A stretch of DNA of 33,551 nucleotides from Bacteroidota bacterium (GTDB taxonomy: Bacteria; Bacteroidota; Bacteroidia; Chitinophagales; Saprospiraceae), in NCBI GenBank assembly GCA_006226345.1, contig SBHD01000072.1, positions 1 to 33,551 of the forward strand, read 5' to 3'. The notes under the pieces were generated by a model. That model did not search any database. It was not told where the DNA came from and saw only the letters and a list, made by a program, of their open reading frames with translations. A program made the position numbers and the translations under genes. This document shows, piece after piece, positions 1 through 33,551 of this stretch. Each line of letters begins with the position of its first letter. Positions within the stretch are counted from its first letter, which is position 1.

Positions 1-179
1 CCCAACAGGTCATTCGCGCCCCGGTTCTGACTGGCTCTTTCCAATGCAGCAGGTACGACACCCGGAAGTACTACGAATGTGCCGACGCGATAGATCAACA
101 GCAGCAACAGCGTGAAAAGAATACGTTCACGGAGTTCCTTAATATTCCAGATATTCTTGATTATTGTAAACAGTTTCAT
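1..179 (-). CDS. secY: SecY preprotein translocase subunit, N-terminal fragment
   Basis: SecY is the channel of the SecYEG translocon in the inner membrane. Reading the minus strand from the ATG at 179-177 gives a protein beginning MKLFTIIKNIWNIKELRERI and continuing through a hydrophobic leucine run and YRVGTFVVLPGV. This matches the SecY cytoplasmic N-terminus and first transmembrane helix. About 59 residues are visible and the rest lies beyond the left edge of the window. It follows rplO by 15 bases on the same strand, the standard spc-operon position. It is incomplete only because of the window edge; nothing suggests a pseudogene. Confidence 0.93.
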   Translation of the reverse strand, partial: MKLFTIIKNIWNIKELRERILFTLLLLLIYRVGTFVVLPGVVPAALERASQNRGANDLL

Positions 180-194
180 TGCGTCGGCAAAATT

Positions 195-641
195 TTAGAC
201 GATTTGAACACTTCCGCCCAGCGCCTCGATGGCTGCCTTGGCTGAAGCCGAAATAGCATGAACGGTCAGATCTACCTTTGCGCTCAGTTTGCCATTACCT
301 AAAATCTTAATCTTTTCAGTCTTGCGGGCAACACCAGCATCCACCAATGCCTGCACGTCGAATGCGGATTTACCGGTCTTTTCCACCAGCTTATCCAGTT
401 GAGCCAGGTTCAGGGGGATATATTCCAGACGGTTCACATTTTTGAAACCGCGCTTGGGCAACCGGCGCTGCATGGGTGTCTGACCACCTTCAAAGTGCCG
501 CTTCAATTTCGATCCGCTGCGGGATTTGTCGCCTTTATGGCCACGCGTGGATGTGCCGCCGCGACCAGAACCCTGGCCACGACCGATACGTTTACGCGAT
601 TTGACAGAACCCTCGGCCGGACGTAGATTATTGAGTTCCAT
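195..641 (-). CDS. rplO: 50S ribosomal protein L15
   Basis: L15 is a late-assembling protein of the large ribosomal subunit. The 148-residue product starts MELNNLRPAEGSVKSRKR, followed by the Gly/Arg-rich GRGQGSGRGGTSTRGHKG segment and the FEGGQTPMQRRLPKRGF motif, all L15 hallmarks; the length is normal. An in-frame start 12 codons upstream (677) is possible, but it would overlap rpmD and add residues foreign to L15, so the ATG at 641 is preferred. It sits between rpmD and secY as in other spc operons. Confidence 0.97.
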   Translation of the reverse strand: MELNNLRPAEGSVKSRKRIGRGQGSGRGGTSTRGHKGDKSRSGSKLKRHFEGGQTPMQRRLPKRGFKNVNRLEYIPLNLAQLDKLVEKTGKSAFDVQALVDAGVARKTEKIKILGNGKLSAKVDLTVHAISASAKAAIEALGGSVQIV

Positions 642-669
642 TGTTCTTTTTTTCAGTGACGTTTGCGAA

Positions 670-849
670 TTAGGCATTGTTTACGTGCACGAGATGCTGC
701 ACCACCCGGATCATTCCCTGGAGCTGCGGAGAGTCATCGTGCTCAACAGTCTGATGCATTTTACGGAAACCAAGGGCTTCGAGGGTAGCTTTCTGCCGCT
801 TGGATCTGTCAATCGGGCTTTTCACCAGGGTGATTTTTACCTTACTCAT
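670..849 (-). CDS. rpmD: 50S ribosomal protein L30
   Basis: L30 is a small large-subunit protein. The minus-strand frame from the ATG at 849 encodes 59 residues starting MSKVKITLVKSPIDRSKRQK and including ATLEALGFRKMHQTV, the signature of bacterial L30, then stops with TAA at 672-670. It is short enough to be missed by simple ORF length cut-offs. It lies between rpsE (105-base spacer) and rplO (28-base spacer), its conserved place in spc operons. Confidence 0.96.
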   Translation of the reverse strand: MSKVKITLVKSPIDRSKRQKATLEALGFRKMHQTVEHDDSPQLQGMIRVVQHLVHVNNA

Positions 850-954
850 GATCGTTGTATTTCTGGATTTCAGGATATCCGGGTGTCGTACCGCGGTAGA
901 GTTGCTGTCAACAAGCCGGGCATACGAACACCTGTTTTCCTGGAACCTAAATTA

Positions 955-1476
955 TTATCCGTTAAACAGTTTATCCATCGAAATGCCACGCTGGCGGGCA
1001 ACTTCAGCCGGACTGCGCAGGCTGCGCAAGGCAGCAATGGTTGCTTTTACCACGTTGTGCGGATTGGGCGAACCCTGGGTTTTAGCCAACACGTCCTGCA
1101 CACCAGCCATTTCCAGCACCGCACGCATAGCACCACCGGCAATCACACCGGTACCATGGGCAGCCGGCTTGATCAGCACCTTACCGGCGCCGTACTTACC
1201 GTGTGCCTCATGCGGGATCGTACCATTGAGGATCGGCACGCGGATCAGGTTCTTTTCCGCATCTTTCACGGCTTTACCGATCGCTTCCTGCACCTCGCGC
1301 GCTTTACCCAGGCCATGGCCAATAGTACCGTTGTGGTCGCCGACAACGACGACTGCGGCAAAACTAAAGGTACGGCCACCCTTGGTTACCTTGGCAACCC
1401 GGTTGAGCGAAACGAGTTTTTCCTTCAGTTCGGATGTTTCGGCTGCTTTTACTTTATCTGCTTCTTGCTTAGCCAT
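955..1476 (-). CDS. rpsE: 30S ribosomal protein S5
   Basis: S5 contributes to decoding accuracy and mRNA unwinding on the small subunit. The 173-residue product has the double-stranded-RNA-binding-like N-terminal domain with [15 protein letters not shown] and [10 protein letters not shown], then the C-terminal S5 domain (AGAGVR-type region reading [20 protein letters not shown]). A short charged N-terminal extension precedes the core. The order rplR-rpsE-rpmD is canonical. The start ATG at 1476 is the only sensible one. Confidence 0.98.
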
Positions 1477-1527
1477 TGTTGTATTTGTGTTATGATTCCG
1501 AAGTACTGACCTCCGGCACTAATATTT

Positions 1528-1878
1528 TTAGAATTTCAGGCCGCCTTCCCGGGCGCCATCAGCCAGGGCCTTAACCCGGCCATGGTAAAGGTAACCACCA
1601 CGGTCAAAGACAACGTCCTCAATGCCGGCTGCCTTGGCCTTTTCTGCAATGCGTTGACCAACGACCTTAGCCATTTCGGTTTTGGTACCCTTGGCAACCC
1701 CATTTTCCATCGAGCTGGCTGCTGCCAGAGTGTGGCCGTTGAGGTCGTCAATGAGTTGACAATAGATAGCCTTGTTGGAGCGAAAAACACTCAGCCGCGG
1801 CTGTTCAGCCGTACCGCTGATCTTTTTTCGAATACGCATATGGATGCGTTTCCGGGCTTCTTTTTTTGTACGTTTCAT
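1528..1878 (-). CDS. rplR: 50S ribosomal protein L18
   Basis: L18 binds 5S rRNA and helps attach it to the large subunit. The 116-residue product has the basic N-terminus ([20 protein letters not shown]), the [19 protein letters not shown] strand and a C-terminal [19 protein letters not shown] typical of L18. Length is normal for the family. It is separated from rplF by 129 bases, long for this operon position, with no further gene visible in that spacer. Confidence 0.97.
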
Positions 1879-2007
1879 TGTTTGCTATTTTCATGCCTCG
1901 ATTTCCGACCGAGACGAATAATATGCTTATCAGGTTCTAAAAGTTCTGGCAGGTACTTAACCAGCCAGGAAAATATCCGGCGCCATCGGGCTTTATCCGG
2001 AAACAAA

Positions 2008-2559
2008 TTATCCGGCGGTCTTACCAGCCTTACGACGGATCTGTTCGCCCTTGAAGATGATACCTTTGCCTTTGTACGGCTCCGGTTTCCGGAAGGAACG
2101 GATCTTGGCACAAACCTGGCCCAGCAGCTCCTTATCGATACATTCCAGGCGGACAAACGGCGGTGAACCTTTTTCCGCACCTGTGGTCACGCTGACCTCC
2201 GAGGGAACAGCAAAAATGACCGGGTGGGAGTAACCGATGCTGAACGTCACGAGGTTACCCTGGTTTTCCACACGGAAACCAACCCCTACAACTTCCATCT
2301 CTTTTGTGAAGCCGCTGCTGACGCCAACTACCATATTATTGATCAGGGCGCGGTACAAGCCGTGCAAAGAGCGGTGACGCTTCTGGTCCGTCGGGCGTGT
2401 AACGAGTACTTCCCCACCTTCAATCGACACCTTAATATCAGGGTCAACTTTACGGCTCAGGGTGCCTTTCGGGCCTTTCACCGTTACAGTGTTGTCAGAG
2501 GCTACCGACACTTCAACTTTTTCCGGCAGTGGAATCGGCATCTTACCAATCCGTGACAT
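2008..2559 (-). CDS. rplF: 50S ribosomal protein L6
   Basis: L6 lies near the factor-binding site of the large subunit. The 183-residue product shows the MSRIGKMPIPLPEKV start, the duplicated L6 fold, and the C-terminal signature EPYKGKGIIFKGEQIRRKAG in which the KGKG loop contacts 23S rRNA. Length is normal. Upstream, toward rpsH, are two perfect 14-base tandem repeats (2570-2597), listed separately. Confidence 0.97.
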   Translation of the reverse strand: MSRIGKMPIPLPEKVEVSVASDNTVTVKGPKGTLSRKVDPDIKVSIEGGEVLVTRPTDQKRHRSLHGLYRALINNMVVGVSSGFTKEMEVVGVGFRVENQGNLVTFSIGYSHPVIFAVPSEVSVTTGAEKGSPPFVRLECIDKELLGQVCAKIRSFRKPEPYKGKGIIFKGEQIRRKAGKTAG

Positions 2560-2569
2560 ATTGCAAAAA

Positions 2570-2597
2570 TTTTGAGTTTCGAGTTTTGAGTTTCGAG
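2570..2597. repeat. Two perfect 14-base tandem repeats in the rplF leader
   Basis: The unit ttttgagtttcgag (plus strand) occurs twice back to back. In the rplF mRNA (minus strand) it reads as an A/C/T-rich, almost G-free leader ending about 10 bases before the rplF start codon. Related G-poor short-period tracts precede rpsC, rpsH and rplB. Confidence 0.9.
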
Positions 2598-2629
2598 CCG
2601 GGCCGGAGCCCGCAGTTAAACAGGGCGTA

Positions 2630-3040
2630 CTAGCAAACGTAGCACAGCAGTTCGCCGCCGACGTTGTGTTCGCGTGCCTGCTTACCGGTCATCACCCCTT
2701 GCGAAGTGGACACGATCATAACGCCCAGGCCATTGATCACCCGTGGGATATCGTTGGCGCTGGAGAATTTGCGCAAGCCAGGCTTACTGACACGCACCAA
2801 CTCGCGGATAACCGGCTGTTTGGTGACAGGGTCATATTTCAGGGCGATCTTGATCAGCCCCTGTTTGTTTACCTCGTTCTTTTCGTCGAAGGTGTACTTC
2901 AGGATATAGCCCTGATCATACAGAATCTCCGTCATCCGCTTCTTCAGTTTGGAAGCCGGAATTTCAACGATGCGATGGCCCGCCATCTGTGCATTTCGGA
3001 TACGGGTCAAGAAATCTGCTATCGGATCGGTGACGTGCAT
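2630..3040 (-). CDS. rpsH: 30S ribosomal protein S8
   Basis: S8 binds the central domain of 16S rRNA and, in E. coli, is the translational repressor of the spc operon. The product has 136 residues, starting [20 protein letters not shown], with [19 protein letters not shown] and the terminal [12 protein letters not shown], equivalent to the conserved GGE-(I/L)-LC ending. It is slightly longer than the usual length of about 130. Its leader contains repeated gttgatgg-like units (about 3050-3076 on the plus strand). Confidence 0.97.
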
Positions 3041-3133
3041 TATACTAAAAGTTGATAATTGTTGATGGTTGATGGTACATCGTGCCGATTTTCCCGGTGA
3101 ACCCGGAGAGGGCCGGCAAAACGATTACACGTA

Positions 3134-3403
3134 TTACCAGGAGGCTTTCGTTACGCCCGGGATTTTTCCATCGAGGGCCATTTGACGGAATTTTACACGG
3201 CAGATGCCGAATTTCCGCATGTACCCTTTCGGACGTCCCGTCAGCAAACAGCGGTTGTGCAGCCGGACCGGGCTGGCGTTACGCGGGAGTTTATCCAGCG
3301 TATCATAGTCGCCTTCCTCCTTAAGTTTTTTACGGAGTTCGGCGTATTTAGCCACCAGACGGGCGCGTTTGTGTTCGCGGGCGATGATAGATTTCTTTGC
3401 CAT
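3134..3403 (-). CDS. rpsN: 30S ribosomal protein S14, zinc-free form
   Basis: S14 sits in the head of the small subunit. The 89-residue product begins [20 protein letters not shown] and has [20 protein letters not shown]. The paired CxxC motifs of zinc-binding S14 are absent, so this is the longer C-minus type. It is flanked by rplE and rpsH as expected for the spc operon. Confidence 0.97.
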
Positions 3404-3452
3404 ACTAGGTTTTAAAGTTTGGAATTGCGGTGCAATTCAACCGTGGTACTGT

Positions 3453-4001
3453 TTATTTTTTGAACGGCATACCCATTTCTTTGAGCAGGGCATGCGCTTC
3501 AGCGTCTGTTTGGGCACTGGTCACCACTGTGATGTCCATACCGGTGATCTTGCTAACCTTATCGATATCGATCTCCGGAAAAACGATCTGTTCCGTGATT
3601 CCCATGCTGTAGTTACCGCGACCGTCGAAGGACTTGTCATTCAGTCCGCGAAAGTCACGCACCCGGGGGAGGGTAACATTGATCAGGCGGTCGAGGAATT
3701 CGTACATGCGTGCGCCGCGCAGGGTAACCCGGGCGCCGATCGGCATGCCTTCACGCAGCTTAAAGTTGGAGACCGAGCGGGTAGCGCGGGTAGCCACGGC
3801 TTTCTGACCGGCAATCATGGTCAGTTCTGCCAGAGCGATATCCACCAGTTTTTTGTCACCGGTAGCGTCGCCTACACCCTGGTTGATGCAAACCTTCTCA
3901 ATATAGGGGACCTGCATCACGCTGGAGTAGTTGAACTGCTGCATCAGAGCAGGAACTACATCTTTTTTGTACTTGTCTTTAAGACGAATTTCGTATGCCA
4001 T
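3453..4001 (-). CDS. rplE: 50S ribosomal protein L5
   Basis: L5 binds 5S rRNA and contacts the small subunit at a bridge. The 182-residue product includes [27 protein letters not shown] and the C-terminal [20 protein letters not shown], all L5 signatures. The ATG at 4001 is chosen. A GTG one codon upstream (4004) shares one base with the rplX stop codon and could be used instead, adding a single Met. Only two bases separate it from rplX, the tightest junction in this cluster, which suggests coupled translation. Confidence 0.97.
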
Positions 4002-4003
4002 CA

Positions 4004-4348
4004 CTAGATGATATTACCTGATTTTTTCGAATAGCGAACCCAGGTACCGTCGTCTTGCTGGCGGCGGCCAACGCGGGTAGGTTCACCGGATTTAGGATCG
4101 ATCAAAGCCAGATTGGACAGGTCTACTGCTGCCGGCATTTCGAAGATGCCGCCTTCCTGCTCCTGGGTGGCTTTCGTATGTTTTTTTACAATATTGACAC
4201 CATCCACAACGGCACGCATCTTGGACGGGATCACCTCGAGCACTTCACCGGTTTTGCCCTTGTCATCGCCGGCAATGACCATTACGGTATCACCTTTGCG
4301 GATCATCAGTTTGGGCGCGCGGCGCTTAGATTTTTGCTTGGTAGCCAT
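4004..4348 (-). CDS. rplX: 50S ribosomal protein L24
   Basis: L24 is an assembly-initiating large-subunit protein with a KOW fold. The start [20 protein letters not shown] at 4348 gives 114 residues; the KOW motif is [20 protein letters not shown]. The open frame extends 24 codons upstream (to 4420), but that part is non-conserved and nearly fills the rplN spacer, so the internal ATG is taken. Its TAG stop is followed immediately by the rplE start region. Confidence 0.96.
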
Positions 4349-4427
4349 TTTATTCTTAATAAGGTTGCGATAAGCGAACGGGCAATGGGCCGGAAGATCC
4401 GGGCATGCCGCCCTTATCAAACTTTAA

Positions 4428-4793
4428 TTAAAGGACTTCCGGAGCGAGTGAAACGATACGCATGAAGTCTTTATCACGCAGCTCACGGGCAACCGGACCG
4501 AAAATACGGGTACCCCGTGGTTCGTCGGCAGCGGTCAGCAATACCACTGCATTGTCGTCGAAGCGGATATAGGATCCATCACGGCGGCGGACTTCCTTGC
4601 GGGTCCGGACAATGACCGCTTTGGATACGGTTCCTTTTTTGATACCGCCGGGAGTAGCGTCTTTCACCGTAACGACAATGGTATCGCCGATACTGGCGTA
4701 GCGCTGACGCGTACCACCCAAAACCCGGATGCACAGCACCTCTTTAGCGCCGGAATTGTCAGCCACATTTAAACGAGATTCTTGCTGAATCAT
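4428..4793 (-). CDS. rplN: 50S ribosomal protein L14
   Basis: L14 lies at the subunit interface and is the docking site for silencing factor RsfS in many bacteria. The 121-residue product starts [20 protein letters not shown] and contains the L14 signature around [20 protein letters not shown] and DDNAVVLL. Length is exactly typical. It lies between rpsQ (90-base spacer) and rplX (79-base spacer). Confidence 0.98.
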
Positions 4794-4883
4794 GACTCAA
4801 TATTCGGTTGCGGTGGACGGTGAACGGTTAGCCGGGCAGGAATGCCCTTTGCCGGATCGTTTTACCATCTTACCGGTAAGTAA

Positions 4884-5141
4884 TTATTTTGCTCTTTCAA
4901 TGACCTCCACCAGGCGCCAGCGTTTGGATTTGCTGAGCGGGCGGGTCTCCATAATGCGCACTTTATCCCCGATATTACAGGTATTTTCTTCATCGTGCGC
5001 AATGAATTTTTTGCTCCGCTTTACATATTTACCGTAGAGCGGGTGTTTCAGGCGGCGCTCCACCTGTACGGCGATGGATTTTTCCATTTTATTGGAAACC
5101 ACCACGCCTATTTTTTGCTTCCGAAGATTTCTTTCTTCCAT
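4884..5141 (-). CDS. rpsQ: 30S ribosomal protein S17
   Basis: S17 is a primary 16S rRNA-binding protein. The 85-residue product starts [20 protein letters not shown] and has the OB-fold core [19 protein letters not shown], then [20 protein letters not shown], the S17 signature. Length is normal. It is 24 bases downstream of rpmC. Confidence 0.98.
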
Positions 5142-5165
5142 TATGCTTGAATGATAAAGTGCGAA

Positions 5166-5426
5166 TTAACGTTGACGGCGACGGCGTGCCCGCAGTTTGC
5201 TGCGCAGTTCGAGTTGTTCCGGCGACATCTCCGCGAGTTCCCGCTGACGGATTTCCGTCTGAAAACGGGCGATCTTGCGGCGCAGATCGCGAAGTTCCAT
5301 GGGGTTGGCCAGGCCTTTTACCGCATGGTCGAACTTCATCTGCCGGTATTCGTTTTCCAGGCTCGCGATATCGGCCAACAAATCGGCAACTTCTTTTGCC
5401 CCCAGGTCGAGATTTTCCTTTGCCAT
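5166..5426 (-). CDS. rpmC: 50S ribosomal protein L29
   Basis: L29 sits near the polypeptide exit tunnel and helps dock trigger factor and SRP. The 86-residue product has the helical hairpin core EYRQMKFDHAVKGLANPMEL followed by RDLRRKIARFQTEIRQREL. It is longer than the common length of about 65 residues because of a basic C-terminal tail ending in RARRRRQR. Position between rplP and rpsQ is canonical, which supports the call despite the tail. Confidence 0.95.
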   Translation of the reverse strand: MAKENLDLGAKEVADLLADIASLENEYRQMKFDHAVKGLANPMELRDLRRKIARFQTEIRQRELAEMSPEQLELRSKLRARRRRQR

Positions 5427-5522
5427 TTTTTATTGTTTAGTTTATAACGGTTTATGCGGGTTTACTGCTTGCAATGTGGGGTGATAAACCTTATAAACCT
5501 GAACTGTTTGGTTCGTTACAAC

Positions 5523-5942
5523 TTACCCTTCGAAATCGTGGCGGGTCACCATTTTGCAAATGATCGGTAGCTTTTGAGCGGCCTTGCGGAGTGACTCATA
5601 GGCCAGTTCCTGGCTTACCCCTTCGATCTCGAACAGGATACGGCCGGGCTGCACCTCTGCTACATAATGATCCAGCGCACCTTTACCTTTACCCATACGC
5701 ACCTCAGCAGGTTTGGAGGTAATCGGCTTATCCGGGAATATCCGGATCCACACTTTACCTTCCCGTTTCATGTTACGGGTGAGCGCTACACGTGCCGCTT
5801 CGATCTGGCGACTGGTAATACGCGAGTATTCCATGGACTTCAGGCCGAAGGATCCAAAAGAGATCGAACTGCCTTTGTAAGCCAGACCGCGGTTGCGGCC
5901 TTTCATCTGCTTCCGATATTTCGTACGTTTTGGCTGAAGCAT
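5523..5942 (-). CDS. rplP: 50S ribosomal protein L16
   Basis: L16 organises the A-site tRNA region of the large subunit. The 139-residue product starts [19 protein letters not shown] and contains [20 protein letters not shown], the L16 signature; the loop that follows ([14 protein letters not shown]) reaches the peptidyl-transferase region. Length is normal. A 142-base spacer separates it from rpsC and a 96-base spacer from rpmC. Confidence 0.98.
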
Positions 5943-6084
5943 CGTATGAATTATTTAAAATACTGTCAATCAATGTTTTATATAAAGCAACCCTTGCTTT
6001 TGGCGAAAACGGCTGCAAAGTTACGGCAGTAGACAGGATTTTCAAAGCCCTATAGCGGCTGCCGGTAAAATTTAGCGGATTAAA

Positions 6085-6918
6085 TTACCGCCGGCGGTCA
6101 CCGCCGCGATCTCCACGGTCACCACGACCGCCACCCCGGCGTCCGCCACGACCACCACGGTCGCCACGATCTCCACGGTCGCCGCGATCTCCACGGTCAC
6201 CGCGTTCGCGGGTACCGCCTTCACTGCCGGCAAACGGAGTCAGTTCGCGCTTCTGGAGTACTTCGCCTTTGAAGATCCAGACCTTGATACCGATCAGACC
6301 GGTAACGGTCAGGGCTTCCACCAGTGCGTAGTCGATATCAGCCCGGAAGGTATGGAGCGGCGTACGGCCCTCTTTATACTCTTCCGAACGTGCGATCTCC
6401 GCACCACCAAGACGGCCGCTCACCCGGACTTTGATCCCTTCCGCACCGGCGCGCATGGTGCCCTGGATAGCGCCTTTTACGGCACGGCGGAAGTTGATCC
6501 GCGCTTCGATCTGCTTGGCGATCTGCTCACCAACGATATTAGCGTCGAGTTCCGGCTTACGGATCTCATATATATTGATCTGAACGTCTTTACCCGTCAG
6601 GATCTTGATCTCTTCTTTGATCAGGTCAACTTCCTTACCACCTTTACCGATAATGATACCGGGCCGGCTGGTCTGGATAGTGACGGTAATGCGCTTCAGC
6701 GTCCGTTCGATAATGATCCGGCTGATGCCGTTCTGCATGGGTTTATTGCGGTCACGCGGATCAGCGGCAGCAGTTTTCGGGCGACGGGCACGCAGGTAGG
6801 TGCGGATCTTTTCATCTTCTACGACCTTGAGGCCATAGTCCTTATCTGCGAACCAGCTCGATTCCCAACCGCGGATGATGCCGAGGCGATTACCAATTGG
6901 ATTTGCTTTTTGACCCAT
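6085..6918 (-). CDS. rpsC: 30S ribosomal protein S3 with RGD-repeat tail
   Basis: S3 forms part of the mRNA entry channel. The 277-residue product has the conserved [20 protein letters not shown] start, the KH domain with [20 protein letters not shown], and the C-terminal S3 domain [20 protein letters not shown]. The core ends near residue 235. Residues 238-277 are a low-complexity Arg/Gly/Asp tail with seven RGD triplets, five of them consecutive. The tail is absent from E. coli S3 (233 residues) and is encoded by near-identical 9-base units. Function of the tail is unknown; disordered Arg/Gly-rich tails often bind RNA. Confidence 0.97.
6088..6207 (-). repeat. In-frame 9-base minisatellite encoding Arg-Gly-Asp repeats of S3
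   Basis: The plus strand shows repeated ccacggtcg/ccacgatct/ccgcgatct-type nonamers, each coding (minus strand) for one RGD or a variant (RGG, GGD). The repeats keep frame throughout and end in RRR followed by the stop codon. Unit number is likely to vary between strains by slippage. Confidence 0.85.
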
Positions 6919-6922
6919 ATCA

Positions 6923-6954
6923 ATTGAGTGATTGAATGATTGAGTGATTGAGTG
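6923..6954. repeat. Four 8-base tandem repeats in the rpsC-rplV spacer
   Basis: The plus strand reads attgagtg, attgaatg, attgagtg, attgagtg in tandem, ending four bases before the rpsC start codon. On the mRNA strand the tract (CACTCAAT units) contains no G, giving an unstructured leader directly upstream of the ATG. Confidence 0.92.
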
Positions 6955-6966
6955 ATTTACGGGGTG

Positions 6967-7332
6967 TTATGCGTTCTCTTCCAGGGCCACCCGGTTTTCA
7001 ACGACCAGGGTAACGTGGTTGCGGCGCTTGCGCACCCGGTAGGCGCGTCCCTGCGGAGCCGGCAGGAAACGGTAGATAATACCACCCGGATCCACGAAGA
7101 TCGTCTTGACATAGAGATCGAAATCATCGGCGGCACCGTCCATCTCCGATTTCTGCTCCCAGTTATTGATCGCAGACAAGAGGAGTTTTTCCAGCCAGAC
7201 AGCGGCCTCTTTATTCGTGTACCGCAGGATGCCCAGGGCCTCCACCACACTTTTACCGCGGATGATATCAGCGACAAGCCGCATCTTGCGGGGCGACATG
7301 GGACAATTGCGCAATTTTGCTACTGCTTCCAT
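6967..7332 (-). CDS. rplV: 50S ribosomal protein L22
   Basis: L22 spans the large subunit and lines the exit tunnel with its beta hairpin, where macrolide-resistance mutations arise. The 121-residue product has the signature KLRNCPMSPRKMRLVADIIR and the hairpin region APQGRAYRVRKRRNHVTLVV. Length is typical. The 124-base spacer before it (toward rpsS) carries a set of repeated ATGTGRTCA-like motifs, listed separately. Confidence 0.97.
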   Translation of the reverse strand: MEAVAKLRNCPMSPRKMRLVADIIRGKSVVEALGILRYTNKEAAVWLEKLLLSAINNWEQKSEMDGAADDFDLYVKTIFVDPGGIIYRFLPAPQGRAYRVRKRRNHVTLVVENRVALEENA

Positions 7333-7367
7333 TATGTATACTTTAATATAATGTAGTCAAGTTGGTT

Positions 7368-7449
7368 AATGTGGTCGATACGTAAATGTGGTCACTTAAC
7401 GAAACACCAGACGGCGTGCTACTGATCACATGAACAGCATTGATCACAT
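7368..7449. repeat. Four ATGTGRTCA-like motifs, two in each orientation, in the rpsS-rplV spacer
   Basis: On the plus strand aatgtggtc occurs at 7368-7376 and 7385-7393 (17-base period), and tgatcacat at 7423-7431 and 7441-7449 (18-base period). The second pair is close to the reverse complement of the first (ATGTGATCA against ATGTGGTCA). Whether this is a protein-binding array, an RNA structure or simply repeat expansion cannot be told from sequence. Confidence 0.7.
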
Positions 7450-7456
7450 TAAAAAT

Positions 7457-7720
7457 TTACCGGTTTCCGGAGTGGCCACGGAAGTTGCGGGTCGGTGCAA
7501 ATTCTCCCAGTTTATGGCCCACCATATTTTCCGTTACCAGGATCGGAACAAACGTTTTGCCATTGTGCACAGCGATCGTTTCTCCGACCATATCCGGGAC
7601 GATCATCGAGGCGCGGCTCCAGGTTTTGATGACCTGGCGTTTGTTGCTTTGCTTGGCCTTTGCCACTTTGTCCATCAGTTTGTGATGGACATAAGGACCT
7701 TTTCTTAGCGAACGCGGCAT
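7457..7720 (-). CDS. rpsS: 30S ribosomal protein S19
   Basis: S19 is in the head of the small subunit and forms a complex with S13. The 87-residue product starts [19 protein letters not shown] and contains [20 protein letters not shown] and [19 protein letters not shown], the full S19 signature. Length is typical. Gene order rplB-rpsS-rplV is canonical for the S10 operon. Confidence 0.98.
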
Positions 7721-7790
7721 ATCTGCTTTTAAATTTTGCGTTTTGAGTTTGGCCGGTGCCAGAGCAGCCGGTCAGAACACATCACTGTTT

Positions 7791-8618
7791 TTATTTCGAC
7801 CGGCGGCTGATGATCAGCACATCGGAGCGTTTGTTACGACTGCGGGTTTTTTGCCCTTTGGCTTTCAGGCCTTTGCGGGTACGCGGGTGTCCACCGGATG
7901 CGCGGCCTTCACCACCACCCATCGGGTGGTCAACCGGGTTCATCACAACCGGACGTGTACGCGGACGGCGGCCTTTCCAACGGTTCCGGCCTGCCTTACC
8001 CATGATCTCCAGGTTGTGATCGGAATTACCGACCGAGCCGATGGTGGCTTTGCAGGTCAGGAGGATCCGGCGTACTTCACCGGACGGCATGCGGAGCACG
8101 GCGTAGCGCTCTTCGCGGCCCATCATCAGGGCGGCGTTGCCGGCGCTGCGGGCCAGTACACCACCAGCGCCCGGACGCATTTCCACGTTGTGTACGAAGG
8201 CGCCCAACGGCACTTCTGCCAGGTAAAGGCAGTTGCCGATTTCAGGTGCTGCACCACGACCGGAAACAATCTGCTGACCTACTTCAAGGTTTTCCGGAGC
8301 AAGGATGTAGCGTTTTTCGCCATCTGTATATTCAACCAGCGCGATATAGGCACTGCGGTACGGGTCGTACTGGATAGACTGTACGGTAGCCGTCATGCCG
8401 TCTTTTTCGCGTTTGAAGTCAATGATCCGATAGCGGCGTTTGTGCCCGCCTCCGCGGTGGCGCATTGTACGCCGGCCGTCGCTGTTACGACCGCCGGTGC
8501 TACCTATAGTAACCAGGAGCGACTTTTCCGGCTTGGCGCCTTTCGTCAGCTCTGATTTGGTAACCGCTACACGGTAGCGGGAACCTGGTGTGATCGGATT
8601 GAATTTCTTAACTGCCAT
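7791..8618 (-). CDS. rplB: 50S ribosomal protein L2
   Basis: L2 is required for subunit association and peptidyl transferase activity. The 275-residue product contains [20 protein letters not shown], the [20 protein letters not shown] region, and the C-terminal [20 protein letters not shown] motif with the conserved His next to the catalytic centre. Length is typical. Its leader on the mRNA strand is A/C-rich with few G. Confidence 0.98.
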
Positions 8619-8713
8619 GTTGTTAAGTTTTGGGTTTCGGGCTTTGGGTTTTGAGTGTGCCTGCCAGGAGGCGGGGCTCAGAACCCGGGGCGCGAAACTC
8701 TAAACTGATCTTT

Positions 8714-9010
8714 TTATTCTTCACCAAAAATATCGATACGCTCGCCCGGAGTGAGGGTCACGAAAGCCTTCTTATAGGAGGATTTCATCCCGCGCACGAT
8801 TGCCGTTTTGGTATTACGGGTTTTGGGTTTGCCCGGCATAACCGCCGTATTGACGCTGTCGACGCTGACATTATACATTGCTTCGACGGCATTCTTGATC
8901 TCGATCTTATTGGCGTCCTTATTCACCACGAACGTGTATGTATCGCGCTTGTCAGACAACCGGGTTGCCTTTTCGGTGATAACGGGCCGGATCAAAATTT
9001 GCTTAGCCAT
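8714..9010 (-). CDS. rplW: 50S ribosomal protein L23
   Basis: L23 surrounds the tunnel exit and is the main docking point for trigger factor and SRP. The 98-residue product starts MAKQILIRPVITEKATRLSD and has YTFVVNKDANKIEIKNAVEA and VNTAVMPGKPKTR, the L23 signature. Length is typical. It sits between rplD (65-base spacer) and rplB (95-base spacer). Confidence 0.97.
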   Translation of the reverse strand: MAKQILIRPVITEKATRLSDKRDTYTFVVNKDANKIEIKNAVEAMYNVSVDSVNTAVMPGKPKTRNTKTAIVRGMKSSYKKAFVTLTPGERIDIFGEE

Positions 9011-9075
9011 GAGTTACTTTTTGGCGTCCTGGATTTACCTGCCGTTGCGAACGGGCGGATAAACGCAAAACGGAA

Positions 9076-9699
9076 TTACACACAGACTTCTTTAATTTTT
9101 TCAATAGCGCTTTCTGCCAGGATCAGCGTACCGGCGCGCATGATTTGGTACGTGTTCAGGTCTTTTGCCGGCGCGATATCAGCATTCGGCAGGTTGCGGC
9201 AGGAGAGGTACAGCTCTTTGTTGTGCTCTCCGGTCACTGTCAGCGACTTTTTAGCGGCATTGAGAGCCTGCAGAATAGCGTTAAAGGCTTTGGTTTGCGG
9301 CTGCTCGAAGGTGAAATCCTCCACCACGATGATGCTGCCGGCCTTGGCTTTTGCCGAAAGGGCGCTGCGACGGGCCAGGCGCGACACTTTTGTGTTGACC
9401 TGAATGTCGTAGTTGCGCGGACGCGGACCGAAAATACGGCCGCCGCCCCGGAACAACGGGTTGTTGATATCACCCTTACGCGAACCGCCGGTACCTTTCT
9501 GACGGTGCAGTTTACGGGTGGAACCGCTCATTTCGCTGCGCTCCTTCGATTTGTGCGTACCCTGGCGTTGGGCAGCGAGGTAGCGTTTAACGTCGAGCCA
9601 TACACTGTGTTCGTGTGGTTCGATGCCAAACACTTCGCTCGGCAGATCTACTTTGCGGCCTGTGGCTTCGCCTTTGATGTTATATACTTCGAGTTTCAT
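9076..9699 (-). CDS. rplD: 50S ribosomal protein L4
   Basis: L4 lines the exit tunnel and in E. coli represses the S10 operon by attenuation and translational control. The 207-residue product shows the tunnel-loop region KGTGGSRKGDINNPLFRGGG followed by RIFGPRPRNY, and the globular C-terminal domain ending IEKIKEVCV. Length is typical. No E. coli-style S10 leader could be recognised upstream of rpsJ, so L4 autoregulation here is not supported. Confidence 0.97.
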   Translation of the reverse strand: MKLEVYNIKGEATGRKVDLPSEVFGIEPHEHSVWLDVKRYLAAQRQGTHKSKERSEMSGSTRKLHRQKGTGGSRKGDINNPLFRGGGRIFGPRPRNYDIQVNTKVSRLARRSALSAKAKAGSIIVVEDFTFEQPQTKAFNAILQALNAAKKSLTVTGEHNKELYLSCRNLPNADIAPAKDLNTYQIMRAGTLILAESAIEKIKEVCV

Positions 9700-9775
9700 T
9701 TTGCAATGGTTGATATTGTGCTATCTGGATATTGGGCTCGTTCGAGGTATTCCTGTCAATATCAAATACCGGATA

Positions 9776-10396
9776 TCACTTTTCAATAATAACGTAGGCG
9801 CCTTTGTGGCCCGGAACTGCTCCTTTTACCAGGATCAGGTTTTGCTCCGGATACACTTTCAGCACCCGCAGGCGACGTACTTTAACGCGTTCGTTGCCCA
9901 TCTGGCCGGCCATCCGCATACCTTTCATAACGCGGGCGGCGTAGGAGGCATTACCGATAGAACCGGGTGCGCGCAGGCGGTTGTGCTGACCGTGGGTGCT
10001 TTGTCCGACACCGCCGAAGCCGTGGCGTTTGACCACACCCTGGAAGCCTTTACCCTTGGAGGTACCGACAACATTTACCTTGTCGCCTTCCTGGAAGACT
10101 TCTTCCACTTTCACGAGGTCGCCCAGGTTTTTCTCCAGGCTCATGTCGCGAAACTCCAGCACTTTGTGTTTGGGTGCCGTGCCGGCTTTTTCAAAGTGGA
10201 CGCTGAGAGCAGCAGGTGTTTTGGAGGGTTTGCGGTCACCATACGCCAGTTGAAGGGCGGAGTAACCGTCTGTTTCGTCGGTGCGAACCTGCGTCACGAC
10301 GCAGGGGCCAGCTTCGATGATCGTGCAAGCAACGTTCTTGCCGAAAGCATCATAAATGCTGGTCATTCCGAGTTTTTTTCCAATCAGACCGTTCAC
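9776..10396 (-). CDS. rplC: 50S ribosomal protein L3 (GTG start)
   Basis: L3 initiates 50S assembly. The 206-residue product starts [15 protein letters not shown] after the initiator and contains [20 protein letters not shown] and the loop around [14 protein letters not shown] that approaches the peptidyl-transferase centre. The first codon at 10396-10394 is GTG; the next in-frame ATG is inside the conserved KLGMTS motif, so GTG is the real start. It is separated from rpsJ by 198 bases, the longest spacer in the cluster. Confidence 0.97.
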
Positions 10397-10594
10397 GGTA
10401 GTGCGATTTTATAGTTGAACGATTGGTGATTTACGTTTTCTTCATTTCAGATTCGGCAGCCGCGTAAAATGCGAAAAAGCGTCCTTCCGTTTTACCGGAA
10501 CCGCTTTCGGCTGAATCAGTTTCTCCCAAGCACTACGCCGGGAACACTTTGACTCCAGCCGGAAACAACCGCCTTGAATCCGAAAATGTACGAG
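10397..10594. other. Long rpsJ-rplC spacer without a recognised gene
   Basis: These 198 bases separate two genes that are nearly adjacent in most bacteria. I see no convincing ORF, no Bacteroidota promoter match and only a weak hairpin on the mRNA strand (TTCCG, six-base loop, CGGAA, near 10479-10495). A role in L3 or operon regulation is possible but not shown. Confidence 0.6.
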
Positions 10595-10903
10595 TTAGGT
10601 GAGCTTGACCTGAATATCCACGCCGCTCGGGAGTTCCAACTTGGAGAGCGCGTCCACCGTTTTCTGGGTGGGCGTGTAGATTTCAATCAAGCGCTTGTGG
10701 GTGCGCAACTGGAACTGCTCCCGAGATTTCTTATTTACGTGCGGCGAGCGCAGCACCGTAAATATCTCCTTCTCTGTCGGCAGCGGAATCGGCCCCGTCA
10801 CAACGGCCCCACTCGCACGTACTGTCTTTACGATCCGCTCAGTGGACTTATCCACGAGGTTGTAGTCGTAAGACCGCAGTTTAATGCGAATTTTCTGATT
10901 CAT
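10595..10903 (-). CDS. rpsJ: 30S ribosomal protein S10
   Basis: S10 is a small-subunit head protein and, as NusE, a partner of NusB in antitermination. The 102-residue product starts [20 protein letters not shown] and contains [40 protein letters not shown] and a conserved C-terminal strand. It is the first gene of the cluster. A Bacteroidota promoter lies about 84 bases upstream and the next upstream gene is an unrelated transporter, so the usual rpsL-rpsG-fusA genes are not attached. Confidence 0.98.
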
Positions 10904-10986
10904 TACCTATTTCAAAAAGTGTCTAAAAGTCAATTGCTTTGGCGGGCAAAATATCATTTGGAGATACCCCCTCCCAAAAGCGACCG

Positions 10987-11018
10987 CAAAGATACATAAA
11001 GGCAAACGGAATAACCAA
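10987..11018 (-). promoter_or_regulatory. Bacteroidota-type promoter of the S10/spc operon
   Basis: On the minus strand, TTG (11018-11016) is followed after 21 bases by TATCTTTG (10994-10987). This fits the established Bacteroidota housekeeping promoter TTTG-N17-23-TAnnTTTG. The -7 element ends about 83 bases before the rpsJ ATG. It is the best promoter match in the window and marks rpsJ as the operon's first gene. Confidence 0.75.
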
Positions 11019-11090
11019 GAGGAAAGAAAAGATTTTTATAAAGTTTCTGCTTGCGCCCGGAACGGCCTTTTTTCAATGTCCAATTGGAAA

Positions 11091-11117
11091 AGAAAAATTT
11101 GAAATTGGAAAAGTGCG
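11091..11117 (+). repeat. 27-base repeat flanking the AbgT gene, downstream copy
   Basis: This A-rich 27-mer (agaaaaatttgaaattggaa, then aagtgcg) matches the reverse complement of 12692-12718 at 26 of 27 bases. Together the two copies bracket the AbgT transporter gene as inverted repeats. A looser relative lies at about 25913-25954. Confidence 0.85.
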
Positions 11118-11139
11118 TTTCATGCGTACTGCACCCGCT

Positions 11140-12660
11140 TTACTGCAAAAACAACCCCGCACCAGGCCCCAGCGGCAAACCCAGCAGGATCCAGATGACC
11201 AGCACAATTATCCAGCCCACAAAGAACACCACAGTGTAAGGCAGCATCGTGGACACCACAGTGCCAATACCGGCTTTGGGGTCGTAGCGCTGAATAAATG
11301 CCACAATGAGCGCGAAATAGGACATCATCGGCGAAATGATATTCGACACGCTGTCGCCCACCCGGTATGCAGCCTGCGTAAACTCCGGGGTATAGCCCAG
11401 CAGCATGAACATCGGGATGAACACCGGCGCCATGATCGCCCATTTGGCCGAAGCACTGCCCATCACCATATTAATAGTAGCGGAAATAGCCACAAAAGCG
11501 ATCATCAGCGGGATAGGACCGAGGCCGGATGCCTTCAACGCATCGGCGCCCTTGACGGCCGTGATCAGGCCGATGTTGGTCCAGTTAAAATACGCCACAA
11601 ACTGCGCGGCAAAAAAGACCAGTACGATATAGGAGCCAAGGGTCTCCATACTCTTGGCCATCCCTTTCATGACATCGGAGTCATTCCTGATCGTTTTGGC
11701 GCCTATGCCGTAGGCAATACCCACCATAGCCGCACTGATGAACAAAAGGGCCACAATACCCGACAGGAAAGGTGAATGCAGGACACCATTCGTTTCCGGG
11801 TTGCGCAGATAGCCGTGGTCCGGGATCAGCCCTGCCAGCAGGAAAGCAGTGAACAGCAACGTCGCGATGCCGGCATACCGCAGGCCTTTTCGCTCGGCAG
11901 CATTCAGCGGTTTTACCTCCTCGGCCTTTTCACTGCCCTCGTACGTACCCAGGCGGGGCTCCACCACCCGCTCGGTCACCCAGGCGCCGAGGAAAGTGAT
12001 CAGGAATGTGGATACGAACATGAAATAATAGTTACAGGCAGGGTTGACCAGGTATGACGGATCGATGATCTGCGCGGCTTCCTGTGACAGGCCGGCCAGC
12101 AGCGGATCAATAGTGCCCAGCAACAGGTTGGCACTGTAGCCGCCCGACACACCGGCAAAAGCCGCAGCCAGACCTACCAGCGGATGGCGCTTGGCCGCCA
12201 GAAAAATGATAGCCGCCAGGGGCACCAGTAAAACATACCCCACCTCACTGGCAGTATTGGACATCACGCCGGCAAACACGATCACCATTGTGAGCAGGCG
12301 CGGCGGCGACTTGAGCACGATCAGCCGCAATACGGTACCGATCAGCCCGCTCCCTTCCGCGATCCCGATACCCAGCAAAGCCACCAGTACAGTGCCCAGC
12401 GGCGCAAAACCGGTGAAGTTGGTGATCATTTTCGTCAGGATCCGGTGCAGGCCATCAACAGACATCAGGTTGACCACCGTGATTGATTCCCCGGTTCCGG
12501 GGTGCGTGACCGTGAGGTCAAACAGGCTCAAAAAGCCACTAAGTAATACGACAAAAAGGGCAAAGCCGGCGAACAGCGTGGCCGGATGCGGCAGCATATT
12601 CCCAAGCCGCTCCACTACGCCAAGAAAGCGATTGATCCAATTGGTATAGTTGTTTTTCAT
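11140..12660 (-). CDS. AbgT-family transporter
   Basis: AbgT-family inner-membrane proteins (E. coli AbgT, Neisseria MtrF) move p-aminobenzoyl-glutamate, and some export sulfonamides. The 506-residue product has about 11-13 hydrophobic segments. It starts [20 protein letters not shown] with the N-terminal motif [18 protein letters not shown], and has family-like stretches such as [20 protein letters not shown] and [20 protein letters not shown]. An upstream in-frame GTG/ATG region (to 12696) would add 12 residues; the ATG at 12660 fits the family start. A small hairpin abuts the start codon, and inverted 27-mers flank the gene. The actual substrate cannot be told from sequence. Confidence 0.9.
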
Positions 12661-12663
12661 GGG

Positions 12664-12684
12664 GGCAAGATATTGTGTCTTGCC
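12664..12684 (-). promoter_or_regulatory. Hairpin directly upstream of the AbgT start codon
   Basis: In the AbgT mRNA (minus strand) GGCAAGA, a seven-base loop CACAATA, and TCTTGCC form a perfect 7-bp stem ending three bases before the ATG at 12660. A stem in this position could hinder initiation; no regulator or ligand is suggested by sequence. Confidence 0.5.
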
Positions 12685-12691
12685 TTCCCCA

Positions 12692-12718
12692 CGCACATTT
12701 CCAATTTCAAATTTTTCT
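12692..12718 (-). repeat. 27-base repeat flanking the AbgT gene, upstream copy
   Basis: Reverse-complement copy of 11091-11117 with one mismatch (26/27). It lies in the AbgT 5' leader, 32 bases before the start codon. The pair could form a panhandle between the 5' and 3' ends of the AbgT transcript. Confidence 0.85.
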
Positions 12719-12788
12719 TCTTAAATTGGATATGAAAAGGAATTCCAATCAGATGAATGCTCCATTATAGAAAAATTGGGAACCATGT

Positions 12789-12836
12789 ACCTCTCTGAAA
12801 CTGGTTGAAATAACGGCAAACCAGTTTCAGAGAGGT
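12789..12836. repeat. Perfect 18-bp inverted repeat between divergent genes
   Basis: Arms 12789-12806 (acctctctgaaactggtt) and 12819-12836 are exact reverse complements, separated by 12 bases. The element lies between two divergently transcribed genes, so it is not at a gene end as a normal terminator would be. Its right arm overlaps where the -33 element of the downstream promoter would lie. Operator, leader hairpin or small palindromic repeat are all possible. Confidence 0.9.
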
Positions 12837-12859
12837 GCTTCCGCCAAAACTTATCCTTG
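12825..12859 (+). promoter_or_regulatory. Possible promoter of the Oar-like gene
   Basis: TATCCTTG (12852-12859) differs from TAnnTTTG at one base, and TTTC (12825-12828) lies 23 bases upstream as a degenerate -33 element. It is about 77 bases ahead of the ATG at 12936. The match is partial. Confidence 0.35.
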
Positions 12860-12935
12860 CTATTTCAATGTGAGTATTAACTTAGCACCCGGACAACCCA
12901 ATGAAGCTATCCAGACTTTCACTAATTCTTTTCTT

Positions 12936-15900
12936 ATGAAGCAATTCTCTACCCTGCTGGTCCTCCTGCTCATTGCAGGTGCCACACCACTGCTTGCCCA
13001 GGTAACCACAGCCACTATTTTAGGTGAAGTAACAGATACAGAAGGCAACACCCTCCCCGGAGCCACTATTGTTGCCACGCACCTGCCCTCCGGAACCCGC
13101 TACGGCGTTACCACCCGGGCCGACGGGCGGTACTCCCTGCCCAACGTCCGTGTAGGCGGCCCCTACCAGGTCGTAGCCAACCTGACCGGATTCCAACAGA
13201 AAGAAGCAACCATTGCCGAGTTGAAACTCGGACAACGGTTTTCACAGGATTTCGCCCTGGAGGATGCGGCCACCGCCTTGCGCGAGGTGACGGTGGTGTA
13301 TGATGCCTCGGGCATCCTCAACAGTACCCGCACCGGCGCAGCAACCAACATCACCCGGCAGCAAATGGCAGGCCTGCCAACAATCACCCGCTCTGCAGCC
13401 GATTACACCCGGCTGGTGCCCATGTCAGCAGAAGGCGGGAGTTTCGCAGGCCGAAACGATCAATTCAACAACTACTCGCTCGACGGTACCATCTTCAACA
13501 ATCCCTTTGGATTGGATGCCGCAACACCGGGCGGCCAGGCCGATGCACAACCGATCTCACTCGATGCGATCGATCAGATCAATGTAGCCATCGCGCCGTA
13601 CGACGTTACCCAAACAGGCTTCACCGGTGCTGCCATCAATGCAGTGACCAAGTCCGGCACCAATAAGTGGTCGGGCACCGTATTCGGGTTTTACCGCAAC
13701 AAAGACATGCTGGGCAACAAGGTGGAAGACACCGAAGTGACCCGTGGCGACCTGCGTCAACTGCAGACCGGCTTTGCCGTCGGCGGCCCGATCATCAAAG
13801 ACAAGCTGTTCATTTTTGCCAACCTGGAGATCGAGCGCCGTTCTGACCTGGGATCATATTTCCTGGCCAGCCGTGGTACGCCGGGCCCCAATATTTCCAG
13901 GGTACTGGCTTCCGACCTGGAACTTGTGTCCAGTCTGCTAAAACAACGTTACGACTACGACAGCGGACCGTACGAAGACTATAAACACAATACCAACAAC
14001 CAAAAAGGCCTGCTGAAGCTCGACTGGAATATCAGCACGGTACACAAACTCACCCTGACCGGCAACTTCCTCGATGCTTTCCGGGAAAAGCCGGCGCACC
14101 CCTCTGCTATCGGGCGGCGCGGACCGGACTTCCTTACGCTCCAGTTCCGAAACTCCGGCTACCGGATCAACAACAAACTCTACTCCGGCATTGCCGAGTT
14201 AAAGTCTTTATTCGGCAACCGCTATGCGAACAAACTACAGATCGGATTTTCCGCCTTCCGGGATTCACGCGATCCGTTTTCCGAGCCATTCCCGGTGCTG
14301 AACATCAGTAAAGACGGAACCCGTTATATCGTTGCAGGCCACGAACCCTTCTCGATACACAACCGGCTCGACCAGAATGTATACCAGATCAACGACAACT
14401 TCAATATCTACACCGGAAAACACACGATCACCCTTGGTGGCAGCCTCGAACGGTTTGACTTCGATAACTCCTTCAACCTGACCGGCTACGGTGCCCGGGT
14501 CTTTTTTCCGGATATCCCGATCGGAGATTTCGAAGCCTTTATTAACTCCGGTGACTTTGACGGAGAGGTCCAGGGTGCCCGTGATGCATACGCCAACAAC
14601 AACCGCAATGACTCCTGGGCACTGGCCGAAACCAACCTGGGCCAGTTTGCACTGTATGCACAGGACGAATGGGCGCTGACGCAGAATTTCACCTTCACCG
14701 CCGGTCTGCGGATGGACATGCCGCTTTATTTCGATACCGAGGACAAGATCCAGGAGAATATTGACCGAAAAGGTGGTTTGCTCAGCGCCGGTGGCACGTA
14801 TGACCCGACTATCGTGTACTCCGATGAAAGTGGCAACCCGATCACCTTTGACCATACTGTTTTGCCCAAACAAACACCGCTGCTCTCGCCGCGCCTGGGC
14901 TTTAACTATGACATCTTTGGTGACCGGTCGGCCCAGCTGCGCGGTGGATCCGGCCTGTTTACAGGTCGCTTTCCATTCGTGTGGATCGGCAACCAGGTGG
15001 CCAACCCGGACTTTTTCTTTTACTGCGTAACGGATCCGGACTTCAAGTTTCCGCAAGTCTGGCGTTCCAATATCGGCTACGATCAAGGCTTATGGGATGG
15101 CTGGATCGGCTCCCTTGATGTCGTATTTACCAAGGATATCAATGCTATGATGGTGCGTAACTACGGTGTAAAGCGCCCCAGTGGCAACCTGAGTGGTGTG
15201 GACAACCGGCCGGTATACATTGCCGACAGCGACCGGGTACTCGTATTCGGAGCGCCGACCAACGCGTATGTCTTTACGAATGTACGGGAAGGATATTCCT
15301 TTAACACCTCCGTCCAGCTGACTAAAAACTGGGATGACGGTTCCATGTTCCAGATCGGGTATAACTACCTGGATGCCCGCGATGCGGCTTCTATCGATGC
15401 AGAGATCTCATCAGATGCCTACGACCGGAACCCGGGTAATATCACCCACACTAACACGCCGTTGCTGGCTCCCTCCTTATACGGAAACAAGCACCGGTTT
15501 GTCAGTGCCGGTAGCAAACGTTTCCGGTACGGAAATTTTGCTACCACGATCTCCCTGTTTGCTGAATGGGCCAAAGGCGGGCGGTATAGTTATACCTACT
15601 CGGGTGATATCAATAACGACGGGTCGTCGCTTAATGACCTGATCTACATCCCGACCAATGGCGAGATCGACCAGATGACGTTCAGCGGGGATGCCGCTGC
15701 GCAGGCAGCCCAGCGTGCAGGGTTGAAAGAATATATCCGCAAAGACGACTATCTGAGTGAACGCCGTGGGCAGTACGCAGAGAAATACGGTGCACTGAGC
15801 CCCTGGTACTCTCGTTGGGATATGCGCATTCTGCAGGATATTTATGTGTCCAGCGATAATATCGTGCAGATCAGCCTCGATATCCTGAACGTCGGCAACC

Positions 15901-16094
15901 TGATCAATTCGGATTGGGGTATTCGGCAGTTTGCCACGTCTACCGGCCTGGCGCAGCCCATTGCTGTTTCCGTAGACCAGGTGACCTACGAGCCGACCTA
16001 CACCTTCGATACCGACCAGACCAGTACATTTTTCAATGATTTTGGACTGGCTTCTCGTTGGCAGATGCAGTTGGGTCTGCGTTATATTTTCTAG
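12936..16094 (+). CDS. Oar-like TonB-dependent receptor-type outer-membrane protein
   Basis: Predicted 1052-residue outer-membrane beta-barrel. The signal peptide is MKQFSTLLVLLLIAGATPLL with cleavage after AQ. Residues of about 24-105 form a carboxypeptidase-regulatory-like beta sandwich (GEVTDTEGNTLPGATIVATH, ADGRYSLPNV). A plug-like domain follows, then a long barrel ending LGLRYIF with the C-terminal aromatic residue used for Bam insertion. Stretches such as GAAINAVTKSGTNKWSGTVF and FAVGGPIIKDKLFIFANLE are typical of Oar (OmpA-related) proteins of Bacteroidota and Myxococcus. The open frame extends 22 codons upstream, but the ATG at 12936 begins the signal peptide. No SusD partner follows, so it is not a SusCD glycan system; the ligand is unknown. 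Confidence 0.88.
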   Translation: MKQFSTLLVLLLIAGATPLLAQVTTATILGEVTDTEGNTLPGATIVATHLPSGTRYGVTTRADGRYSLPNVRVGGPYQVVANLTGFQQKEATIAELKLGQRFSQDFALEDAATALREVTVVYDASGILNSTRTGAATNITRQQMAGLPTITRSAADYTRLVPMSAEGGSFAGRNDQFNNYSLDGTIFNNPFGLDAATPGGQADAQPISLDAIDQINVAIAPYDVTQTGFTGAAINAVTKSGTNKWSGTVFGFYRNKDMLGNKVEDTEVTRGDLRQLQTGFAVGGPIIKDKLFIFANLEIERRSDLGSYFLASRGTPGPNISRVLASDLELVSSLLKQRYDYDSGPYEDYKHNTNNQKGLLKLDWNISTVHKLTLTGNFLDAFREKPAHPSAIGRRGPDFLTLQFRNSGYRINNKLYSGIAELKSLFGNRYANKLQIGFSAFRDSRDPFSEPFPVLNISKDGTRYIVAGHEPFSIHNRLDQNVYQINDNFNIYTGKHTITLGGSLERFDFDNSFNLTGYGARVFFPDIPIGDFEAFINSGDFDGEVQGARDAYANNNRNDSWALAETNLGQFALYAQDEWALTQNFTFTAGLRMDMPLYFDTEDKIQENIDRKGGLLSAGGTYDPTIVYSDESGNPITFDHTVLPKQTPLLSPRLGFNYDIFGDRSAQLRGGSGLFTGRFPFVWIGNQVANPDFFFYCVTDPDFKFPQVWRSNIGYDQGLWDGWIGSLDVVFTKDINAMMVRNYGVKRPSGNLSGVDNRPVYIADSDRVLVFGAPTNAYVFTNVREGYSFNTSVQLTKNWDDGSMFQIGYNYLDARDAASIDAEISSDAYDRNPGNITHTNTPLLAPSLYGNKHRFVSAGSKRFRYGNFATTISLFAEWAKGGRYSYTYSGDINNDGSSLNDLIYIPTNGEIDQMTFSGDAAAQAAQRAGLKEYIRKDDYLSERRGQYAEKYGALSPWYSRWDMRILQDIYVSSDNIVQISLDILNVGNLINSDWGIRQFATSTGLAQPIAVSVDQVTYEPTYTFDTDQTSTFFNDFGLASRWQMQLGLRYIF

Positions 16095-16147
16095 TACCTG
16101 TGGGGTGTGCCCTGGCCTCAGATAAATGGGCACCTTCCATATTAAAA

Positions 16148-16212
16148 TTTCACCGCCAGGACGCGGAGACGTGGAGTATACTTCTTAGCGCCTTCGCGTC
16201 TTGGTGGTGAAA
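16148..16212. repeat. Long imperfect palindrome between convergent genes
   Basis: Arms 16148-16171 and 16189-16212 match at 20 of 24 positions when one is reverse-complemented. All four differences are transitions; read as plus-strand RNA, three become G-U pairs, so the fold is stronger in that direction. The loop is 17 bases. It lies between the Oar-like gene (ends 16094) and the converging lipoprotein gene (ends 16237). The lack of a following U-run makes a simple intrinsic terminator unlikely. The arm texture resembles dispersed 'ccaagacgcgaagg' intergenic repeats I recall from other environmental bacteria; that resemblance is from memory. Confidence 0.85.
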
Positions 16213-16236
16213 AATTGTACCATTCCTCTGGACCCT

Positions 16237-17376
16237 CTATCCCGGCCAGGCGACTGCGATGACGCCTTCGCCTTCAAAGGGGATGGACTCACCAGTCATA
16301 TTATAGAGGCGGCAACGCCAGCGAACACGAAGCCGTTTGGTGGGCAGGCCGTTCTCATTCCGGTCATAATCCGACACTTCCAGCACCTCGAAGAAAAACG
16401 CCGGAAACGGTTGATCTCCCCAGTCGCTGCGCCAGGATTCCTCCTGCGGGCCGATCCATTCGATAACCGGGCCATCTTTCGGAAAGGGTTGGAGCAACAG
16501 CGCATCGCCCTGCACCAAACCGCTGCGTATGACGTCGAAGGAATCCGGCAACCCCCGAACCGTGACCAGGGATGCACAGGTACTGCCCGGATCTGAAATT
16601 GTCACGGTGTACTCCGCATCAGGTACCCACAATGCCTGAATCGTATCAGTGGTATCACCGGTGCTCCAGAAATAGGTATGATTACCGGGAGGCTCGGCCG
16701 TGGCCGAAAAATTAAGCATGGAGCCTCCGGATGGGTCAATTGCCACTTCCATGGCCCCCTGCAGGCAAAACCGATTTTCCGGCATCAGGAAAATATGCTC
16801 CTCTTCAATAGTATACCCCTGTGGGTAATCAGCCTCTACATGCACCACCAACGTAGTATCTGTGGTGGTATGCACCAGTTCAGGACCGTCGAATACATAT
16901 TGACCATTCAGGGTCCAGACCATGGCCGGAGTTTGATCATTGTTCGGTACAAAGTTCAGGTTCACCTGGTATTCCTGGGAATCCGGATTGGCACCCAGAC
17001 GGTAATAAGGGAAAATACCCGTCTGCCAGGTAGCATCAAAGTTGTCAGCTGGTTGCGTGCTGCGCCAGGTGAACCGGAACGAACCCGGACAATTTGCTGA
17101 AAGGCAGCCGACATCCGCAAAACTACCGCTGCACTGCCAAACGGAATCAAGGTCTTTTTCCGCCCGGGTAAACAGGTAGACCCCATCCAGGCCGGCAGTA
17201 ATCTGCCCGGTTTGGCCGTTTAACACATAACTGATCGAAAACACCGGATCTTCCGTCACCGGTTCCGGTGCATCCGGGCTACAAGCATGAAACAACAGCC
17301 CTAGACCCGGCAGAACAGGCAGCAACTTCCGCTTCAGACCTGACCACATTACTGTATGTTTTAGTTTTCTGAACAT
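16237..17376 (-). CDS. Putative lipoprotein with PKD-like domain
   Basis: No named family recognised. The 379-residue product has a basic N-terminus and a hydrophobic run LLPVLPGLGLLFHAC, in which Cys32 may be a lipidation site (the lipobox FHAC is weak). After a short acidic Pro-rich stretch come beta-rich segments, and a PKD/Ig-like module around GNHTYFWSTGDTTDTIQ to EYTVTISDPGSTC. A further start at codon 10 (17349) would also leave a signal sequence. It starts two bases after the stop of the barrel-fusion gene, so it is almost certainly co-expressed with it and with the sigma factor. A surface or periplasmic sensor/effector role is inference. Confidence 0.75.
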   Translation of the reverse strand: MFRKLKHTVMWSGLKRKLLPVLPGLGLLFHACSPDAPEPVTEDPVFSISYVLNGQTGQITAGLDGVYLFTRAEKDLDSVWQCSGSFADVGCLSANCPGSFRFTWRSTQPADNFDATWQTGIFPYYRLGANPDSQEYQVNLNFVPNNDQTPAMVWTLNGQYVFDGPELVHTTTDTTLVVHVEADYPQGYTIEEEHIFLMPENRFCLQGAMEVAIDPSGGSMLNFSATAEPPGNHTYFWSTGDTTDTIQALWVPDAEYTVTISDPGSTCASLVTVRGLPDSFDVIRSGLVQGDALLLQPFPKDGPVIEWIGPQEESWRSDWGDQPFPAFFFEVLEVSDYDRNENGLPTKRLRVRWRCRLYNMTGESIPFEGEGVIAVAWPG

Positions 17377-17378
17377 AA

Positions 17379-18719
17379 TTAATTTTTCAAAAAGTAGCGG
17401 AGTTGAACGCCACCACCCAATCGCCGGCCGGAAACCCCGGCATCCGAACCTTCCAGTTGAATCCCGGGCTGATACTGTACCCGCAGACCCAGTTCCAGCC
17501 GGTCTGTCGGATGCCAGTGCAGCCCCGCAAAAACCGGCAGGTGCAAACCGGAGAAATATTGGTTCTCCAAATGGACTCGGGCCGTTCGCTGTGTTACCGG
17601 ATCAGGAGCCAACGAGGACGAACGGGTCCGGGTTTCTTCTCCCCGGACAGCCAGTAGCAATGTCGGCGCAATACCGGCCGATACACTTAACCAGTTGAGG
17701 TGATACTGCAGGTAAAGTGGCAATTCCAGCCAATGGGTACCAGTGACCTGTTGTTCGATATGGTCCAGTTCATAACCGAAGCCATAGCGCAACTGCTCCA
17801 CCGGAGCGGGCAAAAGGGAATCTCCAAGCGTTCCGCCGCGCCAGCGCCAGGCCAGATCGGCATTCAGCGAAAAGGCCGAACCCCGCCGGTGCAGCCGTGC
17901 TGTTATCCCGGCGCCAATCCCGGGCTTTTCATCCTGTAAGTGCCCAATTTCTGTGGCTGCAGATGCAACCAATCCCAGCTGCCAGCGCCACGACCGGACG
18001 CGGTCCGGCGGCGGCGATGAAACCGGCACCTGAACAAGTGGCGGTGAAAGACCGGATAAACCAAGTGCCTGAAGGCTTGTTGGCAATAAATCCACAGGTA
18101 GCAGTAGTCCCGCATGAGGTACAGGCTTGCTGCGCGCACTTGTGGTCTCCTGCCCGGCCGGTTGCACCATTCCGGCACCGGCAGCACCGGCAGCACCGGC
18201 AACCGGCCGGTTAGGCTGGGATGCGGTGGCTTGATCAGGAGTGTCTGACCGGGCAGTTTGAGTGCCGGCCGAATGTGTATCGGAAGGGAGTTGTTGCCGG
18301 TGCTGTCCGGCCGGATGAACAGGCATTTTCTCCGGAGCCGTTTCCGGTTGTTCGGATGGGAGAACCGGTGTAGCAACAGCATCCACAGCCCCGGCCATCT
18401 GTTTGTCCGACGGCAAGCGCCCTGCATTTGCTGCAGACTGTTCCGCCGGCAAGTGCAGTAGCTCTGCCATTTGGCCCGGGGAATCTCCGGGTGAATTGGT
18501 TTCCACACCCGATCCGGCAAACAGCCACCAGCATAAGCCCGCCAGACCGAGACTGACACCAAAAAGCCACCAGAAGCGGCGGCGGCGGCGACGGCCGGCA
18601 GCATCGATCAGCACTTGCGCCTGCAGCCAGTGTTCTTCACGAAAGGCAAAGCGTTCGCCAGGCTGGTCAGCCGCAAACTTACCCCGCATAAATTCGTCCA
18701 GGCGATCGTTATTTTCCAT
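17379..18719 (-). CDS. Anti-sigma-like protein fused to an outer-membrane barrel domain
   Basis: The 446-residue protein is built in four parts. Residues 1-42 are cytoplasmic and charged (MENNDRLDEFMRGKFAADQP, then EEHWLQAQVLIDA), like the N-termini that precede the membrane helix in Bacteroidota sigma-linked proteins. Residues 43-48 are six arginines. Residues 49-68 form one helix (FWWLFGVSLGLAGLCWWLF). Residues 70-243 are a Pro/Ala/Gln-rich linker. Residues 244-446 are alternating strands resembling a small porin-family barrel, ending LGGGVQLRYFLKN. The ATG shares a base with the sigma-factor stop (TAATG), so translation is coupled. I infer that it holds the sigma factor and spans the envelope. 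Anti-sigma function is supported by position and topology, not by a recognised domain. Confidence 0.7.
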   Translation of the reverse strand: MENNDRLDEFMRGKFAADQPGERFAFREEHWLQAQVLIDAAGRRRRRRFWWLFGVSLGLAGLCWWLFAGSGVETNSPGDSPGQMAELLHLPAEQSAANAGRLPSDKQMAGAVDAVATPVLPSEQPETAPEKMPVHPAGQHRQQLPSDTHSAGTQTARSDTPDQATASQPNRPVAGAAGAAGAGMVQPAGQETTSARSKPVPHAGLLLPVDLLPTSLQALGLSGLSPPLVQVPVSSPPPDRVRSWRWQLGLVASAATEIGHLQDEKPGIGAGITARLHRRGSAFSLNADLAWRWRGGTLGDSLLPAPVEQLRYGFGYELDHIEQQVTGTHWLELPLYLQYHLNWLSVSAGIAPTLLLAVRGEETRTRSSSLAPDPVTQRTARVHLENQYFSGLHLPVFAGLHWHPTDRLELGLRVQYQPGIQLEGSDAGVSGRRLGGGVQLRYFLKN

Positions 18720-19291
18720 TAGCGTACCGATGTATTTTCTTCTTGTTCCAATCCGGCCCGGATCCAGCCACGCAGCTGGCTCCGGGCAAAACTCACATGC
18801 CACTTGGAGGTGCCCTCGCTGATATCCAGCATTGCACTGATCTCGGCGTGACTGTATCCATCCAGGGCAAACAGATTAAATACCTGCCGGCTGACTGGCG
18901 GAAGGCGTTGCAACAGGGCTTCGAGCTGTTGGGCATCGAAACGCTGATCGGCCTCGTTCCAGTCAACGGACACCTTATCCGACGTTTGCTCGATCTTTTC
19001 CGACAGCAGCACCTGGTCCCGCCATTTAGCTTCCCGCCGGAACATATCGATCAGGGTATTGATCTGTATGCGCCGGATCCAGGCGATAAAAGGAATATCG
19101 GGGCTGTAGCGGTGCAGGTTCTGCAGGATCTTTAAAAAGCCATCATTCAGTGCTGCCACGGCTTCACTTTCATCCCGCCGGTAGCGCACGCACACCGACA
19201 TCAATACCGGATAGCACTGCTGATACAGTTGGTATTGCGCTTTGCGCTCCCCTTCCCGGGCGGCATGTAAGAGTTCGGGCGTTATGGTCAT
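18719..19291 (-). CDS. ECF-type RNA polymerase sigma factor
   Basis: A 190-residue sigma-70-family protein with only regions 2 and 4. Region 2 lies around residues 25-90 (AVAALNDGFLKILQNLHRYS, FIAWIRRIQINTLIDMFRR). Region 4 lies around 130-185 (LLQRLPPVSRQVFNLFALDG, YSHAEISAMLDISEGTSKWH helix-turn-helix). The open frame runs 32 codons further upstream, but that part is unlike a sigma factor and the ATG at 19291 begins normally. It overlaps the next gene by one base. A -7-like TACGTTTG with an overlapping palindrome lies just upstream, so self-control is plausible. Confidence 0.93.
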   Translation of the reverse strand: MTITPELLHAAREGERKAQYQLYQQCYPVLMSVCVRYRRDESEAVAALNDGFLKILQNLHRYSPDIPFIAWIRRIQINTLIDMFRREAKWRDQVLLSEKIEQTSDKVSVDWNEADQRFDAQQLEALLQRLPPVSRQVFNLFALDGYSHAEISAMLDISEGTSKWHVSFARSQLRGWIRAGLEQEENTSVR

Positions 19292-19308
19292 GCAGGTAAA
19301 CTTGCGGG

Positions 19309-19328
19309 CAAACGTACTTCTAAGTACG
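19309..19328 (-). promoter_or_regulatory. Promoter -7 element and overlapping palindrome of the sigma-factor gene
   Basis: On the minus strand TACGTTTG (19316-19309) fits the Bacteroidota -7 consensus and ends 17 bases before the sigma-factor ATG; no -33 match was seen. A perfect palindrome, CGTACTT-CT-AAGTACG (19313-19328), overlaps it by four bases. A repressor or activator dimer bound there would control the sigma operon. Confidence 0.5.
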
Positions 19329-19455
19329 CAGAAGGGGCTTTGTGGGTTGGGTGAGATTGAAAAAAAATAAAAAAAGCATGTTTTCACCCTGCATATCCAG
19401 TATGCCCGGGCTGAGATCCATCCTGCATCCGCTTTTGTTGTCTTTTCTTTGCCCT

Positions 19456-20043
19456 ATGAAAACACTGCTTATCCGACTACGCCATATTGCCAGCGTTTGC
19501 CTGGGATTAATTTTTTTCTCGGCAGGCATGGCCAAATTATACGCCGACCATGCGTTCCCCGGGTTAATCGGTCCGGTTTGGCTGGAAGACGAACTGGCGC
19601 CATATGGTCTTGGCTTGTTTGCGCAGTTTGTGGCCTGGGGGCAGGTCATTGTAGGATACCTGCTGCTGACGCTTCGTTTCAGTACGCTTGGCGCCGTCAT
19701 GCTGGTGCCGATGGTTCTCAACATTCTGATGGTAACCATTTCCATGGAATGGCGTGGCACGCCTTATATACTGGCCTTCTTCCTGGCATCTAACCTGTTC
19801 GTACTTTTTGTCGACCGGCAAAAACTATTGCCGGTGATCGATTACGGCACTACTGCCTTTACCCCGCCTATACCCAAGACATGGAGGGGCAACCTCATTT
19901 GGGCAGCAGGCTTAATCCTTGTGCTGGGGAGCATCCCGCTCTCGTTCGTGAGCCTGACCGCCGGCTGGGCAATTTGCCTGACAGGGCTCGTTTTGAGTTG
20001 GTCCGGCGGCAGGATCGACAAGCGAAATTTGCGAAATCCGTAA
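19456..20043 (+). CDS. DoxX-like integral membrane protein
   Basis: A 195-residue protein with about five or six hydrophobic segments starting MKTLLIRLRHIASVCLGLIF. The first helix contains FFSAGMAKL, and the pattern of FFSAG-K followed by a short amphipathic loop and GQVIVGYLLL resembles DoxX-like proteins, whose functions are mostly unknown. The frame is open 38 codons further upstream, but the ATG at 19456 begins at the first membrane helix. It is divergent from the sigma factor and followed after 64 bases by a small membrane protein. Confidence 0.65.
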   Translation: MKTLLIRLRHIASVCLGLIFFSAGMAKLYADHAFPGLIGPVWLEDELAPYGLGLFAQFVAWGQVIVGYLLLTLRFSTLGAVMLVPMVLNILMVTISMEWRGTPYILAFFLASNLFVLFVDRQKLLPVIDYGTTAFTPPIPKTWRGNLIWAAGLILVLGSIPLSFVSLTAGWAICLTGLVLSWSGGRIDKRNLRNP

Positions 20044-20107
20044 AAAATACAACACAGCCTGCAAATAAGGCAGGGCTATTGCCTTTATACCCCCGCATCT
20101 TTGCACC

Positions 20108-20335
20108 ATGACAACGCAGTTGAGTTTAATGCGAGTAATGCGGGGAGGATTTGCCTTGTGGGCATTCTGGGAAGTGTACCAGACCGGCGAGTGGTTATTG
20201 ATGATTCCGGGGGTGATCTTCGGCCTGCAGGCGATTTTAAATGTGGGATGTTTTGGCAGTGCCGGTTGTGCTGTTCCGCATCAGCAAAATGCGGCCGAAA
20301 CCACGGAGAACGTGGTTTACGAAGAAGTTCGATAA
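20108..20335 (+). CDS. Small membrane protein, unknown function
   Basis: A 75-residue protein starting MTTQLSLMRVMRGGFALWAF with two adjacent hydrophobic stretches (GGFALWAFWEV and LLMIPGVIFGLQAIL), a Cys pair in NVGCFGSAGCAV and an acidic C-terminal tail. The layout is reminiscent of small DUF2892-type membrane proteins linked to rhodanese or thiol chemistry, but the match is not strong enough to name. ATCTTTG just upstream (20097-20103) could be a promoter -7 element, giving a nearly leaderless mRNA. A strong terminator follows 59 bases downstream. Confidence 0.7.
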   Translation: MTTQLSLMRVMRGGFALWAFWEVYQTGEWLLMIPGVIFGLQAILNVGCFGSAGCAVPHQQNAAETTENVVYEEVR

Positions 20336-20393
20336 AAAAGCAAGTAAGGATAGTAAGGACAAGACGTTTTTTACAACAGGTTTTAGGTGAACG

Positions 20394-20432
20394 AAGCGGC
20401 GCGCTGTACGAGCGCGCCGCTTTTCTTTTTTA
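20394..20432. terminator. Strong bidirectional intrinsic terminator
   Basis: Arms 20395-20405 (agcggcgcgct) and 20411-20421 are exact reverse complements around a five-base loop, extended by one A-T pair. The right arm runs into ttttcttttttat. It lies between the end of the small membrane-protein gene on the plus strand and the end of mvaS on the minus strand (20437). The U-run suits the plus-strand gene best. Confidence 0.85.
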
Positions 20433-20436
20433 TCCC

Positions 20437-21831
20437 CTACTGCTGTGCTGCATAATACCGCGCACCGAGCGTCACCCCTTCCGTACCGATACGGGTCAGG
20501 CCATACCGGCCCGGTTCTACATACAACGGCGTTTCCTGAGCTCCGGTGTGCAAGGCTTCGTATTGCTGGTAATTGACGGCCTGCCGCTGGTCCAGTTTTT
20601 CAAAAATGCGGAATTGAGCGGCAACGGTGGTCCATTCCGGCTGGACGACAGCTTCAAATACCTTGGCTTTGGAGCCGCTGCCGTAGGCAATAAAGCCAAA
20701 TATTGCCCCGGACAGATCGCTGCCATCCGAGAGGTCAAATTCCAGCGTACTCATCAGTGCCAGGAAGATAGATGCAGTATACAGGTTGCCGGTTTCGCTG
20801 CTGGCCCGCTGGCTTTTTTCCAGCTTTTCCCGGATGAAGTGTTGGTATAGCGCTGAAGTACTGACAGCCTTCAGAAAGGTAGCCTGTGCTTTCTCCCAGG
20901 CTGCGTCATCTGAAAAGTTGGTTTTTACCGGCTCCTGAAAATCATATTCCGCCAGGTCTTCCGTCCACTTGCCGCTGGCTTTCCGCCCCTCGACAAATGA
21001 TTCGACAAACATGCGCTTGGCATGGTAGGCATAGGGCTGATGAAAGATCATGCGCGCCCAACGGCTGGAAAGGTCCCGGTACTCCGTTTCGCCGAAGACG
21101 CCGGTTTTTACCGCCCGGCGCCGAAAATCGGCGAGTGCTTCTTTCATTCGGTTTTGATAGCAAACATTGGAATACGGACCGTCAAACACCGGGGTGTCGC
21201 TGTACTGTTCCAGGCGAGGTTTGAAAAAGTCATGCACACTTTCCATCGCCACGCCAAACAGACGGCGCACCACTAACAGGCGCGGATGCCATTTGACCAG
21301 CATAGCCACCGCACCGGCCCCCTGGGTATATTCACCGGTAGACTCCAGTTCGTACTTGGCAATATCCGAAGCAATTACGATAGCAATATTTTCCTCGTCG
21401 GAAGCCACCCAGTCCAGCGTATTATGCAGTGCATCCGTAGCACCGATACAGGCAAAAGTCATATCCAGCACATCGCAGTGGCGCAGGCAACCGGCACCAT
21501 ACCGGCCGGCCAGGCGCTCCTCCACCATGCCGACCGCATAGGTAGCGGTGGGCTTGGCCAGATCGAGAGCGCTTTCGGTACCCATATAGATCCGGCCGAT
21601 ACGACGGGGATCCAGGTTGTTGCGAGTGATCAGTTCGGCCACTACTTCGGCAGCCATGGTAGCGGCATCCTCATGCACATCGGGGAGTCCCATTTTGTAC
21701 AGGCCGAGCCCTTTCTGCAATTTTTCAGCAGGGATCTGGCGCTTTTCAGCCAACTCCTGAATATCTAGGTAAAGTTTGGGGGTGTAAAATGCCATATCGT
21801 CGAGACCGACCGGCAGCAGTGGTGTTGCCAT
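20437..21831 (-). CDS. mvaS: Hydroxymethylglutaryl-CoA synthase
   Basis: Condenses acetyl-CoA with acetoacetyl-CoA to HMG-CoA in the mevalonate route to isoprenoids. The 464-residue product has the family N-terminus VGLDDMAFYTPKLYLDI and the catalytic triad in context: Glu86 in MGTESALD, Cys128 in DMTFACIGATDAL, and His264 in MIFHQPYAYHAKR. The open frame reaches 21942, but the ATG at 21831 fits the family and lies just after a promoter. No other mevalonate gene is nearby. Most bacteria use the MEP route instead, so this suggests a mevalonate-using lineage. Confidence 0.93.
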   Translation of the reverse strand: MATPLLPVGLDDMAFYTPKLYLDIQELAEKRQIPAEKLQKGLGLYKMGLPDVHEDAATMAAEVVAELITRNNLDPRRIGRIYMGTESALDLAKPTATYAVGMVEERLAGRYGAGCLRHCDVLDMTFACIGATDALHNTLDWVASDEENIAIVIASDIAKYELESTGEYTQGAGAVAMLVKWHPRLLVVRRLFGVAMESVHDFFKPRLEQYSDTPVFDGPYSNVCYQNRMKEALADFRRRAVKTGVFGETEYRDLSSRWARMIFHQPYAYHAKRMFVESFVEGRKASGKWTEDLAEYDFQEPVKTNFSDDAAWEKAQATFLKAVSTSALYQHFIREKLEKSQRASSETGNLYTASIFLALMSTLEFDLSDGSDLSGAIFGFIAYGSGSKAKVFEAVVQPEWTTVAAQFRIFEKLDQRQAVNYQQYEALHTGAQETPLYVEPGRYGLTRIGTEGVTLGARYYAAQQ

Positions 21832-21836
21832 TTTTA

Positions 21837-21870
21837 CAAAGTTTGATCCCAGTGGCGTTGGCACGCCAAA
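21837..21870 (-). promoter_or_regulatory. Promoter of mvaS
   Basis: On the minus strand TTTG (21870-21867) is followed after 22 bases by AAACTTTG (21844-21837), one base off TAnnTTTG with acceptable spacing. The -7 element ends only five bases before the mvaS ATG, so the transcript would begin at or very near the start codon (leaderless or nearly so). Confidence 0.55.
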
Positions 21871-22224
21871 GAGCATGAAACATATAGCATATCTGGTCAG
21901 GGATAAAGGACGCCTGGGCCCGCATAAAGCCTTCCCCGGCAATACCCGTTTTTACTACTCTTTATACTATAGCAACCTGACGGTGACAGGTTCCGTCAGA
22001 CAAAAAGCAGCGGTAAAACAGGATTGATCTTTGGAAGCAGGTTCCGGCTTGCTTTAAAGCCGGGTAATGTGGTGGTAGGATAAGGGCAGTGTTCTCAGGG
22101 GGGACAAAAATACGCGTTTGTTTTAATTACACCCGAATACATGATTTATCCGGACAGATGGACTATCAAACAGGAATTTTAACAGAAGGTTGTGGGCTGC
22201 CGGATTTTTACCGTTTCCCCGTGC

Positions 22225-22232
22225 TACATTTG
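22225..22232 (+). promoter_or_regulatory. Promoter -7 element of the deacetylase-acetyltransferase operon
   Basis: TACATTTG matches TAnnTTTG exactly and lies 17 bases before the candidate ATG at 22250. No clear -33 TTG was found at the right spacing. Confidence 0.5.
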
Positions 22233-22249
22233 TCCGTAACCACAGCGGC

Positions 22250-23215
22250 ATGCAAATGATCTACCACCCATCCGTATTGCTGCACGATACCGGCAGCAGC
22301 CACCCTGAGCATCCGAACCGGCTCCGGGCGTTTCCGGCATTGGAACCGGTGGCTGCCCTGCCCGATGGCGCCGCTTATCTGGAATTGGTGCATCCGGCAT
22401 CCTATATCGATATGATACGGCATGCCTGTACCATCCGGCAGCCCCTGGATGGAGACACGGTTACCTCGGTACGGAGTTTTGAGGCAGCGGCAGCGGCAGT
22501 AGGTGCTACTATCCTGGCCATGGAACGGAGAGATTTTGCGCTGGTCCGCCCCCCGGGGCACCACGCCTACCGCGACGAAGCACACGGCTTTTGCCTGTTC
22601 AATAATATCGCTATTGCTGCCCAGCACGCCGTTAACAATGGAAAACGTGTCCTGATCCTTGATTTCGACGGGCACCTGGGCGATGGTACCATGGATATTT
22701 TTTACCGTACCGACCAGGTCCTGTACTGGTCGCTGCATCAATATCCTGCTTACCCGGGCAACGGATCGCCAGTGGAGATCGGGGAAGAGAATGGCACAGG
22801 CTTTACGATCAACTGTCCTTTGCCGGGCGGAAGCGGCGATGATATATTCCGGCATGCCATCGAATATATGTTACCGGCAGCGATCCAGTTCGATCCCGAT
22901 GTGGTGGCCGTGTCGGCCGGTTTCGACGGCCATCAGTTCGACCCCTTGCTCCAGTTGCGGGCCACCGGCAACTTTTACCACTGGATCGGCCAACTCCTGG
23001 CAACCACCTTCCCTGGTAAAGTATTTGCAGCCCTCGAAGGCGGGTATAATACAGAGGAATTGCCCCAATGTGTTTATAATTTTATCGCCGGCGTAAACGG
23101 CATAGCCATTCCACACCCCGAAACACCAACCACTTCCGGCCTTCGCACCTGGGAGACCTATGAGATTTACCTGCACCAGGCAGCGGGATTACTGGCGAAG
23201 TACTGGAAGTTTTAA
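22250..23215 (+). CDS. Histone-deacetylase-family (class II-like / AcuC-like) lysine deacetylase
   Basis: Zinc-dependent amidohydrolase of the HDAC/AcuC superfamily, which in bacteria removes acetyl groups from lysines or small amines. The 321-residue product carries the full active-site set: His104-His105 in RPPGHHAYRDEAHGFC, metal ligands Asp140 and His142 in LDFDGHLGDGT, Asp226 in SAGFDGHQFDPL and Tyr266 in EGGYN. The usual DxHHGNGT reads DGHLGDGT here. Start is the ATG at 22250, or 22256 two codons later. The gene ends 16 bases before a Pat-type acetyltransferase, so the two are surely co-transcribed and likely act on the same proteins. Confidence 0.92.
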   Translation: MQMIYHPSVLLHDTGSSHPEHPNRLRAFPALEPVAALPDGAAYLELVHPASYIDMIRHACTIRQPLDGDTVTSVRSFEAAAAAVGATILAMERRDFALVRPPGHHAYRDEAHGFCLFNNIAIAAQHAVNNGKRVLILDFDGHLGDGTMDIFYRTDQVLYWSLHQYPAYPGNGSPVEIGEENGTGFTINCPLPGGSGDDIFRHAIEYMLPAAIQFDPDVVAVSAGFDGHQFDPLLQLRATGNFYHWIGQLLATTFPGKVFAALEGGYNTEELPQCVYNFIAGVNGIAIPHPETPTTSGLRTWETYEIYLHQAAGLLAKYWKF

Positions 23216-23231
23216 TATAGCATATCATCAC

Positions 23232-25907
23232 ATGAAACGCATCCTCCATAAATTCTTCTACCCCGGTTCTGTAGCCGTGGTCGGTGCCACGGAAAAACAC
23301 GAAAAGGTGGGGCATGCGGTTCTCCGGAACCTGATGGACAGTGGGTACAAAGGAAAAATCTATCCGGTAAATCCAAAATACAGGAAACTGGAAGGACTGA
23401 AGTGTTATGCCCGGTTGAAAGACCTGCCAATGGCACCGGACCTGGTTGTTTTTGCCTTGCCAGCCGCCAATATCCCCCCGATGATGAAAGAATGCGGACA
23501 GGCGGGAGTGGAATGCGCTGTTGTATTATCTGCCGGGTTCCTGGAAGCAGGACCAGCGGGAGAAAAACTGTTTGAAGAGCTGAAAGTCACCGCCGCAGCC
23601 AATGGCGTACGCCTGATCGGGCCCAATTGCATAGGTATTCAGACCCCGCAAACGGGACTTAATGTAACCTTCGCCCCCTCCATGCCGCCGGCCGGCCGGG
23701 TAGCGTTTATTTCCCAGAGCGGAGCCATGGGTGCTGCCGTGCTTGACTGGGCTGCTGAAAAGCGGGTCGGGCTCAGCCATTTCGTATCGATCGGCAGCAT
23801 GGCCGACATCAGCTTTGACCACCTGATCGATTATTTCGGTACCGACAGTCGCACCGCCTGCATCCTGATCTATATGGAAAACCTGTCGGACGCCCGCCGG
23901 TTTATCAGTGCTGCACGCGCTTTTGCGCGGTCCAAGCCGATCGTCGTGTTGAAGGCCGGGGCCAGCCGGGAAGGTGCCCGCGCTGCACTTTCCCATACCG
24001 GCGCACTGGCCGGCAACGATGCCGTTTACGAAGCTGCGTTTCGCAGGGCCGGGGTGATCCGCGTACAGACTATTCAGCAGCTGTTTGACTGTACGCAGGC
24101 ACTAGCCACTCAACCCCTGCCGGCCGGCAACCGCCTCGCCATTGTGACTAATGCCGGAGGTCCGGCTATCCTGGCGACCGATGCACTGGACCTCCGCGGT
24201 GGCGCCCTGGCCAAGTTCTCGGCCAAGACAATGAACAAACTGAACGAAGTACTTCCCGCTGCCTGGAGCAAGGGCAATCCGGTGGATGTACTGGGTGATG
24301 CGTCCGTCGACCAGATCCGGGCGGCAGTACGGGCCTGCCTGCATGATAAAAATGTGGATGCCGTACTGGTTATTTTTACCGCACAAAACCTGACCAATTC
24401 CGAAGCCGTGGCCACAGCGGTTGTGGAAGAATCCAAACCGGTATATACCAAACCGGTGTATACCAGCTGGATGGGACTGCGATCAGTCAAGTCCGGCAGA
24501 GCAATCCTGGAAGCCGGCAAAATCCCCTGGTATCCATTTCCGGAACGGGCGGTGGTGACGTTCATGCATATGGTACGGTACCGCGAAAACCTCGATCTCC
24601 TGCATGAAACACCTGCCGACCTGCCGATCGAACTGGCAGACATCAACCGGACCGGCGCCCGGGTCGTTCTTGAACTGGCCAGAAAAGCCGGGCATACCCA
24701 ACTCGAAGAAACCGAAAGTAAAAAACTACTGGCCAGTTACGGTATCCCGGTCAATGCCTCCTACCTGGCTAAAACGGAAGATGAAGCCGCTGCTTTTGCC
24801 CGCAACCTGGGCTGTGCCGTAGCACTGAAGATCGAGTCGCCGGAAATCTGGCACAAATCCGAGGTGCATGGCGTCCGGCTGGGCATCGAAACCGAGTTCG
24901 GCGTACGGCAGGTGTATCGCTTCCTCATGGAAAACGTGCGCAAAAAACGACCGGATGCAACCATTACCGGCGTGACCGTGGAAAAAATGGTCAATACTCA
25001 GCATGAGTTGCTGATCGGCGGGATCAAAGACCCCACGTTCGGACCTGTGATCGTGTTCGGGCTTGGCGGCGTCGCCACTGAAGTCTGGCAGGACCGCGCC
25101 ATTGGCCTGCCCCCGCTGAACATGGCACTGGCCAGGCACCTGGTGGAAGGCACCCGTATCGCCAAACTGCTGCGCGGATTCCGACACCTTCCGGCCGTGC
25201 CCTTGCAGGAATTACAGAACGTCCTGGTACGGTTTGCCTACCTGCTGATGGATTTTCCCGAAATCCGGGAGATTGATATCAACCCATTCGCGATGAGCAC
25301 CGATGGCGGTATTGCACTGGATGCCAACGTTACCCTGGAGGAAGACCCCGTCGAGCAGCGTAATGCCTACGATCATCTGAGCATTCTGCCCTACCCGACC
25401 CAGTGGATCAAAACGGTTGAACTCCGCGACGGCAAAAAAATATTACTCCGCCCGATCCGGCCCGAAGACGAAGCCCTGGAAGCCGCGCTGGTGGAGAAAA
25501 CATCCAAAGAAAGCCTGTATTTCCGCTTTTTCGGTTTTGTGCCCGGTATCGACCACAAAATGCTGGCACGGTTTACGCATATCGACTACGACCGCGAAAT
25601 GGCCATTGTTGCCGTGATCGAGGAAAACAATAAACCACAGATCATCGGCGTGGTCCGGATCGTCGGAGACGGTTGGCGCGAATCCTGCGAATATGCCATC
25701 CTCGTTGCCGACGACTGGCATGGCAAAGGCGTTGGCAGCATCCTGACCGACTATATTATCGAGATCGCCCGGGCACAGGGCTATCAGAAGATATCCGCCA
25801 TCTTCCTGAAGGTCAATAACGCCATGCGCCGGCTATTCCAGCACAAAGGCTTTGAGATCAGTGCCGGGGAAGAAGGGGCGGATGAGGCGGAACTGGTGCT
25901 GAAGTAA
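23232..25907 (+). CDS. Pat/YfiQ-type protein lysine acetyltransferase (acyl-CoA synthetase-GNAT fusion)
   Basis: An 891-residue multidomain protein. It has a CoA-binding Rossmann domain (about 1-135, SVAVVGATEKHEKVGHAVLR), succinyl-CoA-ligase-like domains (about 150-460), an ATP-grasp domain (about 490-715) and a C-terminal GNAT acetyltransferase (about 730-891) with the acetyl-CoA loop DDWHGKGVGSILTDY. Order and length match Pat/YfiQ (PatZ), which acetylates lysines such as that of acetyl-CoA synthetase. Unlike my recollection of enterobacterial Pat, the synthetase half keeps a His in SHTGALAGND (His255), where NDP-forming acyl-CoA synthetases are phosphorylated. The frame is open 24 codons upstream; the ATG at 23232 fits the family. 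It follows the deacetylase by 16 bases. Confidence 0.92.
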   Translation: MKRILHKFFYPGSVAVVGATEKHEKVGHAVLRNLMDSGYKGKIYPVNPKYRKLEGLKCYARLKDLPMAPDLVVFALPAANIPPMMKECGQAGVECAVVLSAGFLEAGPAGEKLFEELKVTAAANGVRLIGPNCIGIQTPQTGLNVTFAPSMPPAGRVAFISQSGAMGAAVLDWAAEKRVGLSHFVSIGSMADISFDHLIDYFGTDSRTACILIYMENLSDARRFISAARAFARSKPIVVLKAGASREGARAALSHTGALAGNDAVYEAAFRRAGVIRVQTIQQLFDCTQALATQPLPAGNRLAIVTNAGGPAILATDALDLRGGALAKFSAKTMNKLNEVLPAAWSKGNPVDVLGDASVDQIRAAVRACLHDKNVDAVLVIFTAQNLTNSEAVATAVVEESKPVYTKPVYTSWMGLRSVKSGRAILEAGKIPWYPFPERAVVTFMHMVRYRENLDLLHETPADLPIELADINRTGARVVLELARKAGHTQLEETESKKLLASYGIPVNASYLAKTEDEAAAFARNLGCAVALKIESPEIWHKSEVHGVRLGIETEFGVRQVYRFLMENVRKKRPDATITGVTVEKMVNTQHELLIGGIKDPTFGPVIVFGLGGVATEVWQDRAIGLPPLNMALARHLVEGTRIAKLLRGFRHLPAVPLQELQNVLVRFAYLLMDFPEIREIDINPFAMSTDGGIALDANVTLEEDPVEQRNAYDHLSILPYPTQWIKTVELRDGKKILLRPIRPEDEALEAALVEKTSKESLYFRFFGFVPGIDHKMLARFTHIDYDREMAIVAVIEENNKPQIIGVVRIVGDGWRESCEYAILVADDWHGKGVGSILTDYIIEIARAQGYQKISAIFLKVNNAMRRLFQHKGFEISAGEEGADEAELVLK

Positions 25908-25912
25908 ATTCT

Positions 25913-25954
25913 AATTTGAAATTTGAAATTCGAAAAGAAAAATTGGAAAAGTGG
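25913..25954. repeat. A-rich short-period repeat tract between convergent genes
   Basis: The plus strand has repeated aatttgaaat/gaaattcgaaaag/aaaaattggaaaag units, related to the 27-mers that flank the AbgT gene. It occupies most of the 69-base gap between the ends of the acetyltransferase and the T9SS-protein genes. No intrinsic terminator hairpin was seen in that gap. Confidence 0.7.
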
Positions 25955-25976
25955 GGTCAGCGCAGGGTGTAGATCG

Positions 25977-28772
25977 TTAACGCTGCACCACCACCCGTTT
26001 CACTCCTACCGGCCCGTTTTTATCCGCCAGTTCCAGCAGATACAACCCGGCGGGTAAATTCCGCACGTCAAGGCTGGCCTGCGTGCCGGCTTTTGTACAG
26101 GCCCGCACCGGTTTTCCCTGGGTATTATACAGCACAGCCTGCATGCTTTCCGGTTTACAATCCGGACAGGTAATGTAGAGCAGGTCGCTGGCCGGATTAG
26201 GCCGGATGTTCCAATCGATCCGGTCCGGCACTTTGGTCGGCAGGGCCTGTTGCACCAGTACCTCGGCCTCCCGGGTGCAACCGGCTGCTCCGGTGATCGT
26301 AACGGTATAGGTGCCGGGGGCTGAGACCTGTAAGGCGGCATCCTTACTACCGGTCGACCAGTTGTAGGTTCCGCCGGGTATGGTCGCGTCCAGCAACAGC
26401 ACATTACCGGCCGGAAGAGAATAGACCGGATCAAGGGCCGGAGTCAGACCGATGATGCCATCGCCATGCCAGTTTTGCAGGTCTTCCAGCGCCGGTACGA
26501 CCAGGTTGAAGATATCCGGGCAGGGATGCGGAATATCCGGATGGAAAGTAAAGGCCAGTTCCAGCCGGAAAAGATCCGAAGGCGCCAGGTCAAACGGGCC
26601 GTGTGAGGCTACCATTCTCTGATCATATGTAGGATAAACCACCGTGCAATTGGACCACCCCTGTGGGTCAGCCGGATTGCCTGAAAATGCATAATTAGTT
26701 AAATTCAGGCTAAACGGATTATAGCCGGTACCACCTCCTGTCAGCGGCGTACCATCCCGCCATTTACTCTGCAAAAAATAGTAAAACTCACCAGGGAGTT
26801 GCGGATCGGTGATACCTGGCGGAGGGGTTCCGAAACTCGGATTTATAAAGTACATGAAATGATCCAGGGACTGATTCAAAAAACTGACGGACTGCACCGG
26901 GATCTGTTCACCAAACCCCTCAATACCAGAGCAGTCATCATCCATTTCATCCTTGTTATACACATACCAGGCGTCTGCCTGAGGGGCTGAGCCGATATAA
27001 TCATCCTGGTAACAGCCCAGGTCCGGGTCGGTGAAAAAACCCATATAGGCGTCTGTGTAGGAGGTCTGGGAACGGTTGATAATCTCATAATCCACAAAAA
27101 GGGATTGATCCAGCACCGGGTTGGCAGAGCAATCGTATACATAAGCCATGATCTGGAGGTCTATGCCCAACGGGTCTGTATTGGTTTGGGTATGCACCAA
27201 GTCATCTGTCAGTACCCACCAGACTGCCCGGTCGCCTTTTATTTGCGGATAATCACCGTCGTAGACGTTGTATTTCCCATCGTTGTTGACGTCGACAAAG
27301 GGTGCCGGAAAATCATCCGGCTGTGATTGAACGGGAGTAAAGTCGAGGTTGTACCGTAGGTTCGGATTTCCTTCTCCCGGCCAGGTCAACAGATCATACG
27401 GCACCTGCTGGTCAATATCATTATCCTGCAAAAAGTCCGTACGCAAAGCCTGGATCTCCTCCAGGCTGACTGCCCACACCCGGTCAAAATCGGCGGCCAG
27501 GGTAGCTGAAGTACCCGTGCGGTAGTCGGCGCCAAAATAGGCAGGTCCATAGGTGCTGGCTGCCAACCGGATCTGGTTATCCGGCGCCAGACCGGCAATC
27601 CAGGGTGAAAAAGCGAAGAGAGTGGCCGCTTTTTGAGTGTCTGTCGTTATGAAGGTACTGTTGTCCCCATCGAAAAACAGGGTAGGCGACGCAAAGAAGT
27701 CTGCCTGCTGGGTACCGGTTTTGAGTTGGCGGTGCCGGATACGGGCGGGCTCAGATTCCGGGGCCTGCCCCAGAGCATCCGTGCGGATACAATGCAGGCC
27801 CTGTGCCCCCAAACCGACAACCAGGAAACCGCCATCCGGCATTTCAATCAGAGCGCTGCCGCCACCGGTACTATATGCCGCGGACAGACTCTGCGACCAG
27901 GCAAGTGTGCCGTTGGCATTCAGTTTGACCAGTACCAGCTCATCGTTGGGCCCAAGCCCCGTTGCAGCAAAACTGCCATCGGCAGTCGGGATGATCCCGT
28001 TGTATTGCCGATCCGCATATTCCCGGTACCATTGCTTCGTACCATTGGTATTCAGTTTCACGACAACGGCATTTCCCGAGGTATTTTTGCCGGCAAGCAG
28101 GATGCCGGATGGCGATGCCGAAAGGGCATGTGCCTGCAGCGGGTAAGTGAAGTCCCAGAGGACATTACCGGCAGGATCGATCGCCTGCACCTGTCCCTGC
28201 TCACCCGCCAGGACATACCCGCCGTTGTATTCGACTACCTCAGCAGGCGGAAAATCCAGTGGCAGGACCCACTGCTCCGACAGGCCGGTGGCAGGATCGT
28301 ATTGCACACTCCGGTAATACCTGCTGCCGAATATGATAAAGTTACCGGGTGCTTTTTCAAAAACGAACGGACGCGGATAACCGAGCAGCCCGAGGGTGTC
28401 CGGAAGTACGATCTCTCCTTCAAAGCCTGTGCCGGGTCTGAAAATACGCATCCGGATGTTCTGATCGGTGGCGGACAATCTGCGTCCGGCAACCAGGAAA
28501 TACGGCGTACCGGTCGCTGGTTCATATTGTTTCAGGATCGCGGACCACCGGAAGGTGGGGACGTCAAAAACATGGTATCCGGTGACCGTACCGCGGGCGT
28601 CCAGCTGAACCACCACCTGATCTGCCGTAACCAGATATTGATCGCCCTCCGGCCGGATCTGACAATAATTGTTAAGCGGAGAGGCAGGGTTATAACTATG
28701 GTGCCACTGCACTGTCTGGGCAGGCAACAGGATACTATGAACCATGAAAAGCAAGAGGTAGCATTTATTCAT
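25977..28772 (-). CDS. Large secreted protein with type IX secretion C-terminal domain
   Basis: A 931-residue exported protein. The signal peptide is MNKCYLLLFMVHSILLPAQ, preferred over an upstream GTG at 28784 and over an internal Met. Residues of about 20-330 contain repeated beta-propeller-like blades (VAGEQGQVQAIDPAGNVLWD, VVKLNTNGTKQWYREY, LVKLNANGTLAWSQSL). Around residue 490 is a Ca-binding-like VDVNNDGKYNVYDGDYP. A PKD/Ig-like module (YNWSTG, then YTVTITGAAGCT) precedes the C-terminal sorting domain: WNIRPNPASDLLYI, NLPAGLYLLEL and terminal KRVVVQR. That ending matches type A T9SS substrates, so it is exported across the outer membrane. Its role after export is unknown. Confidence 0.88.
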   Translation of the reverse strand: MNKCYLLLFMVHSILLPAQTVQWHHSYNPASPLNNYCQIRPEGDQYLVTADQVVVQLDARGTVTGYHVFDVPTFRWSAILKQYEPATGTPYFLVAGRRLSATDQNIRMRIFRPGTGFEGEIVLPDTLGLLGYPRPFVFEKAPGNFIIFGSRYYRSVQYDPATGLSEQWVLPLDFPPAEVVEYNGGYVLAGEQGQVQAIDPAGNVLWDFTYPLQAHALSASPSGILLAGKNTSGNAVVVKLNTNGTKQWYREYADRQYNGIIPTADGSFAATGLGPNDELVLVKLNANGTLAWSQSLSAAYSTGGGSALIEMPDGGFLVVGLGAQGLHCIRTDALGQAPESEPARIRHRQLKTGTQQADFFASPTLFFDGDNSTFITTDTQKAATLFAFSPWIAGLAPDNQIRLAASTYGPAYFGADYRTGTSATLAADFDRVWAVSLEEIQALRTDFLQDNDIDQQVPYDLLTWPGEGNPNLRYNLDFTPVQSQPDDFPAPFVDVNNDGKYNVYDGDYPQIKGDRAVWWVLTDDLVHTQTNTDPLGIDLQIMAYVYDCSANPVLDQSLFVDYEIINRSQTSYTDAYMGFFTDPDLGCYQDDYIGSAPQADAWYVYNKDEMDDDCSGIEGFGEQIPVQSVSFLNQSLDHFMYFINPSFGTPPPGITDPQLPGEFYYFLQSKWRDGTPLTGGGTGYNPFSLNLTNYAFSGNPADPQGWSNCTVVYPTYDQRMVASHGPFDLAPSDLFRLELAFTFHPDIPHPCPDIFNLVVPALEDLQNWHGDGIIGLTPALDPVYSLPAGNVLLLDATIPGGTYNWSTGSKDAALQVSAPGTYTVTITGAAGCTREAEVLVQQALPTKVPDRIDWNIRPNPASDLLYITCPDCKPESMQAVLYNTQGKPVRACTKAGTQASLDVRNLPAGLYLLELADKNGPVGVKRVVVQR

Positions 28773-28856
28773 ATCGGTATACACTTCTTTTAACCGGTGC
28801 CAGTACTAAATCGGGCGGAACGATAAACCCTGAAGGCCCGGCTTCCGTTTTAATTT

Positions 28857-28864
28857 CAAACCTA
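28857..28864 (-). promoter_or_regulatory. Possible -7 element for the T9SS-protein gene
   Basis: TAGGTTTG on the minus strand matches TAnnTTTG exactly, 84 bases before the ATG. A TTTG lies 26 bases further upstream (28894-28891), slightly outside the usual 17-23 spacing. Confidence 0.35.
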
Positions 28865-29110
28865 AAAATAGTAACCAGGGGCGGCACGATCAAACCCCGA
28901 TTCGGAAAAAGTCAGGTTTCTGAATCGTGCAGATTGGGAAGGGCTCCTCTGTATACGTTTCCTCAAAAAACAACCTGGTCCTGCAAAGATTCTCCATCCG
29001 GAATTTGGATTTTTTACGGCAAAAATCTTAAGATTGTAGCCGAAGCCGGACTCCGGTATATGTTAGGTTTTGAGCTGACGCAGATCAGCCCATCCAATTT
29101 CCGGGGCGGT

Positions 29111-29118
29111 TACATTTG
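29111..29118 (+). promoter_or_regulatory. Possible -7 element for hpf
   Basis: TACATTTG fits TAnnTTTG exactly and lies 106 bases before the hpf ATG; no -33 element was found at the expected distance. Confidence 0.4.
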
Positions 29119-29224
29119 ACCTTGAAGCCAATATTGGTGATAGGGAATAAACCAAGCTGACATTCGCCTATGTGAAAAGTTTTATGTGAACAGAATACTA
29201 ACATTAATTAATCATGTACTGCAT

Positions 29225-29506
29225 ATGAATATCAACATTCAAAGTGTGCATTTCAAAGCCAGCGACAAGTTGCATAACCATGTATTCGACAAAGTGCAAA
29301 AGCTGTTTGATCACAATGAAAAGATAATCCGCGCCGACGTCACCCTGTTTGAAGAAGGTAATGGACAACCTACCCAGTTTTGCGAGATCAAACTCGTCAT
29401 TCCGGGTATTGACCATATTGCTAAAAAAGGCGCTGCTACATACGAACAGGCAGTGAGTGATACGGTAGACACCCTCCAGAAGATCATGCGGCGGAAGAAG
29501 AAGTAA
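29225..29506 (+). CDS. hpf: Ribosome hibernation promoting factor, short form (HPF/RaiA family)
   Basis: HPF binds the 30S decoding region and stalls or dimerises ribosomes in stationary phase. The 93-residue product starts MNINIQSVHFKASDKLHNHV, continues VFDKVQKLFDHNEKIIRADV, and has CEIKLVIPGIDHIAKK and a basic C-terminal RRKKK, the compact beta-alpha-beta-beta-beta-alpha fold of short HPF/RaiA. It lacks the C-terminal dimerisation domain of long HPF. An in-frame start 13 codons upstream is less likely. It is followed by a large hairpin that probably marks the transcript end. Confidence 0.9.
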   Translation: MNINIQSVHFKASDKLHNHVFDKVQKLFDHNEKIIRADVTLFEEGNGQPTQFCEIKLVIPGIDHIAKKGAATYEQAVSDTVDTLQKIMRRKKK

Positions 29507-29521
29507 ACTTACCCGCGCATC

Positions 29522-29600
29522 GTTCTTGAAAGAACAAGGCACATAAGACACACAGCACCTTTAGTACCTATCTGCTGTGTGTTTTATGTGCCTTCTGCTT
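29522..29600 (+). terminator. Large hairpin downstream of hpf
   Basis: Arms 29536-29557 and 29573-29594 pair at 21 of 22 positions, the exception being a G-U pair in plus-strand RNA, with a 15-base loop. The T-rich ctgcttttt follows. A small palindrome (gttctt-ga-aagaac, 29522-29535) abuts the left arm. Position after hpf and before the next plus-strand gene suits a terminator, but the stem is far longer than needed, so it may be a dispersed palindromic repeat used as one. Confidence 0.7.
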
Positions 29601-29664
29601 TTTAGCCCCATACAATTATATTTCGCCTATCCTGTTAGTATAAGGCCAAACCAATTACCGGTCC

Positions 29665-31884
29665 ATGAAAACAACGTCACTATTATTCCTGCTGCTGCTC
29701 CCGTTGTACCTCCTCGCCCAGCCCGGCCCTCGCGTCGGTGTCGTACTCAGCGGCGGCGGCGCCAAAGGCGTAGCACATGTGGGCGCCCTGCGTGTTATCG
29801 AGGAAGCCGGTATCCGGATCGACTATATCGGCGGCTCCAGCATGGGTGGTATTGTCGGCGGACTTTACGCTGCCGGCTGGTCGGTTGATCAGTTGGACAG
29901 TATCCTCCGGGCAAATGACTTGTCGGTAGTGCTGCAGGACGAGGTTAAACGAGACTATCAACCATTCTTTAATAAGATTTACGGTGAAAAATACGCGCTG
30001 CGCCTCTCCTTTAAGGACTTTAAAATCTCCCTGCCACCAGCACTGTCGGACGGGCAGGAAGCCTTCAATTTTTTGAGCGCCCTTACCGACCACGTGGTCG
30101 GTATCACCGATTTCAGTCAGTTGCCCACACCTTTTCTATGTATCGGTACCGATGTCAGCGCCGGAAAACAGGTGATTCTCGAAAAAGGCTGTCTGGCCAG
30201 GGCAATGCGGGCCAGCGGCTCTTTTCCGGGGTTGCTCGCACCGGTGGAGGTGGACAGCCAGCTGATCACCGACGGCGCCGTGGTCAATAATTTCCCCGCC
30301 AAGGAGGTCCACGATAAAGGCATGGACTTCATCATCGGAGTGAGCGTGGAAGCCGATCTGTACAGTAAGGACGAGCTTACGTCCATGGAAAAGATCATTG
30401 AGCAGATCGGCTCGTATCAGATGATCGCCCGCTCACAGGATCAGTTAACCTATTGCAACCTGGTGATTCGCCCGGCACTCGACGAATATGGTGTTACTTC
30501 CTTCGATGCGATCGATACTATTATGGTACGGGGGGAGCGCGCAGCCCGGCTGCAATGGGATTCGCTGGTTTCGATCGCCCGGCTGCAGCACAGTGGCCCT
30601 GAAGCCCCATACAAACGACCCGATCTGGTGACGGAGCAGGCATTGCTCCAGGTCGGCACTGTCCGCCTGGAAGACAATCCGGCTATTACATACAAAGCCC
30701 TGGTCCGGAAATTTCCGCAGCCGTTCCCGGGTACGATCAGTTTCGACAAGTTCCGCGAAGGCATTGCCGCCCTGTATGCCACTGATAATTTTCAGTTTAT
30801 CGACTACCATTTTGAGCCGCAGGTAACCGGGCAACGCGAGCTGGTTATGCACCTGAAGGTAAAGCCGGGGTATGAGAGCAGCCTGCGCCTTGGTCTGCAC
30901 TATGACAAAGTGTACAAAAGCAGCCTTCTGCTCAACGGTACCTTCCGCAATGTGGTGTTCCAAAACTCCATTGCAGCACTAGACCTTATTATTGGCGACA
31001 AACTCCGCTATAACGCGCACTATTATGTCGGTGGCGGTCGCACGCCCGGCGCCGGCTTCAACTCCCGGCTCAACACGGTCGACCTGCCCATCGACCTGCC
31101 GGTCCGTATTGACATCGGCGACAGTATTTCCATCCAAAGCCTGCTGTTCAACATGACCGATCATACGCAGGAGCTGTACGCCAACCTGCTTACCAATGAA
31201 CAGTTTGCCCTGGGAGTGGCCGCCGAGCTCAAATACTTCAAGACCGCTACCGAGCAGGCGGTGGATTATATCAGCGAGCGCAATTATGTTGATGAAAAAG
31301 GCTGGTATGCCGGCGCCAGGGCCTTCCTCCACTTCGATAACCGCGACCGTATTTTTTTCACTCAGCGTGGCGCCCTGATCCGGATCGCCGCCCGTGGATT
31401 CAAACCGATCACTTCGCTGAAATACGATGATATCAGAGAAACACTGGGCTGGAACTTTGATATACAGGCCCGGCTGTTCCACCCCCTTTCCGAACATCTC
31501 ACTGCCGTGTTCATAGCGGATGCCGGACGCACGCTGGGTACGCCGGCACCACCCTACCGCTATTTTCTGGGTAGCAACAACCGCAACCTGATCAACAACT
31601 TCCGGCCGTTCACCGGACTGGCATTTGCCCGCATTTCCGGTAATAATCTGTTTAAAGCAGGACTGACATTACAGTACAAACTCCTCAAAACACATTACTT
31701 CAGCCTGACCGGCGAACTGGCCTCTCTCGGCGACGATCCCCAGCCGTTTTCATCCGGGCATACGCAGTTTCGAAGCATCGGACTGTCCTACGGGATCAGC
31801 ACGCCGCTTGGGCCGGTGGAAGTGACCTATGGCCGGTCCAATAAGGAAAGTGAATGGTACTTTACGCTGGGGTACTGGTTTTAG
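29665..31884 (+). CDS. Patatin-like phospholipase with outer-membrane barrel domain (PlpD-like)
   Basis: A 739-residue exported protein starting with signal peptide MKTTSLLFLLLLPLYLLA. The patatin domain (about 20-310) has the oxyanion loop SGGGAKGVAHVG, the nucleophile Ser59 in GGSSMGGIVGG and the catalytic Asp203 in ITDGAVVNNFP, giving an intact Ser-Asp dyad. A POTRA-like segment (about 330-415) and a C-terminal barrel of the BamA/TamA superfamily follow, ending in YFTLGYWF with the aromatic insertion signal. This order matches type Vd PlpD proteins. Substrate and whether the patatin domain faces outside are unknown. Terminated by the nested inverted repeat at 31888-31959. Confidence 0.92.
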   Translation: MKTTSLLFLLLLPLYLLAQPGPRVGVVLSGGGAKGVAHVGALRVIEEAGIRIDYIGGSSMGGIVGGLYAAGWSVDQLDSILRANDLSVVLQDEVKRDYQPFFNKIYGEKYALRLSFKDFKISLPPALSDGQEAFNFLSALTDHVVGITDFSQLPTPFLCIGTDVSAGKQVILEKGCLARAMRASGSFPGLLAPVEVDSQLITDGAVVNNFPAKEVHDKGMDFIIGVSVEADLYSKDELTSMEKIIEQIGSYQMIARSQDQLTYCNLVIRPALDEYGVTSFDAIDTIMVRGERAARLQWDSLVSIARLQHSGPEAPYKRPDLVTEQALLQVGTVRLEDNPAITYKALVRKFPQPFPGTISFDKFREGIAALYATDNFQFIDYHFEPQVTGQRELVMHLKVKPGYESSLRLGLHYDKVYKSSLLLNGTFRNVVFQNSIAALDLIIGDKLRYNAHYYVGGGRTPGAGFNSRLNTVDLPIDLPVRIDIGDSISIQSLLFNMTDHTQELYANLLTNEQFALGVAAELKYFKTATEQAVDYISERNYVDEKGWYAGARAFLHFDNRDRIFFTQRGALIRIAARGFKPITSLKYDDIRETLGWNFDIQARLFHPLSEHLTAVFIADAGRTLGTPAPPYRYFLGSNNRNLINNFRPFTGLAFARISGNNLFKAGLTLQYKLLKTHYFSLTGELASLGDDPQPFSSGHTQFRSIGLSYGISTPLGPVEVTYGRSNKESEWYFTLGYWF

Positions 31885-31887
31885 ACG

Positions 31888-31959
31888 AACCTGTCAGGTG
31901 GAAAAAAAGCCGGTCGCGCTGCTGCACAGACCGGCTTTTTCTTTTCCACCTGACAGGTT
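31888..31959. terminator. Nested bidirectional terminator between patatin and antiporter genes
   Basis: An outer pair of exact 15-base arms (31888-31902 and 31945-31959, aacctgtcaggtgga type) encloses an inner exact 12-base pair (31904-31915 and 31929-31940, aaaaagccggtc type) with a 13-base loop. The inner hairpin has an A-run on one side and T-run on the other, so it terminates on both strands. It ends 13 bases before the antiporter gene end. Confidence 0.88.
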
Positions 31960-31972
31960 AAGCAAGGCTTCT

Positions 31973-33205
31973 CTATTCCGCTCCTCCCCGCGCCAGCCGG
32001 CCTATCGTGAGGCCCTGCACCAGAATGGAAAAAGCAACAATGAAGTAAGTCAGGGTCACCCAGAGATCTTTACCCAGTTCGGGCGTCAGCGAAAGCGCCA
32101 AGGCAATAGATATCCCGCCACGCAGGCCACCCCATGTCAGGATCAGGACCGTACGTTGGGTAAACTCTCCGCGCAGCCGAATAATTTGAGCCGGCACCCA
32201 GATCGAAACGTATCGTGCCAGCAGCACCATAACAATGGAAATCGCGCCCAGGGTCACATACGAAGGTTCGATGTGAAGCACCACCAGTTCCAGACCGATC
32301 AGGACGAACAATATGGCATTGAGCACCTCATCCAGGAGTTCCCAGAATTTGTCGACGTATTCCGCAGTAAGGTTCGACATAGCGTACCGCTTGCCGTGAT
32401 TGCCGATCAGGATGCCTGCAGCAACCATGGCCAGTGGACCGGAAATATGCAGGCGATAGGCAAGTGCATACCCCCCCATCACAACGGCCAGGGAAAGCAA
32501 TACCTCGACCTTGTAGTTATCGATGCTGCGCATGAGCAAAAAAGCACCGTATCCAACCGCCAAACCGAACAATATACCGCCACCGGCTTCACGCAGGAAA
32601 AGCAGGCTGACATCGGTCCAGCCCATCGCACCCGGATGGAGTGCCACTTCGAGAATCGTCAGGAATACGACCACCGCAACACCGTCGTTGAACAAAGACT
32701 CCCCGGCAATTTTCATTTCCAGTTCCTTGGCAATACGCGCCTCTTTAAGCACACCCAGTACAGCGATCGGGTCTGTAGGTGAGATCAGCGAACCGAAAAG
32801 AAGGCAATACAGGTAAGGCATTTCCATACCGAACAGCCCCAGCAGATAATATGTAGCAGTCCCGACGATGAATGTGCTCAACACCACACTGATGGTAGAA
32901 AACAGCATAACCGCCAGTTTCACTTTTTGCAGTTCCTCCAACCGGATGTGGATAGCACCCGCAAACAGCATAAAGCCCAGCATGATCTCCATGAGCAGTT
33001 CGGAAAAATCGATCCGGGCGACCACCATGGTCAGGTTTTCCAGACGCACCGGTGATAATTTACCAATTGCCACGATCCCGATGGACGTCAGCAGGGCGAT
33101 CAGCATCAAACCAATAGCGGATGGCAGTTTGATAAACCGGTGGTTAATGTAGGCAAAGGCTGCCGACAGTACGATCAGGATGGAAAAGGTATCGAATAAG
33201 CTCAT
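31973..33205 (-). CDS. CPA1-family Na+/H+ antiporter
   Basis: Inner-membrane cation/proton exchanger of the NhaP/NHE (CPA1) type, for pH and sodium homeostasis. The 410-residue product has about 12 hydrophobic segments starting MSLFDTFSILIVLSAAFAYI and the CPA1 core motif SLISPTDPIAVLGVLKEARI (Thr144-Asp145-Pro146), then AGESLFNDGVAVVVF with the ion-binding Asn173-Asp174 pair. Near the C-terminus TWGGLRGGISIALALSL is also a family signature. It lacks the long cytoplasmic tail of eukaryotic NHEs. The frame is open 27 codons further upstream, but the ATG at 33205 begins the first helix. Confidence 0.92.
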   Translation of the reverse strand: MSLFDTFSILIVLSAAFAYINHRFIKLPSAIGLMLIALLTSIGIVAIGKLSPVRLENLTMVVARIDFSELLMEIMLGFMLFAGAIHIRLEELQKVKLAVMLFSTISVVLSTFIVGTATYYLLGLFGMEMPYLYCLLFGSLISPTDPIAVLGVLKEARIAKELEMKIAGESLFNDGVAVVVFLTILEVALHPGAMGWTDVSLLFLREAGGGILFGLAVGYGAFLLMRSIDNYKVEVLLSLAVVMGGYALAYRLHISGPLAMVAAGILIGNHGKRYAMSNLTAEYVDKFWELLDEVLNAILFVLIGLELVVLHIEPSYVTLGAISIVMVLLARYVSIWVPAQIIRLRGEFTQRTVLILTWGGLRGGISIALALSLTPELGKDLWVTLTYFIVAFSILVQGLTIGRLARGGAE

Positions 33206-33235
33206 GTCGCAGGTGTTAATGCTTTGGTCTGCCGG

Positions 33236-33243
33236 CAAATATA
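33236..33243 (-). promoter_or_regulatory. Promoter -7 element of the antiporter gene
   Basis: TATATTTG on the minus strand matches TAnnTTTG exactly, 30 bases before the ATG at 33205. The expected -33 TTG is not clear. Confidence 0.5.
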
Positions 33244-33321
33244 ACGGTAGCGTCCGGGATCGGCAGTGCTGCGGCGGTGTAATCAAAAAAACCTATTTTG
33301 CTCGCACAACCGCTTCCTGCT

Positions 33322-33551
33322 ATGTCCATTATCCATACGACCGACTGCCCTGAGTTCTATACTGACGAACGGTGTTACATCCGGGAATTACTCAACGCCG
33401 ACGACCTGCCCGGCCTGTCTGTAGCCCAGGCACGGGTGCAGCCCGGTGTGACTACAGCTCTCCATGCCCTGGACGTGGAGGAGGTTTATTATATTCTGCA
33501 GGGTCAGGGCCTAATGGAATGCAATAGGGTTGACCAGGGCTCTGTACAGCC
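33322..33551 (+). CDS. Cupin-domain protein, N-terminal fragment
   Basis: The frame from ATG 33322 begins MSIIHTTDCPEFYTDERCYI and contains SVAQARVQPGVTTALHALDV, then EEVYYILQGQGLMECN. This is the first cupin motif: the G(X)5HXH-like segment is reduced to a single His in TALHAL, followed by the conserved E in DVEEVYYIL and the GxG turn. It resembles mannose-6-phosphate-isomerase-like small cupins. The gene runs off the right edge of the window after about 76 codons, so its function cannot be assigned. It is divergent from the antiporter gene. Confidence 0.8.
   Translation, partial: MSIIHTTDCPEFYTDERCYIRELLNADDLPGLSVAQARVQPGVTTALHALDVEEVYYILQGQGLMECNRVDQGSVQ

What the first reader, a model, noticed from the sequence alone, without database searches (positions are those of the whole stretch)
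22250..25907. Protein-acetylation writer and eraser in one operon
A zinc-dependent HDAC-family deacetylase with all visible catalytic residues is followed after 16 bases by a full-length Pat/YfiQ-type acetyltransferase. B. subtilis acuABC pairs a different GNAT (AcuA) with AcuC. Here the eraser is paired with the large synthetase-GNAT type writer. A single-promoter module for reversible lysine acetylation is implied, next to the acetyl-CoA-consuming mvaS.
Basis: partly seen in the sequence, partly recalled or inferred. Interest (0 to 1): 0.65.

Follow-up and report, generated by a model that had tools for sequence, protein, structure and literature searches.

The report
Deacetylase paired with synthetase-acetyltransferase fusion
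Two neighbouring genes in a little-studied bacterium look like an on/off switch that adds and removes acetyl marks on proteins, and the enzyme that adds the mark may also make its own acetyl-CoA from acetate, which its well-known E. coli relative is reported not to do.

Summary
In detail: an HDAC-family deacetylase (22250-23215) is followed after 16 bases by an 891-residue synthetase-GNAT fusion (23232-25907). The pair is conserved in the family: 20 of 21 close HDAC loci carry it; in 100 related genomes all 25 with this HDAC also match the fusion, 22 side by side, though only 2-3 independent gains or losses underlie this. mvaS is incidental (1 of 18 relatives).

The label Pat/YfiQ type needs correcting. 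E. coli PatZ lacks the swinging-loop histidine of ADP-forming acyl-CoA synthetases; the window protein keeps both relay histidines (H255, H541), which align with H256 and H535 of a studied enzyme. The writer is therefore probably also a working ADP-forming acetyl-CoA synthetase. In two lineages both histidines are lost while GNAT and HDAC residues stay.

Best reading: a Saprospiraceae-type two-gene reversible acetylation module, comparable to Bacillus acuA/acuC, whose writer can charge its own acetyl-CoA and whose eraser releases acetate. Activities, targets and a closed acetate loop are inferred, not shown. New variant of a known kind.

The parts
22225..22232 (+). TACATTTG, match to the Bacteroidota -7 promoter box TAnnTTTG (consensus recalled), starting 25 bases upstream of the HDAC start codon
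   Evidence: such a box in 9 of 23 upstream regions of 130 bases (window included) against 1.1 expected from single-base shuffles; rows are related, not independent
22250..23215 (+). HDAC-family Zn deacetylase gene, 321 aa, the likely eraser
   Evidence: AlphaFold model pLDDT 92.6, closest solved folds HDA15 and HDAC6
22547..22564 (+). RPPGHH motif, residues 100-105 (foot pocket and catalytic His pair)
   Evidence: invariant in 24 rows; meaning of the motif from PMC11532494 passages
23216..23231 (+). 16-base gap between the genes
   Evidence: 15 of 23 measured pairs have 25 or fewer bases between the last matched HDAC codon and the fusion start
23232..25907 (+). ADP-forming acyl-CoA synthetase / GNAT fusion gene, 891 aa, the likely writer
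23994..23996 (+). codon of H255, swinging-loop phosphohistidine (aligned with H256 of N. maritimus 4HB-CoA synthetase), absent in E. coli PatZ
24852..24854 (+). codon of H541, ATP-grasp phosphohistidine (aligned with H535 of the same enzyme)
25440..25856 (+). C-terminal GNAT domain, residues 737-875
   Evidence: PF13302, PF00583; E820 (25689-25691) aligns with E809 of PatZ

Best explanation
A two-gene module for reversible protein lysine acetylation. Gene 1 is a class II-like Zn deacetylase that strips acetyl groups and frees acetate. Gene 2 is a fused enzyme: the N-terminal 700 residues are an ADP-forming acetyl-CoA synthetase with both relay histidines (acetate + ATP + CoA to acetyl-CoA + ADP + Pi, reversible), and the C-terminal GNAT passes the acetyl group to lysines, most likely that of AMP-forming acetyl-CoA synthetase (Acs). 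The writer can thus charge its own donor, so its output would follow acetate and ATP/ADP. Shown: the gene pair, its conservation in the family, the intact residues, purifying selection. Inferred: all activities, the acid used, the targets, co-transcription, and the coupling.
For: Pair kept in 20 of 21 close loci and in 25 of 25 HDAC-bearing genomes of 100 searched, 22 adjacent; the two sets largely overlap. No neighbour family is shared by more than 4 of 14 loci, and those 4 at differing places. H255 and H541 match H256 and H535 of an ADP-forming synthetase; both are kept in 20 of 24 Saprospiraceae-type fusions and 20 of 20 from other Bacteroidota families. The GNAT aligns with PatZ, E820 at E809. 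HDAC residues complete, RPPGHH present. dN/dS 0 to 0.056 in three close sister pairs for HDAC, synthetase part and GNAT part. Own genome has Acs with the PKTRSGK lysine motif.
Against: No activity is measured. The gain/loss pattern rests on 2-3 independent events, too few for a sign test (p 0.5). In 3 of 25 genomes the genes are apart, and in one of these (G049) only a GNAT-end piece of the fusion is seen. The synthetase part scores 554.1 against a cut-off of 567.15 for the acetate-CoA ligase alpha model. Acs and a sirtuin also occur in genomes without the pair. Fusions with both histidines occur without a neighbouring HDAC in the 20 other Bacteroidota fusions and the plasmid ones sampled, so the eraser is not needed by the architecture. 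2 of the 8 long gaps hold a -7-like box.
Confidence: 0.55

Rival explanations
1. Classical Pat-like module: the synthetase domain is only a sensor and scaffold, as reviewed for PatZ and Salmonella Pat; the GNAT acetylates Acs with bulk acetyl-CoA and the HDAC reverses it.
For: PatZ aligns over residues 3-878 (586 bits). In sister species L087/L088 both histidine segments are deleted in frame, yet GNAT Glu and the adjacent HDAC's residues stay and the synthetase part is still under constraint (dN/dS 0.056). L079 has Asn at both places with GNAT Glu and an intact HDAC elsewhere in its genome. So GNAT and HDAC can persist without synthetase chemistry.
Against: 20 of 24 relatives and 20 of 20 other Bacteroidota fusions keep both histidines, which a pure sensor would not need; the double losses suggest the two sites work together.
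Confidence: 0.25
2. Mainly a metabolic enzyme: the fusion is the cell's ADP-forming acetate/acetyl-CoA enzyme, and GNAT plus HDAC serve to tune the fusion itself.
For: No acetate kinase at E 1e-30 in any of 37 same-genus genomes searched, own included, and the fusion is the only full-length match of its kind in the genome.
Against: Acs is present; 21 of 42 same-genus genomes show no such HDAC and 20 of 42 no such fusion (some genomes are incomplete); decayed synthetase sites coexist with conserved GNAT and HDAC.
Confidence: 0.15
3. Small-molecule acetylation cycle: HDAC and GNAT act on polyamines or another amine, not on proteins.
For: The HDAC superfamily includes polyamine deacetylases, and RPPGHH is also found in them (PMC11532494 passages).
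Against: The gatekeeper place is Leu, Met or Val in 21 of 21 close rows, never Glu; closest solved folds are HDA15 and HDAC6; the GNAT matches the protein acetyltransferases Pat (69.4 bits, far below that model's cut-off of 460) and PatZ.
Confidence: 0.05

Closest known systems
Bacillus subtilis acuABC operon (AcuA writer, AcuC eraser of AcsA)
   Same: GNAT writer and HDAC-family eraser in one operon (PMC13121692 passages; PMC8556138 passages).
   Different: AcuA is a small GNAT of another type; AcuC falls in cluster 2 beside class I HDACs (PMC11532494 section 6); here there are two genes only, with no third gene in the place of acuB and acs not adjacent; the writer carries a synthetase domain.
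E. coli PatZ (YfiQ) and Salmonella Pat, type I GNATs
   Same: Same domain order, alignment over nearly the full length, GNAT Glu kept (PatZ only, Salmonella Pat not aligned).
   Different: PatZ lacks the swinging-loop histidine; the type is reviewed as synthetase-inactive (PMC8556138 section 7). The window protein has both relay histidines.
ADP-forming acyl-CoA synthetases (N. maritimus 4HB-CoA synthetase 8WZU; NDP-forming acetyl-CoA synthetase 4XYL)
   Same: Same subdomains and both phosphohistidines.
   Different: The solved chains end before a GNAT domain; whether an HDAC gene lies beside them was not examined.
Rhodopseudomonas palustris RpPat/KatA with LdaA
   Same: A GNAT and an HDAC-type deacetylase oppose each other on Acs and related ligases (PMC6640162 passages).
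   Different: RpPat is listed among type IV, GNAT-only enzymes in PMC8556138 (passages); gene adjacency not examined here.

Membership tests
Classical Zn-dependent deacetylase (HDAC superfamily) | His pair, Asp-His-Asp zinc ligands, catalytic Tyr | tested here: met
   H104-H105, D140, H142, D226, Y266 invariant in 24 rows
Classical Zn-dependent deacetylase (HDAC superfamily) | Arginase-deacetylase fold | tested here: met
   AlphaFold pLDDT 92.6; Foldseek to HDA15 E 8e-29, TM 0.86
Classical Zn-dependent deacetylase (HDAC superfamily) | Lysine deacetylase activity | not testable with these tools
   needs an assay
Type I Pat (PatZ/YfiQ) | N-terminal NDP-forming synthetase domain plus C-terminal GNAT | tested here: met
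Type I Pat (PatZ/YfiQ) | Catalytic histidine of the synthetase missing, domain inactive | tested here: not met
   H255 present, PatZ has a gap there; definition from PMC8556138 section 7. Inactivity itself was not tested
ADP-forming acyl-CoA synthetase (ACD superfamily) | Both relay histidines | tested here: met
   H255, H541 align with H256, H535 of 8WZU
ADP-forming acyl-CoA synthetase (ACD superfamily) | NCBIfam TIGR02717 (acetate-CoA ligase alpha) score over its curated cut-off | tested here: not met
   554.1 bits against 567.15; so it is not filed as that equivalog
ADP-forming acyl-CoA synthetase (ACD superfamily) | ADP-forming synthetase activity | not testable with these tools
   needs an assay
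acuAC-type writer-eraser operon | GNAT and HDAC genes adjacent, same strand, conserved | tested here: met
   within the family only
acuAC-type writer-eraser operon | acs gene next to the operon | tested here: not met
   acs lies on another contig, C366
acuAC-type writer-eraser operon | Writer and eraser act on Acs | not testable with these tools
   Acs with PKTRSGK is present; action untested

The most novel reading that the evidence does not exclude
The operon encodes a closed acetyl cycle: the deacetylase releases acetate from proteins, the synthetase half of the partner re-activates that acetate with ATP to ADP, and the fused GNAT puts it back, possibly by channelling. Because the synthetase step is reversible, protein acetylation would read the ATP/ADP and acetate levels directly and would run without Acs or bulk acetyl-CoA. 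PatZ-type writers would then be decayed descendants of such self-charging enzymes, with the same decay seen in two Saprospiraceae lineages that lost both histidines and begun in a third that lost one.
Probability: 0.3. Interest if true: 0.72.

Novelty: new variant of a known kind. Interest (0 to 1): 0.5.

Why it matters
A review describes the large bacterial acetyltransferases as carrying an inactive synthetase domain (PMC8556138 section 7). Here, in 20 of 24 close relatives, in 20 of 20 fusions sampled from other Bacteroidota families, and in 7 of 8 sampled plasmid-borne homologues from cyanobacteria and proteobacteria, the swinging-loop histidine is present. If active, protein acetylation would be fed by a dedicated, reversible, energy-linked acetate step beside its own eraser, and the origin of PatZ would have an explanation. 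Two genes can be tested in a laboratory E. coli strain.

Tried and rejected
mvaS as a functional partner: rejected, found next to the pair in 1 of 18 relatives with at least 2.3 kb upstream of the HDAC. A larger conserved operon: rejected; among 14 loci (window included) the most widespread neighbour family is in 4, at differing places and strands, one other family joins three loci of one clade at the same place, and mvaS joins the window and L010 (12 largest clusters printed). A phylum-wide pair: rejected; in a sample of 395 genomes 9 others have both a 36-49% HDAC (E 1e-35) and a fusion, none adjacent; 11 have the fusion without such an HDAC and 17 such an HDAC without the fusion (my tally from the listed places; more distant relatives are left out by the thresholds). 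HDAC next to fusions on plasmids: none found by tblastn at E 1e-3 in 8 sampled flanks of 2-2.5 kb, out of 258 matching records. Guilt by association from the most distant pair (L027, filed under Pacearchaeota): three neighbours scanned, no Pfam family, one weak NosD-like NCBIfam hit. Independent gain/loss test on an Acs tree of 35 genomes (G002 left out of the test): HDAC and fusion always change together, but only 2-3 independent events, p 0.5. Distance correlation of HDAC and fusion is 0.85, but HDAC against Acs is 0.84, so it shows shared descent and no special co-evolution (14 genomes). dN/dS in two further pairs was set aside: L022/L024 mostly saturated, L011/L013 near saturation with 0.18, 0.30 and 0.12 for HDAC, synthetase part and GNAT part. 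Sigma-70 promoter and terminator scan: nothing useful, no terminator found. Papers: in the listings (titles and abstract starts of the top-ranked papers only) none names this pair; only the papers cited were opened, in passages or single sections.
Full report
What is there. The window is contig C178 of a 5.2 Mb, 410-contig genome; record titles of most close relatives name Saprospiraceae or Bacteroidota. The HDAC gene runs 22250-23215 and the fusion gene 23232-25907, both on the + strand, 16 bases apart. The next large gene downstream (25977-28784) is on the other strand and carries a T9SS sorting tail; mvaS upstream is divergent. The unit is therefore two genes.

The eraser. Pfam Hist_deacetyl E 1.7e-70. 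The catalytic residues and RPPGHH are invariant in 24 aligned rows and present in four further relatives checked. PMC11532494 (abstract, section 6 and passages) ties RPPXHH to enzymes that remove acetyl but not longer groups, and a gatekeeper Glu to polyamine selectivity. Here the gatekeeper place, read from the alignment with HDAC6 chains, is Leu233; it is Leu, Met or Val in all 21 close rows. The predicted fold (pLDDT 92.6) is nearest to plant HDA15 and HDAC6. These points lean to a protein deacetylase; they do not prove it. The genome has a second HDAC-family gene on C190.

The writer. The protein aligns with E. coli PatZ over residues 3-878 (586 bits; the PDB chain 9it0, and PatZ itself), and E820 falls on PatZ E809. 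But in a key respect the first 700 residues resemble true ADP-forming synthetases. PMC11494057 (passages) names H535 (first phosphate acceptor) and H256 (swinging loop) of the N. maritimus enzyme; by residue count in the alignment these fall on H541 and H255. PatZ keeps the first but has a gap at the second. The review PMC8556138 (section 7) describes type I and II enzymes as lacking synthetase activity, for type II by absence of the catalytic histidine 'as described for class I'. In the predicted model the stretch 251-260 has low confidence (mean 56), as a mobile loop would, though low confidence has other causes. Against a full match: the NCBIfam acetate-CoA ligase alpha model is just missed (554.1 against 567.15).

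How general. Of 24 fusions of the Saprospiraceae type that span both places, 20 keep both histidines (one, L027, is filed under an archaeal bin, two come from genomes where the genes are apart, one from a genome where the HDAC side is cut off). Exceptions: L087 and L088, near-identical sisters, have both segments deleted in frame, with GNAT Glu and the adjacent HDAC's residues kept; L079 has Asn at both, with GNAT Glu and an HDAC with all residues kept but on another contig; L021 has Tyr at the second, with an intact HDAC, its GNAT being cut off by the contig end. Incomplete fusions were dropped from this count (L019, L009, L081, L085, L046), as were two proteins without GNAT (L084, L086). Of 20 fusions from other Bacteroidota families 20 keep both histidines, and 19 keep the GNAT Glu. 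Of 8 plasmid homologues sampled from 258 records, 7 keep the loop histidine (one of these, L196, has a broken frame); Providencia lacks it like E. coli. So the missing histidine looks like a feature of the PatZ branch and of scattered decayed lineages, not of the architecture as a whole; the plasmid sample is small.

The pair. A scan of public genomes gave 28 loci; 21 have an HDAC at least 48% identical, and 20 of these have the fusion downstream (L008 has not); the seven archaeal HDACs at 32-39% have none. In 100 related genomes, many of them the same as those loci, the HDAC (E 1e-20) is found in 25 and the fusion (E 1e-40) in 27; all 25 are among the 27. In G049 only a GNAT-end piece is seen. 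The two extras are G002, whose fusion is cut by a contig end on the HDAC side, and G067, a synthetase without GNAT. By group: 21 of 42 same-genus genomes, 4 of 19 in other genera of the family, 0 of 39 in other families of the order. In 22 of 25 the genes are adjacent (one up to a contig break, one with a 1 kb insert); in G020, G049 and G056 they are apart. On an Acs tree of 35 genomes the two genes change state together, but only 2-3 independent events are resolved. Elsewhere in the phylum the two genes, where both occur, are not adjacent (0 of 9).

Expression. TACATTTG, a match to the Bacteroidota -7 box (consensus recalled), ends 17 bases before the HDAC start codon; such boxes lie upstream in 9 of 23 regions against 1.1 expected by single-base shuffles. 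Related rows are not independent. 15 of 23 gaps between the genes are 25 bases or shorter (measured from match ends, so approximate) and leave little room for a promoter; 8 are 138-1002 bases and 2 of these hold a -7-like box. This favours one transcript in most relatives, the window included, not in all.

Selection. In three close sister pairs dN/dS is 0.003-0.032 for HDAC, 0.013-0.056 for the synthetase part and 0-0.032 for GNAT (two more pairs were too far apart, see Tried and rejected). In the pair with both histidine segments deleted the synthetase part is still constrained (0.056), as a scaffold or sensor would be.

Setting. The genome has AMP-forming Acs with the PKTRSGK motif and a sirtuin gene (partial, at a contig edge), but no acetate kinase at E 1e-30; none of 37 same-genus genomes searched has one, against 4 of 60 in the whole call. 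Acs is in 54 of 60 and a sirtuin in 56 of 60 genomes, with or without the pair. Acs is thus an available target but not one whose presence follows the pair. That Acs lysine acetylation is a common job of such systems is from PMC6640162 and PMC13121692 (passages).

Reading. The best account is an acuA/acuC-like writer-eraser module built from other parts: a class II-like HDAC and a fusion that can probably make its own acetyl-CoA. HDAC chemistry yields acetate, a likely substrate of the other gene's synthetase half, so a local acetate cycle is possible but not shown. In Bacillus, AcuB is the energy sensor of the acu operon (PMC13121692, title, abstract start and passages); here the reversible, ADP-forming half could take that role. 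The loss of both histidines in two lineages with GNAT and HDAC kept suggests that writing and erasing are the constant core and that self-charging is an extra which most lineages keep.

Verdict. Real, conserved within a family, and a correction to the label given. A new variant of a known kind; the bold part, a self-charging writer with its own eraser, is directly testable.

Noticed in passing
L087, L088 (fusion), G032 and G025: Fusion proteins of about 794 aa with in-frame loss of both relay-histidine segments, still next to an intact HDAC: a snapshot of PatZ-like decay.
   Followed up: yes
L027 5001-8640: A contig filed under Candidatus Pacearchaeota holds the same HDAC-fusion order at 48 and 46% identity, with a 221-aa unknown gene overlapping the fusion's end: transfer or misbinning.
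   Followed up: partly
L060 (G020) 5538-5669: A second piece of a fusion's C-terminus lies downstream of the full copy, in a genome where HDAC and fusion are apart.
   Followed up: no
L028-L033: Methanosarcinaceae loci with two HDAC-family genes in tandem.
   Followed up: no
L193, L194, L195: Plasmid-borne fusions of Variovorax and Sinorhizobium sit beside universal stress protein genes.
   Followed up: no
window 29665-31884: Patatin-like phospholipase with a C-terminal Omp85-type barrel.
   Followed up: no
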